The position numbers were made by a program, and so were the translations under genes. 64,000 nt of DNA, from contig NZ_CP103794.1 in the NCBI RefSeq assembly GCF_030388325.1, positions 3,286,001 to 3,350,000 of the forward strand, in the 5' to 3' direction. Origin of the DNA: Flavobacterium johnsoniae. Lineage in GTDB: Bacteria > Bacteroidota > Bacteroidia > Flavobacteriales > Flavobacteriaceae. The notes under the pieces were generated by a model. The model made no database searches. It saw nothing but the letters and a program-made list of their open reading frames with translations, and was not told where the DNA came from. Positions 1-64,000 of the stretch are shown in pieces (within the stretch, counting starts at the first letter, position 1; each line of letters begins with the position of its first letter).

Positions 1-1447
1 ATTTATAAATTGACATATAAAGAGCTTCTGAACCGTAGTTTTTATTATATTTTTTTGATAATTGGTCTATTTTATCAACATAATATTTAGTGTTCTTATA
101 ATCAGCGCGATTAGCGTAAAACAGTGCGATAGTAGAATAGCTGTTACAAACGTCTCTGTGAGTTTGAGGAGATTCTAAAGCATCTGCAGCCGCAGCAGTT
201 TTTTCGAAATATTTTTCGGCTGTGCCATAATTTTTAATTCTTGCATAACAATTAGCGTAAGCAAAATTAACCAGCATTTTGTCAAAGTTATTTGGAGGCG
301 AAAATTTACTGGTAACCGTATTCATATATTCAATTGCTTCTTTATTTTTTCCTTTCATAGAAAGAGAAGCTGCCGCCGTAACAAAACTTTTGTACCAACT
401 ACCGCTGTTGTAGACATTTTGCCCGTATTGAATACTTTTTTCAGCCATTTTTGAGGCTTCATCATAATGTCCCATGTTTAAATAAATCAATCCTAATCTC
501 ATGTAGAAAATATCGGCAAAAGTGTAATCTTTGGTGTTTTCCATAGTTTCTACACTCTTCAAAGCATAATAAAACGCACTTTTTATATTAAACTGAACAC
601 CTTCTATATACGAAATTGTTGTTTCTCCAAATTGCTGCTGTCTAAAACCGATTTTTCGCATCGCTGCAATATTTTGATACAGAATTTTTTTAGCGTCATT
701 AATTTTTCCGTGCCAGAAATAAATAGTGCAAATCTTCATTTTTGCTTCAATAACTTTTTCAGGAATGCCTAATTCGTCGTATAAAGTTTGAGCTTCTTTT
801 AAAATTTTTTCTTTTTCTGGATCTAAATCATGTTGATAACTTGCTTGATTTAGTAAAGCATAAGCCAGAGCAGCTTTGTCTCCTTGTTTTCTGCATTGCG
901 CAACAACTTGCGAAAAGTATTTTTTGCTTTCGGGATAATTATTAATTTGGAAATAAAATTTGCCTAAAAGCATTTCGCTTTCGTCTTGCCACTTTTTGAT
1001 TTTTAATTGCTTGCTTATTTTGACAGCTTCAGAAATGTAAAAATTGGCATTTTTTAAATCATCAGGTTTGGCAAAGGATTGAAACAAGTAGAAGTTTCCT
1101 AATTGAAAAGCTAGTTTTAATTTGTTTTCACCTTTAGATTTGGCAAAAAGCTGTTTTGCGGCTTCGATATTTCCTTTTTCTATTAAATCACTTCCGATAA
1201 GAAATTTTCCATCATTGTAACCTTCATCATAAGCCAATAACAAAGGAAGTTTATATGCTTTGCATGTTAAAACTACCGAACTATCGGCATCAATTGATCC
1301 TTGATTAGAATTGTATAAATAAGTGGAGCAAGTTTGAATTAGCAAACGTTTCTTCTTCAAATCATAATTTGCTGTTGCAGGATGATTTTGTGCTTCAGAA
1401 TTAATTAGAAAAAAGAATATTAAACAAAAGGAGTAAAATATCTTCAT
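1..1447 (-). CDS. TPR-repeat secreted/periplasmic protein, C-terminus beyond window
   Basis: The minus strand is open from an ATG at 1445-1447 to the window edge, giving at least 480 residues. It starts with a signal peptide (MKIFYSFCLIFFFLINSEAQ). The rest is helical repeat sequence with many TPR-like A/Y-containing pairs, for example around 'GKFYFQINNYPESKKYF' and 'RLGLIYLNMGHYDEASKMA'. Bacteroidetes often place such periplasmic TPR regions ahead of a membrane helix and a histidine kinase or DNA-binding domain, but that part lies outside the window. The gene is divergent from the sigma-54-dependent response regulator at 1653, so it may encode the cognate sensor; this is inference. The start is well supported by the signal peptide. 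Confidence 0.8.
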   Translation of the reverse strand, partial: MKIFYSFCLIFFFLINSEAQNHPATANYDLKKKRLLIQTCSTYLYNSNQGSIDADSSVVLTCKAYKLPLLLAYDEGYNDGKFLIGSDLIEKGNIEAAKQLFAKSKGENKLKLAFQLGNFYLFQSFAKPDDLKNANFYISEAVKISKQLKIKKWQDESEMLLGKFYFQINNYPESKKYFSQVVAQCRKQGDKAALAYALLNQASYQHDLDPEKEKILKEAQTLYDELGIPEKVIEAKMKICTIYFWHGKINDAKKILYQNIAAMRKIGFRQQQFGETTISYIEGVQFNIKSAFYYALKSVETMENTKDYTFADIFYMRLGLIYLNMGHYDEASKMAEKSIQYGQNVYNSGSWYKSFVTAAASLSMKGKNKEAIEYMNTVTSKFSPPNNFDKMLVNFAYANCYARIKNYGTAEKYFEKTAAAADALESPQTHRDVCNSYSTIALFYANRADYKNTKYYVDKIDQLSKKYNKNYGSEALYMSIYK

Positions 1448-1601
1448 AGTATATTGAATTATATTTTTAGTAAGTTTTTAATTAACAAATATATACACAA
1501 ATAACTTTTGTTGGATTGTAAATTAATATGAAAATTAATATTAAATGTGATTTTAATTTATCTATTTTTGGAATTCATTTAATTTAATTGTGATAATTAA
1601 C

Positions 1602-1609
1602 TATTTTTG
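1602..1609 (+). promoter_or_regulatory. Bacteroidetes -7 box for the response regulator
   Basis: TATTTTTG matches the TAnnTTTG consensus and lies 43 bases ahead of the ATG at 1653. A second identical octamer lies at 1563-1570. No convincing -33 TTTG is correctly spaced. Confidence 0.4.
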
Positions 1610-1652
1610 TTTCAATTAATTAAGTGCAAGATAATATAAAATTTACTCACTT

Positions 1653-3626
1653 ATGAAAAACTCAGCCGATAACGGAAATGAAGTTGTTTCTTCAGTTTTG
1701 AAAAAAAGAATTTTAATTGTAGAAGATCAATTTATTGAAGCGCACGATTTACAGTTAATTCTCGAAAAAGCAAACTACGAAGTAACAGGAATTGCACGTT
1801 CGGTTGAGCAGGCTTTGGAGCAGATTGAAATAGAAAAACCAGATCTTGTTTTCTTAGATATTATGCTGAAAGGAACTAGAAATGGTATCGAATTAGCACA
1901 CTTTTTAAAAGAAAAAAATATTGGTTTTATATTTATTTCTGCTAATTCGAGCAAGAGTATTTTAGATCAGGCAAAAACTACGCATCCTTACGGTTTTATT
2001 GTAAAACCTTTTCGCGATCAAGATGTTCTAACAACTTTAGAAATAGCATTTTACCGTCAGCAATATAGTTTAGAATCTCAGTTGATGCAACAATTTCAGT
2101 TGCAGAAAGGAATTAGTGAAATCGTGCATTCTAACATTAAAAAAGAAGAAGCTCTTTTGGCTTTAGCAAAAGTTATTCAAACCTATATTCCGTTTGATTA
2201 TTTAGAAGCTGGTTTTGTAACTTCAACGCATTACGATCAGCTGGGAATTATCCGTAAAAATTTAGATTTATATCAGATCATTGATTTGAAAAAGCTTTCT
2301 CAAATTTCGGAAGTTTCTGAAAAAGAGATAAATGAAACCTACAGAAAATCGAAAATTGATAAAGAACCAATAATATATAGCGAAGAGTCTTTAATAAAAA
2401 ACTTTCAGGAAGCGCCAATAAAAGCATTAATTTCTCATAATTTCGGAATCAAATCTTATTTGGTTTTTCCAGTTTCTATTGCTACTATTCAGAGCTATCA
2501 TATTACTTTTTATAGCCGAAATTTTAATATTTATACTCAAGAAAATTTAAAACTTTTAAGTTCAATCGAGCCTATTTTTTCTCAGTTTATCAATAAAATT
2601 TATTCCAATAAAGATCTTGGTTTGGTAAAGGAAAAAGCAGAGATTAAAAACAATAAGCCAACAAATGTTTCTGAAGGTTTTGAAGGAATTATTGGCAATA
2701 GTTCTCAAATGATTTCTGTTTTTAATTATATTCGAAAAGTCGCGCCTTCAGATACTTCTGTTTTGGTTTTAGGCGAAAGCGGAACTGGAAAAGAAAAAAT
2801 TGCGCAAAGTATTCATGCATTATCTCCAAGAAAAGAGAAACCGTTGGTTATTATTAACTGCGGCGCAATTCCAGAAAATCTGGCAGAATCGTTGCTTTTT
2901 GGTCATGAAAAAGGTGCTTTTACTGGCGCAATGGATAGAAGAATCGGTAAATTTGAATTGGCAGATGGCGGAACTATTTTTTTAGACGAAATAGGAGAAA
3001 TGTCTTTAGAACTTCAAGTGAAATTGCTGCGCGTTTTGCAAGAAAGAGAAATTGAACGTGTTGGCGGAATGTCTTCTATAAAAATTGATGTTCGAATTAT
3101 TGCCGCAACCAACAAAAATCTCGAAGAAGAAGTTGCCGCTGGAAGATTTAGAATGGACTTATATTATCGTTTGCACGTTTTTCCGATTTTGGTTCCTTCT
3201 TTGAAAAAACGAAAAGAAGATATTCCGGATTTGGCGAATCATTTTATAAAAGTCTACAGCGAAAAAATGGGAAGAAAAGCACCAACTCTTTCTGATTTTG
3301 TAATGCAGCAAATTATGAATTACAATTGGCCTGGAAACATTAGAGAACTAGAACACGTTATGCAGCGCGCTATTTTGCTAACAGATGGAAATACGATTAA
3401 AGAAATTGAACTTTCGATGTCTTCCAAAATGCATCCGGAACAAACGGGAGAACCATTTTCTATCAAAACGATTTTAGAAAACGAAAGAGATTATATTTTG
3501 TACATTCTAAAAAAATGCAACGGAAAAATTTCTGGCGCAGGCGGTGCAGCAGAAATTTTAGATATTCATCCTTCGACATTAAATTCTAAGATTAAAAAAC
3601 TGGAAATAAAAAGAGAAATCAGTTAA
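1653..3626 (+). CDS. Sigma-54-dependent response regulator (REC-GAF-like-AAA+-Fis HTH)
   Basis: This is a 657-residue NtrC-type transcriptional activator. An N-terminal receiver domain (about residues 18-130) has the acidic pocket in LIVEDQ and the phospho-acceptor Asp in VFLDIMLKG near residue 69. A linker of about 200 residues that looks GAF-like follows. The AAA+ domain (about 345-575) shows Walker A GESGTGKE, the sigma-54 contact loop GAFTGA and Walker [15 protein letters not shown]-terminal Fis-type helix-turn-helix (about 615-655) includes [19 protein letters not shown]. It should activate RpoN promoters after phosphorylation. The divergent TPR gene upstream could be its sensor. It ends convergent with, and overlapping by stop codons, the hydrolase at 3623. 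Confidence 0.93.
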
Positions 3627-4405
3627 GAAAGTTTTTCTAAACAGTTTGCGATAAATTCGGCGATGCATTCCCAATTTTGCTGTTTTAAAACCAAATGATT
3701 ATTGTCTTTAAATTCTTTGTAACATGTTATAGAGTGAATGTTTTTGTATTTTTTAAAGTTTGAATATTGAATAGAAGCTGTAACAAAATGATCTTCTGAA
3801 CCTGATAAAAATAAAATTGGAGCGTGTTTTTTCTTAAAATTGATCTTAGCTGAATTGGAAAAAATATCGCAGAAAACGAGTTTTGATTCTGGAATTACCA
3901 GTTTTTCATAAGTTGTTTTTTGTTCCTCAAAACACATTTGATTGGTGAAGAAATTTTGCCATTTTTTAAAAGGCAATAAATAGTTTTTTTTTCTTGAATG
4001 AAAGAAATTAAAATTGCTCCAGATCTTTCGATAAAAAGAAAAATTGAAACAAATTAAATTACTCGGCGGAATAGAATGCAAACAAATTCCAGCCGAACCC
4101 AAATCTTTTTGAAGCAGTAATTGTGTTAAAAGACCTCCGTAAGAATGCCCAATAAGAATTGGTTTTTCAGGAAGTTTTTCGATAATTTCTGTGTAATAAT
4201 CCAATAAATCGTTTAGCCGAATTGTGGCAATTTTAGAAGAATTAGTTTGTCTTAGTTTTTCTGCATTTTCATTTTTATAAGGCCATGGCGGCGCGACGGT
4301 TTTATAACCTTTATTTTCAAAAAAAACAATCCATTCTTCCCAGCAAGAATGACTGATAAATGCCCCCGTAATAAACATAATCGTCTTTTTATTAGATAAA
4401 TACAT
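3623..4405 (-). CDS. Alpha/beta hydrolase
   Basis: The 260-residue protein has an alpha/beta-hydrolase fold. The nucleophile elbow is GHSYGG, a candidate acid is in [11 protein letters not shown], and a C-terminal His is in [11 protein letters not shown], giving a plausible Ser-Asp-His triad. The N-terminal segment [18 protein letters not shown] resembles the oxyanion-hole region. There is no signal peptide, so it is probably cytoplasmic. The substrate cannot be told from sequence. The stop codon overlaps that of the convergent response regulator by three bases. An internal Met at residue 10 (MFITGAF) could be the true start. Confidence 0.85.
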
Positions 4406-4690
4406 ACTATTTGATCTTTAAGATTATTTTTCAGAAAAGCGGAAGTGGTTTGCATGTTAAAAACAAAACGAATGCCTTTTTTGTAAAGTATTGATTATAA
4501 AAGCATTCTTGCGATTTACGATTTTACAGTTATTAAATATCGTTAAAAACTGGTTTTAATTATTGAAATATCATAATTAGAAATAGTGTAATTGAATGTA
4601 AAAGCCTTGTTTTCAGCTGTTTTTTGTTTTGGTTTAATCTTTGCCAATTTCATTGAAAGAATTATTGACTCCAACCTTTAAATTATAATT

Positions 4691-5527
4691 ATGAAAAAAA
4701 TTTATGATGCAGAGACACGTTTTGCCGATGCAGGCGATCGTAAAATTGCTTATCGTTCTTACGGGAAAGGAAAAGCAGTATTTTTTGTGAACCGTTTTAG
4801 AGGAACTCTAGACACTTGGGATCCTTTGTTTATAGCATTGATGGCAAAAAAGTTCAATGTTATCATATTTGATTATTCTGGAATTGGTTCATCTACAGGA
4901 AGTTTAACGCCAGATTTAACAGTTGTTGCTAAAGATATTAAAGATCTTGCCGATGTTTTGAAAATAGATTCGATTGTAGTTTTAGGCTGGTCTTACGGCG
5001 GATTAGTAGCGCAGGCGGCAACTTTATTATATCCTAATTTGGTAACACATGCAGTTTTAATTGGCACGAATCCTCCTGGTCAAAATGAAATTCCGATTGA
5101 GCAAGCTTTTTTTGATGCAGCTTTAAAACCGCTGAATGATTTTGAAGATGAAATTGTTTTGTTTTTTGAACCAAAATCAGAATCTAGTAAATTGGCTGCA
5201 AAAGCTTCACACGATAGAATTCATAAAAAAATAGATGTTTCAAAAATTCCTTCAACAATGGATGTTTTTCAATTGTATTTTGGTGGAGGTGATGGTTTTA
5301 GAGAAGATGTTTTAAATTTTAGAGAACAAATTAAAAAGACCAAAACACCGATTTTGATTATTTCTGGAGATCACGATATTAGTTTTGCTGTCGAAAATTG
5401 GTATTCTTTTTTCAATCAGATGACAAATGCACAAATGGTGGTTTATTCGGGAACTGGACACGCACCGCAGCATCAATTTCCTGAATTAACGGCAAAACAT
5501 ATTATCAATTTTGTAAAGTACACATAA
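4691..5527 (+). CDS. Alpha/beta hydrolase
   Basis: The 278-residue protein belongs to the alpha/beta-hydrolase superfamily. The nucleophile elbow is GWSYGGLVAQAA, the acid is in IISGDHDISFA and the His is in GTGHAPQHQFPEL. The overall pattern fits epoxide hydrolase, haloperoxidase or esterase-like members. The oxyanion region reads VNRFRGTLDTWDP in place of the usual HG motif, which is a departure from the family. There is no signal peptide. It stands as a single gene followed by a terminator at 5586-5617. Confidence 0.85.
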   Translation: MKKIYDAETRFADAGDRKIAYRSYGKGKAVFFVNRFRGTLDTWDPLFIALMAKKFNVIIFDYSGIGSSTGSLTPDLTVVAKDIKDLADVLKIDSIVVLGWSYGGLVAQAATLLYPNLVTHAVLIGTNPPGQNEIPIEQAFFDAALKPLNDFEDEIVLFFEPKSESSKLAAKASHDRIHKKIDVSKIPSTMDVFQLYFGGGDGFREDVLNFREQIKKTKTPILIISGDHDISFAVENWYSFFNQMTNAQMVVYSGTGHAPQHQFPELTAKHIINFVKYT

Positions 5528-5585
5528 TAGCATTTAGAATTTTATTGCGCATAGTAATTTTCTAAAAGAAATATTATGTGTTAAA

Positions 5586-5617
5586 AGGAATAGTGTCAGC
5601 AGCTATTCCTTTTTTTA
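5586..5617 (+). terminator. Rho-independent terminator
   Basis: An 8-bp stem (aggaatag / ctattcct) is followed directly by seven T residues, about 60 bases after the hydrolase stop codon. Confidence 0.75.
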
Positions 5618-5663
5618 TGATTTTTATTTATATGAATTTCTCTTTTAGTTTTAAGCATAATGA

Positions 5664-5695
5664 TATTTCGCTAAAAGACTTTTTTTAGCGAAATA
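5664..5695. other. Strong 13-bp hairpin without U-tract
   Basis: There is a perfect inverted repeat of tatttcgctaaaa and ttttagcgaaata with a 6-base loop. It lies downstream of the minus-strand gene ending at 5716. Neither strand has a run of T immediately after the stem, so it may be an RNA 3'-end stabiliser or processing element rather than a classic terminator. Confidence 0.6.
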
Positions 5696-5715
5696 TAACA
5701 ATGAAAATCATTTAA

Positions 5716-6396
5716 TTATATGTCTATTGTAGTATTTATTTTTGGCAAATAAAGTTCAAGATTTGCATTTTTGAATGCATTTAAAGCTTTTTGATGATCC
5801 ATTACAATGAAGCCAAAAGTATCGTAATGAACGCCTAAAATTTTATGAACGCCAACCAATTTTGAAGCTTCGATTGCTTCTTCAATTCCCATTGTAAGTC
5901 CGTCGCCAATTGGGAAAACAGCAAAATCAAGTTTGATAAATTTTAGAATAATCTGCATGTCTAAAGTTAGCGCTGTATCTCCGCTGTAATAGAAATTTCC
6001 TTCAGGAGTTGTAAGCACAAAACCGCAGGCAATTCCGCCATAAGAACCGTCCATAAAACTGCTCGAATGTTGTGCAATGACACATTTTACAGTTCCAAAA
6101 TCGAAATCAAATTTTCCGCCTGGATTTATTGGATGCGCATTTTCAATACCTTGTTTTAATAGCCAATTGTAGATTTCAAAATTTCCAAGCACTTTAGCGC
6201 CAGTATTTTTTGCAATTCTTCCTACATCCAAAATGTGATCGTAATGTGCGTGAGAAATTAAAATATAATCTGCTTTTATGGCATCAATATCAACCTCTTT
6301 TGCTAATTCATTTGGACTGATAAAAGGATCAAAAAGAATATGTTTTCCATTGGTAAAAACCGAAAAACAAGAATGTCCGTAATAAGTAACTTTCAT
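5716..6396 (-). CDS. UPF0173-type metal-dependent hydrolase (metallo-beta-lactamase fold)
   Basis: The 226-residue protein has the metallo-beta-lactamase fold. The metal-binding motif HAHYDH is in ISHAHYDHILD. Further ligand candidates are His in CVIAQHSSSF, Asp in YYSGDTALT and His in GVHYDTFG. Length and the opening MKVTYYGHSCFSV fit the UPF0173/YtkL family of predicted Zn-dependent hydrolases, whose physiological substrates are mostly unknown. It is cytoplasmic. It appears to be a single gene, divergent in time of reading from no close neighbour. Confidence 0.9.
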   Translation of the reverse strand: MKVTYYGHSCFSVFTNGKHILFDPFISPNELAKEVDIDAIKADYILISHAHYDHILDVGRIAKNTGAKVLGNFEIYNWLLKQGIENAHPINPGGKFDFDFGTVKCVIAQHSSSFMDGSYGGIACGFVLTTPEGNFYYSGDTALTLDMQIILKFIKLDFAVFPIGDGLTMGIEEAIEASKLVGVHKILGVHYDTFGFIVMDHQKALNAFKNANLELYLPKINTTIDI

Positions 6397-6482
6397 GATT
6401 ATAAGTTTTAATTAGTTAATAATTAGTATTATTTTTCAAGAAATATGCCACTAGATTTACGTTCTTAATTCGAGAACATAAA

Positions 6483-7913
6483 TTACTTAAAATCTTTTTT
6501 CTTCAAGCATCGACCTCTCGGTTCATTTGCTTCGTGAAGTACAATTTCAGAATGCAGAAATTCTGCCGCTTTTGCTGAATCTTTTACTTTTACTGCGCTT
6601 CGTTTTAGCATTTCGGTTTCAAATTCATTTAAAACACTTTCTCTAATTCCAGCTTTTTTCCAATGTGCTGGTGATTTACAACCTTTAAAAATTTTACGCG
6701 CCAAAGAAAGCGCATCTAATAAAGCCTGATTCGCGCCTTGTCCTTTAAAAGGACTCATTGGGTGCGCTGCATCGCCAATTAAAGTAATTTGTTTTCCTTT
6801 CGAAAGTAATTCTGCACTCAATAATTCTCTATCATAAACGGGATAACCAGAGATTTTATTTTCTTCGGTTGCCATTAAAATTTGCGGAATTGGATCGTGC
6901 CATTGTGTTCTGCGAATTGCCTCTTCTTTTAAAGCTTTTGGTCCTTTAGAACTTAATTCTTTTGCCTCTTCTTCTAACATCGGAAAACTAAGCTGCCACA
7001 TTACAGAATCTGCATCGTAAGGCATAATGTAAATTCTTTCATGTCCGTTTGCAGTTTGAAAAACGGTTGCAGAATCTAATAAAGAACTATTTAGATTTTC
7101 TAAAGAATGCAACGGACAAATTCCTAATGTCACGATGCAATCTAAATATCGCAACGGAGTATTTTCGTCACCAATTAATAATCTTCTAACCGAACTTCGA
7201 ATTCCATCTGCACCAACTAAAAGATCAGCTTTTGCTGTTTTTATTTCTCCATTTACTTGAAAAGTTAAATCAATACTTTCATTTTCATCTTCTTTAAAAT
7301 CAATTAATTGATGGTTCCATTTTATAATATTATGATCGCCTAATTGCTCTAATAAAGCTAAACGCAAGTCTTGACGTGCAATATGTATGTTAGTTCGTTT
7401 GGTTGCTTTTTTTTCTTCAGATTCCAGCCATTTTCTAATTCCCCATTCTCCAATTACTTTACCTTCAATAGTATGAACCAAATGTCTTGTAGAAACGACA
7501 CCATTTAAAGAGAAAATTCCCAATCCTTGAATTGCTTTACTTGCTTGTTGTAGCGTTAATCCGTAGCCTTGAGAACGCGATTCGAAGTTTTCATCACGTT
7601 CGTAAATTGTAAACGGAATTCCACGATGAAGACAAGCAACGGCCAATGCAACGCCGCCTATTCCAGCACCAATAATAGCAACACGAGGATAAGTTTCTTT
7701 GTTTGGAACAGTTGGATGTTCAGAACTAATTAAACCAGATCCAGAACATTTTAAACAGACAATTTTATGCGCTTTCGGACGAATAGGAGCTGGGCCTTCG
7801 TTTTTGTTTTTTTCAAATTGTTCTAATGCCGATTGGTATTGAAGCCTTACTTTTTTAGTGAGTCTTTGGCTTTTCTTACCTTGTCCTTGACATTCTGGGC
7901 AAATAGTCCACAT
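6483..7913 (-). CDS. FAD-dependent monooxygenase with N-terminal DnaJ-like zinc finger
   Basis: The 476-residue protein starts with two CxxCxGxG motifs (Cys5/Cys8 in CPECQGQG and Cys53/Cys56 in CLKCSGSG), like half of the DnaJ cysteine-rich domain. A class A flavoprotein monooxygenase follows. The dinucleotide-binding motif is VAIIGAGIGG (about residues 78-87), a DG-like motif is VGADGIRSS, and the FAD ribityl motif is GDAAHPMSPFKGQGANQALLDA. Relatives hydroxylate aromatic or polyketide substrates, and the fold is shared with the tetracycline-inactivating Tet(X) enzymes. The substrate is unknown. The finger is in frame with the enzyme and starts at the only sensible ATG. Confidence 0.88.
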   Translation of the reverse strand: MWTICPECQGQGKKSQRLTKKVRLQYQSALEQFEKNKNEGPAPIRPKAHKIVCLKCSGSGLISSEHPTVPNKETYPRVAIIGAGIGGVALAVACLHRGIPFTIYERDENFESRSQGYGLTLQQASKAIQGLGIFSLNGVVSTRHLVHTIEGKVIGEWGIRKWLESEEKKATKRTNIHIARQDLRLALLEQLGDHNIIKWNHQLIDFKEDENESIDLTFQVNGEIKTAKADLLVGADGIRSSVRRLLIGDENTPLRYLDCIVTLGICPLHSLENLNSSLLDSATVFQTANGHERIYIMPYDADSVMWQLSFPMLEEEAKELSSKGPKALKEEAIRRTQWHDPIPQILMATEENKISGYPVYDRELLSAELLSKGKQITLIGDAAHPMSPFKGQGANQALLDALSLARKIFKGCKSPAHWKKAGIRESVLNEFETEMLKRSAVKVKDSAKAAEFLHSEIVLHEANEPRGRCLKKKDFK

Positions 7914-8086
7914 ATTTTCTGGTGTAATTTTTTAGTGATACAAAATTAGAATTATTTTTTAGAAGAAATTTTAAGAGACGTAAGAACTTATATTTCAGTA
8001 ATATTTTATAATTTTTTGAAATGATTGTATAAGTCAAAAGGCTAGGATTTGAAGTAATTTTATAAAACATTTTAAAACGTAAAGTT

Positions 8087-8281
8087 ATGAAAACGAATAG
8101 CCCGATTCCGAACAGCAATAATAAAAACGATTCTAACAATCGAAGTGATACAAGAAAACATCAATACAAAGATCACGATGAAGTTTTGACAAACGATGAA
8201 AATTATGATGCAGACAGCAAAAAGTTTAAAGGCGAAGAACCTGACTTTGATGATAAGCTGAACAACGAAGAAAAAAAATAG
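8087..8281 (+). CDS. Small, highly charged hydrophilic protein
   Basis: The 64-residue ORF is rich in Asn, Asp, Lys and Glu, with no hydrophobic segment, and is probably intrinsically disordered. The ATG is preceded by an A-rich stretch, and a clear terminator follows immediately (8288-8320), which supports a real short gene. Function is unknown. A longer minus-strand ORF across this region is very AT-rich and unlikely to be coding. Confidence 0.65.
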   Translation: MKTNSPIPNSNNKNDSNNRSDTRKHQYKDHDEVLTNDENYDADSKKFKGEEPDFDDKLNNEEKK

Positions 8282-8287
8282 AATATG

Positions 8288-8320
8288 AAAACGCCTCCGT
8301 CTTTTGAGAGGCGTTTTTCT
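8288..8320 (+). terminator. Rho-independent terminator
   Basis: A 9-10 bp stem (aaacgcctc / gaggcgttt) is followed by a T-tract. It ends the short ORF at 8087-8281. Confidence 0.85.
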
Positions 8321-8451
8321 TTTTATATAAATGTTAAAATTGGCTTTTTTTGATAAAAATGATGAACTGAAAAAAAATATAATTTGATTTTTATAGATTT
8401 GTAGAATCTCCCAAAAACAAGTTGGGACACAAAAATAAATTTACAAAGACA

Positions 8452-9084
8452 ATGAAATTCGTTACCTCAATATTTTTTCTGTTCCTATTTGTTTGTTCAA
8501 ATTCCTATTCGCAATTAAGTTCAGATAAAATATTTGAAAGCTTCAAACAAGGAGAACGCACCAATTGTTCTTCAATTGCTTTTATTAAAGCGGCTTTAAA
8601 TGTTTACGGATTGGATAATCTTTTTGTAAGCGAAAAATTAAACGACAATTCATACAAAATCACATTAAAAAATAATTCATCCTTTAATTTGAAAAGTGAT
8701 GAGTTGAATAAAGCCAAAATATCTGCTGATTTTGTTTTCATTAAAGATACCGAAGAAAGCGCAAAAATTGTAGAGTATGCTATTTTGACTTATGCTGTAA
8801 TGGCTAAATACAAACAAATTATTGATAAACAATCGACTTTTGAAAGTGCATTGGAAGATTTAGAAGATGGCTCAGTTTATACACCAACAATTTATAAATA
8901 TTTAGGATTCAAAATAGGCAAGCAAGTTGAAAAACTTAAAAGAGAATCTGGAAGCGAATTTTGCGGTGTTGTTGCTTGGTCGACTGCACATGCCGTTTTT
9001 GTCTGCGAAGATTTTATGGACTATTATGGAAACAGAAAAAGTATCTACATAAAATATCCAGGACGCTTTAGAATTATAAAATAA
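8452..9084 (+). CDS. Secreted protein with possible papain-like Cys/His arrangement
   Basis: An ATG at 8452 gives a good signal peptide (MKFVTSIFFLFLFVCSNSYSQ). A TTG 30 bases upstream would add ten charged residues before it and is less likely. The mature protein of about 190 residues has GERTNCSSIAFIKAAL near its start, which looks like the Cys-bearing first helix of papain/calpain-fold proteins. Later it has STAHAVFV followed by a beta turn YYGNRK, which resembles the His and Asn segments. No family name can be given. A -7 box TAGATTTG lies at 8394-8401. The peptidase idea is inference; secretion is well supported. Confidence 0.7.
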   Translation: MKFVTSIFFLFLFVCSNSYSQLSSDKIFESFKQGERTNCSSIAFIKAALNVYGLDNLFVSEKLNDNSYKITLKNNSSFNLKSDELNKAKISADFVFIKDTEESAKIVEYAILTYAVMAKYKQIIDKQSTFESALEDLEDGSVYTPTIYKYLGFKIGKQVEKLKRESGSEFCGVVAWSTAHAVFVCEDFMDYYGNRKSIYIKYPGRFRIIK

Positions 9085-9180
9085 TATAACAAATATTCCT
9101 CTCTTTTGTTATAGAACGACTTAACAGCAATTTAAACTAAAAAAATAAAATAATAAACTTGTATTTTAAGTTAAATTATA

Positions 9181-9188
9181 TACTTTTG
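9181..9188 (+). promoter_or_regulatory. Bacteroidetes -7 box
   Basis: TACTTTTG matches TAnnTTTG. A TTG about 20 bases upstream (9158-9160) could serve as the -33 element. The ORF at 9221 starts 33 bases downstream. Confidence 0.5.
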
Positions 9189-9220
9189 CTGTGATCCAAT
9201 AACCAAATCTACTTAAGACA

Positions 9221-9673
9221 ATGAAAAGTAAAATTTTTTTACTAAGTTTTCTTTGCTTTTTAACGACTGTGGCTGTTTCAGCACAAGCAAAGAATGCACC
9301 TAAAAGTATTATCAGTACAACAGCCATAATCCGTAAATACCACGATCAGAAAGAATTAGCTGGTATGCAAAAAGGAGAACTTTTAGAATTGTACATCGAG
9401 CGTATCAAGGTTTTAGTAAAAACGTTGCCTTATATTGCTCTGGTTACTAAACCAGGTGTTACAATGGCAGACTTAGGTATTCCAGACGACAATGACCATA
9501 AAAAAGTATTAGACGGACAAGCAGTTGGTACAACAACTTTCTTAGAAACAACTGTAGAGTTTCAGAGAAAAATGATGCCTTACTCTGATAAAGGAAATTT
9601 AATTGCTGCAATTTTGTTTTACGAAAGCACATTAAAATCTTTACACGAGTTTAATGAATTGAACGAAATGTAA
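9221..9673 (+). CDS. Small secreted hypothetical protein
   Basis: The 150-residue protein starts with a clear signal peptide (MKSKIFLLSFLCFLTTVAVSAQA). The mature part is helical, with KSIISTTAIIRKYHDQKELAGMQKG near the start (residues seen in pieces) and no Cys or recognisable catalytic motif. I do not recognise a family. It has its own promoter-like box at 9181 and a bidirectional terminator just downstream, so it looks monocistronic. Confidence 0.75.
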   Translation: MKSKIFLLSFLCFLTTVAVSAQAKNAPKSIISTTAIIRKYHDQKELAGMQKGELLELYIERIKVLVKTLPYIALVTKPGVTMADLGIPDDNDHKKVLDGQAVGTTTFLETTVEFQRKMMPYSDKGNLIAAILFYESTLKSLHEFNELNEM

Positions 9674-9687
9674 TATTCTATAAAAAC

Positions 9688-9722
9688 AAAAAAAACTCCA
9701 AAGTAATTTGGAGTTTTTTTTT
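9688..9722. terminator. Bidirectional terminator
   Basis: An 11-bp perfect stem (aaaactccaaa / tttggagtttt) with loop gtaa is flanked by A and T runs. It serves the convergent genes ending at 9673 and 9766. Confidence 0.85.
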
Positions 9723-9765
9723 GTCTACAATTTTCAGAACTAAGACTTCAATAAAATGATGCTTT

Positions 9766-11313
9766 TTAACTGTTTTTATTTTCAGGATTGTTTTGAAGAT
9801 AGGTAATAAACGTTAGAGGTGAAACTCCAGTTACTTTTTTAAATGTAATAGTAAATCTGCTATGTGAAGCAAAACCAGCTTGATCGGCAAGATAACTGAT
9901 TTTATATTTTAAATACGAATCATCATTTTTTAAGCGATCAATAATATAATTTATTCTCAACTCATTGATATAGCTGGCAAAATCTTTTGATTTATGTTTA
10001 TTAATAACATAAGACAAATAACGATGATTGACATTCAATTCTGCCGCAACAGAGTTTAAAGACAGCGATTTATTTAAGAAAGACAATGATTTTTCGAACT
10101 CTTTTATACTTTGCAAAATACTGTTTTCAGTTGCTTCAGACATGTATTCTTTGGCAATTTCTTTCTTTTGCTCAATATCAGTTTCTATGTTTTGAGATGG
10201 TTTAGCGTTATGAATAAAATCTCGGATTTTTTTATAATCCTGTTTTCTTTTAAAAATATAAATGGCTAAAGTGCAAATAATAGCGAGAAGACAAATACCA
10301 ATAATTACAAATTTGGTTTTTTCATATTCAGACTGACTGTCTAAATGCTTTTTTTGAAGCGTTTTTATTAAGTCATCTGCAATAACTTTTTTGTTGACAT
10401 TTTCAGCCTTTGTTAATTCCAGATTTTTTTCATTGTAAATAATGTATTTTTTAGTATCAGTACCTTTATAAAATTCCATTAAAGAATTGTAAACCTCTTG
10501 TTTTAGTGCAGAATAGTCTGATTTCTCAGCAATTTCTTCTGCTTTTTTGTAATTAAGCTTTGCTTTTTTATAATCTTTTAATGAGGTGTAAACATTAGCA
10601 ATTCCATTATAAATAAAACCTCTCAACGGACTATCATAAGATAGTGATGTTTGAAGTTCTTTTTCTGCCTTTTCATAGTGAAACAAAGCAGAATCGGTTC
10701 TTTTTAATTCTAGATAATTTCTAGCAATGAGCTCGTCGTTGATCGCAATTTGGTAGTTTTTGTCGCTTGTGCTTTCTGCTTTTTCAAACAGCTGAATTCC
10801 TTTTTTAAGATGTTTAATTGCTTTTGCATAATTAGAATCCAGCAATTCATAACAGGCCAATTCCTGAGATAAATTTCCTTGAAATCGATACATTTCGCTT
10901 TTATCTTTTATTTTTCGGCTAATTAAAACTGCTTTGTTGAGATATGTTTTTCCGACATGAAATATTTCGCTTTCACGGTAGAGCGAAGCCATAAAGCCAT
11001 ATATTTTAGATTGAACGACATAATCTTTATCTATTAAGGCAAATTCTTCAGCTTCTTTTAAAGCAGCAATAGCTTCATTATTAAGTCCGTATTGATATAA
11101 AATATGAGCTTTAAGCATTCGGGTTTTTATTTTATCAGAATTAATTTTTGCAATTCTGTACAAATAATCGGTATTACTAAGCGCTTTTTTAGGATTTGAA
11201 CTTAATAAAACTTGATAAGTTTCAGTATAAATTTCATTGAATGATTTCTGCGAATAACCCAAGTAATTGGAAAGAAAAAATAGAATAAAGAGAAAAGTAG
11301 TTTTTAAGTGCAT
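9766..11313 (-). CDS. Membrane-anchored TPR protein with C-terminal AraC-type HTH
   Basis: The 515-residue protein has a signal peptide (MHLKTTFLFILFFLSNYLGYSQ), then about 300 residues of TPR-like helices that should sit in the periplasm. A single membrane helix follows (KFVIIGICLLAIICTLAIYI, about residues 333-352). The cytoplasmic AraC-type DNA-binding domain (about 410-505) includes SVAAELNVNHRYLSYVINK and the second helix pair ISYLADQAGFASHSRFTITFKKVTGVSP. This architecture is common in Flavobacteria and is thought to link an extracytoplasmic signal to transcription. Targets are unknown. Confidence 0.88.
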   Translation of the reverse strand: MHLKTTFLFILFFLSNYLGYSQKSFNEIYTETYQVLLSSNPKKALSNTDYLYRIAKINSDKIKTRMLKAHILYQYGLNNEAIAALKEAEEFALIDKDYVVQSKIYGFMASLYRESEIFHVGKTYLNKAVLISRKIKDKSEMYRFQGNLSQELACYELLDSNYAKAIKHLKKGIQLFEKAESTSDKNYQIAINDELIARNYLELKRTDSALFHYEKAEKELQTSLSYDSPLRGFIYNGIANVYTSLKDYKKAKLNYKKAEEIAEKSDYSALKQEVYNSLMEFYKGTDTKKYIIYNEKNLELTKAENVNKKVIADDLIKTLQKKHLDSQSEYEKTKFVIIGICLLAIICTLAIYIFKRKQDYKKIRDFIHNAKPSQNIETDIEQKKEIAKEYMSEATENSILQSIKEFEKSLSFLNKSLSLNSVAAELNVNHRYLSYVINKHKSKDFASYINELRINYIIDRLKNDDSYLKYKISYLADQAGFASHSRFTITFKKVTGVSPLTFITYLQNNPENKNS

Positions 11314-11925
11314 GTATTATAGATTATAAAATTGAAGAATCTTCTATAATATAGAAATTCAATTTTTGATGGAATAAGTTTATTTTGGAAAGGTAATGTA
11401 GTTAATATTTTTTAAAATAATGCTAACTCTTTTTTTCTTAACAACATTAAATTTTAATGTGTTATATAAAAATCTTTAAAACTAAAAGTAAAGACTATAT
11501 TTTCTTTTTTTTTCCAGAAAGTGCTCATCAAAACCTGAAATACAACAAATTGATGAAGATTGAGATTTTTCAGTATTTAATTATTGCATTTTTTTTAAAG
11601 TATTGTTTAGTAGTGTTTTATGTTTTTTTATTGTTTCGAATATTTTATCTATTACGTAATTTATAAAGAAACGACTCAATTTTAGCTTCTTCTTATTATT
11701 AGTTTCGCAATCAAATTTTTTTATTGAAGCAAGAGATTTAATCTTTCGTTTAGTAATTTTTTTTTTGTTGGACTGCTGGTTTCGTAAAAGATGCAAAGTT
11801 TACTCAAATAGTTTTGCTGTACTGCCAATCGCTTTAGAGGGGTCCGAAGTTATTTGGTTTGACGAGCATTATATTTTGATAAATAATGTGTCTGAAAGCA
11901 GCAGTTTTCAATTAATATATCGAGA
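11314..11925. other. Intergenic region, no supported gene
   Basis: This is about 610 bases of very AT-rich DNA. Short ORFs on both strands (for example 11457-11666) consist mainly of F, I, L and K runs produced by base composition and have no gene-like start or family resemblance. A stretch near 11838-11890 probably holds the promoter for the isochorismatase-like gene (TATTTTG-like box near 11870). Confidence 0.5.
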
Positions 11926-12402
11926 ATGAAGAGAAAATACACTAAATCAGCATTATTGTTAATTGATATTCAGAACGAATATTTCTATAAAGGAAAAATG
12001 GAATTTAAAGGAAGTTATGAAGTAGCTTCTATTGCTAAAAAATTGCTTAACGATTTTAGAAAAAAAAGAAAAACTGTAATTCATGTACAACATATTGCAT
12101 TATATAAAAATGCCTCTTTTTTTATTTCTGGAAGTTATGGTTCTCAAATATATGAAGAAGTTGCTCCGATAGAAGGGGAAATGATTATTGTAAAAAACGC
12201 TGCAAATAGCTTTTCAGGAACTGATTTATTCGATTATTTAAATACAAAACAAATTGAACATTTAACCATTATCGGAATGATGAGTGACATGTCTAATGAT
12301 CTAACAGTTCGTACAGCGAAAGATTTGGGTTTTAAAGTGGAAGCAATTGGTAATGAATATGTTTTGAAAAAAAATATTTTAAAGAATGAATATATCTCAT
12401 AA
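11926..12402 (+). CDS. Isochorismatase-like hydrolase lacking the catalytic cysteine
   Basis: The 158-residue protein has the isochorismatase-like fold. It opens with the conserved strand LLLIDIQNEYF (Asp14), then the lysine segment IIVKNAANSF (Lys90) and the typical GTDL. In active cysteine hydrolases of this family the next motif carries a nucleophilic Cys (TxxCVxxTA). Here it reads MSDMSNDLTVRTA, with Ser123 (codon TCT at 12292-12294) in the expected Cys place. The protein is also shorter than the usual 180-200 residues at the C-terminus. It may be catalytically altered, a binding protein, or decaying. Confidence 0.82.
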   Translation: MKRKYTKSALLLIDIQNEYFYKGKMEFKGSYEVASIAKKLLNDFRKKRKTVIHVQHIALYKNASFFISGSYGSQIYEEVAPIEGEMIIVKNAANSFSGTDLFDYLNTKQIEHLTIIGMMSDMSNDLTVRTAKDLGFKVEAIGNEYVLKKNILKNEYIS

Positions 12403-12460
12403 TTATTTATACTTTTTTTAGTTTGTGAGTTGGAAACTTTTGTAAATGAAGTTTTCTGAA

Positions 12461-12510
12461 AAAGACCAGATCAATGTCATATTTGTGATAATGATCTGGT
12501 CTTTTTTTTA
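12461..12510 (+). terminator. Rho-independent terminator
   Basis: An 11-bp stem (agaccagatca / tgatctggtct) with an 18-base loop is followed by eight T residues, after the isochorismatase-like gene. Confidence 0.8.
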
Positions 12511-12700
12511 TTTCTAAAAAAGTTTAAGAGTTTAAAAAAAACACTTTTTGATGTTTTTAATAAAATACTTACATGATTTTTGTTTTAAGTGAATGATTTA
12601 ACTATCATGTTTTTAATGCTTTGCATTTAAGAAAACGTTTTTGTTAACATTTTTTTTGCAAAAAGACTGCAAAAAATTTTCACATTAAAATTTTTAATTT

Positions 12701-12708
12701 ACCTTTGT
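12701..12708 (+). promoter_or_regulatory. -7 box for the susC leader transcript
   Basis: TACCTTTG matches TAnnTTTG and lies 28 bases before the mini-ORF at 12736 and about 375 bases before susC. This implies a leader RNA of more than 350 bases. Confidence 0.5.
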
Positions 12709-12735
12709 TCTATCAAATTAGTAGAATTTAAAATA

Positions 12736-12819
12736 ATGAGCACTTTAAGATTACCTATTATCGATTTCACTTCTCATAAAACAACTTTCGGCATGTCTTG
12801 CCGAATGCGCCGCTGCTAA
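12736..12819 (+). CDS. 27-residue leader mini-ORF ending in a Cys/Arg/Met cluster
   Basis: ATG at 12736 to TAA at 12817-12819 encodes 27 residues. The peptide begins MSTLRLPIIDFTSHK and ends MSCRMRRC. It sits directly behind a good -7 box and about 260 bases ahead of susC, where a regulatory leader is expected. Two cysteines, two methionines and three arginines near its end suggest a peptide whose translation reports on Cys or Arg supply. That role is inference, as is the claim that it is translated. A shorter mini-ORF at 12933-12956 (MKKRMCR) lies further downstream in the same leader. Confidence 0.5.
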   Translation: MSTLRLPIIDFTSHKTTFGMSCRMRRC

Positions 12820-13082
12820 TATTCCCCACTTAATAATCAAAAATCTATTTTCTCATAGGATGAATCCTTTTACGGAGGTGAAATCGTGTATAAAAGCCAG
12901 TTTAAAAAGTATTAACCAAATAAGAAGTAAAAATGAAAAAACGAATGTGTAGATAAAAAAAGAAAACCATTTCTGCTGGAACAGAAATGGCGAAGCTTAA
13001 AGAAATTGTACATCTCTAGAAGAAAGCAAAAGTGTAGTAAAACTGTCCTTTTGCACTTCATTTATTAAACTAAAACAAAGTA
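12820..13082 (+). promoter_or_regulatory. Long 5' leader of susC with hairpin and mini-ORFs
   Basis: The untranslated leader before susC holds a purine-rich GGAGGTG at 12874-12880, which is unusual for this phylum. A 7-codon ORF MKKRMCR lies at 12933-12956. A hairpin follows at about 12968-12991 (ccatttctg / cagaaatgg). A second, weaker pairing is gcaaaag near 13026 with cttttgc near 13050. These could support attenuation, but there is no obvious intrinsic terminator with a long T-run. Confidence 0.4.
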
Positions 13083-16000
13083 ATGAAAAAAAAATTAGAA
13101 AGATATACATGGTTATGTATTTTGTTGATTTCCATAGGAGTTAACGCGCAAGAAACGAAGCCATTGATTCAGTCAAAATTAGAAGGAATCGTAATTGATG
13201 CTGTTACAAAGGAGCCCGTTATTGGAGCTTCAATTAACATAAAAGGAACTACACACGGAGTTCAGACAGATTTTGATGGAAAATTTTATTTCCAAACCGG
13301 TCAAAAGTTTCCTTATACTTTAATAGTTAGCTTTTTAGGCTACAAAAGAACAGAAGTTGTAGTCGATAAAAATGCTGTAGTTATTGAACTTACAGAAGAA
13401 CAAAATCAGTTGTCGGAAGTTGTGGTTACGGCTTTAGGTATTTCTAAAGAAAAAAAATCTTTAGGATATACAACTCAAGCACTTAAAAACAGAGATATTG
13501 CCGAGACAAAAGAAACGAATTTCTTAAACAGTCTTAGCGGAAAATTAGCTGGTGTTCGTATCACAAATTCTCAAGGAGATATGGGATCTTCTCGTATTAT
13601 TATTCGTGGAGAAACTTCGATTGCTGGAAATAATCAGCCATTATTTGTGGTAGACGGTGTTCCTGTAGATAACTCGCAGTTAGGAAGTGTTGGTGGAGCA
13701 ACGCGTGACTTTAAAAATGCAATTGCAGATTTAAACCCGAATGATATTGAAACTTTAACTGTATTGAAAGGACCAAACGCGGCGGCGCTTTACGGATCTC
13801 GTGCGGCGCATGGAGTTGTTTTAATTACTACAAAATCAGGAAAAAGCCAGAAAGGTTTAGGAATTACTTTAAATTCTGGTATTACAATTTCTCAGGTTGC
13901 TACTTTGCCAAGTTTCCAAAATTCATACGGACAAGGTTCAAACGGAAGATTTAGTTTTGTTGATGGAAAAGGTGGCGGAATAAATGATGGAGTTGACGAA
14001 AGCTGGGGACCAAGATTAGACGGAAGACTTATTCCACAATTTTACTCAAATGGAGTAGCAGTTCCTTTTGTTGCACATCCAAACAATGTAAAAGACTTTT
14101 TCAATACAGGAGTTACTTACGACAATAGTATTTCTGTTGCTAGATCAGATGAAAAATCAGATTTTCGTTTAGGAGTAAATAATCAAAAACAATTGGGAAC
14201 GGTTCCAAACAGTGAAGTAAATAAAACAAACTTTACGATTAACACCAATTACCAGATTTCTAAAAATATTAAAGTAGGAGTTACAGGAAATTATATTACA
14301 ACTAATGCTCCAGCTTTACCAGGTGGACCTTCTGGAAACCGTGCTGCGGGTGTAATGCTTCAGTTTCTTTGGTTTGGTCGCCAGGTTGATATTAATCAGC
14401 TTCAAAGCAACCGTGATGTTAACTGGAACAACAGTTACTACAGCAACCCTTATTGGAATGCTTATTATAATACTACAAGTCAGCAGCGTAACCGTTTTAT
14501 TGGTGATGTGCACTTGGACGCGAAATTGGCTGAAGGTCTTAATTTCAGATTCCGTACAGGAGTTGATTATTATAATGATAGAAGAAAATATACTATTAAA
14601 TACGGTACAAACGGAACGCCATTCGGATCGTATGCTGAAGATGCTTACACGGTAAACGAACAAAATACAGAAGGTATTTTTACTTATACCAAAAAACTAA
14701 CGGATGATTTTAGTTTAGACGCTCTTGCCGGATTTAATATTCGTAATCACAGCGATGCAAACAATTATCAAAAAGCACCACGTTTGGCGGTACCAGATTT
14801 ATACACTTTGACAAACTCTAGAGACCCGTTGACATCTTCGAATGTATTATCGAGATTGAGAGTTTATAGTGCTTATGCATCTGCTCAATTAGGATATAAA
14901 AATTATGCTTATTTGAACTTAACAGCGCGTAACGACTGGTCTTCAACATTGCCAAGCAGTAATCGTTCTTATTTTTATCCTTCGGTTAACGGAAGTTTGG
15001 TTTTAACGGAAGCATTAAAAATTAAAAGTAATACACTTGATTTCTTGAAATTACGCGGAGGATGGTCTGAAGTAGGAAATGATGCAGATCCGTACCAATT
15101 ATCGACGATTTATAATTTCCAAACAGCATTTGACGGAAATCCAATTCAAACTTCTTCACAAAAGAAATTGAATGAGAATTTGAAACCAGAAACAACACGT
15201 TCTACTGAAGTTGGTTTAGAAGCTACTTTCTGGAAAAACAGATTGCATTTTGATGTTGCTTATTACAACACAAACAGTTTCGATCAGATTTTAGAAATCA
15301 AAACAACGGCTTCAAGTGGTTATAATTCACAGTTAATCAATGCAGGAAAAATAAATAATAATGGTATTGAAATTCAGTTAGATGGAAGCCCGATTCAGAC
15401 AGAAAACTTCAAATGGAATATTGGAGCAAATTATTCTAGAAATAGAAGTAAAGTGGAGATTTTGGATTATGCAAAACAGATTCAGAACTATACAATAGGT
15501 TCTTCAGGAGGAGTTGATGTTTTGGCATCTGTTGGACAAGCTTATGGAGCACTTTACGGAACTGCTTATTTACGCGATGCCAGCGGAAATATCGTAGTAG
15601 GAGCAAACGGATTGCCAAAAGCAGATCCGACGAAGAGAGTTTTAGGACACTATACCCCAGATTATCTTGCTGGTGTTACGAATACTTTGACTTATAAAAA
15701 CTTAGAATTATCATTTCTTGTTGACGCAAGTGTTGGTGGAGAAATTTTCTCAGGAACAAATAGAACTGGTACTTATACAGGAGTATTAGCTAATACATTG
15801 CCAGGACGTGGAGCCGAAAATGGTGGTTTAAATTATTACTTAAACGGTACAACAAAAACGTTAGTTAATGGATCTGCGCCAGCTGGAGCAACAGTATATG
15901 ATGATGGTATGATTTTTAATGGAGTGTACGAAAACGGAAGTCCGAACACAACAGTACTTAGCGCTCAGGAATATTATAAAGCTTCATACAACATTAGTGA

Positions 16001-16259
16001 AGCTTATATATACAGTTCAACTTTTGTAAAAATGAGAGAAATAAAATTGTCATACAATTTCACAAAAACATTTGCTAAAAAACTGGGATTAGAAGGAGCA
16101 AGTATTACTGCAGTTGGACGTAACTTATTTTTCATCTATAAAGATGCGCCAAATATCGATCCTGAAACTGCTTTCAATACAGGAAATGCACAAGGTTTGG
16201 AAAGTTTGGCTTTACCAACAACGAGAAATTTCAGTCTTAACGTTAATCTTAAATTCTAA
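13083..16259 (+). CDS. SusC/RagA-family TonB-linked outer membrane receptor
   Basis: The 1058-residue protein has a signal peptide (MKKKLERYTWLCILLISIGVNAQ), then a carboxypeptidase-like regulatory beta-sandwich (about residues 33-112, EGIVIDAVTKEPVIGASI). The plug domain (about 120-255) includes SGKLAGVRI, IIIRGETSIAGNNQPLFVVDG and the ending GVVLITTKSGK. A 22-stranded-type barrel follows, ending in the C-terminal aromatic signature LNVNLKF. It forms the channel of a SusCD nutrient importer with the lipoprotein encoded 12 bases downstream. No glycoside hydrolase is linked, so the substrate may be a peptide or another small molecule. The long leader upstream suggests post-initiation control. 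Confidence 0.95.
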   Translation: MKKKLERYTWLCILLISIGVNAQETKPLIQSKLEGIVIDAVTKEPVIGASINIKGTTHGVQTDFDGKFYFQTGQKFPYTLIVSFLGYKRTEVVVDKNAVVIELTEEQNQLSEVVVTALGISKEKKSLGYTTQALKNRDIAETKETNFLNSLSGKLAGVRITNSQGDMGSSRIIIRGETSIAGNNQPLFVVDGVPVDNSQLGSVGGATRDFKNAIADLNPNDIETLTVLKGPNAAALYGSRAAHGVVLITTKSGKSQKGLGITLNSGITISQVATLPSFQNSYGQGSNGRFSFVDGKGGGINDGVDESWGPRLDGRLIPQFYSNGVAVPFVAHPNNVKDFFNTGVTYDNSISVARSDEKSDFRLGVNNQKQLGTVPNSEVNKTNFTINTNYQISKNIKVGVTGNYITTNAPALPGGPSGNRAAGVMLQFLWFGRQVDINQLQSNRDVNWNNSYYSNPYWNAYYNTTSQQRNRFIGDVHLDAKLAEGLNFRFRTGVDYYNDRRKYTIKYGTNGTPFGSYAEDAYTVNEQNTEGIFTYTKKLTDDFSLDALAGFNIRNHSDANNYQKAPRLAVPDLYTLTNSRDPLTSSNVLSRLRVYSAYASAQLGYKNYAYLNLTARNDWSSTLPSSNRSYFYPSVNGSLVLTEALKIKSNTLDFLKLRGGWSEVGNDADPYQLSTIYNFQTAFDGNPIQTSSQKKLNENLKPETTRSTEVGLEATFWKNRLHFDVAYYNTNSFDQILEIKTTASSGYNSQLINAGKINNNGIEIQLDGSPIQTENFKWNIGANYSRNRSKVEILDYAKQIQNYTIGSSGGVDVLASVGQAYGALYGTAYLRDASGNIVVGANGLPKADPTKRVLGHYTPDYLAGVTNTLTYKNLELSFLVDASVGGEIFSGTNRTGTYTGVLANTLPGRGAENGGLNYYLNGTTKTLVNGSAPAGATVYDDGMIFNGVYENGSPNTTVLSAQEYYKASYNISEAYIYSSTFVKMREIKLSYNFTKTFAKKLGLEGASITAVGRNLFFIYKDAPNIDPETAFNTGNAQGLESLALPTTRNFSLNVNLKF

Positions 16260-16271
16260 AAACACGAAATC

Positions 16272-17696
16272 ATGCTAAAAAAGCTATCATATATAATCTT
16301 ATTCGGATTGACACTGACGTCATGCAGTGATACTTTGGATGATATTAATAAAAATCCGAACGCTACCGAAACTCCATTAGCGCCTTATTTGCTAACTGGA
16401 ACATTAAAACAAGGAGCCGATTTATATTGGGGTTCAGACAACAATTTTAACTCGTCTTTGCTATTTGTTCAGCATTGGGCTAAAATTCAATACACAGAAC
16501 CAGATAGATACGATGTTTCTAATACGTCTTTCACTTCTTTGTGGAATACAGGTTATGCAACCTTAATTACAGATTTAAATACAATAATTAATTTTCCAGA
16601 TGCACAAGCAAATTCAAACTACAAAGGAATTGCTTTAACGCTTCGTTCTTGGACATTTCTTTTGCTGACAGATGCTTACGGAAGTATTCCTTACAAAGAA
16701 GCTGGATTGAAAGTAACGCCTGCTTATAATACTCAAAAAGAAGTTTATACAGGTTTGCTAGAAGATTTAAAACAAGCGCAATCTTTATTAAGCACTTCAA
16801 ACGGTACTGTAACGGGTGATTTAGTTTATAAAGGAGATATTGCAAAATGGAAAAGATATGTAAATTCACTTCGTTTGAGAATTGCGTTGAGAATTTCTGA
16901 TAAAGAACCTGCTTTGGCTAAACAAGCTGCAATTGATGCAACTAGTGATGCAGCAGGAGTATTAAGCAGCAATGCTGATACTTTCAAATTTACTTATATC
17001 AGTTCACCTCAGCAAAATCCTGCTTCTGCTTGGTTCGAAACTCGTGATGATTTCCGTATTTCCAAAACTATGGTTGATAAGTTAAAAGAATTTTCAGATC
17101 CGCGTTTGCCAGTTTATGCACAATTGCCATCAGATGCAAGTGTTGGTACTTACGTTGGAGGAGCAAACGGATTATCTAACAGCGATGCGAATAATCAAGG
17201 TTTTGCTAAAACATCGAAACCGGGAACTTATTTCTTGACTTCAACTTCGCCAGCTGTAATTTATTCTTATTCTGAAGTTTTATTTAATCTTGCAGAAGCG
17301 GCGGCTCGCGGATATATTTCTGGAGATGCCGAAACACTTTATAAAAATGCGATTACAGCATCATTTAATCAATTTGGTATTACTGATGCAACAGCGATTT
17401 CTAATTATCTAAATCAGGCTAGTGTAAAGTACGATGCTTCAAATTATGCTAAATCAATTGGAACTCAAAAATGGATTGCATTTTATGGACAAGGTCTAGA
17501 TGCTTTTACAGAATGGAGAAGATTAGATTATCCTGTATTAACTGCTGGTCCAGCTACAGTTTTGGACGGAAAAATACCTTCTCGTTTCTTTTATCCTGGA
17601 ACTGAGCAATCATTAAATGGAAATAGCTATCAAGCGGCAATCGCTGTTCAAGGAAAAGATTTGCTAACAACAAAATTATGGTTTGACGCTAAATAA
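16272..17696 (+). CDS. SusD/RagB-family nutrient-binding lipoprotein
   Basis: The 474-residue protein begins with a lipoprotein signal peptide (lipobox LTSC, MLKKLSYIILFGLTLTSCSD). The segment LDDINKNPNATETPLAPYLLTG is typical of the SusD-like family, and helical TPR-like segments follow. It is the surface-exposed binding partner of the SusC protein encoded 12 bases upstream and should be co-transcribed. A terminator follows at 17726. Substrate is unknown. Confidence 0.93.
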   Translation: MLKKLSYIILFGLTLTSCSDTLDDINKNPNATETPLAPYLLTGTLKQGADLYWGSDNNFNSSLLFVQHWAKIQYTEPDRYDVSNTSFTSLWNTGYATLITDLNTIINFPDAQANSNYKGIALTLRSWTFLLLTDAYGSIPYKEAGLKVTPAYNTQKEVYTGLLEDLKQAQSLLSTSNGTVTGDLVYKGDIAKWKRYVNSLRLRIALRISDKEPALAKQAAIDATSDAAGVLSSNADTFKFTYISSPQQNPASAWFETRDDFRISKTMVDKLKEFSDPRLPVYAQLPSDASVGTYVGGANGLSNSDANNQGFAKTSKPGTYFLTSTSPAVIYSYSEVLFNLAEAAARGYISGDAETLYKNAITASFNQFGITDATAISNYLNQASVKYDASNYAKSIGTQKWIAFYGQGLDAFTEWRRLDYPVLTAGPATVLDGKIPSRFFYPGTEQSLNGNSYQAAIAVQGKDLLTTKLWFDAK

Positions 17697-17725
17697 ATTT
17701 TAGATAATAATCTCAAAATAGATAG

Positions 17726-17758
17726 TCCTGCATCAGTAATTGGTGCAGGATTTTTTGT
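17726..17758 (+). terminator. Rho-independent terminator after susCD
   Basis: Stem tcctgca / tgcagga is followed by a T-run. It closes the SusC/SusD operon. Confidence 0.75.
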
Positions 17759-17874
17759 TTGCTAGAATGTTAAAGTCGGCTTTTTAAAGGAAATTTTAAC
17801 AGTTAAGTATCGCATTTTCAAATATTTATTATATCTTTAACACTTGAATATGGGAATTGTATAAACTTTCCGTA

Positions 17875-17882
17875 TAATTTTG
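17875..17882 (+). promoter_or_regulatory. Bacteroidetes -7 box
   Basis: TAATTTTG matches TAnnTTTG, 61 bases before the L,D-transpeptidase gene. Confidence 0.4.
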
Positions 17883-17942
17883 CAGCATTAAAGTATGAAT
17901 AGACACCCAAATCTTTTTTTAACTTAAACTATTGCCTTCTAT

Positions 17943-18545
17943 ATGAGAATATTTTTTATGGCACTGCTTTTTTCTTTAACTTCCTTTACAACCTACAACG
18001 TAACGGAGAAGAAAGATATATTAGATGATATTGCATTCGCAAGACTTAACGAGCATGTAAACGAAATTAAAGAGTTTACTAAATCGAACCACAAGTACAA
18101 TAGCAAAATTGCTTTTCTTGTGGATATGAAAATCAAATCGGGAAAAAATCGCTTTTTTGTTTACGATTTAGAGAACAACCAAATTCTAGATCAAGGATTA
18201 GTTGCGCACGGATCTGGTTCAGAAACTGGAATTAAAGGTGATATCCTTCAATTTAGCAATGCTCCAAATTCAAACTGCACTTCTTTAGGAAGATATTCTG
18301 TAGAAAAAGCTTATAACGGCGTATTTGGAAAAGCTTTTAGACTTGCTGGTATGGATGAGACCAACAACAACGCCATGAAAAGAGCTATTGTGTTGCACAA
18401 ATACAGAGAAGTTCCTACAGACGAACAAGGATACTACATTATCAACAGTCACGGCTGTCCAATGGTAAGCGAAGTGTTTTTCAAAAGACTTGAAAAAATT
18501 ATCGACAGTTCAAATTCAAAAATTTTACTTTCCGTTTATTATTAA
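17943..18545 (+). CDS. Murein L,D-transpeptidase catalytic-domain protein
   Basis: The 200-residue protein has a short signal peptide (MRIFFMALLFSLTSFTTYNV). It carries the YkuD-like catalytic signature SHGCPMVS near residues 170-177, where Cys is the expected nucleophile and His its partner. Size and the segment VDMKIKSGKNRFFVYDLENN match the family of short L,D-transpeptidase catalytic-domain proteins found in Bacteroidetes. It should act in the periplasm on peptidoglycan stem peptides, though activity of this subgroup is largely untested. It is a single gene with a terminator shared with the convergent esterase. Confidence 0.88.
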   Translation: MRIFFMALLFSLTSFTTYNVTEKKDILDDIAFARLNEHVNEIKEFTKSNHKYNSKIAFLVDMKIKSGKNRFFVYDLENNQILDQGLVAHGSGSETGIKGDILQFSNAPNSNCTSLGRYSVEKAYNGVFGKAFRLAGMDETNNNAMKRAIVLHKYREVPTDEQGYYIINSHGCPMVSEVFFKRLEKIIDSSNSKILLSVYY

Positions 18546-18570
18546 AATGCCGAAAGACAAAAAATAAAAA

Positions 18571-18597
18571 AAGAGCACCCATAAAGTGCTCTTTTTT
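18571..18597. terminator. Bidirectional terminator
   Basis: Stem aagagcac / gtgctctt is flanked by A and T runs between convergent genes. Confidence 0.8.
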
Positions 18598-18612
18598 CAT
18601 TTCAAAATTCAA

Positions 18613-20073
18613 CTAGAAAAGTTTATCCCAAGGATTATCAGTTCGGAAAGGAACAGCTGGTAATCCTTCTTTATTTATAAAATTAGATTGTGCGGCTTCA
18701 TTCCACCCGAAACGAGCTGAGACTGGATGAGAAATTTCTGGTGCAGAAAGAATTATTTTATCTCCTTTTATTTCTGCTTGCGCTTTTACAAATTTCCCAT
18801 CACTTCCTGCAATCGTAAACCAACTAAGAGGTTTTTCGTCGCGACTTGCTAAACCGCTTCCTATTTCAGAAAAAGTAATTTCTATAGTATTATCAATAAC
18901 TTTCATTTTTTCGTAAACAGGACCAGACCAAACGATATTTTTTTGTCCATAAGTTTTATTTGCAGCAAGAAGACTTAAACGTCTGCCAATTTCCCATTTA
19001 TATCCAGGATGAAGATCTGCAATGCTATCAACCAAATCGGTAATTGCAATTGTGTTGGTATTCTTTAAATGAAGTGCCAGTTTTTGCGATTCCCAAAATT
19101 CCGGAAGCTGTTCAGCACTATGCGGGCGCTCGTCTTTGGTAGTCGAATAGGCGTAAGGGGCAAGCTGTACAAAATAAAAAGGTAAATTTTCATCATTCCA
19201 ATCATTTCTCCAGCTTTCTATTAACGTTTTAAACTTGTAAGCATAACGAATATTTTCATTCAGAAAGCAATTCGATTCGCCTTGATACCAGAGAAATCCT
19301 TTTAATGTGTAAGGAATTAAAGGTTGAATCATGGTATCATAAAACTTTCCAGAATCGCCGCCATCTGCGCTAAGTTTTTCTAATGTTTTGCCATTTTTCA
19401 ATTTAGGAGTTATTTCCATTTTAGAAGCCTGAATCCAAGGCTCAATTCTGCTTCCTGGAACTGCGGCAGAAATCATTCCGATAGGAACGTGTAATTTGGC
19501 ATACAAATCTTTAGCAAAATAATATCCTACGGCAGAAAAATCTACTAAAGGTTTTCCCATTGCAGCATCCCAACCTAAATGTTCAGGACTTGGTTCCATA
19601 TATTTTCTGCGATCTAAAAAAATACGGATATACGTATTGTCTGCTTTATTCAAATCGTCTTCTGGCGGTTTGTATCCTTTCGTGGCTGTTTCAAATTTGC
19701 TATATTTTCTCATAGCATATTCCATATTTGACTGTCCAGAACAAAGCCAGACTTCGCCAATTAAAATATTTTTTAGAATAATAGTATTTGTTCCTTTTAT
19801 CGTCATTTCGCGTGGCGTAAAAGAGGCTTTCATAGGTTTTAGTTTCAGCGACCATTTGCCCGAAGTATCAGCAATCGTTGTTTTGTTTTGTCCAGCAAAA
19901 TCTACCGATACTTTTTCGCCCGCGCTTGCAGTTCCCCAAATTGATACTTCTTTGTTTTGCTGCAAAACCATATTGTGTCCTAAAATTTTTGGAAGTGTAA
20001 TTTGGCTGAAAACATTGAAGTTTAAGACAAGAAAAATACTTAAAAACGATAAAGTCAATTTGTTGGAATTCAT
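18613..20073 (-). CDS. Sialate O-acetylesterase-like SGNH hydrolase
   Basis: The 486-residue secreted protein starts at ATG 20071-20073, giving MNSNKLTLSFLSIFLVLNFNVFSQ. A TTG 24 bases upstream only adds charged residues. A beta-sandwich region precedes the catalytic block EVWLCSGQSNMEYAM, whose GQSNM carries the nucleophilic Ser. FLWYQGESN matches the later conserved block, and DLHPGYKWEIGRR resembles the catalytic Asp-x-x-His block. Family members remove O-acetyl groups from sialic acids or polysaccharide sugars. It is divergent from the cupin/aldolase pair, which might act on related sugar acids; this is inference. Confidence 0.88.
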   Translation of the reverse strand: MNSNKLTLSFLSIFLVLNFNVFSQITLPKILGHNMVLQQNKEVSIWGTASAGEKVSVDFAGQNKTTIADTSGKWSLKLKPMKASFTPREMTIKGTNTIILKNILIGEVWLCSGQSNMEYAMRKYSKFETATKGYKPPEDDLNKADNTYIRIFLDRRKYMEPSPEHLGWDAAMGKPLVDFSAVGYYFAKDLYAKLHVPIGMISAAVPGSRIEPWIQASKMEITPKLKNGKTLEKLSADGGDSGKFYDTMIQPLIPYTLKGFLWYQGESNCFLNENIRYAYKFKTLIESWRNDWNDENLPFYFVQLAPYAYSTTKDERPHSAEQLPEFWESQKLALHLKNTNTIAITDLVDSIADLHPGYKWEIGRRLSLLAANKTYGQKNIVWSGPVYEKMKVIDNTIEITFSEIGSGLASRDEKPLSWFTIAGSDGKFVKAQAEIKGDKIILSAPEISHPVSARFGWNEAAQSNFINKEGLPAVPFRTDNPWDKLF

Positions 20074-20200
20074 TTTTTCTTTTTTGAATAGTTTCAAAAA
20101 TAGCTAAATATAGTTTGGCATGTGTCCTGTTGCATCCTGAAGCTTTTTAATATCAAAGTTTTAATATCTGGACTACTTAATAATATAAAAACTGTATCAG

Positions 20201-20229
20201 TTTGATATTCCAATGTGATCCTATTTTTG
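20201..20229 (+). promoter_or_regulatory. Complete Bacteroidetes promoter (-33 TTTG, -7 TATTTTTG)
   Basis: TTTG at 20201-20204 is followed 17 bases later by TATTTTTG at 20222-20229, a good match to the phylum consensus. The cupin gene starts 37 bases downstream. Confidence 0.6.
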
Positions 20230-20265
20230 TCTCGCAATAGTGCAAAAACTAAAAAGATAATTATT

Positions 20266-20727
20266 ATGGAAACGAATGAAAAAAAATTCTCATCAAAAGA
20301 TTTTCATCAGACTTTTGCTAGACCAAGTTTTACAATGCCTGATAAATTAATTCATCGAAATGTTGAAAATGCAGGCGAACACAATCAGTTTTCTACAGAA
20401 CGAAAACATCCAGTATTTTTTGTAGATCTGCCAAGTAAAAATGTAAGTATGACAATTGGTGGATTATTGCCGGGACAATTGACTAACAGACACAGACATA
20501 CTTACGAAACGCTTTTGTATGTTATTGAAGGTTCAGGTTTTACTGAAATAGAAGATCAGAAAGTAGAATGGAAAGCTGGCGACGCTGTTTATATTCCAGC
20601 ATGGACATGGCACAGGCATCAAAATTTAAGCGAAACAGAAAACGCAAAATATATCGCTACTGAAAATGCGCCTCAACTACAGAATTTGGGAGTAGCATTG
20701 AGAGAAGAAGAAGGAAGAGATTTATAA
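20266..20727 (+). CDS. Cupin-domain protein
   Basis: The protein has 153 residues from the ATG at 20266. An upstream extension would cross the promoter and is rejected. A single cupin barrel shows the metal-binding motif NRHRHTYETLLYVIEGSG and the second motif GDAVYIPAWTWHRHQNLS. Predicted to be a small metal-dependent enzyme or sugar-binding protein in the cytoplasm. It is 14 bases upstream of the DapA-family aldolase and probably in the same operon, so it may act on the same substrate, for example as an isomerase or decarboxylase; that is inference. Confidence 0.85.
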   Translation: METNEKKFSSKDFHQTFARPSFTMPDKLIHRNVENAGEHNQFSTERKHPVFFVDLPSKNVSMTIGGLLPGQLTNRHRHTYETLLYVIEGSGFTEIEDQKVEWKAGDAVYIPAWTWHRHQNLSETENAKYIATENAPQLQNLGVALREEEGRDL

Positions 20728-20741
20728 AGAAAAAGACATAC

Positions 20742-21623
20742 ATGAACGATACAAAATTTAAAGGCATTATTGCTTATCCGATCACACCATTTGATGAAAA
20801 TGAAAAAGTAGATATTACTTTATACAAAAATCTCTTAGAACGTTTAATAATTTCAGGTTCTCATGTTGTTGCGCCATTAGGAAGTACAGGAGTTATGCCT
20901 TATCTAAATGACGAAGAAAAACTAGCTATAACAACAGCCACAGTTGAACAGGTAAAAGGAAGAGTTCCGATTTTAGCTGGCGTATCAAATCTTACTACCG
21001 AAAGAACCATTTTTCATGCAAAAGAAGCAGAAAAGGCTGGAGTAGATGCCGTAATGATTATTCCCATGAGTTACTGGAAACTGAGTGATGATGAAATTAT
21101 AAAACATTATGATGCTGTAGCTAGAGAAATTTCTATTCCTATAATGGCTTACAATAATCCAGCAACAGCTGGAATTGACATGTCTCCGAAATTATTAAAA
21201 CGCCTTTTGGAAATTCCGAATATTACGATGATTAAAGAAAGTACGGGAGATGTTCAGCGAATGCATTATTTAAAGAAAGAATTAGGAGATGATGTAGCTT
21301 TTTTTAATGGATCAAATCCATTGGCGTTGTCTGCTTTTGCAGCGGGAGCTACCGGTTGGTGTACAGCTGCGCCAAATTTAATTCCAGAGTTGAATTTAGC
21401 CTTATATGAAGCTGTACAAAAAAATGATTTTAATAAAGCTCAAAAATTATTTTATAAACAAATTAATCTTTTAAAGTTTATTGTTGAGAAGGGATTGCCT
21501 AGAGCAATAAAAGCTGGGTTAAATCTTCAAGGTATTGATGGAGGACATTTAAGAAAACCTCTTCAATCATTGGAGAAAGAGGAAATTAATCAGCTAGAAA
21601 CTATTCTGAATTCTTTTAAATAA
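20742..21623 (+). CDS. Dihydrodipicolinate synthase / N-acetylneuraminate lyase family aldolase
   Basis: The 293-residue TIM-barrel protein belongs to the DapA/NanA family. Markers are GSTGVMPYLNDEEK (the substrate-carboxylate loop), the tyrosine in MAYNNPATAG and the Schiff-base lysine in ITMIKESTGDVQRM. The family condenses or cleaves pyruvate adducts. The context of a cupin in the same operon and a divergent acetylesterase fits sugar-acid or carboxylate catabolism better than lysine synthesis, but the substrate cannot be decided. It ends at a terminator shared with the convergent ilvN-like gene. Confidence 0.88.
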   Translation: MNDTKFKGIIAYPITPFDENEKVDITLYKNLLERLIISGSHVVAPLGSTGVMPYLNDEEKLAITTATVEQVKGRVPILAGVSNLTTERTIFHAKEAEKAGVDAVMIIPMSYWKLSDDEIIKHYDAVAREISIPIMAYNNPATAGIDMSPKLLKRLLEIPNITMIKESTGDVQRMHYLKKELGDDVAFFNGSNPLALSAFAAGATGWCTAAPNLIPELNLALYEAVQKNDFNKAQKLFYKQINLLKFIVEKGLPRAIKAGLNLQGIDGGHLRKPLQSLEKEEINQLETILNSFK

Positions 21624-21632
21624 TGAGAATAT

Positions 21633-21666
21633 AAGCCTGCAAAATAAAACTTTGCAGGCTTTTTAT
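21633..21666. terminator. Bidirectional terminator
   Basis: An 11-bp stem (aagcctgcaaa / tttgcaggctt) is followed by T residues, between convergent genes. Confidence 0.85.
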
Positions 21667-21677
21667 TTAATGAAATT

Positions 21678-22175
21678 CTATTTAAATCCCTTTCCAGATT
21701 TTGCAATCGCAATTCTAGAACTTTCTACAAATTCAACAAGTTCAAATTTTTTAAGTTCTTTTATCAGATTAATACTTTGTATTTCTTGAACCGTAAATTC
21801 AAATATGGTATAAGTGCTGGCAACAGAAAGATGTTTCGCATTATATTTTCTAAGAATATCATTCAATTTTTCATTTATAATAATTTGATTGGTAGGAATT
21901 TTAAACAAAACCACTTGTGTCCAAACAATCTCTTGATTGGTATGATAAGTACATTTAAAAACTTCTATAATTTTTTCTATTTGAAGCGCAATATTTCTAA
22001 CTGTATCAGGAGTTTCAGTTATTAAAATCGTGTATTTATAAATATCATCAATTTCACAAAGCGAAATATTGAGACTTTCGATTTTAATATTTCTTCGCGT
22101 AAAAACGAGTGAAATTTTATTGATTAAATCAAATCGGTCTTCTGTGTAAATCGTTAAGTTGTGTTGTTCTTTCAT
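21678..22175 (-). CDS. Orphan acetolactate synthase small subunit-like protein (ACT domain)
   Basis: The protein has 165 residues starting at ATG 22173-22175 (MKEQHNLTIYTEDR). The longer reading frame would translate the upstream terminator and is rejected. The N-terminal ACT domain opens with LTIYTEDRFDLINKISLVFTRRNIKIESL. The later segments QIEKIIEVFKCTYHTNQE and FVESSRIAIAKSG match the pattern of Flavobacterial IlvN proteins. IlvN normally confers valine feedback on the IlvB catalytic subunit and is encoded with ilvB, ilvC and ilvD, but none of these is nearby. Two Ile-rich leader peptides and two terminators precede it, so expression is probably controlled by branched-chain amino acid supply. 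Confidence 0.85.
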   Translation of the reverse strand: MKEQHNLTIYTEDRFDLINKISLVFTRRNIKIESLNISLCEIDDIYKYTILITETPDTVRNIALQIEKIIEVFKCTYHTNQEIVWTQVVLFKIPTNQIIINEKLNDILRKYNAKHLSVASTYTIFEFTVQEIQSINLIKELKKFELVEFVESSRIAIAKSGKGFK

Positions 22176-22220
22176 TTGTTTTTTTTCAAATCCGTTTAGG
22201 TTAATTTTAATTTTGAAGTA

Positions 22221-22255
22221 AAAAAAAACCTTTCTCGTTTTGACTGAGAAAGGTT
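22221..22255 (-). terminator. Proximal intrinsic terminator of the ilvN-like leader (T2)
   Basis: Read on the minus strand, a 10-bp stem (aacctttctc / gagaaaggtt) is followed by nine U residues. It lies between leader peptide 2 and the ilvN-like start, where an attenuator belongs. Confidence 0.88.
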
Positions 22256-22282
22256 GATTATAGACAATATAATTCCGACTCG

Positions 22283-22339
22283 TCAAAAGAGACAGGTAAT
22301 AATAATTGCGCTAATAATAATTGAAGTTAAATTTTTCAT
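22283..22339 (-). CDS. Leader peptide 2, 18 residues, six Ile codons
   Basis: ATG at 22337-22339 to TGA at 22283-22285 encodes MKNLTSIIISAIIITCLF. Six isoleucine codons stand in two runs of three (IIISAIII). The ORF begins right after terminator T1 and is followed by terminator T2. This is the classic arrangement of a translation-dependent amino-acid attenuator of branched-chain genes, and the downstream gene is IlvN-like. It shares the opening MKNL and the IIIS core with leader peptide 1. Confidence 0.82.
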   Translation of the reverse strand: MKNLTSIIISAIIITCLF

Positions 22340-22351
22340 GTTTTATCAAAT

Positions 22352-22383
22352 AAAAAAACCTCCCGTTTGAGGGAGGTTTTTTA
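22352..22383 (-). terminator. Distal intrinsic terminator of the ilvN-like leader (T1)
   Basis: Read on the minus strand, the stem cctccc / gggagg extended by A-U pairs has seven U residues after it. It lies between leader peptides 1 and 2. Confidence 0.88.
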
Positions 22384-22403
22384 TGTATAGTTCGTAAACT
22401 TAA

Positions 22404-22478
22404 TTAAAAAAGACACTCCTCACGATTATCGCCGATAATTGTGTTAATGCTAATAATAATTGTAATTAAGTTTTTCAT
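22404..22478 (-). CDS. Leader peptide 1, 24 residues, seven Ile codons
   Basis: ATG at 22476-22478 to TAA at 22404-22406 encodes 24 residues beginning MKNLITIIISINTII and ending REECLF. Seven isoleucine codons fall within the first 15 residues. The start lies 19 bases after a -7 box. It is followed by terminator T1. Together with leader 2 it forms a tandem attenuator array upstream of the orphan ilvN-like gene. Confidence 0.82.
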   Translation of the reverse strand: MKNLITIIISINTIIGDNREECLF

Positions 22479-22497
22479 TTCTTTTTTTATTGAATGG

Positions 22498-22505
22498 CAA
22501 ATGTA
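22498..22505 (-). promoter_or_regulatory. -7 box of the attenuator transcript
   Basis: On the minus strand TACATTTG matches TAnnTTTG and is placed to start a transcript just ahead of leader peptide 1. Confidence 0.6.
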
Positions 22506-22622
22506 ACTATTTTTATTAAACAGAAAACTTTATTTCGAAATTGAGTTCTTATTTTTTTAAACGAAATAAAAAGGTATTAATTGATTTCTTAAATTTGTTA
22601 TAAGGACAAAAAACTTTTCATC

Positions 22623-23588
22623 ATGCCAATAATTGAACAGTCAGAATATAATTTTCCTTCTTTAATGCATCGAAACAGGCATATTTCTACTATTTATGCG
22701 GCTTTGATCAAAAAGTTTGATGTTCCAGAATACACAAGAACAAAACACGAACTAGAAGACGGTGATTTTATTAATATCGATTTTATAATTAATGATTCTA
22801 AAAAGGCCGTTATTTTATGTCATGGTTTAGAAGGCGATTCTAGAAGAACTTACAACAATAGCTGTGCAACTTATTTTCAACATAAAGGCTTTTCTGTTTT
22901 TGCCTGGAATAACAGGACTTGCGGCGGAGAAATGAATCGTCTTCCTAGACTTTATCATCATGGTGCGGTAGATGATTTGGATGAAGTGGTGCAATTTGTT
23001 TTAAATCAAGGTTTTGAAGATGTTTATTTAATCGGTTATTCGATGGGAGGAGTGCAGCTTTTGAATTATTTGGGCTGGACAAAAATCGATCAACGCATAA
23101 AAGCTGCCGTTTCGATTTCCGTTCCGACGCATATTGCAACAAGTGCACAAGTTCTTAAACAAGGTTTTAACAAAGTTTATTTAAAGAATTTTACAATAGA
23201 CATCAAAAAGAAATTAAAATACAAAGCGGCACAGTTTCCAGATTTTATTAATAGCGATCAGATTGATAAAATTACTTCTTTTGATGAAGTAGATCAGTAT
23301 TTTACGGCGCCGCTTCATGGTTTTGCAAGCCGCGATGATTACTATCAGCGTGTTTCTCCAGAATTTTCTCTAGTTAATATTACTACGCCAGTTTTGATTA
23401 TAAATTCGCTAGACGATCCTTTTTTAGGAGAAAGATGTTATCCGAGAGCAATTGCTAAAGAAAGCGCTTATGTTTATCTCGAAACTCCAAAATACGGTGG
23501 ACATTGTGCTTTTCCTTTAAGAGATTCTACTTATTCATATGCAGAAAAAAGAGCTTTTAATTTTTTTGAATCCTGTAAATCTGCTTAG
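22623..23588 (+). CDS. YheT-family alpha/beta hydrolase
   Basis: The 321-residue protein matches the YheT/UPF0017 group of alpha/beta hydrolases. Markers are LCHGLEGDSRRTYNN (oxyanion region), VFAWNNRTCGGEMNRLPRLYHHGAVDDL (in pieces, a block characteristic of this group), the nucleophile elbow GYSMGG and a C-terminal triad with IINSLDDPFL and GGHCAFP. It is cytoplasmic by sequence. The natural substrate is unknown; relatives act as esterases. It is divergent from the ilvN-like transcript, sharing a short promoter region. Confidence 0.88.
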   Translation: MPIIEQSEYNFPSLMHRNRHISTIYAALIKKFDVPEYTRTKHELEDGDFINIDFIINDSKKAVILCHGLEGDSRRTYNNSCATYFQHKGFSVFAWNNRTCGGEMNRLPRLYHHGAVDDLDEVVQFVLNQGFEDVYLIGYSMGGVQLLNYLGWTKIDQRIKAAVSISVPTHIATSAQVLKQGFNKVYLKNFTIDIKKKLKYKAAQFPDFINSDQIDKITSFDEVDQYFTAPLHGFASRDDYYQRVSPEFSLVNITTPVLIINSLDDPFLGERCYPRAIAKESAYVYLETPKYGGHCAFPLRDSTYSYAEKRAFNFFESCKSA

Positions 23589-23595
23589 AATTCTA

Positions 23596-24078
23596 CTATT
23601 TTCCAGTTTTATTATGCTTTAATTCAACTTTAAATTTGCCATAATAAGGATTTTCAGCCATTAATGAATGTCCAATTACTAAAATAGTTTTTCCTTTTTG
23701 ATTGAGTTGTGTTTTTAAGTCCATTCCAAAAGGTCCGTCTGAAGTTTTATCAGGAAAAATAATTTGATTGAAACGAATATTAGCTTTTTCAGTATTTGGA
23801 ATAATTGTCGCATTTAGTTCGCCCAAATCTTCATTATCAAATTTTATGTAAATTTTAGAATGCAGAGAATCTAAAACTCCTTCCGCAGCAAATGTTTCTT
23901 TTTCATTTTTAAAATTCATAAAAATAGTATCGCCAATCTGTTTGTTTTCTTCTTTTTTCTGCTCTTTAATTTCTTTTGTAGCAGTAGAATCTGTAGAAGA
24001 AACAACAGTGTTTTTATTCTCTTTTTGCTGACAAGAGAAAAAGAAAATAACGATTAGAATTGGCAGAAGATTTTTCAT
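23596..24078 (-). CDS. Small lipoprotein, unknown function
   Basis: An ATG at 24076-24078 gives 160 residues with a lipoprotein signal (MKNLLPILIVIFFFSCQQ, lipobox FFSC). A Lys/Glu/Ser-rich linker and a beta-rich domain of about 110 residues follow. The seven residues encoded further upstream are not needed. I do not recognise the family. It ends 7 bases from the convergent YheT-like gene with no clear terminator between them. Confidence 0.75.
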   Translation of the reverse strand: MKNLLPILIVIFFFSCQQKENKNTVVSSTDSTATKEIKEQKKEENKQIGDTIFMNFKNEKETFAAEGVLDSLHSKIYIKFDNEDLGELNATIIPNTEKANIRFNQIIFPDKTSDGPFGMDLKTQLNQKGKTILVIGHSLMAENPYYGKFKVELKHNKTGK

Positions 24079-24343
24079 GATAATAATTTTAAAAAACACT
24101 CAAATCTACTTTTTATTAAAGCAAAACTGTTATACAATCTTTGTTGTATTTTATATTTTACATCTTCTTAATAATGAGATTGAAAAATGTAGTTTTTTCT
24201 TATAGTTATTGAAAATTTAGGTTTTAAAAGTAATATTAGTTTAAATCGTATTTAAAAGACAAATCACCGCTATTGAATAAATTTGACCGAAATGTAAATT
24301 GACATTTTGCATTTACAGTATTTCGCCCCAAATATTTTTTAAA

Positions 24344-24523
24344 ATGAAAACAATACAATTTAGAACCGACGATCTCACACAATATACCGTTAACATTTCT
24401 CAGATTACCTGTATGTTTACAGCAGAAGAATCTCTTGGAACTTGGATTTATTTAAGCTGCGGAACTCGTTTAAAAACTTTGCTCACGCTTGATCTTGTTT
24501 GGGAATTGATTAATAAAAGTTAA
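24344..24523 (+). CDS. Small hypothetical protein
   Basis: The protein has 59 residues from the ATG at 24344 (MKTIQFRTDDLTQYTVNIS). A start 45 bases upstream lies in the likely promoter. Alternating polar and hydrophobic residues suggest a beta-rich mini-domain. No signal peptide or family is recognisable. It stands alone 116 bases ahead of modA. Confidence 0.55.
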   Translation: MKTIQFRTDDLTQYTVNISQITCMFTAEESLGTWIYLSCGTRLKTLLTLDLVWELINKS

Positions 24524-24599
24524 TGACTTTTAGTTTTTAAAAAGTAATTGCGCTTTAAAATCTGCTTTAGAATACCTATTTTTACCATTATCTAATGGC

Positions 24600-24619
24600 T
24601 CATTTTGTATCAAAAATGA
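24600..24619. promoter_or_regulatory. Inverted repeat ahead of modA
   Basis: TCATTTT and AAAATGA form a 7-bp inverted repeat with a 6-base spacer, 20 bases before the modA start. It could be an operator for a molybdate-responsive regulator, but it does not match the E. coli ModE operator, and no regulator is encoded nearby. Confidence 0.3.
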
Positions 24620-24639
24620 CCAAAATCAATTAATTTGGT

Positions 24640-25413
24640 ATGAAGACTAGGAAAAGATTTTTGTCTCATTTGACAATGTTGCTGCTATTATTTTTTGGAA
24701 CTCTAAATGCACAACAGAAATTTACAATTGTTGCTGCGGCAAATCTTAAAATAGCTTTAGACTCTATAAATACGGTTTTTAAGATTCAAAATCCTGGTAT
24801 AAATCCGCAGATTACTTACGGAGCTTCAGGAAAGTTTTATGAGCAGATTTCTAGTGGCGCGCCATTTGATTTGTTTTTTTCTGCCGATATGGATTATCCC
24901 AATCAATTGGAAAAAAATAAATTTACAGCTTCAAAAGTAAAAATGTATGCCGTTGGAAAATTGGTTATTTGGAGTAAAAAAACAGATCCAAACACTAAAA
25001 AGATTAATAGTCTTTTAGAAACTTCTGTTCGTAAAATAGCAATCGGAAATCCTTCAACTGCGCCTTATGGCGAAAAAGCTGTAGAAAGCTTGAAATTTTA
25101 CAAAATCTATGATAAAGTAAAAAGCAAGTTAGTTTTTGGAGACAATATCACGCAAGCGACTCAGTTTGTAACAACCGGAAATGCAGATATTGGCATCACG
25201 GCTTTATCTCTCGTTCTTACGCCAAATATGAAAAAAGAAGCGGGACGATATTATATTATTCCAGAAAAAAGCCATTCTCCTTTAGAACAAGGATGCGTTG
25301 TATTGAAACACGGGAAAGACAATGCAAATGCTTTAAAATTTTATAACTTTATATCTTCAAAAAAGGCAACTTCGATTTTAAAATATTACGGATACGACAC
25401 CAAAACGAAATGA
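24640..25413 (+). CDS. modA: Molybdate ABC transporter, substrate-binding protein
   Basis: The 257-residue protein has a signal peptide (KRFLSHLTMLLLLFFGTLNAQ). The periplasmic binding domain has family landmarks: FTIVAAANLKIALDSIN, PQITYGASGKFYEQI, SGAPFDLFFSADMDYP, AIGNPSTAPYGEKAVESL and TGNADIGITALSL. These correspond to the oxyanion-binding segments of ModA. It should bind molybdate or tungstate. Its stop overlaps the start of the Mop protein gene by four bases (ATGA), opening a tightly coupled operon. Confidence 0.93.
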   Translation: MKTRKRFLSHLTMLLLLFFGTLNAQQKFTIVAAANLKIALDSINTVFKIQNPGINPQITYGASGKFYEQISSGAPFDLFFSADMDYPNQLEKNKFTASKVKMYAVGKLVIWSKKTDPNTKKINSLLETSVRKIAIGNPSTAPYGEKAVESLKFYKIYDKVKSKLVFGDNITQATQFVTTGNADIGITALSLVLTPNMKKEAGRYYIIPEKSHSPLEQGCVVLKHGKDNANALKFYNFISSKKATSILKYYGYDTKTK

Positions 25414-25814
25414 ATATATTAAAAGGAAATATATCTGAAATCCAATCTTATGAAGGCATTTCATTAGTAAAAGTCAAATTTCATGATTTTATTTTTTCTT
25501 CTATAGTTTTAGATACTCCAGATTCAGCCGAGTATTTAAAAGAAAGTCAAGCGGTTAAAATTATTTTTAAAGAAACAGAAGTAATTATTTCTAAAGATTT
25601 AAATCCGCAAACTAGTGTTCAAAATCAAATTCCGTGTATCGTTAAATCTGTAAAAAAAGGAATATTGCTTAGTCAGATTAATTTAATTGCAGATCAGCAA
25701 AATATACAATCCATTATTACCAGTAACGCTTGCGAACAACTGAATTTAAAAGAAAATGACAGCGTGATTGCCTTAATAAAAACTAACGAAGTAAGTTTAT
25801 CTGCCGATGATTAA
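25410..25814 (+). CDS. Di-Mop (TOBE) molybdate-binding protein
   Basis: The 134-residue protein consists of two Mop/TOBE-like repeats. The first begins with LKGNISEIQSYEGISLVKVKF and the second with QIPCIVKSVKKGILLSQINL. Mop domains bind molybdate or tungstate in oligomers, either as free storage molbindins or as the sensing part of ModE. There is no helix-turn-helix here, so a storage or buffering role is more likely. It overlaps modA by four bases and modB by eight. Confidence 0.8.
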   Translation: MNILKGNISEIQSYEGISLVKVKFHDFIFSSIVLDTPDSAEYLKESQAVKIIFKETEVIISKDLNPQTSVQNQIPCIVKSVKKGILLSQINLIADQQNIQSIITSNACEQLNLKENDSVIALIKTNEVSLSADD

Positions 25815-26481
25815 TTTAGATCCTTTATGGCTCACAGCAAAATTGGCTTTATTCACAACAATTATTCTGTTAGTGGTTTCGATTCCGCTTTGTTATTGGT
25901 TGTGTTACAGTCGGTTTAAATTAAAAGCTGTGATTGAAGCTCTTATAAGTCTTCCTTTAGTTTTGCCACCATCTGTTTTAGGTTTCTACCTTTTAATTGC
26001 TTTTAGTCCAGAAAATGCTTTTGGAAAATTTTTATCTGATTATTTTGATGTAAGATTGGTTTTTACTTTTGAAGGATTAATTCTGGCTTCGGTATTGTAC
26101 AGTTTGCCTTTTATGGTAAATCCGATTTTATCGGGATTAAAAAATCTGCCGCCTGCTTTACAGGAAGCCTCTTTTACTTTAGGAAAATCTCGATTAACGA
26201 CCATAACAAAAATATTACTTCCTAATATTCGTGCCTCATTATTTACGGGTATAATTATGACATTTGCCCACACATTAGGAGAATTTGGAGTAGTTTTAAT
26301 GGTTGGAGGAAGCATTCCAGAGGAAACAAAAGTAGTTTCGATTGCAATTTATGAAGAAGTTGAATCGATGAATTACGATAATGCCAATATTTATGCAGGA
26401 ATATTATTCGCGTTTTCTTTTTCTATTCTTTTGGCTGTTCATTTAATTCATAATAAATCCCGAAAAACTTCTCTTTATTAA
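25807..26481 (+). CDS. modB: Molybdate ABC transporter permease
   Basis: The 224-residue inner-membrane protein has about five membrane helices and the permease coupling motif in EASFTLGKSRLTTITKILLPNIRAS. The loop THTLGEFGVVLMVGG (read here as FAHTLGEFGVVLMVGG) is characteristic of ModB. It overlaps the Mop gene upstream and shares a TAATG stop/start with modC. Confidence 0.93.
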   Translation: MINLDPLWLTAKLALFTTIILLVVSIPLCYWLCYSRFKLKAVIEALISLPLVLPPSVLGFYLLIAFSPENAFGKFLSDYFDVRLVFTFEGLILASVLYSLPFMVNPILSGLKNLPPALQEASFTLGKSRLTTITKILLPNIRASLFTGIIMTFAHTLGEFGVVLMVGGSIPEETKVVSIAIYEEVESMNYDNANIYAGILFAFSFSILLAVHLIHNKSRKTSLY

Positions 26482-27356
26482 TGATACAGATTGATGCCTA
26501 TAAAATGCTCGAAACAGCAAATGGAAAATTGCCACTGGATATTTCTTTGACTATCGAAAAAGGACAATTTGTTTCTATTTATGGAAATTCGGGAGCAGGA
26601 AAAACAACAATACTTCGCATTTTATCAGGTCTGACCAAAGCAGAAAAAGTTACTATAAAAGTGGAAGAATCAATTTGGGACGATTCTAATAAAAAGTTTC
26701 ATCTTCCTATTCAAAAACGTTCTGTTGGATTTGTATTTCAAGATTTTGCCTTATTTCCAAATTTAACTGTAAAAGAAAATTTGGAGTTTGCTTTATCTAA
26801 AAATGATTCAAAAGAGATTGTTTGCGAATTAATAGAATTAATGGAATTGCAATCACTTCAAAACAGCAAACCTCAAAATTTATCTGGCGGACAAAAACAA
26901 CGTGTCGCTTTGGCGAGAGCAATTGTTCGTAAACCCGAAATTCTTTTGCTCGATGAACCGCTATCAGCTTTAGATGATGAAATGAGATTTAAACTTCAGG
27001 ATTATATTTTACAAATTCATCAAAAATACAATTTAACTATTTTAATGGTAAGTCATTCCATTTCAGAAATTTTCAAACTTTCGGATAAAGTTATTATTCT
27101 TGATCATGGTAAAATTATAAAAGAAGGAACGCCTCAAAATGTCTTTTCAGAACAAAGAATAAGCAGTAAATTTCAAATTACTGGAGAAATAATAAGTATT
27201 GCTAAAAGTGATATTATATACGTTGTCCAAGTTTCTTCTGGAAATAATATTATAAAAGTTATTGCGACCGAAGATGAAGCACAAGAATATAAAATCGGAC
27301 AAAAAGTGTTAGTGGCTTCCAAAGCATTTAATCCTATAATTCAGTTGCTGACATAA
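26481..27356 (+). CDS. modC: Molybdate ABC transporter ATP-binding protein
   Basis: The 291-residue ATPase shows Walker A GNSGAGKTT, a Q-loop in FVFQDFALFPNL, signature LSGGQKQRV, Walker B ILLLDEPLSALD and switch His in LMVSHS. A C-terminal extension of about 70 residues (ITGEIISIAKSDIIYVVQV...) looks like one TOBE/Mop module, as in ModC. It completes the modA-Mop-modB-modC operon. Confidence 0.93.
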   Translation: MIQIDAYKMLETANGKLPLDISLTIEKGQFVSIYGNSGAGKTTILRILSGLTKAEKVTIKVEESIWDDSNKKFHLPIQKRSVGFVFQDFALFPNLTVKENLEFALSKNDSKEIVCELIELMELQSLQNSKPQNLSGGQKQRVALARAIVRKPEILLLDEPLSALDDEMRFKLQDYILQIHQKYNLTILMVSHSISEIFKLSDKVIILDHGKIIKEGTPQNVFSEQRISSKFQITGEIISIAKSDIIYVVQVSSGNNIIKVIATEDEAQEYKIGQKVLVASKAFNPIIQLLT

Positions 27357-27498
27357 AAATCAAAAAAAAATCGAATTACTTATTTATTTTTAAGTATAAA
27401 TACTTATTTTTACAGAATTGAAACTACGTAACAAACCAAAATAGATTTTTTTTAACCATCAGTATTCATTTTAAAACATACTGAAAATACCATTAATC

Positions 27499-29499
27499 AT
27501 GAAACTAAAATTTGCAGTATTTATGCTTCTTCCGCTGATTGGATTTTCGCAACAAAACAAGAAAACCGACACGGATTCTCTAAAAACATCAAATATTTTT
27601 ATTCTAGGCGAAGTAGTAATAACTCAAAATCAAAACAGAGACACTTTGAATAGAATTACATCAAAAAAAATGGAATCTCAAAACAAAATGGAGGTTTCAA
27701 AAGCATTAAATCTGCTTCCTGGCGTAACTTTAACAGCGTCGGGACCAAGAAACGAGTCGATGGTTTCTGTAAGAGGTTTTGATTTAAGGCAAGTGCCAGT
27801 TTATATGGATGGAATTCCGGTTTACGTTCCTTATGATGGTTATGTTGATTTAGCCAGATTTACAACTTTTGATTTGGCGGCGGTAGATGTTTCAAAAGGA
27901 TTTTCGTCTGTGCTTTACGGTCCAAATTCTTTAGGCGGAGCCATTAATCTTATCTCTAGAAAACCTTTAAAGAAGTTAGAATATGATGGTGCTTTGGGGG
28001 CAATTAACGATAATGGTTATCGCGGAAACATCAATATTGGATCTAATCTCGGAAAGTTTTATTTGCAAGGAGGTTATTCTTATTTAGATAGAAATTCGAC
28101 AAGAATGTCTTCTGATTTTGTTCCGATGAAAAATGAAGATGGCGGACAAAGAGATAATTCCTATCGAAAAGATCAGAAAATAACTTTCAAAATAGGATGG
28201 ACTCCGAATAAAAAAAGCGAATATGCATTGGGTTATATCAATCAGCAAGGAGAAAAAGGAAATCCTGTTTATGCGGGAAGCGATACCAAAAATTCACTTT
28301 TAGTAAATCCGCGTTTTTGGCAATGGCCAGTTTGGAATAAAGAAAGCTATTATTTTATTTCGAATTCAAATCTTGACGATAAAAATAGTTTAAAGACTAG
28401 AATTTACTATGATAAATTCAAAAACACGTTGAATAGCTATGATGATAAAACATATTCAACAATGACTAAAGGATATGCTTTTCAGAGTCTTTACGACGAT
28501 TATACTTATGGAGGAAATGTAGAATACAATACGCAAATTATACCAAAAAATGAATTTAAAGCTGCAGTACATTTTAAAGAAGATGTTCACAGAGAACATA
28601 ATTTGGGAGAACCAGTGCGTCATTTTATTGACAATACCATTTTATTCGGAATTGAAGATGTATTTAAGATTTCAAATAAATTTACTGTAATTCCAGGCGC
28701 TAGTTATAATATCAGAAAAAATATTCAGGCTCAAGATTACAATAGTACAACCAAAGTAATTTCAGATTATCCAGCGGCCGCTGCGAGCGATGCTTACAAT
28801 TTGCAGATCGGACTTTTTTATCAGTTGAACGAAGCTAATAAACTTGGAGCAACAGTTTCGCAGAAAACAAGATTTGCAACCATAAAAGATCGTTATTCTT
28901 ATAGAATGGGAACCGCTATTCCGAATCCAGTTTTAAAACCAGAAGAAGCATTAAATTATGAAGTTAATTATAGTGCGACTTTCTTAGAAAAAATCACTTT
29001 TCAAACAGCATTATTTTATAGTTCTATTACCGATGCAATTTTAAGCGTAAGCAATGTGCAGCCTGGAAAATCGCAAATGCAGAATTTTGGAGAAGCAGAA
29101 TATCGTGGAGTTGAAGCACAGATTAATTATTCGATTTTGAAGAACTTGTCTTTTAACGCCAATTACACTTATATAGAAAGAAAAAATATTACTAATCCAA
29201 CGATTCATTTTACAGATGTTCCGAATACAAAAGTTATGGGAACTTTAGAATATGAACCTCTTAAAGTTTTGCGTTTAATTGCCAATGCAGAATTTAATTC
29301 GGCTCGATTTAGTACAAGTTACGGTACACGAGTTCCAGATTATACGCTTTTAAATTTTTATGCTTCGGGAAAAATATTGAAAAATTTCAGCCTTGATGCC
29401 GGAATAAGCAATATATTCGATAGAAATTACAGTTTGGTTGAAGGATTTCCAGAAGAAGGAAGAAATTTCTTTGTAACGCTTCGTTTCTTTAATCAATAA
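27499..29499 (+). CDS. TonB-dependent outer membrane receptor
   Basis: The 666-residue protein has a signal peptide (MKLKFAVFMLLPLIGFSQ). The plug domain (about 45-160) includes VSKALNLLPGVTLTASGP, SVRGFDLRQVPVYMDGIPV and VLYGPNSLGGAINLISRKP. A 22-strand-type barrel follows, ending FFVTLRFFN. It belongs to the siderophore/metal-complex receptor group rather than SusC, as it has no N-terminal beta-sandwich. It follows modC by about 140 bases and precedes a di-haem peroxidase by 18 bases. Its ligand could be a molybdate or other metal complex; this is inference from position only. Confidence 0.9.
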   Translation: MKLKFAVFMLLPLIGFSQQNKKTDTDSLKTSNIFILGEVVITQNQNRDTLNRITSKKMESQNKMEVSKALNLLPGVTLTASGPRNESMVSVRGFDLRQVPVYMDGIPVYVPYDGYVDLARFTTFDLAAVDVSKGFSSVLYGPNSLGGAINLISRKPLKKLEYDGALGAINDNGYRGNINIGSNLGKFYLQGGYSYLDRNSTRMSSDFVPMKNEDGGQRDNSYRKDQKITFKIGWTPNKKSEYALGYINQQGEKGNPVYAGSDTKNSLLVNPRFWQWPVWNKESYYFISNSNLDDKNSLKTRIYYDKFKNTLNSYDDKTYSTMTKGYAFQSLYDDYTYGGNVEYNTQIIPKNEFKAAVHFKEDVHREHNLGEPVRHFIDNTILFGIEDVFKISNKFTVIPGASYNIRKNIQAQDYNSTTKVISDYPAAAASDAYNLQIGLFYQLNEANKLGATVSQKTRFATIKDRYSYRMGTAIPNPVLKPEEALNYEVNYSATFLEKITFQTALFYSSITDAILSVSNVQPGKSQMQNFGEAEYRGVEAQINYSILKNLSFNANYTYIERKNITNPTIHFTDVPNTKVMGTLEYEPLKVLRLIANAEFNSARFSTSYGTRVPDYTLLNFYASGKILKNFSLDAGISNIFDRNYSLVEGFPEEGRNFFVTLRFFNQ

Positions 29500-29517
29500 A
29501 AAAATAAAGAGTTAATA

Positions 29518-30630
29518 GTGAATATAGAATCACATTATAGAAAAATCATTTTATTATTTGTGTTAGTGGCAGCCGGAATTTTTATGGCTGCCATTGATAT
29601 AAAACCTCTATATGTTGATCCTTATAAATTAGAATATCCAGATTATTTTGGAAATAGAATTAGTATTCCAGAAGATAATCCAACGACTAAACAAGGCGTT
29701 TATTTAGGAAGAATGTTGTTTTATGAAACAAAATTATCTTCGAGCAAAACAATTTCTTGCGCAAGCTGTCACCAGCAAAAACTTGCTTTTACAGACGGAA
29801 AAGCATTTAGTTCTGGTATTGATAATATGCCAACAAAACGCAGTTCTATGTCATTAGCAAATCTTCTTTGGGTTCGAAATTTTTTTTGGGACGGAAGGGC
29901 GAAGGGTTTAGAAGAACAAGCAAAGTTTCCGCTTAATGATCCTCACGAAATGGGAAATTATGTAAACAAAGCGGTAAAAGAACTTCAGAAAACAAAAGAA
30001 TATCCAATTCTTTTCAGAGAGGCATTTGGTTCTGCGGAAATAACAGGAGACAAGATAACTAAGGCAATTGCGCAATTTGAACGTACTTTAATATCTGCCG
30101 ATTCTCGTTATGATAAATATTTAAGAAATGAATATAAGCCTTCTGAACAAGAACTAAAAGGCATGGAATTGTTTATGAATTCGCCAATTCCAGAAAAGAA
30201 TATTAGAGGTGCAAACTGTGCGCAATGCCACGGAACGCCCAAAATGTATATGGAATTATTTCATAACAATGGTCTTGATGAAGAACCAAAAGACATTGGT
30301 CGTGAGGAATTTACTGGAGCAGCAAATGACAAAGGAAGATTTCGAGTTGCAACGCTTCGAAACATAGCGCTCACTGCGCCATATATGCATGACGGAAGAT
30401 TTAAAACTTTAGAAGAAGTATTAGATCATTACAATGAACACATTATTGCCAGTAAAACTTTAAGTATATCTTTAAGGAATAATTCTAACAATATAAATGG
30501 AAAAAATCTAGGATTGACAACTGACGAAAAATCAAATATTATAAGTTTTCTTAAAATGCTAACGGATTCAACATTTATTAGTAATCCAAAATTTTCTGAT
30601 CCGCATTTAAAGCACGCAATCAACAATTAA
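29518..30630 (+). CDS. Di-haem cytochrome c peroxidase / MauG family
   Basis: The 370-residue protein (GTG start) has an N-terminal membrane or signal helix (KIILLFVLVAAGIFMAAI). Two haem c sites are CASCHQQK (high-potential side) and CAQCHGTP. The distal segment TAPYMHDGRFKTLEEVLDHY is typical of the second haem. Family members reduce hydrogen peroxide or oxidise protein tryptophans in the periplasm. It is 18 bases after the TonB receptor and 11 bases before the molybdopterin-domain protein, so the three are probably one transcript. Confidence 0.9.
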   Translation: MNIESHYRKIILLFVLVAAGIFMAAIDIKPLYVDPYKLEYPDYFGNRISIPEDNPTTKQGVYLGRMLFYETKLSSSKTISCASCHQQKLAFTDGKAFSSGIDNMPTKRSSMSLANLLWVRNFFWDGRAKGLEEQAKFPLNDPHEMGNYVNKAVKELQKTKEYPILFREAFGSAEITGDKITKAIAQFERTLISADSRYDKYLRNEYKPSEQELKGMELFMNSPIPEKNIRGANCAQCHGTPKMYMELFHNNGLDEEPKDIGREEFTGAANDKGRFRVATLRNIALTAPYMHDGRFKTLEEVLDHYNEHIIASKTLSISLRNNSNNINGKNLGLTTDEKSNIISFLKMLTDSTFISNPKFSDPHLKHAINN

Positions 30631-30641
30631 AAATAGCGAAA

Positions 30642-31157
30642 ATGAAAAACGAACTTTTATCCTTTGTTTTAATAACAACATTATTTTTTTCAAGTTTTCA
30701 CAACAATGTAGTAGCACAAAATTCTTCTAAAGAAGCGGTTTTAAAAGTAGAAGGAGAGGTTTTAAAACCACTTTCTATTAGCGCTTCAGATTTTGCTAAG
30801 ATTCCGCATGTACAAGCTAGTATGAAAAATCGTGAAGGAAAACTGCAAGAATATTCAGGAGTTCCAATTATTGAAATATTGAAACAGGCTGGAGTAACGT
30901 TAGGAAAAGAACTTAAAGGAGAAAACTTAACTAAATACATGCTTGTAAGAGGAAGCGATGGTTATGAAGTTGTTTTTTCATTAGTAGAACTAGATCCAGC
31001 GTTTACAAACAGAATTATCATTTTGGCTGATATGAAAGACGGAAAACCATTAGAAAATGGAGTAGGTCCGTTCCGTTTGGTCGTGCCAGAAGAAAATAGA
31101 CCTGCGCGCTCGGTTTTAGAGGTATCGCATCTTATCATAAGGTTTGCTAAAGATTAA
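30642..31157 (+). CDS. Short secreted molybdopterin-domain protein without catalytic cysteine
   Basis: The 171-residue protein has a signal peptide (LLSFVLITTLFFSSFHNNVVAQ). The remaining 145 residues resemble a reduced sulfite-oxidase-type molybdopterin domain: LKVEGEVLKPLSISASDFAKIP, EYSGVPIIEILKQAGV, RGSDGYEVVFSLVEL and NGVGPFRLVVPEENRPARSV. The mature protein has no cysteine at all, so the thiolate that ligates Mo in sulfite oxidases is missing. It may bind cofactor or ligand without redox chemistry. Position at the end of the mod-TonB-peroxidase run supports a molybdenum-related role. Confidence 0.82.
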   Translation: MKNELLSFVLITTLFFSSFHNNVVAQNSSKEAVLKVEGEVLKPLSISASDFAKIPHVQASMKNREGKLQEYSGVPIIEILKQAGVTLGKELKGENLTKYMLVRGSDGYEVVFSLVELDPAFTNRIIILADMKDGKPLENGVGPFRLVVPEENRPARSVLEVSHLIIRFAKD

Positions 31158-31338
31158 TTAATGTTTCTTTATTATTTTAAAAAGTTTTTGATATTTTTTC
31201 TGGTTAAAGAATTAACTCAAATATTTAATTAAATTAGCGAAAGATTTTACAAAAGATAATCTCAAAGCTTATATTTGTTGGCATAGATTAAATTTGTAAA
31301 AAATAATATTATCTGCCATACATCCAAAAAACTAATTA

Positions 31339-31890
31339 ATGAAAGAAAAAATTAAAAATTACTCTGTTGCATTTGTTAAAGAAATTATACCAGTAATTGC
31401 AGGAATTCTAATCGCATTATTTATTGATAATTGGAATTCTGAACAAAAAGATAAAGCTTATATTAATCAAGTATTTCTAACTATTGACAAAGAATTAAAA
31501 GAATCTAAAGAAGATATTGCAGAAATTATTCCGAAGCAGAAATCTTTAATTGATGCATTAGAAATGAATTCTGATAACAAAAGCATTACGGTTTTAGATA
31601 TTATCAAGAAATCTAAAGGAATTTATATTCCGCAAATTAAAATTAATGGTTGGAAATCTGTTGCAAGCACTAAAATTGATTTAATTGATTATAAAAAAGT
31701 AACGTCACTTTCTAATATTGAAGAACTTAAAGGAACATTACATAATAAAAGCGAATTTTTAACGAGCTTTATCTACTCAAACATAAACGCTACGGATAAA
31801 AATGTAAAACAGACTTTAAAAATGATTCTTTTGGATATTGTTCAAACCGAAAAAGCGCTTCAGCAAAATATAGAACAACTCGAAAAATAA
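31339..31890 (+). CDS. DUF6090-type membrane-anchored protein
   Basis: The 183-residue protein has one N-terminal membrane helix (VKEIIPVIAGILIALFIDNW) followed by N-S-E-Q-K-D-K and a helical region. The pattern (V)GILIALxIxNWNxExK is typical of the DUF6090 family common in Flavobacteria. The rest is likely coiled-coil in the periplasm. Function is unknown. Confidence 0.7.
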   Translation: MKEKIKNYSVAFVKEIIPVIAGILIALFIDNWNSEQKDKAYINQVFLTIDKELKESKEDIAEIIPKQKSLIDALEMNSDNKSITVLDIIKKSKGIYIPQIKINGWKSVASTKIDLIDYKKVTSLSNIEELKGTLHNKSEFLTSFIYSNINATDKNVKQTLKMILLDIVQTEKALQQNIEQLEK

Positions 31891-31901
31891 TAAGTAATGT
31901 T

Positions 31902-31923
31902 GTTTCAGATTGTAACATGAAAC
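31902..31923. promoter_or_regulatory. GTTTCA-N10-TGAAAC palindrome
   Basis: The arms are perfect 6-mers (8 with flanking TT/AA) with a 10-base centre, in the same layout as at 35814-35835. It lies 12 bases after the DUF6090-type gene and does not precede an obvious ORF closely, so its role is unclear. Confidence 0.35.
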
Positions 31924-32078
31924 AATTTTCTTAATTCTCATTTATATGAAAAGCTGAAAATGATATTAAATTTTGCTTTTCTTCTCATATTATTTTTAAA
32001 TGAACTCCCAAGCACGTATTGAGTTTCTTCATTTCAAGCTTCATTTCCTCTTTTGATTCTCAAATGACCAATATAAAA

Positions 32079-32109
32079 AAGGTTGCATCTTATAAAATGC
32101 AACCTTTTT
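32079..32109 (+). terminator. Rho-independent terminator
   Basis: Stem ggttgcat / atgcaacc extended by A-T pairs, with a T-run after it. Confidence 0.8.
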
Positions 32110-32243
32110 GCTATGTTTGAGAGTGATTGTTCAAATAAAAAAAATCTAATTTTATAAGTGTCAGTAATCTACGTTTTTATTTAGCTAAAATTATATTCTT
32201 TATTGAAATTGAATAAGGTCATCAACTTTTTAAATAATTATTT

Positions 32244-32483
32244 ATGCCACTGCCAGATGAATTATACAATATAAAGTTTGCCGGATATTTCGAATCAATA
32301 AGAGAAATGTACGTGGCAGATAAAAAATTTAAAATGATATGCGATGACTATTGTGTAAGCATATCTAAGACTAAAAATTACGATAAAAGAATCGAAAGAA
32401 ATCTTCAGCATAAATTAGAGTCTGAAAATCTATCTAGAGAATTGGAAGAGGAGATACTTTTCTATATAGTTAGAAATAGGTAA
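32244..32483 (+). CDS. Small helical hypothetical protein
   Basis: The 79-residue protein is rich in charged residues, predicted helical, and has Cys in MICDDYCVSISK. There is no signal peptide and no family that I recognise. The second half (YDKRIERNLQHKLESENLS) could form a short coiled coil. It lies alone between a terminator and the aldo/keto reductase. Confidence 0.5.
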   Translation: MPLPDELYNIKFAGYFESIREMYVADKKFKMICDDYCVSISKTKNYDKRIERNLQHKLESENLSRELEEEILFYIVRNR

Positions 32484-32601
32484 TTTGAGATTCTCATTAT
32501 AATTTTTACTTCTAGAAATTTTCCTCGTTTTTAGAACAGTATTAGAAAAAATAAAAACTTTATTTATACTTTTATTTATAATTATCTAATACTCCAAAAC
32601 C

Positions 32602-33558
32602 ATGAATTCTCAAAACCAAAAAACCGAAATAAATCGACGTAAGTTTTTGCAAAATAGTGCAAAATTTGTTGCAGCCGGAATGTACTTAGGTATGTTCGGT
32701 ATGCCCAAATTATTCGCAAATGAGACAACAGATAATGTTGTAGCAAATATTCCTATTCCAGATGTTAAACTGAACAATGGCTTAAAAATGCCAATACTCG
32801 GTTTTGGAACATACGGACTCAGCGGAGAAGTATGCCAGCGATCTGTTGTAGAAGCTATATCAGCGGGTTACCGTCTTATCGATACCGCAAAAGTGTATGG
32901 AAATGAAGAAGCAATTGGCAAAGCAATAAAGCAAAGCGGGATTGACAGAAAACAGCTTTTTGTAACTTCGAAACTATGGGTTGATGATGCTGGTTACGAA
33001 AATGCTAAAAAAGGTTTTGAAGAAACTCTAAGAAAATTACAGCTTGATTATCTTGATTTATATCTGATACATCGTCCGAGAGGCGATGTAAAAGGATCTT
33101 GGAAAGCAATGGAAGAATTGTATAAAGCTGGAAAAATTAAAGCAATTGGTATAAGTAATTTCAATCCAGCTCAATTGGCAGATCTTTTGTCTTATGCCAA
33201 AGTAAAACCAGTTTTGAATCAGATTGAAACTCATGCTTATTTTCAGCAAAATAATGATTATAATGTCCTTAAAAAACATGATATTCATGTTGAAGCGTGG
33301 GCTCCTTTTGCAGAAGGAAGAAATGGTCTTTTTACAAATGAAGTCTTAACTCAGATTGCTAAAAAATACGGTAAAACGACTGCGCAAGTAAGTTTAAGAT
33401 GGCATTATCAACGTGGTATTATTGCTATTCCGAGATCTTCGCAAAAACTACATATTATAGAAAATCTTAACATTTTTGATTTTAAACTCGATGAAGCTGA
33501 TATAAAAGCAATTGAAAAACTTGATTTAAATAAAACCCAGTTCCCAGAGTGGAGCTAA
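32602..33558 (+). CDS. Aldo/keto reductase with Tat-type signal
   Basis: The 318-residue protein has an N-terminal twin-arginine signal (NRRKFLQNSAKFVAAGMYLGMFG). The AKR barrel carries LKMPILGFGTYGL, catalytic Asp and Tyr in LIDTAKVYGNE, Lys in LFVTSKLWVDD and His in DLYLIHRP. The C-terminal IAIPRSSQKLHIIENL is the NADPH-binding segment. AKRs are normally cytoplasmic, so export of this copy, if the signal is functional, would require folding with cofactor before transport. Substrate is unknown. A terminator follows at 33571. Confidence 0.9.
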   Translation: MNSQNQKTEINRRKFLQNSAKFVAAGMYLGMFGMPKLFANETTDNVVANIPIPDVKLNNGLKMPILGFGTYGLSGEVCQRSVVEAISAGYRLIDTAKVYGNEEAIGKAIKQSGIDRKQLFVTSKLWVDDAGYENAKKGFEETLRKLQLDYLDLYLIHRPRGDVKGSWKAMEELYKAGKIKAIGISNFNPAQLADLLSYAKVKPVLNQIETHAYFQQNNDYNVLKKHDIHVEAWAPFAEGRNGLFTNEVLTQIAKKYGKTTAQVSLRWHYQRGIIAIPRSSQKLHIIENLNIFDFKLDEADIKAIEKLDLNKTQFPEWS

Positions 33559-33570
33559 ACTATAAATCGA

Positions 33571-33604
33571 AAAGCCCATTTCTTAGGAAATGGGCTTTTT
33601 TTTT
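33571..33604 (+). terminator. Rho-independent terminator
   Basis: A 12-bp stem (aaagcccatttc / gaaatgggcttt) with a 4-base loop is followed by a T-run. Confidence 0.88.
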
Positions 33605-33765
33605 GCTTTAATAAAACATTATTAGAATCTTTTTCTTAATCAAAAATAAATCAGCTTTACTGGAAATTCTATAACATCTTGTTGAAATTTAATACTTTAT
33701 AGTTTTTTTGTCATTTGTACCTTTAGTTGAGTATTAAAACTATTATTAAATCAAAAAAAAAAGTT

Positions 33766-33912
33766 ATGGCTGAAATAAAAATTGAAAGAAAGAAAAGAGT
33801 ATGGCCTTGGGTCGTACTATTATTGATAATAGCTGCAATTGTATACTACATTTACTTTGTAGATCATCAGAGTAATAGTGAAAGCACTATAGAAGTTGAA
33901 AACGTTAATTAA
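33766..33912 (+). CDS. Small single-pass membrane protein
   Basis: The protein has 48 residues from the ATG at 33766. A TTG further upstream gives a poor N-terminus. A basic N-terminus (AEIKIERKKR) is followed by one membrane helix (VWPWVVLLLIIAAIVYYIYF) and an acidic tail. Such short proteins often accompany PRC-barrel stress genes in Flavobacteria. It is 10 bases upstream of the PRC-barrel gene and is probably co-transcribed. Confidence 0.7.
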   Translation: MAEIKIERKKRVWPWVVLLLIIAAIVYYIYFVDHQSNSESTIEVENVN

Positions 33913-33922
33913 AAAAGAAATT

Positions 33923-34435
33923 ATGGAAACTAAACATAGAAATTTATACAAACTAGACGAGTTATCTGATTATAAAGTTGCATCTAATTATTCTGACGTA
34001 AGAGGATGGAAAATTGTAGATGCCGACAACCGCACTATTGGTAAAATTGATAATCTTTGGGTAAATAAAGATATGGAACGCGTTGTTTATCTTGATGTTA
34101 AAGTAGATAAAGCACTTATAGAAGACAGCCGAAATGAAGTTCACGATGTTATAACCAACGAAAATAATAGAGAGATTGTCTATAAAGACGGAGACAGCCA
34201 TATTATTATACCAATTGGATCTGTGAGTATAAATAAAGACACAAAGATTGTTATGGCTACCAATATTGGCTACAATACCTTTAGAAACACAAACAGGTAT
34301 AACAGCGTCGACAATTTTGACAGGGAATATGAAAGAAGAGTAATGAAATCTTATTATCCTGAAAATGATCCAGACTCTGTATATTATAGTGATGATGACG
34401 GTTTTTACAACCGCAGAGAATTTGATAACAGATAG
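33923..34435 (+). CDS. PRC-barrel domain protein
   Basis: The protein has 170 residues from the ATG at 33923. The segment YSDVRGWKIVDADNRTIGKIDNLWVNKDMERVVYLDVK (given in pieces: DVRGWKIVDADN, GKIDNLWV, RVVYLDVKV) is a PRC-barrel, the fold first known from the photosynthetic reaction centre H subunit and from RimM. A second beta segment ends in IIIPIGSVSINKDTKIV. A Tyr/Asp-rich tail follows. Members are often stress-induced; function here is unknown. Confidence 0.82.
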   Translation: METKHRNLYKLDELSDYKVASNYSDVRGWKIVDADNRTIGKIDNLWVNKDMERVVYLDVKVDKALIEDSRNEVHDVITNENNREIVYKDGDSHIIIPIGSVSINKDTKIVMATNIGYNTFRNTNRYNSVDNFDREYERRVMKSYYPENDPDSVYYSDDDGFYNRREFDNR

Positions 34436-34488
34436 CTCTTTTTGTCAGACTTTACATACACTTGTTTATTAATAAATGATGATTGATT

Positions 34489-34866
34489 ATGGAAAAGCAA
34501 ATTATTGAACTAGAAAAAAAATATTGGAATGGAATGGAAAATCATGAGTATGAAACGGTTAAAAACCTAACGCTCTTTCCTTGTATAATTGCCAGTAAAA
34601 ACGGTGTACAAAGTGTAGACGAATCTACGTTTAAAAAGATGTTTGAATCTGGTGATGGTGACAAAATCAAAGTAATGAGTATTTCTAATGTTGAAACGAA
34701 ATTAATTGCCGAAAATACGGCGATTATAGGATATATAATAGAATTAGGAATTAAAGATGATAAGCAAAAACCTCCCATGAAATGTGCCTGCACTTCTACA
34801 TGGATTAAACAAAACAGTAATTGGTTTTGTGCATTGCATACAGAGGCAGAATTGTCAAAGCAATAG
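34489..34866 (+). CDS. SnoaL/NTF2-like protein
   Basis: The protein has 125 residues from the ATG at 34489. A first helix (QIIELEKKYWNGMENHEYETVKNL) is followed by beta segments ending in CACTSTWIKQNSNWFCALHTEAEL. This is the cone-shaped NTF2-like fold of the DUF4440/SnoaL group, where the pocket binds varied ligands. Two cysteines (CAC) near the end are unusual. It is the last gene of a possible three-gene stress operon and is followed by a terminator. Confidence 0.75.
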   Translation: MEKQIIELEKKYWNGMENHEYETVKNLTLFPCIIASKNGVQSVDESTFKKMFESGDGDKIKVMSISNVETKLIAENTAIIGYIIELGIKDDKQKPPMKCACTSTWIKQNSNWFCALHTEAELSKQ

Positions 34867-34885
34867 ATTCAAAAATATAAAAGAT

Positions 34886-34922
34886 AAAAAAACTCTAAAT
34901 TGTTGATTTAGAGTTTTTTTTG
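34886..34922 (+). terminator. Rho-independent terminator
   Basis: A 10-bp stem (aactctaaat / atttagagtt) is flanked by A and T runs. A nearly identical terminator occurs at 54394-54429. Confidence 0.88.
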
Positions 34923-35010
34923 TGACATTCATGATTTTTCTATGACAAAGAAAGCAGAAGTTTTCAAAAGTTAATGGCAATAAATATTATTCAACTAACG
35001 GCTATTTCCA

Positions 35011-35018
35011 TAATTTTG
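35011..35018 (+). promoter_or_regulatory. Bacteroidetes -7 box
   Basis: TAATTTTG matches TAnnTTTG, 33 bases ahead of the ORF at 35052. Confidence 0.45.
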
Positions 35019-35051
35019 TAAAGCAAAAAATAAATAGCTTTTTTTATAATT

Positions 35052-35750
35052 ATGAACAATACATTTTCTGAAAGCAACCAAATTGGAATTGTATCGACTT
35101 TTTCTGATCTTGTAAATACCGATTTCAAGGGAGAAATGAATGCGCTATGCTTGCACAGAAATTTGGATGGCGATTTTAATGAGATTGTAACTAAATTATC
35201 TTTAAAAGAAAATATAACAGAAGTTTTTCCAGAAGATTTAATCGCGCTTCCACTCTCAGAAAAGGGAAATAGAGCAAGAGAAATAATCTTAAATGATTTG
35301 CAATTATTAACTGATTTTGGAGCTTCGCCATCACTGAATTTATTAAAGTGTTATGAACGTGATGATGAATTTGACTTTATATCTACAGACGTATATTCTT
35401 TTCATGTTGATCGTTCGTCAATTGCAACCGATACTTTTTTATGCACCTATCACGGAGCGGCGAGTGATATTGTTTCTAATTCACAGGCAGAGCAAAAAAT
35501 CCTAATTCCAGAAATTCGCGCGAAGCTAAAAGAACTGCATGATGGGGCAGAGGATGAATTCGGAAACTTTCTAAAGGAGAATTATTTTGATTTGCATTAT
35601 CAGCTAAATCCTGATGCAAAACCTATTAATTTAGGATTAATGAATCTTTGGCGACTGGCTGTAGATCATCCAAAACAAAAAGTGTTGCCTTGTATTCATA
35701 GAGCGCCGTTAGAAAATGAAGGCGAATATCGTTTATTGCTTATTTGTTAA
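35052..35750 (+). CDS. DUF1826-like protein
   Basis: The 232-residue cytoplasmic protein has a central block DVYSFHVDRSSIATDTFLCTYHG and a C-terminal block VLPCIHRAPLENEGEYRLLL. These resemble the DUF1826 family as I remember it, and the assignment is tentative. The HxD in FHVD, a second His in TYHG or CIHR, and the following Arg recall the metal and 2-oxoglutarate ligands of Fe(II) oxygenases, although the spacing has not been tested. It is a single gene with its own -7 box. Confidence 0.6.
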   Translation: MNNTFSESNQIGIVSTFSDLVNTDFKGEMNALCLHRNLDGDFNEIVTKLSLKENITEVFPEDLIALPLSEKGNRAREIILNDLQLLTDFGASPSLNLLKCYERDDEFDFISTDVYSFHVDRSSIATDTFLCTYHGAASDIVSNSQAEQKILIPEIRAKLKELHDGAEDEFGNFLKENYFDLHYQLNPDAKPINLGLMNLWRLAVDHPKQKVLPCIHRAPLENEGEYRLLLIC

Positions 35751-35813
35751 ATGAAACTTTTTGCATAATGTATTTAGCGGTGTTTCATATTTTATCTATT
35801 GGCAAAAAACTTT

Positions 35814-35835
35814 GTTTCAAATTATAATTTGAAAC
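35814..35835. promoter_or_regulatory. Perfect 22-bp palindrome upstream of the first sulfatase operon
   Basis: GTTTCA-N10-TGAAAC with centre AATTATAATT is a perfect palindrome. It ends 42 bases before the -7 box at 35878, an upstream position suited to an activator. A 20/22 match lies at 41891-41912 upstream of the second sulfatase group. Confidence 0.65.
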
Positions 35836-35877
35836 CTAAATTTAGAGGTTCAGAATAATTTTAAATTGATTGCGGTA

Positions 35878-35885
35878 TAACTTTG
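35878..35885 (+). promoter_or_regulatory. -7 box of the first sulfatase operon
   Basis: TAACTTTG matches TAnnTTTG, 37 bases before the DUF1254 gene. Confidence 0.5.
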
Positions 35886-35922
35886 ATAACGTTTTGAAGT
35901 TTAACTAATTAAATCAATTTAT

Positions 35923-37401
35923 ATGAAAAGATTAATTTATATCTCTTTCTTGTTGTTGGTCTTGGCGGGTTGTAAAAAAGAAGCCGAAAATACTTCAACT
36001 AGTACTAATTCTTCGGAATCTGTTTCAGATTATGAATTTGTCGGCGGTTATCCAACAGAAGCTACAATCAAAAAATCCTACGATGACGCAGATCTTACCC
36101 GCGCTATACAAGCGTATAAATTTTTCTATCCTACTGTTTCTGGTGAAGCATTGGTTAAAGGAAATGACAGTGTTAAAATTATTCCAAACAAATCATTTGG
36201 AACTTTAGATACAAAACCAGGACAACTAGGATTTACACTTAATTCAGATACACCTTATGGACCTATCCCAATAGATTTATCAAAAGGGCCAGTGATTATA
36301 GATATTCCTAAAGGTCCGCTAATTGTGGTAGCAATGGATGTTAATCAGCGCTGGGTAGCCGATATGGGAATTCCAGGACCTGATGCTGGCAATGGAGGAA
36401 AACATCTTCTTTTACCTCCCGATTATAAAGGCGTCGTACCTGCTTCAGGTTACCATGTCTGGAAATCCTCTTCGAATAATCTTACTGTTGGTATAAGATC
36501 GCTTCCTGTTGGAGGAGATGTAAAAGCGGCTATGGATAGAATTAAAACAGTAAAAGTGTATCCGCTAAATAAACCTGCTGACTGGAAAGAACCAGATTGG
36601 CTTGAACTCACAGACAAACCTCAAAATACAACTCCTGTGTCATGGGAGAATAATATAAAATACTGGGAAAACCTAAACGATGTAATACAGCGAGAACCTG
36701 TTTATGAAGGTTACCGCAATTATTATGGAGAACTGGCTATTTTAGGAATTAAAAAAGGACAACCTTTTAAACCAGATGAAAGATTGAAAGCAATTCTCGA
36801 AAAAGCTGCTAAAATAGCTAATGCACAAATGAGAGTACAGTCGTTTGCTGATCGTCGTCCAGATCGCATTGTATGGAAAGACCGACAATGGGAATGGGTA
36901 GCACTACGATTTGAAGATGGAGATTTTAACACTACAGATTACGTAGATCTTGATGGACGAGAAACTTGGTTTTATCAAGCCATTGGAGCATCTCCTTCTA
37001 TGTTTAGAAGAAAAGAGGGAGGAGGTTCACTGTATTGGCTGGGACTTAAAGATGCTAAAGGAAAATATGTCGATGGCGGAAAAACTTACAAGCTCACAAT
37101 TCCGACTCCAGTTCCAGCAAAATTATTCTGGTCGATAACCATTTATGATGCTATTACAAGAAGTCAGGTTGTAACCGATCAAAATAAAGCGGCACTTCGC
37201 TCTTTGTTTGAACTTAAAGATAAAATAAGTGGAAATAGCATTGATTTATACTTCGGTCCAAAAGCTCCCGCGGGAAAAGAAGGTCAATGGATAAAAACAA
37301 TTCCAAACAAAGGATGGTTTGCCTATATCCGCATTTATGGACCTGAAAAAGGCGCTTTTAATAATACATGGAAACCTGGAGATTTTGAAGAAGTAAAATA
37401 A
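35923..37401 (+). CDS. DUF1254/DUF1214 domain lipoprotein
   Basis: The 492-residue protein has a lipoprotein signal (MKRLIYISFLLLVLAGCKKE). The N-terminal DUF1254 region (about 60-200) includes DADLTRAIQAYKFFYPTVSG and LNSDTPYGPIPIDLSKGP. The C-terminal DUF1214 region (about 360-490) includes YWLGLKDAKGKYVDGGKTY, FWSITIYDAITRSQV, DLYFGPKAP and the ending NTWKPGDFEEV. The family is widespread and secreted, with unknown biochemistry. It lies 23 bases ahead of the first arylsulfatase and shares its promoter, so a joint role in processing organic sulfates is plausible. Confidence 0.88.
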   Translation: MKRLIYISFLLLVLAGCKKEAENTSTSTNSSESVSDYEFVGGYPTEATIKKSYDDADLTRAIQAYKFFYPTVSGEALVKGNDSVKIIPNKSFGTLDTKPGQLGFTLNSDTPYGPIPIDLSKGPVIIDIPKGPLIVVAMDVNQRWVADMGIPGPDAGNGGKHLLLPPDYKGVVPASGYHVWKSSSNNLTVGIRSLPVGGDVKAAMDRIKTVKVYPLNKPADWKEPDWLELTDKPQNTTPVSWENNIKYWENLNDVIQREPVYEGYRNYYGELAILGIKKGQPFKPDERLKAILEKAAKIANAQMRVQSFADRRPDRIVWKDRQWEWVALRFEDGDFNTTDYVDLDGRETWFYQAIGASPSMFRRKEGGGSLYWLGLKDAKGKYVDGGKTYKLTIPTPVPAKLFWSITIYDAITRSQVVTDQNKAALRSLFELKDKISGNSIDLYFGPKAPAGKEGQWIKTIPNKGWFAYIRIYGPEKGAFNNTWKPGDFEEVK

Positions 37402-37424
37402 TTGAGTTATTAAAACAATAAAAT

Positions 37425-39872
37425 ATGAAAGCAAAAGATTTTTTTAGTAAAGTTTACTCTATTTCTGAAAGGGTAATGAAAAAAAACTGCATAAATTCAT
37501 TTTTCTTTATCATTCTAATTTCAAATTTTAGTTTTGGTCAGGAAAATAATAAGCCTGGAACTCCAAAATCATTACCTCAGCCTGATTTTCATTTTCCGGG
37601 ATATGTAGGAAGAACATATCAGGATTCTGATCCACCGCAATTTCCACAACCGATAAAAGCTCCAAAAGGTGCTCCAAATGTAGTGTTGATTTTGTTAGAC
37701 GATTCAGGATTTGGACAGTTTAGTACATTTGGAGGAGGCGTTCCTTCTCCAACAATGGACAAATTAGCAGCAGAGGGAATCCGTTATAATAAATTTCATA
37801 CTACAGCACTGTGTTCACCAACTCGAGCAGCACTTATAACTGGACGTAATCATCACTCTGCTACTTTTGGAGTTATTTCGGAAACAGCAACAGGTTACGA
37901 TGGTTATACTTGTGTGCTTCCTAGAAGCTGCGGGACAATTGGCGAGGTGCTGAAACAAAACGGCTATATGACCGCATGGATTGGTAAAAATCATAATACA
38001 CCGCCTTGGGAAACTAGCGATGCAGGACCTTTTGACAGATGGGCAAACGGACTTGGATTTGAATATTTCTACGGATTTAATGCTGGAGATATGAATCACT
38101 GGAATCCTGTACTTTATGAAAACAGAAATCTTGTTCCTGCTTCAAAAGATCCAAATTATCATATGACGGTTGATCTTGCAGACCATGCTATTTCTTGGGT
38201 TAGAAAAGTAAAATCAATCGCGCCAGATAAACCGTATTTTCTATATTTAGCACCTGGAGCAGCTCATTCGCCACACCATGCGCCTAAAGAATGGATTGAT
38301 AAATTTAAAGGGAAATTTGATATGGGCTGGGATGCGTATAGAGAACAGGCTTTTGAAAGACAAAAAAAACTGGGCGTGATTCCAGCAGATGCTAAATTGA
38401 CTGCAAGACCAGAAAGTTTGCCAGCATGGAATTCGCTTAACGCAGATCAGAAACGACTTTATGCTAGAATGATGGAAGTTTTTGCAGGCTACGGAGCACA
38501 TTGCGACTATGAAATGGGTAGAGTTGTAGATGCCGTAAAACAGCTTCCAGATGCTGATAATACAATAATTATTTATATAGCAGGAGATAACGGAGCGAGT
38601 GCAGAAGGAGGTATTGAAGGATCTGTAAATGAAAATCTATTTTTTAACGGAGTATCAGAAAAATGGCAAGACAACATAAAATTTATCGATGAGCTTGGTG
38701 GTCCAAAACACTTTAACCATTTTACGGCAGAATGGGCTTGGGCAATGTGTACTCCATTTCAATGGACAAAACAAGTAGCTTCTCATTTTGGAGGAACAAG
38801 AAATCCGATGATTATTTCTTGGCCTGCTAAAATTAAAGACAGAGGAGGTTTGCGAAGCCAATTTACGCATACTATAGATATTGTGCCAACATTATACGAA
38901 CTTATCGGTATCACTGCTCCTGAAACCATAAATGGTATCACGCAAAGTCCTATTGAAGGAGTTAGTTTTGCTTATACTTTTAATGATGCTAAAGCCAAAG
39001 AAAAACATACAACTCAATATTTTGAATTGGGAGTAAATCGAGGTATTTATCACAATGGCTGGATGGCATCGGCATTATCTTTTGCTCCTTGGAATCCAAA
39101 TAGAGGTAATTTTGATCCAGATAAACAAAAATGGGAGCTATATAAAGTAGATGAAGATTTTACTCAATCTAATGATATAGCGTCAAATAACCCGACAAAA
39201 CTGCGAGAAATGCAAGATTTATGGTGGGTTGAAGCTTCTAAATATAATGTGCTTCCTTTAGATTGGAGAGCTGTAGAAAGACTTAACGGAGAACTTATGG
39301 GAAGGCCAACTCTGGCAGGAGATGCCACTACTTTTACTTATTATCCAGGTCAAGTAGGATTGCCAAATGAAGCTTCGCCTCGTATTTTAAATAAATCTTG
39401 GTCCATTACTGCCGATGTGGATATTCCTGAAAGCGGCGCAGAAGGTATGATTGTAACTCATGGCGGTCTAGTTGGCGGTTACGGTTTATATGTGCAAAAC
39501 GGAAAACCAAGTTTTGTTTACAATAATCTGGCTTTAGAACGTCCGACAATTACAGGAAAAGATGTTTTGCCTAAAGGAAAAGTAAAATTGGTAGTTGATT
39601 TTAAATATGAAGGAAAAGAAAAAGAATTAGGAAAAGCTGCTACAGTAACAATGCTGGTAAATGGCAAAAAAGTAGCAGAGGAACACCTAGAAAGAACAAT
39701 TCCTATTCAAATATCTTTAAATGAAGGTTTAGATATTGGAATGGATGCCGGTTCGCCTGTTGATTTCAATTACAAACTTCCTTTTGAGTTTACAGGAAAA
39801 ATCGAAAAAGTGACTTATAATTTGGGTAATTCAAAAGAGTCAAAATCTTCAAAAAATTCTAAAACGAAGTAG
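37425..39872 (+). CDS. Arylsulfatase 1 (FGly-type, with C-terminal beta-sandwich)
   Basis: The 815-residue secreted sulfatase has metal ligands in VVLILLDDSGFG (Asp92/93). The formylglycine motif CSPTRAALITGR carries Cys130, which must be oxidised by a maturation enzyme not encoded in this window. Later ligands include AGDNGASAEGG. A C-terminal beta-sandwich of about 170 residues begins near SWSITADVDIP. The ATG at 37476 (MKKNCINSFFFIILISNFSFGQ) gives a better signal peptide than the first ATG and may be the true start. It is co-transcribed with the DUF1254 gene and followed by a weak terminator near 39907-39937. Confidence 0.93.
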   Translation: MKAKDFFSKVYSISERVMKKNCINSFFFIILISNFSFGQENNKPGTPKSLPQPDFHFPGYVGRTYQDSDPPQFPQPIKAPKGAPNVVLILLDDSGFGQFSTFGGGVPSPTMDKLAAEGIRYNKFHTTALCSPTRAALITGRNHHSATFGVISETATGYDGYTCVLPRSCGTIGEVLKQNGYMTAWIGKNHNTPPWETSDAGPFDRWANGLGFEYFYGFNAGDMNHWNPVLYENRNLVPASKDPNYHMTVDLADHAISWVRKVKSIAPDKPYFLYLAPGAAHSPHHAPKEWIDKFKGKFDMGWDAYREQAFERQKKLGVIPADAKLTARPESLPAWNSLNADQKRLYARMMEVFAGYGAHCDYEMGRVVDAVKQLPDADNTIIIYIAGDNGASAEGGIEGSVNENLFFNGVSEKWQDNIKFIDELGGPKHFNHFTAEWAWAMCTPFQWTKQVASHFGGTRNPMIISWPAKIKDRGGLRSQFTHTIDIVPTLYELIGITAPETINGITQSPIEGVSFAYTFNDAKAKEKHTTQYFELGVNRGIYHNGWMASALSFAPWNPNRGNFDPDKQKWELYKVDEDFTQSNDIASNNPTKLREMQDLWWVEASKYNVLPLDWRAVERLNGELMGRPTLAGDATTFTYYPGQVGLPNEASPRILNKSWSITADVDIPESGAEGMIVTHGGLVGGYGLYVQNGKPSFVYNNLALERPTITGKDVLPKGKVKLVVDFKYEGKEKELGKAATVTMLVNGKKVAEEHLERTIPIQISLNEGLDIGMDAGSPVDFNYKLPFEFTGKIEKVTYNLGNSKESKSSKNSKTK

Positions 39873-39906
39873 ATATTTAAATGGTTAAAAATATTAATTC
39901 AAAGAA

Positions 39907-39937
39907 AATCCCTTTAAGTATTTATTGGGATTTTTTT
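39907..39937 (+). terminator. Rho-independent terminator
   Basis: Stem aatccc / gggatt with a T-run, after arylsulfatase 1. Confidence 0.6.
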
Positions 39938-39971
39938 GAATTATAAACTAATAAAAAGCCGAAATGATGCG

Positions 39972-39979
39972 TATATTTG
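39972..39979 (+). promoter_or_regulatory. -7 box of the luciferase-like gene
   Basis: TATATTTG matches TAnnTTTG, 27 bases ahead of the ATG at 40007. Confidence 0.5.
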
Positions 39980-40006
39980 AGATAGAAAATAATAATAAAG
40001 TTAGGT

Positions 40007-41029
40007 ATGAAAAAAATAGGATTTTTATCTTTTGGACATTGGTCTGATCATCCGTCCTATAAAGCTCGTACAGCAGCAGATACTTTGCTTCAATCTATCG
40101 ATTTGGCAGTTGCAGCCGAAGAAATTGGAATAGATGGCGCTTATTTTAGAGTGCATCATTTTGCACGACAGCTAGCATCACCTTTTCCTTTACTTTCGGC
40201 TATTGGAGCCAAAACCAGTAAAATAGAAATTGGAACAGGAGTTATAGATATGCGCTACGAAAATCCTCTATATATGGTAGAAGATGCCAGCGCTGCGGAC
40301 TTGATTTCAGGAGGACGTTTACAATTAGGTATCAGTCGAGGATCACCAGAACAAGTTATAGATGGTTGGCGCTCTTTTGGTTATGAGCCTGAGGCAGGAG
40401 AAACAGATGCAGACATGGGACGAAAGAAAGCATTAGAGTTTTTAGATAAACTTAGCGTAGAAGGATTTGCTGAACCAAATCCATATCCAATGTTTCCAAA
40501 TCCTCCTGGTTTACTGCGTCTTGAACCATATTCTGAAGGATTACGCGAGCGAATCTGGTGGGGAGCTGCCTCTAATGCAACAGCAGTTTGGGCTGCAGAA
40601 AATGGAATGTATCTTCAAAGTTCTACCTTGAAGTTTGATGAAAATGGAAAGCCTTTTCATATTCAACAAGCGGAACAAATCAGATTATATAAAGAAGCAT
40701 GGAAAAAAGCGGGACACAATCGTGAACCAAGAGTTTCGGTAAGCCGTTCAATTTTTGCTTTGGTCAACGAACAAGACAAATATTATTTTGGAAATCAAGG
40801 TAAAGGAGCGGACAGTTTTGGTTATATCGAAAGTGACAAACGGGCAATTTTTGGAAAAAGTTATGCTGCCGAACCAGATAAGCTAATAGCTGAACTAGCA
40901 CAGGACGAAGCAATTCAAGAAGCAGATACGCTATTACTCACAATACCAAATACTTTAGGAGTCGATTATAATGTGCATATTTTGTCGGCTATACTAAAAT
41001 ATGTTGCTCCAGAATTAGGCTGGAGATAA
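40007..41029 (+). CDS. LLM-class flavin-dependent monooxygenase (luciferase-like)
   Basis: The 340-residue cytoplasmic TIM-barrel protein matches the bacterial luciferase-like family. Markers are AAEEIGIDGAYFRVHHFARQ, GAKTSKIEIGTGVIDMRYENPLYMVEDA (in pieces) and SGGRLQLGISRGSPEQ. Relatives use reduced FMN to oxidise alkanes, aldehydes or sulfonates; sulfonate monooxygenase SsuD belongs to this superfamily. Placement inside the arylsulfatase block makes a role in organosulfur use attractive, but the substrate cannot be read from sequence. No flavin reductase partner is nearby. Confidence 0.88.
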   Translation: MKKIGFLSFGHWSDHPSYKARTAADTLLQSIDLAVAAEEIGIDGAYFRVHHFARQLASPFPLLSAIGAKTSKIEIGTGVIDMRYENPLYMVEDASAADLISGGRLQLGISRGSPEQVIDGWRSFGYEPEAGETDADMGRKKALEFLDKLSVEGFAEPNPYPMFPNPPGLLRLEPYSEGLRERIWWGAASNATAVWAAENGMYLQSSTLKFDENGKPFHIQQAEQIRLYKEAWKKAGHNREPRVSVSRSIFALVNEQDKYYFGNQGKGADSFGYIESDKRAIFGKSYAAEPDKLIAELAQDEAIQEADTLLLTIPNTLGVDYNVHILSAILKYVAPELGWR

Positions 41030-41072
41030 AAACTTTAGCTTACACAAATTGTATCTAAAACAATTAATTGCA

Positions 41073-41080
41073 TATATTTG
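41073..41080 (+). promoter_or_regulatory. -7 box almost touching the MEDS gene start
   Basis: TATATTTG matches TAnnTTTG, with a TTG 21 bases upstream (41049-41051). It ends only four bases before the ATG at 41085, so the transcript would be leaderless or the true start lies further in. Confidence 0.45.
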
Positions 41081-41084
41081 ATGC

Positions 41085-41723
41085 ATGAATAAACAAAAGC
41101 AATTTTCGGTATGTGGAGAGTCATTATCGGCTCCAATGCACATTTGCGGTTTTTTCGATTCCAGGGAACAGCAATATGAGGTAATCATTCCTTATATTTT
41201 GGAAGGTCTAAATGCAAATGATAAAGTTATTAATATACTAGAAGGAAATCGTCATGGAGAACATTGTCGCTGTTTAGCAGAAAATGGTATATCCATTGCA
41301 GAAAAACTGTCTAGTGGTCAATTGGAAGTTCTTGCTTCTGAAGACACCTATATAAAAGATGGTGAGTTTGCCGCTGAAAAAATGTACAATATGCTCGAAA
41401 AAAATTTGTTATCAGCAGCAAGAGGTGGTTATGATAGCGTTAGAGCTTGTGGAGATATGGTATGGGCTTTAAAAAATCTGCCCGGTACCGACGAGCTTTT
41501 AGAATATGAGGCAAGTCTGAATTTTCTAACTCCAAAACATTCTTGTTCACTGATTTGTATGTACGATGTTAGTAGTTTTAGTCAAAGTGCTCTTAGAGAT
41601 ATTTTACTTACTCATCCGTACGTTATTAAGAACGGAAAAATTACAAAAAATCTGAATTATATGGAACCATTGGATTTTATTTCAAGTGTTTCAGATTTTC
41701 GATCGAGCTCACTCAAATCCTAA
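41085..41723 (+). CDS. MEDS-domain protein (DcmR-type sensory domain)
   Basis: The 212-residue protein shows the MEDS pattern: HICGFFDSREQQYEVIIPYI, LEGLNANDKVINILEG, and later GGYDSVRACGDMVWALKNLPG and LICMYDVSSFS. The domain is known from DcmR, the regulator of dichloromethane dehalogenase, and from sensor kinases of methylotrophs and methanogens. It is thought to bind small carbon compounds. Here there is no DNA-binding or kinase domain, so it must act through a partner. It sits between the luciferase-like gene and the second sulfatase group and is followed by a strong terminator. Confidence 0.82.
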   Translation: MNKQKQFSVCGESLSAPMHICGFFDSREQQYEVIIPYILEGLNANDKVINILEGNRHGEHCRCLAENGISIAEKLSSGQLEVLASEDTYIKDGEFAAEKMYNMLEKNLLSAARGGYDSVRACGDMVWALKNLPGTDELLEYEASLNFLTPKHSCSLICMYDVSSFSQSALRDILLTHPYVIKNGKITKNLNYMEPLDFISSVSDFRSSSLKS

Positions 41724-41790
41724 AGTATTCTTTTACTTTTCATGATAGTTCAGATGTGCTATTTTAGTTCAGATTGCTCAATATTAAATC

Positions 41791-41824
41791 AAAGCCTTTA
41801 CAAATTTGTAAAGGCTTTTTTTTG
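41791..41824 (+). terminator. Rho-independent terminator
   Basis: A long self-complementary stem (aaagcctttac / gtaaaggcttt) is followed by a T-run. Confidence 0.85.
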
Positions 41825-41890
41825 TAATAAGATAAAGACTTGATCGCCCAAATAGAATACTAAATAGAGTTTAAAATTTTAGAAAACTTT

Positions 41891-41912
41891 GTTTCAAATT
41901 ATAATCTGCAAC
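41891..41912. promoter_or_regulatory. Imperfect copy of the sulfatase palindrome
   Basis: GTTTCA-AATTATAATC-TGCAAC matches the perfect palindrome at 35814 in 20 of 22 positions, and the four or five bases on its left side also agree (actttgtttc in both). It lies 65 bases before arylsulfatase 2. Confidence 0.6.
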
Positions 41913-41976
41913 ATCATTAAAAGATTTTGTAATACGCATGTTTGTAATTTAGTGCTTATCACAAAATCTTAGAAAT

Positions 41977-44349
41977 ATGAAGCCTTTTACTAGTCCAAAA
42001 CTGCTCTTAATTTTAGCTGTATTTCTTTTCAGCTGCAATCAATCTCAAAAAACGGATTCTGTAACAGAAAAAACAGATTCTGGAGAATTAGACAGAACTA
42101 CACTTCCAATTCCTGAACCTCCTTTTGGCGGTAAAATCGGAGAAACTTACAAAGATTCAAAAGAAGAATGGCCAAAATTGGTTACACCTCCGCAGGGAGC
42201 ACCAAATGTAATTATTATTCTTTTAGATGATGTTGGTTTCGGACAAGTAAGCACTTTCGGAGGCCCTGTTCCTACACCAGAATTGGATAAATTGGCGGCA
42301 AATGGTTTAAAATACAACCGCTTTCACACAACTGCAATCTGCGGACCTTCACGTGCTGCTTTGCTGACAGGAAGAAATCATCATAATGCAGGTTCAGGTT
42401 TCTTAGCCGAATGGGCAACAGGATATCCGAGTTACAATTGTATGATTCCTAAAACAACTGCAACCTCAGGAAGAATTTTAAAAGGAAATGGATACAGCAC
42501 AAGTTGGTTCGGGAAAAATCATAATACGCCAGACTGGGAAAGTAGTATCACAGGGCCTTTTGACCGTTGGCCAACAGGTTTAGGTTTCGATTATTTCTAC
42601 GGATTTATTGGTGGAGAAACACACCAATATTATCCAGTTCTTTTTGAGAATACCAAAGCCGTAGAACCAGATAAAACTCCAGAACAAGGTTATCACTTTA
42701 TGACGGATATGACGGACAGAGCAATCAATTGGCTGGAATACAGTAAATCTGTTGCACCTCAAAAACCGGTTATGATGTATTTTGCTCCGGGAGCAGCACA
42801 CGCGCCACATCATGCACCAAAAGAATGGCGCGATAAATTTAAAGGACAGTTTGATAAAGGCTGGGATGTTGTGAGACAAGAAACGTATGAACGTCAGTTA
42901 AAAATGGGAATCATACCTAAAGGAACAAAGCTAACTCCAAGACCAGACTGGGTTACACCTTGGGACAAACTTTCGGCAGATCAGAAAAAGCTTTTTGCAA
43001 AATTAATGGAAAATTATGCAGGCTATCTTTCGTTTGCTGATCATGAAACGGGAAGACTTTTAGAAGCCATTAGCAAGCTTCCAGACGCTGATAACACTTT
43101 GGTATTTTATATAGTTGGTGATAACGGCGCAAGTTCTGAAGGAGGAATGGACGGAACAATTAATGAAGTAAAAGCATTAAGTGGAATCGCTACTCCTTTG
43201 GCAGATAACATGAAACATATTGATCAAATTGGAGATCCAGATACAGAACCTCATTATCCCGTAGGCTGGGCGTGGGCAGGAAATGCTCCTTTTCAATGGG
43301 TAAAACAAGTGGCGTCTCACTTTGGCGGAAGCCGAAATCCAATGGTAGTAAGTTGGCCAAAAGTGATAAAAGATAAAGGCGGAATGCGCAGCCAATTTGT
43401 TCATTTAATTGATGTGCTTCCTACGGTTTTAGATGCTTCTCATTTGCCAGCACCAAAAACGGTTGATGGCGTAGAACAGAAACCTATGGATGGAGTTTCG
43501 TTCTTATCAACTTTTAAAGATAAAAATGCGAAACCAGTTAGAACCCGACAATATTTTGAGGTATTTAGTAATCGTGCAATTTATGATAATGGTTGGGTAG
43601 CGGCAACACAACATACTTTTCCTTGGAGACAGGATTATGCGCCTGGAAATTGGGATAAAGACAAATGGGAACTTTATAATATTGATGAAGATTACAGCGA
43701 ATCGGTTGATTTGGCTAAAAAATATCCTGAAAAAGTTAAAGAATTGAAAGCCATTTTTGATGAAGAAGCAAAAAAATACAATGTTTATCCATTAGATGAT
43801 AGAGGAACTGGTCGATTAATTTCGCCAAAACCAACGCCTTCAGATCCTAAACGAAAACATTTTACTTTTTACGCAGGAGCAACAAGATTGGCTGAAACAG
43901 CATCACCAAATACCAAAAATAAATCACATACTATTACAGCTAAAGTTGAACTAAAATCGAAATCAGATAGCGGAATTATTGTTGCTTCTGGCGGAAGTTC
44001 TGCGGGATTTGCTTTGTATGTACAAAACGGAAAACTGGTTTATCATTATAATTATTTTGATGATGCACGATATGTCATTACATCAAAAGAATCGCTTCCG
44101 ATTGGAAAAAGTACCGTACGATTTGATTTTACTTATGATGGTGGCGGAATGGGAAAAGGAGGAACAGGTAAAATATATATCAACGATAAATTAGTTGGCG
44201 AAGGACGAATCGATAAAACAGTTGCAGCCCGTTTCGGAATTGATACTTTCGGAATTGGTGAAGATTCAGGATCTCCTGTTGCAAAATCGTATAAACCTCC
44301 ATTCAAGTTTACGGGAATAATTGATAAAGTGAATATTGACTTGAAATAA
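41977..44349 (+). CDS. Arylsulfatase 2, lipoprotein (FGly-type)
   Basis: The 790-residue sulfatase has a lipoprotein signal ([16 protein letters not shown]). Metal ligands are in [12 protein letters not shown] (Asp84/85), the formylglycine motif is [12 protein letters not shown] (Cys122), and [11 protein letters not shown] is the later ligand block. The C-terminal beta-sandwich begins near [11 protein letters not shown]. It is closest in layout to arylsulfatase 1, both having a PxxGAPNVxxILLDD opening. It is the first gene after the second palindrome and is followed by arylsulfatases 3 and 4 in the same direction. Outer-membrane anchoring suggests surface or periplasmic substrate processing. 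Confidence 0.93.
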
Positions 44350-44437
44350 TTGTGAATGGTGAATTGTGGATTTTAGTTTATGATAATGCATCATGAATTG
44401 TGAAAAAATAGAGATTCAAAATAATATACTTTGTATT

Positions 44438-46819
44438 ATGGAAACCAAAAAATATGTAAGGCTGTTTTTCTTTTTTAGTATAAATATTTTGTTCGTGTTT
44501 TACGCAAATGCGCAGGATGTTTTACCATTTCCTCCGGCACAGTCTGCTTCTCAAGCGGGAGTTACAATCGAAACTTCTACTTACAAAAAAAGAACAGAAC
44601 CGAAACATCTTCCGGCAGACGCACCTAATATTTTAATTATATTAATGGATGATGCTGGACCAGGCGCGCCTTCGACATATGGAGGAGAAATAAATACGCC
44701 AACATTGTCCAAAGTCGCCAATACAGGAATTTCATATAATCGTTTTCATTCAACAGCTATGTGTTCGCCAACGCGTGCTTCTTTGCTTACAGGACGTAAT
44801 CATACTCGTGTGGGCAACGGTCAAATCGCCGCTATTGCAAATGATTTTGATGGTTTTAGCGGAACAATTCCAAAGAGTTCCGCAACGATAGCTGAGATAT
44901 TAAAAGATTACGGTTATAATACCGCAGCATTTGGAAAATGGCACAATACACCCGAAGAACAAATTACTTCAAAAGGACCATTCGATTATTGGCCAACAGG
45001 TTACGGATTCGAATATTTTTATGGTTTCCTTGCCGGAGAAGCTTCGCAGTATGAACCAACTTTGGTAAGAAATACAACTTACATAGAACATCCAAAAACT
45101 TCAGGCGGGCATGATTATTACCATTTATCAGAAGATTTGGCTGATGATGCAATACTTTGGTTAAACGAACAAAAAGCATACGCACCAGAAAAGCCTTTTT
45201 TCGTGTATTGGGCACCTGGAGCAGCTCATGGACCGCACCATGTCATGAAAGAATGGGCAGACAAATATAAAGGCAAATTTAATGACGGATGGGACGCTTA
45301 CCGCGAAAGAGTATTCAAACGCCAAAAAGAATTGGGATGGATTCCGCAGAATACGTTGCTTACGCCAAGAGCCGAATCGATGACATCGTGGGCAAATATT
45401 CCAGAAGCAGAGAAACCTTTTCAGCGCCGTCTTATGGAAATATGGGCAGGTTTTGCAGAACATGCCGATTTTAATGCGGGACGGGTAATTGACGAAATCG
45501 AAAAACTGGGAGAACTTGACAATACAATTATCATTTATATCTGGGGCGATAATGGTTCATCTTCAGAAGGCTTAAATGGAACAATCAGCGAGCAATTGGC
45601 ACAGAATGCAATTCCCACAAAAATTGAACAACATATTGCCGCTTTAAATGAATTAGGAGGTTTAGATGTTCTAGGTGGACCAAAAACTGATAATATGTTC
45701 AACGCCGGTTGGGCATGGGCAACCAGTACTCCATATCAAGGAACAAAATTGCAGGGTGCTTATTTTGGAGGAACACGTCAGCCAATGGCAATTTCATGGA
45801 AAAAAGGAATTAAACATGATAAAACGCCAAGACCGCAGTTTCATCACGTTATCGATATTGCAGCGACGATATATGAAATCGACAAAATTCCTGTTCCCAA
45901 AGTAGTAAATGGTTTTGCTCAAGACGAATTAGACGGAGTGAGTATGGTTTACACCTTTACTGATCCAAAAGCAAAAGGAACACGTCATACACAGTTTTTT
46001 GATATTATGGCAAGTCGTGGTATTTATCAGGACGGATGGTTTGCAAGTGCACGTGGACCAAGAGAGCCTTGGGTAGGAGGAATCCCGAAAGGCATTAAAC
46101 AATGGTCACCATTAACAGATACTTGGCAGTTATATAACTTAGATCAGGATTGGTCGCAGGCAGTTGATTTGGCAGCGAAAGAACCTAAAAAACTAGAAGA
46201 GATGAAAGCTTTATTTTTAACAGAATCTGCTAAAAATAAAAACCTGCCAATTGGCGGCGGATTATGGTCAACCGCATTATATCATCCAGAAGATGCGCCT
46301 TCTTCTCCTTTAACCGAATGGACTTTTGATTCGCCAATAAAAGGAATGCCAGAATCAGCGGCTCCAAAATTAGGAAAAGTAAGCAGTGTCGTAACGATGG
46401 ATTTAGAAGTTCCAGATAATGCAAATGGTGTTTTGTATGCACTTGCAGGATTTTCAGGAGGCGTTACTTGTTATGTAAAAGATGGTTATTTAAACTATGA
46501 GTTTAATTTGTTTGAAGTACAGCGAACTAAAATTAAATCAAAAGATAAACTGCCAAAAGGCAAAGTAAAAATTGAAGTCGAATCGAAACTCGTTGATAAA
46601 ATTGGTGGTTCGATGAATGTAACATTAAAAGTAAATGGTGCGGCAGTCGGGCAGGGAACCGTTCCAACAGCAATGTCTCTGCATTTTACTTCAAACGCCA
46701 CTTTTGATATTGGTACCGATTTAGATTCTCCTGTTTCATTAGACTATTTCGATCAGGCTCCATTTTCATTCAATGGAAAAATAGGAAAGACAAAAATTGT
46801 ATATACCAAGAAAAGTTGA
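44438..46819 (+). CDS. Arylsulfatase 3 (FGly-type)
   Basis: The protein has 793 residues from the ATG at 44438 (METKKYVRLFFFFSINILFVFYANAQ). The start 45 bases upstream adds residues with no signal character. Metal ligands are in ILIILMDDAG (Asp71/72), and the formylglycine motif is CSPTRASLLTGR (Cys109). The later block is WGDNGSSSEG. The C-terminal sandwich begins near VVTMDLEVPDN. The mature protein opens with DVLPFPPAQSAS, which is shared with arylsulfatase 4, showing that the two are a tandem duplication. Confidence 0.92.
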   Translation: METKKYVRLFFFFSINILFVFYANAQDVLPFPPAQSASQAGVTIETSTYKKRTEPKHLPADAPNILIILMDDAGPGAPSTYGGEINTPTLSKVANTGISYNRFHSTAMCSPTRASLLTGRNHTRVGNGQIAAIANDFDGFSGTIPKSSATIAEILKDYGYNTAAFGKWHNTPEEQITSKGPFDYWPTGYGFEYFYGFLAGEASQYEPTLVRNTTYIEHPKTSGGHDYYHLSEDLADDAILWLNEQKAYAPEKPFFVYWAPGAAHGPHHVMKEWADKYKGKFNDGWDAYRERVFKRQKELGWIPQNTLLTPRAESMTSWANIPEAEKPFQRRLMEIWAGFAEHADFNAGRVIDEIEKLGELDNTIIIYIWGDNGSSSEGLNGTISEQLAQNAIPTKIEQHIAALNELGGLDVLGGPKTDNMFNAGWAWATSTPYQGTKLQGAYFGGTRQPMAISWKKGIKHDKTPRPQFHHVIDIAATIYEIDKIPVPKVVNGFAQDELDGVSMVYTFTDPKAKGTRHTQFFDIMASRGIYQDGWFASARGPREPWVGGIPKGIKQWSPLTDTWQLYNLDQDWSQAVDLAAKEPKKLEEMKALFLTESAKNKNLPIGGGLWSTALYHPEDAPSSPLTEWTFDSPIKGMPESAAPKLGKVSSVVTMDLEVPDNANGVLYALAGFSGGVTCYVKDGYLNYEFNLFEVQRTKIKSKDKLPKGKVKIEVESKLVDKIGGSMNVTLKVNGAAVGQGTVPTAMSLHFTSNATFDIGTDLDSPVSLDYFDQAPFSFNGKIGKTKIVYTKKS

Positions 46820-46869
46820 TAAACACTAAGTTTAGAAAATTGTATCAAAACCTTTAAGATCTGGAAATC

Positions 46870-49269
46870 ATGAAAGAATATTATAATTTAAAACAAAACA
46901 TTAATTTAAGATTTAACTGTTCTTTCCAAAAAAATAGTATCAGTATATTTTTAATGTTTATTTTGATTTTAAGCAATACTATTAAAGTTCATGCACAAGA
47001 TGTTCTGCCTTTTCCGCCAGTTCCTAGTGCCAGTGTTGCCAACGAAACATTAGCCGAAAGTACACACAAACGAAGAGCTCAGCCAGATCATTTGCCAAAA
47101 GATGCGCCAAATATCATTATTATTTTAATGGATGATTTAGGATTTGGAACGCCATCAACTTTTGGAGGCGGAGTCAATACACCGACTTTAACCAAAGTAT
47201 TCAAAGAAGGAATTGCTTATAATGAATTTCATACCACTTCAATTTGTTCGCCAAGCCGTGCCGCTTTATTAACAGGCAGAAACCATACGCATGTTGGAAA
47301 CGGAACTATTGCAGAAAGAGCCGTTGACTGGGATGGTTATACCGGAATTATTCCGAAAGAAGCTGCTACGGTTGCTGAGGTTTTAAAGAATTATGGCTAC
47401 AGCACTTCTGCTTTTGGAAAATGGCACAATACGCCTGCCAACCAAACTACTGTTGCAGGACCATTTGATTACTGGCCAGTCAATTACGGATTTCAGCATT
47501 TTTACGGATTTCTGGCTGGAGAAACTTCACAATATGAACCAAGATTAATAAATGATTTCACCCCAGTTGAACCTCCAAAAGACGAAAAATACCATCTTAC
47601 AACCGATTTGGCAGATCACGCAATTGAATGGATGAATCAGCACAAATCGTATGCTGCAGACAAACCTTTTCTATTGTATTTTGCTCCAGGTGCTGGTCAT
47701 GCGCCGCATCATATTTTTAAAGAATGGGCAGACAAATACAAAGGAAAATTTGATGACGGCTGGGATGCTTATCGCGAAAAAGTATTCAAACGTCAGAAAG
47801 AATTAGGCTGGATTCCTAAAAGCGCCATGCTGACGGCTAGAGATAAAACAATGGCTTCTTGGGAAAGTATTCCGAAATCTGAAAGAGCGTTTCAAATTCG
47901 TATGATGGAAGTATTTGCAGGATATGTTGAACATGCCGATCATGAAGTTGGACGTGTTTTGGATGCGCTTGAAGCGAATGGACAAAAAGACAATACAATC
48001 GTATTTTTTATCTGGGGAGATAACGGTTCTAGTGCTGAAGGACAAAATGGTTCAATAAGCGAATTATTGGCGCAGAACGGCGTTTCAAATACCATTCAAC
48101 AGCAATTAGAAGCTTTAGATAAACTTGGCGGACTTGACGCAATTGGTGGACCTCTTTTAGAGAATAATTATCATGCAGCTTGGGCTTGGGCTGGAAATAC
48201 GCCTTTTAAACATACTAAATTAGTAGCTTCACATTTTGGAGGAACACAGAATGCAATGGTCATTCGCTGGCCGAAAAAAATAAAACCAGATAGCACGCCG
48301 CGAAGTCAATTTCATCATATAAACGATGTTGTGCCGACTATTTATGATATTTTGAATATTAAAGCACCAAAAGAGGTCAATGGTTTTGATCAAATGCCTC
48401 TGGACGGAGTAAGTTTTAAATATACTTTTAATGATGCCAAAGCAAAAGAAGTATCCAAAGTTCAGTTTTTTGATAATAACGGAAGTCGTGGAGTCTATAA
48501 AGACGGTTGGTACGCTTGTACTTTTGGACCATTATATCCGTGGATTCCTGCCCAGAAAGGTTTAGCCGAATGGGATTCTACCAAAGATGTTTGGGAATTG
48601 TACAACATAAAAGAAGATTATACGCAGTATTACGATTTAGCATCTAAAAATCCGCAGAAATTAAAAGAACTTCAGGAAGTATTTAACGAAGAAGCCAAAA
48701 AGAATAAAGATTACCCGATTGGTGCAGGAATCTGGCTTCGCATTCATCCTGAAGATGTTATCAAAGCGCCTTACACTTCATGGACTTTTGATGAAACAAC
48801 AAAACGAATGCCTGAATTCAGCGCGCCTGGTTTAGGCAAAAAAAGCAATAAAGTAATTGCCGATGTTGAGGTTAAAGAAAATGCTTCGGGAGTTTTGTAT
48901 GCGCTTGGAGGTTCTGGTGGAGGTGTGACTTTATTTATGGATAAAGGCAAATTGGTGTACGAATATAATATGCTGATTATAGAACGCTATAACGTTGAAT
49001 CATCAGCAAAAATTCCGGCAGGAAAACATAAAATTGAAGTTTTAACTACTATTGCAAAACCGGGCGCTCCTGCTGAAATTGTTATTTTGGTTGATGGGAA
49101 AGAATATGCCAAAGGCGAAGTAAAACGTACTGTTCCTGTTGCTTTTACTGCCAGCGAAACTTTTGATGTTGGCGAAGATTTAGGCGGTCCAGTTTCCATT
49201 CGTTATTATAAAAAAGCACCTTTTAAGTTTGAAGGAAAAATAAATAACGTGAAAGTAGATTTACTTTAA
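46870..49269 (+). CDS. Arylsulfatase 4 (FGly-type)
   Basis: The 799-residue protein has a signal segment ending in VHAQ after a longer basic N-terminus. The mature protein begins DVLPFPPVPSAS, as in arylsulfatase 3. Metal ligands are in IIIILMDDLGFG (Asp88/89), the formylglycine motif is [12 protein letters not shown] (Cys126), and the later block is WGDNGSSAEG. The C-terminal sandwich begins near NKVIADVEV. It is 50 bases after arylsulfatase 3. All four enzymes are larger than the usual 500-residue sulfatases because of the added C-terminal domain. Confidence 0.92.
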   Translation: MKEYYNLKQNINLRFNCSFQKNSISIFLMFILILSNTIKVHAQDVLPFPPVPSASVANETLAESTHKRRAQPDHLPKDAPNIIIILMDDLGFGTPSTFGGGVNTPTLTKVFKEGIAYNEFHTTSICSPSRAALLTGRNHTHVGNGTIAERAVDWDGYTGIIPKEAATVAEVLKNYGYSTSAFGKWHNTPANQTTVAGPFDYWPVNYGFQHFYGFLAGETSQYEPRLINDFTPVEPPKDEKYHLTTDLADHAIEWMNQHKSYAADKPFLLYFAPGAGHAPHHIFKEWADKYKGKFDDGWDAYREKVFKRQKELGWIPKSAMLTARDKTMASWESIPKSERAFQIRMMEVFAGYVEHADHEVGRVLDALEANGQKDNTIVFFIWGDNGSSAEGQNGSISELLAQNGVSNTIQQQLEALDKLGGLDAIGGPLLENNYHAAWAWAGNTPFKHTKLVASHFGGTQNAMVIRWPKKIKPDSTPRSQFHHINDVVPTIYDILNIKAPKEVNGFDQMPLDGVSFKYTFNDAKAKEVSKVQFFDNNGSRGVYKDGWYACTFGPLYPWIPAQKGLAEWDSTKDVWELYNIKEDYTQYYDLASKNPQKLKELQEVFNEEAKKNKDYPIGAGIWLRIHPEDVIKAPYTSWTFDETTKRMPEFSAPGLGKKSNKVIADVEVKENASGVLYALGGSGGGVTLFMDKGKLVYEYNMLIIERYNVESSAKIPAGKHKIEVLTTIAKPGAPAEIVILVDGKEYAKGEVKRTVPVAFTASETFDVGEDLGGPVSIRYYKKAPFKFEGKINNVKVDLL

Positions 49270-49367
49270 GTAGATTTTTGTGAAGTATAACTATGTTTAA
49301 ATCATTCTATAAATACCGCTGAAGGGGGCTTTGTACGATTACTTTTTTAACTTATCTTCGCTGTTTA

Positions 49368-49375
49368 TACATTTG
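49368..49375 (+). promoter_or_regulatory. -7 box of the permease gene
   Basis: TACATTTG matches TAnnTTTG, 33 bases ahead of the GTG start at 49409. Confidence 0.5.
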
Positions 49376-49408
49376 TGAGTACATTCTACTCATTTAAAAA
49401 TCTAATTT

Positions 49409-50836
49409 GTGAAACAAAAAATACAGGAAGATCAAGAAAACAATCAGCTTAAACGCGGGCTGACTAATCGACACATTCAGTTAATTGCTTTAGGCGGATC
49501 TATAGGAACTGGTCTTTTCCTCGGAATTGGTCCAGCAGCCGTATTAGCAGGGCCATCTGTTATTTTAGGATATGCTATTGCCGGAATTATTGCCTTTTTT
49601 ATTATGAGGCAACTCGGCGAAATGGTTGTTGAAGAACCAGTATCTGGAAGTTTTAGTTACTTTGCTTATAAGTATTGTGGTTCTTTTGCAGGTTTTGCCT
49701 CAGGTTGGAATTATTGGATTTTGTATATTCTGGTAAGTATGGCTGAACTTACAGCTATTGGGGTTTATGTGCAGTTTTGGTGGTCTGAAATTCCGTTGTG
49801 GGCCTCCAGTTTATTTTTCTTTCTGGTTATTAATGCTTTAAATTTTGCCTCCGTAAAAGTGTACGGAGAAACTGAATTTTGGTTTTCAATTATAAAAGTT
49901 GCAGCAATTATTGCAATGATTCTTTTTGGTGCTTATTTACTAATAAGCGGAACAGGAGGAGAACACGCTACAATTCATAATTTGTACAACGATGGAGGTT
50001 TTTTTCCAAAAGGAGTTTTTGAGAAAACTGGAACTGGCGATTTTCAAGGTTTATTGTCAGCGATGGCTTTAATTATGTTCTCTTTTGGTGGTTTAGAATT
50101 AATTGGAATTACCGCTGCTGAAGCAGAAAATCCAGAGAAAAATATTCCAAAAGCAACCAATCAGGTTATTTATCGAATTCTTATATTTTATGTAGGAGCA
50201 TTGATTATTTTATTTGCTTTGTCGCCTTGGAGACAAATTACTACAGACAGCAGTCCGTTTGTAATGGTTTTTCAAAATCTAAACGGGATGGAATTTGAGC
50301 TTTTTGGCTATAAAATATTTTTTACAAAGCTAATCGCCAATGTTCTTAATTTAATTGTATTAACCGCAGCTTTATCGGTATATAACAGTAGTGTGTATAG
50401 CAACTCCAGAATGTTATTTGGTTTAGCAGATCAGGGTAGTGCTCCTAAATTTTTAAAGAAGTTAAACAAACAATCGGTACCGGTTAATGCTATTTTAATT
50501 TCTTCATGCTTCGCCGCTATTTGTATTTTAATCAATAAAGTAATTCCAGAAGAAGCTTTTGGTATTTTAATGTCTTTAGTAGTGTCTTGTTTAGTTATCA
50601 ATTGGGTTATGATTTCGTATACGCATTTACAATTTAGACGTACAAAAGACAAAGAAAACACAAAAACCAAATTTGCTTCCATATTTTATCCAATAAGCAA
50701 TTACATCTGTTTCGTATTTTTATTGGGTATTTTATCCATCATGTGGATGACGAATATGAAGATATCTGTAGAATTAATTCCTATTTGGCTGGCTATTCTT
50801 TTTGTATTTTATAAAGTTTTTAAAAATAAAAAATAG
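49409..50836 (+). CDS. Amino-acid permease (APC superfamily, AAT family)
   Basis: The 475-residue integral membrane protein (GTG start) has about 12 membrane helices. The opening LKRGLTNRHIQLIALGGSIGTGLFLGIG and PSVILGYAIAGIIAFFIMRQLGEMVVEEPVSGSF (in pieces) are signatures of the AAT group that includes the CycA, GabP and AroP transporters. It probably imports neutral amino acids with protons; the exact substrate is not decidable. It has its own promoter and terminator. Confidence 0.92.
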   Translation: MKQKIQEDQENNQLKRGLTNRHIQLIALGGSIGTGLFLGIGPAAVLAGPSVILGYAIAGIIAFFIMRQLGEMVVEEPVSGSFSYFAYKYCGSFAGFASGWNYWILYILVSMAELTAIGVYVQFWWSEIPLWASSLFFFLVINALNFASVKVYGETEFWFSIIKVAAIIAMILFGAYLLISGTGGEHATIHNLYNDGGFFPKGVFEKTGTGDFQGLLSAMALIMFSFGGLELIGITAAEAENPEKNIPKATNQVIYRILIFYVGALIILFALSPWRQITTDSSPFVMVFQNLNGMEFELFGYKIFFTKLIANVLNLIVLTAALSVYNSSVYSNSRMLFGLADQGSAPKFLKKLNKQSVPVNAILISSCFAAICILINKVIPEEAFGILMSLVVSCLVINWVMISYTHLQFRRTKDKENTKTKFASIFYPISNYICFVFLLGILSIMWMTNMKISVELIPIWLAILFVFYKVFKNKK

Positions 50837-50850
50837 ATAGTTTTAAAAAT

Positions 50851-50884
50851 AAATCCCATTTCATTTAGAAATGGGATTTATTTT
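50851..50884 (+). terminator. Rho-independent terminator
   Basis: An 11-bp stem (aaatcccattt / aaatgggattt) precedes a T-run after the permease gene. Confidence 0.8.
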
Positions 50885-50938
50885 TATGACGTTTGCGATA
50901 CAGGTTCAAACTCATTTTATGGAAGACAAGGATTTATC

Positions 50939-51818
50939 TTAAGACGCTCCTCTATTAAAACCAATAGTATCTCTGTAAAGCTGTGGAGAAATATCTGTTT
51001 TTCCTTTAAAAACACGACTAAAATAATATTCGTCGTCATAACCCAGCTCGTAAGCAATTTCCTTTACTGTTTTGTTGGTGAGATATAATTCTCTTTTGGC
51101 TTCTACAATAATGCGTTCAGTAATTAAATCTGAAAGTGTCATATTAAAATGATTTTTTGCAGCTCGCGCAAGAACAACTGGTGTTACCATGAAGCATATC
51201 AGCATATTCACTTGCAGAATGTTTAATTCTGAAATTATCTTCGATAGCATTTCTTAAGTTCTGAATAATAAGCAATTGTTTGTCGTTGCTATTTTCATTT
51301 TTAATAGATTGCTGTTCTAATTTTATTCTCGTAGCAAATACCAAAAATATTTTCAAATAAGAAACCAAAACTTCATCTTTTCTCAAAGCATCCATTTTCA
51401 GTTCATTGACAATTTCCCTGACGATATTCATCAAAGTTTGTTTATTATTTTCATCTAAAAGAATAAATGGCTGCTGATAAACATTATTAAATAAAATTCC
51501 ATTTGCAGCAATCTCTTTATGATGTCTGTAAATACAGAAAAAATCATGATGAAACTGAATAGAAATTCCAGTAAGCGGTCCTTCAGAAGCTAGCATAAAA
51601 GGCTGATACGGGTAGAAAGCAAATAAGGTATTTTCTTTAAAAGAATATTCACAAAGATCAACTTTGGCTAATCCTTCTCCTGAAGTAATTATTATTATGG
51701 TAAAATAATTATTTCGCTGAATATGATCAAAATAACTGCTGTTATCAAACTCAAAAACTTTGAATGATAAATTGCCATTTTGCTGGTTAACAAGCGTATA
51801 TACAGATTGAGATAACAT
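50939..51818 (-). pseudogene. AraC-family regulator interrupted by a single-base frameshift
   Basis: Two overlapping frames make one AraC-type regulator. The 5' frame (51144-51818) encodes the cupin-like ligand domain and ends at SASEYADMLHG. The 3' frame encodes TPVVLARAAKNHFNMTLSDLI and the second helix pair VKEIAYELGYDDEYYFSRVFKGKTDISPQLY. The join lies at 51187-51188: removing one C (one G on the coding strand) gives the continuous MLHVTPVVLARAAKNH expected for the family. Either the gene is inactivated, or the base is a sequencing error. It is three bases downstream of the deaminase gene and may have regulated that gene and the DsrE/OYE pair. Confidence 0.85.
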
Positions 51819-51820
51819 AC

Positions 51821-52291
51821 TTATTTAGATTTGCTTAATAATTCTAAAAATTGAGAATTGAGCACATTGCATTCTTCTACACAAACATCGCCAGTTATCT
51901 TTGGTTTATTTTCCCATTTTGGAACATCTTCTGTTTCTAGAATATTAAATTGTGAAGTAAAACCGCCTACATAAGGAACAGCTGTACCGTAAATAATTTC
52001 AGTTATTTTATGATGGCGAATCATATACGAACACATAATGCAAGGTTCATGTGTGGTGTACATTTGTGACAGATTAAGTTTATCTGAATATCCGTTTTTT
52101 ATAGCATCTCGAATAGACAATATTTCGGCATGATTTGTAATGTCTCCCGTAGATTTTCCTGATTCAATGCCTTTACCAACTACTTTTCCGTCAAATACAA
52201 TAAGCGCACCCACAGGCGGATTTCCTGCTTTTAGAGCACTTTTGGCAAGATCTAAACATTTATTCATGTAATATTGAACATCTTCCTGCAT
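51821..52291 (-). CDS. Nucleoside deaminase (CMP/dCMP deaminase fold)
   Basis: The 156-residue protein has the zinc site His-Ala-Glu in ITNHAEILSIRDAI and Pro-Cys-x-x-Cys in THEPCIMCSYMI. These are the zinc ligands and the catalytic Glu of the cytidine-deaminase-like fold. Length and the opening YYMNKCLDLAKSALKAGNPPVGALIV fit guanine deaminase or tRNA-adenosine-deaminase-like enzymes; a small-molecule nucleobase substrate is more likely, as tRNA-specific residues are not evident. It is followed after three bases by the frameshifted AraC gene. Confidence 0.88.
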   Translation of the reverse strand: MQEDVQYYMNKCLDLAKSALKAGNPPVGALIVFDGKVVGKGIESGKSTGDITNHAEILSIRDAIKNGYSDKLNLSQMYTTHEPCIMCSYMIRHHKITEIIYGTAVPYVGGFTSQFNILETEDVPKWENKPKITGDVCVEECNVLNSQFLELLSKSK

Positions 52292-52426
52292 AATTTTAAA
52301 ACTTAAATATTGATTGTAGAGTATCCAGCTATGCTAAATTACTCAAAAAATAAAGGTTTGATCACATTAAATATTTGTAAATAATAAAACTGCCCTTAAA
52401 GTGAAAAAGGGCAGTTAAGAGCTGAT

Positions 52427-52792
52427 TTAGAAAATCAAAATATCGTAACCTTCTTTTCTAAGGTTAACAAAACTTGGTAAACCTGGAGTTCCTGGAACTT
52501 CGTTGTCATTTAATAATTCATAACCAGAAACTTCGGTGCCAAATACAGCGACACATCCTTTAGAAAGACCGTGAACATGATCTTTTACTTCTTTATAAAG
52601 AGCATTAACAGGATGCTCTGGTTTTTCTAGTTGTTCAGGCCATCTTATACCTGCTCCTTGAAAAATAATTTTTACATCTTCGCCTTCGTGTTTGAATTCA
52701 TATGCCGATGCTAAAGCATTGAATACACGTCCTAATGCTTCTTCTGAACCCGCTTTTGGATCAGATAGAATAATAATTGCTGTTTTTTTCAT
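52427..52792 (-). CDS. DsrE-family protein
   Basis: The protein has 121 residues from the ATG at 52790-52792 (MKKTAIIILSDPKAGSEEALGRVFNALASA in pieces). The alternating beta-alpha pattern, the VKIIFQGAGIRWPEQL segment and the Cys in HGLSKGCVAVFG fit the DsrE/DsrF fold. That fold includes sulfur-carrier proteins and uncharacterised small proteins. Sulfur transfer is not proven here. It is divergent from the old-yellow-enzyme gene and shares a symmetric 16-bp inverted repeat with it. Confidence 0.8.
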   Translation of the reverse strand: MKKTAIIILSDPKAGSEEALGRVFNALASAYEFKHEGEDVKIIFQGAGIRWPEQLEKPEHPVNALYKEVKDHVHGLSKGCVAVFGTEVSGYELLNDNEVPGTPGLPSFVNLRKEGYDILIF

Positions 52793-52855
52793 TTGAATAA
52801 ATTTTATTAACAAGGCAAAGATCTGACGACAATGCCGGCTAAAGAATGGAGAAAA

Positions 52856-52871
52856 TTTACTTTATAATGGA
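52856..52871. promoter_or_regulatory. Left arm of a 16-bp inverted repeat
   Basis: TTTACTTTATAATGGA is the exact reverse complement of the arm at 52916-52931. It lies 32 bases from the candidate -7 box of the DsrE gene (GATCTTTG on the minus strand, 52816-52823). Confidence 0.7.
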
Positions 52872-52915
52872 GAATTTTTTCTCGGATAAAATATCAGAAT
52901 ATTAGGTTCAAAACG

Positions 52916-52931
52916 TCCATTATAAAGTAAA
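52916..52931. promoter_or_regulatory. Right arm of a 16-bp inverted repeat
   Basis: TCCATTATAAAGTAAA pairs perfectly with the left arm across 44 bases. It lies 32 bases from the candidate -7 box of the old-yellow-enzyme gene (CAACTTTG, 52964-52971), so both divergent promoters see the site at the same distance. Confidence 0.7.
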
Positions 52932-53017
52932 AATCATCCATTTTTCACGAATGATTATCTCCACAACTTTGCATTCAATAATAATTCACATAAGTAGAAC
53001 TTTAAAAAAATAAAAAT

Positions 53018-54106
53018 ATGTCTGTTTCTGATTTATTTAAACCGCTTACGTTGCTGCACGGTCCAGCAATGAGAAACCGTTTCATGCTCGCACCCTTAAC
53101 CAGCCAGCAAAGTGAATTTGATGGCACTGCATCTGAATACGATCAATATTGGATGGAGCAACTTTCTCAAGGCGGTTATGGATTAATTCAAACCAGCGCT
53201 TCTACCGTAGAAGCAGGAGGAATCGCGTTTGAAAGACAATTAGGAATTCATAGTGATGACCATTTGCCAGGATTGACAAAAATGGCATCGGCGATTCGTG
53301 ATGGCGGTGCGTTGTCAGCCGTACAATTGCATCACGCAGGACATCGAGCTCAACCTTCAATTGGCGGTATTCCAGCTCCTGCGTCGAGTAAAACTTTAGA
53401 AGGAATTAAAGCAATTACTACAGAAGAAGTAGAACGAATTCGAGACAGTTTTATCGCTGCGGCAAAAAGAGCGCAATTGGCAGGATTTGACGGAATTTCT
53501 GTTCACGGTGCTTTCGGGTGGATTCTTTCAGAATTCATGTCGCCAAATTTAAATGATCGTACCGATAAATATGGAGGAAGTCTGGAAAATCGTGCACGCT
53601 TTACGATTGAAGTTATTGAAGGAATTCGTAAAGCTTGCGGTCCCAATTTTCAAATTGGATGGCGTTTGTCTATTGAAAGATATGGATTGCTTCTAGAGGA
53701 ATTGCGTGAAGTTACAGCCGAAATTTTCAATCGTGAATTAATTGACTATTTAGACTTAGCACTTTGGGATTCGGCACAAATTGTTCGCGAAGGAACTTTT
53801 AAAGGAAAAACCATGTTGAGCGTTTTTACCGAACTTCCGCGTAAAGGAGTTCGTCTTGGAGCAGCAGGGAAAATTATGAGCGCACAACGTGCAGGAGAAC
53901 TTCTAGACGAGGGTTGTGATTTTGTGCTTATCGCGCGTGCAGCAATTTTACAGCGAGATTTTCCTCTTCAGGTAAAAGCAAACCCAATGTATGATAGTCC
54001 ACAATTGCCTGTTATGGCAGACTATCTAAGACAAAGAGGATTAAGCGAACGTTTTATTGAAACGATGCGCGGATGGCAGACTTTTGTAAAGGCTGGTTCG
54101 TTATAA
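53018..54106 (+). CDS. NADH:flavin oxidoreductase, old yellow enzyme family
   Basis: The 362-residue FMN-binding TIM barrel shows MRNRFMLAPLTSQQS, the substrate-binding His segment VQLHHAGHRAQPS, FDGISVHGAFGWILSEFMSPNLNDRTDKYGGSLENRARF (in pieces) and the phosphate-binding end DFVLIARAAI. Members reduce activated alkenes or related electrophiles using NAD(P)H. It is cytoplasmic. It is divergent from the DsrE gene, with a shared symmetric control region, which suggests co-induction by an electrophile or redox signal. Confidence 0.92.
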   Translation: MSVSDLFKPLTLLHGPAMRNRFMLAPLTSQQSEFDGTASEYDQYWMEQLSQGGYGLIQTSASTVEAGGIAFERQLGIHSDDHLPGLTKMASAIRDGGALSAVQLHHAGHRAQPSIGGIPAPASSKTLEGIKAITTEEVERIRDSFIAAAKRAQLAGFDGISVHGAFGWILSEFMSPNLNDRTDKYGGSLENRARFTIEVIEGIRKACGPNFQIGWRLSIERYGLLLEELREVTAEIFNRELIDYLDLALWDSAQIVREGTFKGKTMLSVFTELPRKGVRLGAAGKIMSAQRAGELLDEGCDFVLIARAAILQRDFPLQVKANPMYDSPQLPVMADYLRQRGLSERFIETMRGWQTFVKAGSL

Positions 54107-54169
54107 AAGTTTTGAAATATCTAAAAAGTAAACCGCCAAATTGAGCGGTTTGCTTATTTTAATTTTATG

Positions 54170-54394
54170 ATCTAGAGGAATTAACCCGTCCGTTTGAAGT
54201 ATTATTTGATTATATGAAGGCAGATTATCAACCTTTTTTTTTCTCACTACGGAAATGACATTTGAGCCATCACAAGAATGGATAGAGAGAAGCATACCAT
54301 ATATCTTGATTTTCTGGAACGATTTAATAGTAAAAGTGATGATGTAAATGTGGCTTAGTTTAAAGCTGAAGAATTTAATAGTATTATAAAGGCA
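54170..54394 (+). pseudogene. Remnant of an unidentified gene
   Basis: The plus strand encodes DLEELTRPFEVLFDYMKADYQ near 54170-54235 (in pieces). After a run of eight or nine T, another frame encodes AITRMDREKHTIYLDFLERF and NSKSDDVNVA, then a stop codon and FKAEEFNSIIKAKK in the same frame. The composition looks coding, and the stretch ends at an intrinsic terminator, as a gene would. At least one frameshift and one in-frame stop break it. The family is not recognised. Confidence 0.35.
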
Positions 54395-54429
54395 AAAAAA
54401 AACTCTAAATCATTGATTTAGAGTTTTTT
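54394..54429 (+). terminator. Rho-independent terminator
   Basis: A 10-bp stem (aactctaaat / atttagagtt) is flanked by long A and T runs. It is almost identical to the terminator at 34886-34922, including the following tgtga. Confidence 0.85.
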
Positions 54430-54736
54430 TTGTGACCCCGACGGGACAAATTTCAACATTTTTTTTGGATGATTTGAAGAAATTGGCTTACTACATGTAA
54501 TGTTTGTCTTTCATTGGCTTTAGAGTTTTGGTTTAGATGTACTGTTGGGGATTGAAGCAAAAATATATTTAGTTTTATGTATTATTTTACCAAAAATAAA
54601 AAGAGACAGCCTTAATCTTTTGCAAAAAAAAGATATCAATTCCTTATATTTAAAGTTTTGAGCTGGCAATAAAATGGTAATCAAAATCTCTAATACAATT
54701 GACTATTACTATTTTGTCGCATAGTAATTATATAAA

Positions 54737-54760
54737 AAGCCCTGAAATTTCAGGGCTTAA
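54737..54760 (-). terminator. Terminator of the fasciclin gene
   Basis: The self-complementary aagccctgaaa / tttcagggctt precedes a T-rich stretch on the minus strand, 24 bases after the stop codon. Confidence 0.75.
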
Positions 54761-54781
54761 TTGTAATTTATTTTCAGCAAA

Positions 54782-55336
54782 CTACATTTTTGGAAGCAGT
54801 ACTGCGTCCACTACATGTATGACACCATTAGATTGATTTACATCTGAAATTGTAACTTTAGCTTTATTGCCACTTTCGTCACTAATGTACAAATCTTTTC
54901 CATCCATCCAGGCAGTTAGAGTTCCGCCGCTAACTGTTTTTAAAGAAGCTTTTCCTTTACCAGCTTTTATTGCTTTTGCAATATCAGAACTATTCATTTT
55001 ACCGGCCACTACATGATATGTCAATATAGTTTGTAATGATTTAATATTCTCAGGTTTCAATAATGTTTCAACAGTTCCAGCCGGCAATTTACTAAATGCT
55101 TCATTTGTTGGTGCAAAAACAGTAAATGGGCCTTTACCTTGTAAAGTTTCAACTAATCCTGCTGCTTTTACTGCTGCTACCAAGGTGGTATGATCCTTTG
55201 AGTTTACCGCATTTTCTATAATATTTTTATTAGGATACATAGCTGCTCCACCAACCATTACTGTTTTTTGTGCAAATGATGTCAATCCAAATCCTAATGC
55301 CAGGATTGCTGCTGCTAAAAATTTTCTAGTTTTCAT
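54782..55336 (-). CDS. Secreted fasciclin (FAS1) domain protein
   Basis: The 184-residue protein has a signal peptide (KTRKFLAAAILALGFGLTSFA) and one FAS1 domain. Landmarks are TLVAAVKAAGLVETLQGKGPFTVFAPTNEAFSKLP (in pieces), LTYHVVAGKMNSSDI and the ending NGVIHVVDAVLLP. FAS1 domains mediate adhesion in eukaryotes and are common small secreted proteins in bacteria, where roles are poorly known. It is a single gene with its own terminator. Confidence 0.92.
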   Translation of the reverse strand: MKTRKFLAAAILALGFGLTSFAQKTVMVGGAAMYPNKNIIENAVNSKDHTTLVAAVKAAGLVETLQGKGPFTVFAPTNEAFSKLPAGTVETLLKPENIKSLQTILTYHVVAGKMNSSDIAKAIKAGKGKASLKTVSGGTLTAWMDGKDLYISDESGNKAKVTISDVNQSNGVIHVVDAVLLPKM

Positions 55337-55484
55337 AATTACTTTTTTTAAGTTATAAAGTCATTTACGCTTTAATATTCTTTTTGGTTTTAAAAGAGGT
55401 AAAAAAATAAATTAAAATGAATACAAGAGGCGAATTGATATATTAATAATGAAAGCTCCAATATTCCCTATTGTTATTTTAGCA

Positions 55485-56498
55485 TTATTCAGCCCACTCA
55501 TTAATCCAGTTGCTAACAGTCTGGCACCACTTCTGGTCGTCATTCAAACAGGGAATAGCCAGGAAATTTTCCCCTCCATTTTTCTCAAAATCTTCTTTGG
55601 CGCGCATGGCGATTTCTTCGAGCGTTTCTAAACAATCCGAAACGAAAGCAGGTGTTACAACAGCCAGATTTTTAATTCCTTTTGCCGGCATTTTGTCAAT
55701 TTCAATATCAGTATAAGGCTCTAACCATTTATCTCCCGCCAAACGCGATTGAAATGTCAGACTGTATTTATCTTCGGGAAGCCCTAATAATTTTACAACT
55801 TGCCTTGTTGTTTCGTAACATTGGTGACGATAACAGAAATCGTGTGCCGGAGATGGCGCACTGCAACAAGAACCGTCAATTTTACAATGTGATTTTGTAA
55901 CGTCGGTTTTGCGAATGTGACGCTCTGGAATTCCGTGATAAGAAAACAACAAATGATCATATTCAAAACCAACTAAATGTTTTTGAATTGAATCTGCCAA
56001 ATTCTTGATGTAATCCGGTTTGTTATAAAATGCCGGAACATCAGTAAATGTAATGTGCGGGAATTTCTTCTTGCGGATTTCTTCGGCCTTTACCAAAATA
56101 GTCAAAGTCGAAGCCATTGCATATTGCGGATACAGCGGAAAAAGCAGTACTTCAGTAACGCCTTTATCATGCAATTGCTGGAGTCCTTTCTCGATTGTCA
56201 TGCTTCCGTAACGCATTGCAAGTTCAACCGGTACATTTACTAAAGTCTGTACTTTTTTCTGCATTCTTTCTGAAAGAACAACTAATGGAGAACCTTCTTC
56301 CCACCAGATTTTCGCATAAGCGTGCGCAGATTCTTCTGGCCTTTTTCTTAAAATAATGCCGCGAACCAATAAAACTCTCAATAAATACGGAACATCGATC
56401 ACGTATTTATCCATTAAAAATTCATCTAAATACGGTTTAACATCTTTTGGTGCGGGACTTTCGGGAGATCCCAAATTTACTAATAATACGCCTTTCAT
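55485..56498 (-). CDS. hemH: Ferrochelatase
   Basis: The protein has 337 residues from the ATG at 56496-56498 (MKGVLLVNLGSPESPAPKDV). A longer frame adds 20 basic residues before the conserved start and is rejected. The catalytic block LLFSYHGIPERHIRK carries the metal-inserting His. The late conserved Glu segment is FVSDCLETLEEI. A cysteine-rich stretch, CKIDGSC-CSAPSPAHDFC-YRHQC, resembles internal [2Fe-2S] ligand sets reported for some bacterial ferrochelatases. It inserts Fe(II) into protoporphyrin IX. The AraC-type gene lies 80 bases upstream in the same direction. Confidence 0.95.
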   Translation of the reverse strand: MKGVLLVNLGSPESPAPKDVKPYLDEFLMDKYVIDVPYLLRVLLVRGIILRKRPEESAHAYAKIWWEEGSPLVVLSERMQKKVQTLVNVPVELAMRYGSMTIEKGLQQLHDKGVTEVLLFPLYPQYAMASTLTILVKAEEIRKKKFPHITFTDVPAFYNKPDYIKNLADSIQKHLVGFEYDHLLFSYHGIPERHIRKTDVTKSHCKIDGSCCSAPSPAHDFCYRHQCYETTRQVVKLLGLPEDKYSLTFQSRLAGDKWLEPYTDIEIDKMPAKGIKNLAVVTPAFVSDCLETLEEIAMRAKEDFEKNGGENFLAIPCLNDDQKWCQTVSNWINEWAE

Positions 56499-56577
56499 TA
56501 TCGTTTTTATTTTAATTTTCCTCAAACTCATTACTTGTTGCTTCTTAAAATTAATCAAATATATTTTTATTTATGCC

Positions 56578-57468
56578 TTAATCTATAAAAGCGAAACTGT
56601 TTTTATGATTGGTATTAATGGACATTATATATCTTTTTGGGGTTGTGGAAAATTTTTTCTTGAATCCCGCAATAAAGTGGCTTCCGGTGCTGTATCCTAT
56701 TTTCAGCCCGACTTCATTTACATTGTAAGAACCGCTGTCCAATAGTTTTAAGGCGAAATCCATTTTGTAGTCAAACAGAAAACCGTATACCGTATCACCA
56801 TAAATTTGTTTGAAGCCTGTTTTTAATTTTTTCATATTCAGCCCAATTTCATCTGCCAGCTGCTGCAGTCCTGGCGGTTCGGCCATATTGGCGATAAGTA
56901 TTTCTCTGGCTTTTTTGATTTTCAGCACGTTATCTTCATCAGTCAAAAATGGACATTGCACTGCGTTTGGATCTTCCATTTTATTGAAATACAGACTCAA
57001 TAATTCATATGCTTTTCCTTTATAATAAAGGTTCTTTAGGGAAGGATGAAGGCTGTAATGAAACAGCTGGCTCAAAACAACAGCCATAGCAGGACTGATG
57101 TACCCTTCGGTATAATACTTTTTTTTCTTCTTATCGGGGCTTAAAATAGAAATATAATCTGCTTGAAGGGAAAATAACGAGTGAAATTTATTAATCGAAA
57201 CAATAACAGAAATCATCCATGAATTTGGAGAAAGTTCTAACTTAAGCAATGACTGATGCTGCAGATTGCACAAAATCAGTGATTTTTCCTCTTTCAATTC
57301 TAATGTGCAATGATCCTGACTGGACAAAAAAAATGCATTACCTTTTAGTGCGAAATGAAACTGTATCAGGCCGGCACCTATTTCGTGCTGTGCAGAAAAA
57401 GATTCTGAGCTGTCGTTCTGGAAACGGATAAGGGTAAGGCCGTCCTCAATTTGTATTTCTTCCTCCAT
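56578..57468 (-). CDS. AraC-family transcriptional regulator
   Basis: The 296-residue protein has an N-terminal ligand-type domain of about 180 residues and a C-terminal AraC HTH pair. The first is LQQLADEIGLNMKKLKTGFKQIYG, seen in pieces. The second is NVNEVGLKIGYSTGSHFIAGFKKKFSTTPKRYI, also seen in pieces. This subgroup resembles PchR-type regulators that respond to iron or siderophore signals. Its position directly upstream of hemH, and next to a haem-protein block, suggests it controls haem genes; this is inference. Confidence 0.88.
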   Translation of the reverse strand: MEEEIQIEDGLTLIRFQNDSSESFSAQHEIGAGLIQFHFALKGNAFFLSSQDHCTLELKEEKSLILCNLQHQSLLKLELSPNSWMISVIVSINKFHSLFSLQADYISILSPDKKKKKYYTEGYISPAMAVVLSQLFHYSLHPSLKNLYYKGKAYELLSLYFNKMEDPNAVQCPFLTDEDNVLKIKKAREILIANMAEPPGLQQLADEIGLNMKKLKTGFKQIYGDTVYGFLFDYKMDFALKLLDSGSYNVNEVGLKIGYSTGSHFIAGFKKKFSTTPKRYIMSINTNHKNSFAFID

Positions 57469-57516
57469 TTTTTTGATATAAAAAATTATTGACTTTTCGA
57501 GATAGTTTCCAGCTGG

Positions 57517-58068
57517 TTATTGTCTATTGGCTTCTAAAACTGCGGCAAACTGGATATTTATTTTATTGGAAAGCTTGCTTTTAACCAAATTTGGGATTTC
57601 AATATTAAAATCACTGGCATTTACGCTGAAATTACATGAAATGCTGACCCCTGATGGTGATCTGCTTATCTTTGCAGCAGTATTTATATCCCTGGATTTA
57701 CCGTGGAGTTGTAATTTGCCTTTAATGATAAAATCCTTAGCATCTGCGCTTAGGCTTTGAAGATCAAATCCTTCTATCTTTCCTTTAAATACGGCTTTTG
57801 GATATTGGTCACTTTCAATATAATTTTCATTGAAGTGTTCTTCCATTAAGGCAGCCTTAAACTGGAAACCTTTCATCAGGGCTAAACTTGCAATCTCTCC
57901 TGTTGCTGGATTCAAAACAAAAGTAACATTCCGATTTACTGCCTTAACTTCTTCAAAAGAAGGAACGGAAGCTTCAAAAATGACTTTTGCCGATTTACTG
58001 ACCATTTTTTCTTGTGATACGCCAATAGCGTAAACACTCAGCATTGCAATAAGTATTGTTTTTTTCAT
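57517..58068 (-). CDS. YceI-family secreted protein (copy 1)
   Basis: The 183-residue protein has a signal peptide (KKTILIAMLSVYAIGVSQ). The YceI lipocalin-like barrel shows VTFVLNPATGEIASLALMKG, HFNENYIESDQYPKAVFKG and KLQLHGKSRDI. YceI proteins bind isoprenoid-type lipids in the periplasm. It is 48 bases downstream of a close paralogue at 58117, so the two form a tandem duplication. Confidence 0.9.
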   Translation of the reverse strand: MKKTILIAMLSVYAIGVSQEKMVSKSAKVIFEASVPSFEEVKAVNRNVTFVLNPATGEIASLALMKGFQFKAALMEEHFNENYIESDQYPKAVFKGKIEGFDLQSLSADAKDFIIKGKLQLHGKSRDINTAAKISRSPSGVSISCNFSVNASDFNIEIPNLVKSKLSNKINIQFAAVLEANRQ

Positions 58069-58116
58069 TTATTTCGCCTTTATTTTTTTTAGATCATTAT
58101 CTATTTTGTGCAGCTC

Positions 58117-58656
58117 TTATTTTAAAACTGCAATAATTTGAATTTTGACTTTATTATCCAGTTTATATTTAATAAGCGCTGGAATCGGAATGTTAAAATC
58201 ACTTGCATTTACTTCAAAATCAGATATAAAGGTGACTCTGGAACCCGATCTTGTAATTTTTGCATCGGCACTTATATCCTTGGATTTTCCATGCATTTCT
58301 AATTTTCCTTTTATCGTGTAATCTTTATAATCTTCAGTTAGATTTTTAATGTCGAATCCTTCTATTTGCCCTCTAAAAATAGCTTTTGGATATTTATCGG
58401 TTTCCATGTAATTTTCATTAAAATGTTCTTCCATTAATGCCATTTCAAACTGGAATCCTTTCATTAAAGCCAGACTTGCCACTTCTCCAGTTGCGGGATT
58501 CAAAACAAAAGTTACCTTGCTGTTAGTTCCTGCAACCGGCTGAAAAGAAGGTACTGAAGCTTCCAGAGTTATTGTTGCAGATTTAGTTACTATTTTTTCC
58601 TGTGAAAAAACAATAAAAGAAGCCAATAGCATTGGCATTATTATGATTTTCTTCAT
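58117..58656 (-). CDS. YceI-family secreted protein (copy 2)
   Basis: The protein has 179 residues from the ATG at 58654-58656 (MKKIIIMPMLLASFIVFSQ). An upstream start would overlap the cytochrome gene. The YceI barrel shows VTFVLNPATGEVASLALMKG, HFNENYMETDKYPKAIFRG and KLEMHGKSKDI, almost identical in layout to copy 1. It lies 14 bases after the c-type cytochrome lipoprotein gene, so the three probably share a transcript. Confidence 0.9.
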   Translation of the reverse strand: MKKIIIMPMLLASFIVFSQEKIVTKSATITLEASVPSFQPVAGTNSKVTFVLNPATGEVASLALMKGFQFEMALMEEHFNENYMETDKYPKAIFRGQIEGFDIKNLTEDYKDYTIKGKLEMHGKSKDISADAKITRSGSRVTFISDFEVNASDFNIPIPALIKYKLDNKVKIQIIAVLK

Positions 58657-58670
58657 GTTGCTGTTATAGA

Positions 58671-59039
58671 TTATTTTTCTAATAATCCATCCTGATTCCA
58701 TTTTTTTATAATGTCGATAGTAGCTTGAGGCAATCTTGGTCCACCTTGCGGCATTAAGGAACTATCTCCATTTTCTAAAGAAATTCGTGTAAGGAGTCCT
58801 CGGTTTAAAACTGCATTTTTCACCTGTTCATAAGTAACTAAAGACATTGGCGCGCCATTTTTAGGAACTGCTGCATGGCATACAACACAGTTATTATCAA
58901 TAATAGATTTTACATTTTGGTTGTATGTTGCCAAACCATTAATTGGTGCAGTGTCGCTTAGGGTGCTTGGGTCGTCATTGGCACAGCTTACAAAAATTGA
59001 AGCTAATGATGAGATGGCCAGAAGGGTTTTTAGATTCAT
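58671..59039 (-). CDS. c-type cytochrome lipoprotein
   Basis: The 122-residue protein has a lipoprotein signal (LLAISSLASIFVSCANDD). One haem c attachment motif CVVCH lies in IIDNNCVVCHAAVPKNGAPM. A likely Met ligand is in SLMPQGGPRLPQ. The layout matches short mono-haem cytochromes anchored in the envelope of Bacteroidetes. It starts the cytochrome-YceI-YceI run and could pass electrons to or from a partner such as the globin-like lipoprotein encoded nearby on the other strand. Confidence 0.88.
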   Translation of the reverse strand: MNLKTLLAISSLASIFVSCANDDPSTLSDTAPINGLATYNQNVKSIIDNNCVVCHAAVPKNGAPMSLVTYEQVKNAVLNRGLLTRISLENGDSSLMPQGGPRLPQATIDIIKKWNQDGLLEK

Positions 59040-59175
59040 AAGATTGGTTTTTAGTTATAAATAAATGCATGACTTTAAGAATTACCAGGCATTTCAAAAT
59101 CATATACGATGAAATGAATAATCCAGATTTCGAAGGAGGCATATTTAATGATTTAAATCCAATAGGTATTTTTTA

Positions 59176-59188
59176 ACGTAGATAATTT
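59176..59188 (+). promoter_or_regulatory. Repeated 13-mer upstream of the OB-fold gene
   Basis: acgtagataattt occurs here, 20 bases before the ATG at 59208, and again at 60564-60576, 19 bases before the ATG at 60595. Equal placement suggests a promoter or regulatory element. Confidence 0.4.
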
Positions 59189-59207
59189 GAAATACTAAAA
59201 ACCAGTT

Positions 59208-59597
59208 ATGAGAAAAAAAATACTAATTACAATTTTCCTTTTTATAATAATCGGAATTTCAGCGTACCTCTACATCTACAAAGGGCATAGAAATATAGAA
59301 TCAGAAACTGCCGATTATGTTGTAACCGTTAATGAACTAGAAAGAGAGTTTACTTCAAACGACAGTCTGGCTTACATCAAATATCAGGACAAAACAATTG
59401 AACTATCTGCACGGGTAACAAGTATTGATAAAGCCGGCAATGGAATTGTTATGAGCGAAAAAGTATTTGTGACATTCAAAAACCGTTTGCCGCAAAATAT
59501 TATATCCGGGAAAACCCTAAAAATTAAAGGGCGTTTTTTAGGATATGACGAACTGCTCCAGGAATTTAAAATAGACCAATCTTCAGTTGTACACTAA
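59208..59597 (+). CDS. Membrane-anchored OB-fold protein (tRNA_anti-like)
   Basis: The 129-residue protein has an N-terminal membrane helix (ILITIFLFIIIGISAYLYIY). A short linker leads to an OB-fold: NDSLAYIKYQDKTIELSARVTSI, GIVMSEKVFVTFKN and GKTLKIKGRFLGYDELLQEFKI, seen in pieces. This matches the tRNA_anti-like group of anchored OB-fold proteins often found beside DUF5777 and YceI genes. Ligand is unknown. The DUF5777-type gene follows after 27 bases. Confidence 0.8.
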   Translation: MRKKILITIFLFIIIGISAYLYIYKGHRNIESETADYVVTVNELEREFTSNDSLAYIKYQDKTIELSARVTSIDKAGNGIVMSEKVFVTFKNRLPQNIISGKTLKIKGRFLGYDELLQEFKIDQSSVVH

Positions 59598-59624
59598 TAC
59601 AAATAACAATTTAAAACTAACCTC

Positions 59625-60464
59625 ATGAAAAACTTTATCCTATTATTTTTTTTATTTCCGCTGTTAACCTTCTCCCAAACCGATTTATTGTCCGGGGTAG
59701 AAACTCCTTCTGCAAAAGAAAAAGTGACATCTGCATTCAAAGCCTTAAAAATCGTTAATCTCGAATCTACAAAATTGGCAGCAAAAGGCGATTTGTATTT
59801 TGTTGTTGCACACCGATTCGGCTCTATTAAAGATGGCTTTGAAGGTTTCTATGGACTGGATAATGCCAATACGCAGATTAAATTTATTTACGGTCTAACA
59901 AATGGACTCAACGTAAGTGCCGCCAGAAGTGAATTTGCTTATGACTTTGCAACAAAATATATGCTGTTTCCTCAAATAAAAGACGGCTTTCCTGTTACTA
60001 TTGCCGGTTTTAATAGTTTATCTATTAATAACACATTAAAAGAAAGTCTGTATCCGAAACTTCAATTTAAAGACAGGCTGACTTATGTTGCGCAGCTGCT
60101 GATTTCAAGAAAATTTTCTGAAAAGCTGTCTTTAGAAATTGTGCCGTCATTCTTTCATCAAAATTTTGTTGAAGATGTAGATCAAAGCAATTCCCAATAT
60201 GCCATAGGATTTGGAGGGAGGTATAAATTCGCTAAGCGCTGGTCCTTAAATATGGATTATGCGGCGCATTTAAACAGAGCGCCAAATTCACTTTATAAAA
60301 ATCCGCTGTCTATTGGTTTTGATCTGGAAACGGGCGGACATGTTTTCCAGATGCATTTTACCAGTTCACAGGCAATTGATGAGGCTGGATATCTAGGAAG
60401 AACCACTGGCGACTGGACAAAAGGAGATATATTTTTTGGATTTAATCTTGCCAGGGTTTTCTAG
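59625..60464 (+). CDS. DUF5777-type outer membrane beta-barrel protein
   Basis: The 279-residue protein has a signal peptide (KNFILLFFLFPLLTFSQ). Alternating amphipathic strands follow, with DLYFVVAHRFGSIKDGFEGFYGLDNANTQIKF (in pieces) near the start and FHQNFVEDVDQSNSQYAIGFGG and GDIFFGFNLARVF at the end. This is the pattern of DUF5777 barrels, which co-occur with YceI and cytochromes in Bacteroidetes. Function is unknown; it is probably an outer membrane protein. Confidence 0.82.
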   Translation: MKNFILLFFLFPLLTFSQTDLLSGVETPSAKEKVTSAFKALKIVNLESTKLAAKGDLYFVVAHRFGSIKDGFEGFYGLDNANTQIKFIYGLTNGLNVSAARSEFAYDFATKYMLFPQIKDGFPVTIAGFNSLSINNTLKESLYPKLQFKDRLTYVAQLLISRKFSEKLSLEIVPSFFHQNFVEDVDQSNSQYAIGFGGRYKFAKRWSLNMDYAAHLNRAPNSLYKNPLSIGFDLETGGHVFQMHFTSSQAIDEAGYLGRTTGDWTKGDIFFGFNLARVF

Positions 60465-60539
60465 TATCTACTTTATAATTAAATTATTAGGTAATTTCTG
60501 TATTTAAAATGATTCTAAATTAATCGATTTTCTATTATT

Positions 60540-60552
60540 TCTAAAACCGCAG
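60540..60552. promoter_or_regulatory. Repeated 13-mer (tctaaaaccgcag), copy 1
   Basis: The identical 13-mer occurs at 61754-61766 ahead of hemA. Here it lies 43 bases before the ORF at 60595. It may be a binding site for a regulator of the haem block, such as the AraC protein at 57468. Confidence 0.4.
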
Positions 60553-60563
60553 CTCTAAAGTAC

Positions 60564-60576
60564 ACGTAGATAATTT
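60564..60576 (+). promoter_or_regulatory. Repeated 13-mer (acgtagataattt), copy 2
   Basis: Identical to 59176-59188 and placed almost the same distance from its gene start. Confidence 0.4.
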
Positions 60577-60594
60577 TAAAACCATAAAAAAATT

Positions 60595-61029
60595 ATGAAG
60601 ACTAATAAAATAATCAAAAAAGGACTTTTAATTCTGAGCGGCATATTTGTACTGTTTGCCGCGATTTTGCTTTTTCACATTATAACGGCCAAACCGCCCG
60701 TTTATGACACCCCAAATCTCCAAGTAAGCAGAATCGATTTTAAATCAGATATTGATTCTCTGCAGGCCAGAAAAATTTGTGCCGACCTTAGAAGCATAAA
60801 AGGCCTGACATCAGACTCTATCATCGTTAAAAGAAATGTTGTGGTGTATTTCCACAATAATAAAATTACAAACTCGGAGAAAGTTTTCAACGAGTTGATG
60901 GCTAAAGGACGTTACGATGCGCAGCGCTATATTTTACCGGCAAATTTAGCAGACAAAGAAGTCTGCCCAATGAATCAAAATAGTTTGAGCTATAAACTGT
61001 CTCAAAAGATAAATCGTTTTTTTAATTAA
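60595..61029 (+). CDS. Small membrane-anchored protein with HMA-like domain
   Basis: The 144-residue protein has one N-terminal membrane helix (GLLILSGIFVLFAAILLFHI). The soluble part has a beta-alpha-beta-beta-alpha pattern (VSRIDFKSDIDSLQARKICADL, IIVKRNVVVYFHN, NSEKVFNELMAKG) that recalls heavy-metal-associated domains, but the metal-binding CxxC is absent. A late Cys lies in DKEVCPMNQNS. The family is not recognised. It is 20 bases upstream of the globin-like lipoprotein and is probably co-transcribed. Confidence 0.65.
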   Translation: MKTNKIIKKGLLILSGIFVLFAAILLFHIITAKPPVYDTPNLQVSRIDFKSDIDSLQARKICADLRSIKGLTSDSIIVKRNVVVYFHNNKITNSEKVFNELMAKGRYDAQRYILPANLADKEVCPMNQNSLSYKLSQKINRFFN

Positions 61030-61049
61030 CCCTTTAATACTTTAAATTT

Positions 61050-61640
61050 ATGAAAGTTTATTCAAAACTTACACTTAGTGTACTAATTGCTGCATCGGCA
61101 GCTATGATTTCCTGCAGCAGTAATGACGACGAAACCCCAGCACCGGTTAAGGCTTCTATCTACGAGCGTTTAGGCGGAACTAAAATGGTTTCTGATCCTG
61201 ATAATTCCGGCCAGATGATCGAGCAGGGGCGTTTGAGTTTCCGCAAAGTGGTAAATTCAACTATCGGATTGATTGTTGCTGATATCCAATCGAACGCGTC
61301 GGGTAATCTGCAGGCACATTTTGCCCCTTTATTAGCAGAAACTGGAACTACCCAGTCTACCAATATTGCTAAATTATCAGATAACCTTACTGATTTCTTT
61401 TCGTTTAATACCGGAGGTACCAATGCTGTAAATACATATTCTGGTTTGAGTATGTCGGCTGCGCATGATCCCGCAAAAAATCCTCGTATGGGAACAAAAT
61501 CAAGCAATGCAGATTATACGAAATTTGAAGGATATGTTGGAGCTGCGGCCAATGCGAATGGCGTTGCTTCGAATACAGAACTTTATACTGATATTGTTGC
61601 TGTTTTAGAATCATTGAGAACTCCTATAGTTCAAAAATAA
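61050..61640 (+). CDS. Truncated-haemoglobin-like lipoprotein
   Basis: The 196-residue protein has a lipoprotein signal (LTLSVLIAASAAMISCSS). It then has SIYERLGGTKMV, the opening of group 1 truncated haemoglobins. A candidate proximal His lies in LSMSAAHDPAKNPRMG, followed by FEGYVGAAANANGV and an ending helix, in the order expected for the F, G and H helices. The distal B-helix region is diverged, so gas binding is uncertain. Cytoplasmic location is usual for these globins, while this one should be membrane-anchored outside the cytoplasm. It lies between the membrane protein and hemA. Confidence 0.72.
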   Translation: MKVYSKLTLSVLIAASAAMISCSSNDDETPAPVKASIYERLGGTKMVSDPDNSGQMIEQGRLSFRKVVNSTIGLIVADIQSNASGNLQAHFAPLLAETGTTQSTNIAKLSDNLTDFFSFNTGGTNAVNTYSGLSMSAAHDPAKNPRMGTKSSNADYTKFEGYVGAAANANGVASNTELYTDIVAVLESLRTPIVQK

Positions 61641-61650
61641 ATTTCTTCTC

Positions 61651-61684
61651 AAAACGCTGCCTGAAAAAGGCAGCGTTTTATATT
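61651..61684 (+). terminator. Rho-independent terminator
   Basis: An 11-bp stem (aaaacgctgcc / ggcagcgtttt) with a 7-base loop follows the globin-like gene. Confidence 0.82.
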
Positions 61685-61753
61685 TCAATACTATTTGAAG
61701 TATATAAATATTTTTCAAAACCTGTTAGTTAGCTTTATAATTCCTGGAAATTA

Positions 61754-61766
61754 TCTAAAACCGCAG
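61754..61766. promoter_or_regulatory. Repeated 13-mer (tctaaaaccgcag), copy 2
   Basis: Identical to 60540-60552, here about 100 bases before hemA. Candidate shared operator. Confidence 0.4.
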
Positions 61767-61866
61767 TTTAGGTCCATTTATTCCATAGTGATCTAAAAAG
61801 CATTTCCGGCGCTGTTATATAAATCTGCAGGCAATAATTTTTGAACCTTTTAAGGAAACCATAAAT

Positions 61867-63171
61867 ATGGAAAATTTTAATATGTCCAGATCCTCCACTT
61901 TTTATGTATTGGGGTTAAGCTACAAGAAAGCAGATGCAGTTATCAGAGGAAAATTTAGTCTAGATGCTAAATCACAATCTGATTTATTGCTGCAGGCCAA
62001 GGCAGAAGGGATAGAATCATTGGTAGTTACTTCTACCTGCAATAGAACTGAAATTTATGGTTTTGCCCATCATCCTTATCAACTCATCAAACTGCTTTGC
62101 GAGAACAGCAATGGCTCTGTAGAAGAATTTCGGCAGGCTGCTTATATATATAAGAATGAAGAAGCTGTCAGCCATATGTTCCGGGTAGGAACAGGTTTAG
62201 ACAGTCAGATTCTGGGTGATTTTGAAATCATCAGCCAGATTAAAACCGCCTTTAACAATAGTAAACGGGAAGGTTTGGTCAATACATTTCTGGACCGGCT
62301 GGTAAATACAGTTATTCAGGCGAGCAAAAAAGTTAAAACGGAGACGAAAATTTCTTCTGGTGCAACATCGGTTTCTTTTGCATCAGTGCAGTATATTATC
62401 CGAAATGTGGCGGATATTGGAAACAAAAATATTTTGCTGTTCGGAACGGGGAAAATAGGAAGAAATACGTGCGAAAACTTAGTAAAACATACTAAAAACA
62501 GCCATATTGCCCTTATAAACAGAACAAAAAACAAAGCCGAATTACTGGCTGGCAAGCTGAATGTTATTGTAAAAGATTATGCTGATTTAAAACAGGAACT
62601 GCAGCAGGCCGATGTGCTGGTTGTAGCTACAGGAGCACAAAATCCCACTATTGACAAAACATCGCTTGCTTTACAGAAACCCTTATTGATTCTGGATTTA
62701 TCCATCCCGCGCAATGTAGATGCCAATGTAGAAGAAATCCCCGGTGTAACTTTAATACATCTGGATGATCTGTCTCAAATTACGGATGACACGCTGGAAA
62801 AGAGAAAACAGCATATTCCTGCTGCAGAAGCCATTATTGATGATCTGAAATTAGAACTGAATACCTGGGTGAACGGCCGAAAATGTGCTCCGACTATTCA
62901 TGCCTTAAAATCCAAGCTAAATGATATTGTATCAGCAGAATTTGCTTTTCAAAAAAGGAAAACAACCCATTTTGATGATGCACAGATGGATTTAATCAGT
63001 TCAAGAATTATTCAAAAATTAACAAACCATTTTGCCAGCCATTTAAAAAATGAAAACACTTCAGTGGATCAAAGCATTGAATTTATTGAAAAAGTATTTC
63101 AGATAGGGCATCTTGCACTGGATAAGGCTTCTTCACCAATAGAAGAAAAATACAAAATCAATCTGTCATAA
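61867..63171 (+). CDS. hemA: Glutamyl-tRNA reductase
   Basis: The 434-residue protein carries the catalytic Cys in LVVTSTCNRTEIYGF, the conserved block VGTGLDSQILGDFEIISQIK and a Rossmann domain with LLFGTGKIGRNTCENL. The C-terminal helical dimerisation domain follows. It reduces glutamyl-tRNA to glutamate-1-semialdehyde, the first committed step of C5 haem synthesis. It starts 227 bases after the globin-like gene, behind a terminator, so it has its own promoter. Together with hemH it frames the haem block. An earlier Met six codons downstream (MSRSSTFYVLG) is an alternative start. Confidence 0.95.
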   Translation: MENFNMSRSSTFYVLGLSYKKADAVIRGKFSLDAKSQSDLLLQAKAEGIESLVVTSTCNRTEIYGFAHHPYQLIKLLCENSNGSVEEFRQAAYIYKNEEAVSHMFRVGTGLDSQILGDFEIISQIKTAFNNSKREGLVNTFLDRLVNTVIQASKKVKTETKISSGATSVSFASVQYIIRNVADIGNKNILLFGTGKIGRNTCENLVKHTKNSHIALINRTKNKAELLAGKLNVIVKDYADLKQELQQADVLVVATGAQNPTIDKTSLALQKPLLILDLSIPRNVDANVEEIPGVTLIHLDDLSQITDDTLEKRKQHIPAAEAIIDDLKLELNTWVNGRKCAPTIHALKSKLNDIVSAEFAFQKRKTTHFDDAQMDLISSRIIQKLTNHFASHLKNENTSVDQSIEFIEKVFQIGHLALDKASSPIEEKYKINLS

Positions 63172-63834
63172 ATGCTTAATCAGCTGCAGTTTCAAAGCTT
63201 ACCAGAGTACTGAAACAAGACATGCAAAAATAGAACCCGTCAGCTGCGCTGCACGCTGCGACGGGCTTGTCCATAAACATAATCTTCCAAAAAATGTTTA
63301 CTTAATTCTGCATGGGAGTAATCAATTCCTCATTTTGTAAAGTTAGACTAATTGATTTGGTGATAATTACATAATTATTAATTAATTTTATAATTAGCTT
63401 TTCTACTATAAATTACTTCACATCATTGATTCATGTTATAAAAGAGGCGGGCCGTCGCACCAAACGCTTCAGGAGAAAACTAATTTTTTGTCTCAGCTGA
63501 GCAATAATTGATAATCGGAGAGTGAGAGCGGAAAATTCAATAAATTATAAATAGTTAACCATTTATAATGGATTTTCATTATTTCAATTAAATAGAAATC
63601 TAAATAAAAGGAGTATGGGGCTATTCCATTTTTGGTGTTCGAATCCTGTTGGCTTTTAACTTAGCCTGCGCTTCAGTTTATCTTATTTTTAAAGTGAATT
63701 TGGAAGATGATTTTAGCTTTTTTACTATGGCTAAGGGGGTTGTGTAAAGTTCCGCCAGAGTGCAGTATTGAATCCCAAAAAGCGCATATTGAACAGGATC
63801 AATATGCGCTTTTTATTTAGGTCTTTTTATGGAA
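63172..63834. other. Intergenic region, mostly featureless
   Basis: There is a GC-rich hairpin at about 63235-63266 (cccgt ... acggg) after hemA, without a clear T-run. A tRNA T-arm-like string (gttcgaatcc) lies near 63643 without the rest of a tRNA. A terminator lies at 63777-63815. I see no supported gene. Confidence 0.55.
63777..63815. terminator. Bidirectional terminator
   Basis: A long stem (aagcgcatattg / caatatgcgctt) is flanked by A and T runs. It ends the minus-strand anti-sigma factor gene. Confidence 0.85.
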
Positions 63835-64000
63835 TTAGACTTTTCCTAAAGTATAAAGCTGTTCCATTGTAGGTGTGAGGCTTCCCCCTGCAGGTTCCAG
63901 CGTGATGCCAAAAGCTTCAGCTGAATCGGTTTGGCTTACAGCGAAGATTTTTTGAGAGTTTTCTTCAAAATTATCCAGCAGACCAATACTTGTCGGGGTA
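63835..64000 (-). CDS. Anti-sigma factor C-terminus (RskA-like), start beyond window
   Basis: The minus-strand frame is open from the window edge to the TAA at 63835-63837. It ends in FAVSQTDSAEAFGITLEPAG, then GSLTPTMEQLYTLGKV. The EPxGGSxxPTxxxLxxLGKV ending is typical of the periplasmic domain of anti-sigma-K factors (RskA family) in Bacteroidetes. Only 54 residues are present. The N-terminal sigma-binding part and a partner sigma factor would lie outside the window. Confidence 0.7.
   Translation of the reverse strand, partial: TPTSIGLLDNFEENSQKIFAVSQTDSAEAFGITLEPAGGSLTPTMEQLYTLGKV

Follow-up and report, generated by a model that had tools for sequence, protein, structure and literature searches.

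Two putative isoleucine attenuators in series precede ilvN2, an accessory acetohydroxyacid synthase subunit gene, in Flavobacterium

The gene ilvN2 of Flavobacterium johnsoniae is very probably preceded by two ribosome-mediated isoleucine transcription attenuators that lie in series on one transcript. We analysed a window of 64,000 nt (the whole stretch of DNA, G000:C1:3286001-3350000 of a 5.3 Mb genome), for which an initial annotation had proposed two complete Ile leader-peptide attenuators, one behind the other, before an IlvN-like gene. Conservation and predicted base pairing support that proposal. Our reading draws on sequence, namely on the two units, their conservation, their pairing potential and the identity of the gene. 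The mechanism is ordinary; the architecture is unusual and is widely conserved.

RESULTS

Layout of the tandem leader

Direct reading and scripted placement reproduced to the base the order of parts first annotated: on the minus strand, a -7 box, peptide 1, terminator 1, peptide 2, terminator 2 and the IlvN-like gene. The features, with the evidence for each, are:

22498..22505, minus strand: -7 box TACATTTG of the presumed promoter (sequence; Flavobacterium form TAnnTTTG)
22404..22478, minus strand: leader peptide 1, MKNLITIIISINTIIGDNREECLF, 24 codons, 7 Ile (sequence; an Ile-rich peptide stands here in 37 of 37 relatives)
22412..22423, minus strand: putative segment 2 of unit 1, GTGAGGAGTGTC (alignment A1, consensus 2:3 helix, stall/stop folding)
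22351..22382, minus strand: predicted intrinsic terminator 1 with U tract (consensus scan, folding, RNAalifold, pair counts)
22283..22339, minus strand: leader peptide 2, MKNLTSIIISAIIITCLF, 18 codons, 6 Ile (sequence; kept in 37 of 37 relatives)
22275..22285, minus strand: putative segment 2 of unit 2, TGACGAGTCGG (alignment A2, RNAalifold, pair counts, stall/stop folding)
22220..22255, minus strand: predicted intrinsic terminator 2 with U tract (centroid fold, RNAalifold, pair counts)
21678..22175, minus strand: ilvN2, accessory acetohydroxyacid synthase (AHAS) small/regulatory subunit, 165 aa (Pfam, NCBIfam, PDB sequence and fold matches)

In the window, segment 2 of unit 1 lies inside the peptide ORF; its potential partner is the 5′ arm of terminator 1. 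In unit 2 the segment begins at the stop codon of peptide 2, and its potential partner is CTCAGTC of terminator 2. A consensus terminator scan listed terminator 1 and did not list terminator 2. The latter is present in the centroid; in the minimum-energy structure of the full leader it is absent and an antiterminator-like stem replaces it. None of 200 dinucleotide shuffles folds as well as the leader (z -3.72).

The TAnnTTTG form is the -7 consensus for Flavobacterium in the part of PMC9723704 consulted. No TTG -33 box was seen by eye. An internal promoter for unit 2 was considered and seems unlikely, as inspection by eye of the stretch from terminator 1 to peptide 2 showed no TAnnTTTG. Downstream, a DHDPS-family gene (20742-21623) and a cupin gene (20215-20727) lie on the plus strand, convergent to ilvN2.

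When both strands of the 64 kb were scanned for an Ile-rich short ORF followed by a terminator, only these two units were found, forming one tandem pair. In 30 dinucleotide shuffles of the window the same scan found 0.5 units on average and never a tandem pair, and a chance origin of the tandem units was rejected on this ground.

Conservation across the genus

The IlvN2 protein was used in a search blind to the leader (E 1e-36) of 398 Flavobacterium genomes from a larger group. It returned 63 places in 60 of the 398 genomes, which were sorted by the presence of ilvB directly upstream. The leader is found at none of the 26 places directly behind ilvB (L076 among them). At all 37 others both Ile peptides and both terminators are present. 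These 37 loci represent 34 genomes, a floor given the cut-off and the drawing of the genomes from a larger group. Two genomes carry several copies of ilvN2, each with its own double leader: three in G486 (L043, L064, L065) and two in G590 (L038, L077). Among named records the leader was found in 30 Flavobacterium and one ‘Flavobacteriaceae bacterium’ (32 stretches including one archaeon, L255, whose match we take as chance), and strain CI04 of F. johnsoniae (L228) carries the locus; the named locus L237, with its match near a contig end, shows no tandem pair.

In each of the 37 relatives peptide 1 contains 6-10 Ile and peptide 2 contains 5-10, so that the comparative search for these peptides proposed with the first annotation found both Ile runs conserved at 37/37 loci. 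At all 37 a single upstream -7 box, TAnnTTTG, precedes the start codon of peptide 1 by 23-28 nt, and transcription would begin from it.

The 2:3 arms and the stretch from stop codon to terminator are also highly conserved, much as in a riboswitch, and one might suppose that the leader senses a metabolite or a protein instead of charged tRNA-Ile, the Ile codons merely reflecting base composition. We consider this very improbable. At gathering thresholds Rfam has no match in the window, shuffles of this AT-rich window seldom yield such peptides and never a tandem pair, and the Ile runs are retained while other residues of the peptides vary.

Still less credible is that the ORFs encode small membrane peptides or type I toxin-like proteins, with the terminators as ordinary ends of small transcripts. 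The leader peptides are short and hydrophobic, as toxin-like micropeptides are. However, they precede genes of the Ile pathway (ilvN2, ilvA, ilvE-D-B-N-C, ilvB-N-A), their coding sequence pairs with the RNA that follows, with compensatory changes, and their make-up is Ile rather than Leu or Val, Ile accounting for 575 of the 1348 residues over the 37 loci and Leu for 67. Sensing of Ile supply by translating ribosomes is the reading pursued below.

Pairings within each unit

The initial annotation suggested folding the leader for antiterminators, and the alternative pairings of classical attenuation are indeed predicted in both units: RNAalifold on alignments A1 and A2 recovers 1:2, 2:3 and 3:4 helices in each. 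In the 1:2 and 3:4 helices of unit 1, 92.1% of cells are paired and 12 of 27 pairs are changed on both sides, compared with a mean of 5.4 in shuffles that ignore kinship among the sequences (0/500 as high) and with 4-7 for slid partners. In those of unit 2, 96.4% of cells are paired and 22 cells are changed on both sides (6.7 in the same kind of shuffles, 0/500 as high), 16 of the 22 falling in one terminator pair. Counted by pairs, 3 of 23 are changed on both sides, which is not above the shuffles (157/500 as high), nor is the number of pair types.

For the 2:3 helix, 87.2% of cells are paired in unit 1, with 3 of 13 pairs changed on both sides versus 2.6 in shuffles. In unit 2, 94.3% of cells pair versus 36-56% when the partners are slid; on the alignment no pair shows a compensatory change, and the covariation score is below those of all 500 shuffles. 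By eye, GAUGAG stands for GACGAG in L040, L042, L052 and L069, facing CUCGUC, CUCAUA, CUCAUA and CUCAUC, respectively, in a register outside what the alignment can score. Compensatory changes thus back the predicted 1:2 helices and, more weakly, the terminators. The antiterminator 2:3 is suggested by conservation, with weak compensatory support in unit 1 and none in unit 2.

Modelled ribosome stalling

We modelled a ribosome with its leading edge 13 nt past the A-site codon, stalled at the last run of at least two Ile, and counted any pairing of the 5′ arm of the terminator. With the ribosome stalled, the arm is predicted to be sequestered with a median probability of 0.82 in unit 1 and 0.74 in unit 2. 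With the ribosome at the stop codon these values fall to 0.03 and 0.05, and when the intervening upstream RNA is shuffled they are 0.47 and 0.38. In the modelled folds, sequestering under stalling exceeds 0.5 in 36/37 loci for unit 1 and 37/37 for unit 2. The exceptions in unit 1 are L069 (0.01 stalled) and L074 (0.63 stalled versus 0.65 at the stop). In a stricter model, which counts only consensus 2:3 pairs and in some peptides takes a lone Ile near the end as the last run, 20/37 and 19/37 loci exceed 0.5 for units 1 and 2. The window itself gives 0.60 stalled versus 0.02 at the stop for unit 2 (0.33 in the stricter model), and its 1:2 pairing with no ribosome is weaker, at 0.48 for unit 1 and 0.28 for unit 2. 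Each unit has an ORF rich in the pathway residue, a terminator between this ORF and the gene, a 1:2 pairing and, by computed folding, an antiterminator that depends on the stall.

Unit 1 may work less well in the window and in two related loci (L001, L033, L034), because a one-base gap deletes the usual stop codon of peptide 1, which then reads through segment 2. It could be argued that in this genome only unit 2 attenuates and that unit 1, as a decayed or constitutive terminator, merely lowers expression; the weak consensus 2:3 pairing of unit 1 in the window (0.05 in the stricter model) would agree with this. We regard it as unlikely. All three members of this clade (3/37 loci) retain the Ile run, terminator and promoter spacing of unit 1, the unit is intact in the other 34 loci, and when any pairing is counted its arm in the window is sequestered at 0.84 under stalling and 0.00 at the stop. 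Two working attenuators remain the favoured reading for the window too.

The downstream gene

The annotation of the downstream gene as IlvN-like holds in that it encodes an AHAS small subunit; it is, however, an accessory copy and not the ilvN of the ilv operon. Pfam ALS_ss_C matches above its cut-off and the ACT models fall below theirs. NCBIfam TIGR00119 scores 59.1 bits, just over its cut-off of 56.9, and NF008864 scores 72.8 bits against a cut-off of 119, which the IlvN of the genome’s own operon also misses (104.2). Four distinct AHAS regulatory-subunit chains in the PDB match at E 0.001 or better. With the predicted model (pLDDT 83, pTM 0.50), each of the 23 top-ranking fold matches in the PDB is to an AHAS regulatory subunit or complex (TM 0.50-0.58). 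Judged from family profile and predicted fold, ilvN2 encodes an accessory AHAS regulatory subunit.

The ilv operon, leuA-leuB-ilvD-ilvB-ilvN-ilvC, is located 0.39 Mb from ilvN2, and its IlvN is 30% identical to IlvN2. Only one IlvB over the family cut-off is found in the genome, in the operon, and none lies beside ilvN2. Since there is a single AHAS large subunit, IlvN2 would, if it has a partner, share that IlvB. The Gln and Lys of a QIEK stretch (Q65, K68) are invariant in alignment A3, which would fit a subunit that still serves IlvB.

An operon IlvN is also present in 34/34 genomes and is 95-100% identical to that of the window’s genome; the accessory copies diverge widely, with 41-100% identity to the IlvN2 of the window. 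In the protein tree all 97 operon-type rows lie on one side of a branch with support 100/79. The 37 accessory rows require two changes and do not form one clade, in a tree with unsettled bootstrap and several long accessory branches.

Residues of the valine site were also compared. We take Asn11 and Gly14 (E. coli numbering) to be valine-site residues. Both are kept in 0/37 accessory copies, compared with 53/56 operon-type rows; Gly is kept in 17/37 accessory copies and Asn in 3/37. IlvN2 of the window has Asp at both places and so lacks the valine-site pair.

Origin of the two units and their number elsewhere

A recent duplication, to which the similarity of the two peptides had seemed to point, is not borne out: like units of different species are more alike than the two units within one leader. 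The median identity of the window to others is 71% for unit 1 and 77% for unit 2, and that between the two units of one leader is 57% (n = 37) over a shuffled background of 50%. By sequence comparison, the units represent two separate types of long standing. An RNA model of unit 2 (R1) scores unit 1 weakly (E 2.7e-5). Near-identical neighbouring units exist elsewhere, for example upstream of ilvE in L126, L127 and L185.

At E 0.001, R1 matches 85 and the corresponding model of unit 1 (R2) 147 of the 398 genus genomes, and R1 matches 19 of 199 family genomes; those near E 1e-4 to 1e-3 are mostly raw matches. Units were then counted at loci with at least one unit adjoining an ilv gene. Where ilvN2 comes first there are two units in 52/52 rows (51 loci, L138 being the same as L181), 37 of these loci having come from the leader-blind search and 14 through R1. 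Where ilvA comes first there is one unit in 19/19, a chosen part of a longer list. Operons that begin with ilvE have one, two or three units in 7, 15 and 4 cases, counts from a biased sample, since the ilvE and ilvN2-ilvA loci were fetched through an RNA-model match. There are two units in 2/2 before ilvB-ilvN-ilvA, and ilvD-first operons have one unit in two cases and two in one. Arrays also occur outside the genus, with three units in L185 and two in L187, L191 and L193.

Three units stand before ilvE-ilvD in L125, L129 and L131 within the genus and in L185 of another genus; in these arrays the last two units are near-copies and the first is of an Ile/Val type with a different terminator. 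In the genome of the window itself, the ilvD operon has one Ile/Val unit (peptide MQISIIITSVVVVNVIHTSASGML), and ilvA, encoding threonine dehydratase (L165, G000:C1:2050000-2055000), has one Ile attenuator (MKNFNNIIIAIISIIAIQQ). In L134-L140, L143 and L145-L148, the double leader and ilvA are separated by a gene for a shortened IlvN-like protein (142-146 aa) whose sequence has diverged strongly; these are possibly decaying or leader-like genes.

DISCUSSION

We propose that each unit acts as a classical attenuator. The peptides would be translated as the leader is transcribed. When Ile-tRNA is plentiful, the ribosome would reach the stop codon and mask segment 2, the 3:4 terminator would form and transcription would end. 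When Ile-tRNA is scarce, the ribosome would stall in the Ile run, the 2:3 helix would form between segment 2 and the terminator’s 5′ arm, and RNA polymerase would continue. If the peptide is not translated, 1:2 would pair and leave the terminator free. Because terminator 1 precedes peptide 2, synthesis of ilvN2 mRNA would require the release of both. The series is thus predicted to behave as an AND of one signal, with a lower leak and a steeper response, since the fractions of read-through would multiply. From this we infer steeper or two-step control.

Attenuation of this kind is classical in branched-chain operons, E. coli ilvGMEDA being the familiar ribosome-mediated example. A second, ilvBNC of C. 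glutamicum, is described in PMC8709942 and PMC11857589, as far as these sources were covered. The leader of ilvN2 shares with both a peptide rich in the pathway residue, a terminator, antiterminator and anti-antiterminator, and a branched-chain target. Unlike these single units, it has two, with up to three in relatives; their peptides mix Ile, Val and Leu codons, whereas Ile stands almost alone here, and the target here is a lone regulatory subunit.

In the open-access literature we found no leader-peptide attenuators for the same amino acid in tandem; the initial annotation, for its part, knew of no described tandem case in Bacteroidetes. It is the architecture, tandem attenuators for one amino acid, and not the mechanism, that is unusual. 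The nearest case found in print is the mgtCBR leader of Salmonella, in which two ORFs give additive signals for ATP and proline (PMC3641672, in part). It resembles the ilvN2 leader in having two short ORFs, each with its effect on the mRNA upstream of the gene; it reads two signals, however, whereas one amino acid appears to be read twice here, with two terminators in series. The consulted part of the same paper contrasts mgtCBR with leaders having two intrinsic terminators and names tandem riboswitches such as that of Bacillus clausii metE. In metE, too, two full units of sensor and terminator stand in series, but the sensors there are ligand-binding RNAs for two ligands, and in the ilvN2 leader they would be stalling ribosomes for one amino acid.

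A transcriptome study of Flavobacterium psychrophilum reports leader-peptide attenuation ahead of operons for amino acids (PMC9723704), and the parts of that work consulted place such peptides before amino-acid biosynthesis operons in the same genus; ‘ilv’ occurs 0 times in its main text, and those parts contain no tandem units. Leader-like sORFs are mentioned in the consulted part of a Bacteroides map (PMC7366714). A terminator survey, as far as seen, describes a second tandem terminator in some rimP leaders, its main text being without ‘Bacteroid’ (PMC2965389), and the portion seen of an actinobacterial survey is without ‘tandem’ (PMC1262725).

Two attenuators in series probably restrain a spare subunit that is possibly valine-tolerant, as the substitutions in the accessory copies suggest. 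For comparison with C. glutamicum we take G20 as the equivalent of Gly14; this and the other residue equivalences come from our own alignment. According to the consulted part of PMC11893703, the wild-type enzyme of C. glutamicum has Asp (D17) at the Asn place and is yet valine-sensitive, and D17E frees it from valine. G20D/I21D/I22F also does so (PMC8709942, in part). Since C. glutamicum is sensitive with Asp at the Asn place, loss of the Gly is the stronger sign, and the 17 copies that keep the Gly may well bind valine.

We put forward only tentatively, and with more doubt than belief, the broader idea that the number of units (1-3) sets gain and that here a double switch restrains a valine-deaf spare subunit, which would be swapped in under valine excess. 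Valine would shut the normal enzyme, Ile would run out and both switches would open. The spare subunit would then displace its normal counterpart from the single IlvB, and Ile synthesis would escape inhibition by valine. Such a swap, like the AND-type series, is a prediction.

Textbooks present attenuation as one switch. The conservation of arrays in which two or three complete switches serve the same amino acid would mean that, in bacteria, leak and steepness are set by the count of units. Natural matched cases for testing this are at hand, with one unit before a lone ilvA, two before ilvN2 and one to three before the ilvE operon. In E. coli, AHAS II is a second full enzyme that provides a way around valine inhibition; a gene such as ilvN2 under a double switch suggests a route past that inhibition that needs no second full enzyme.
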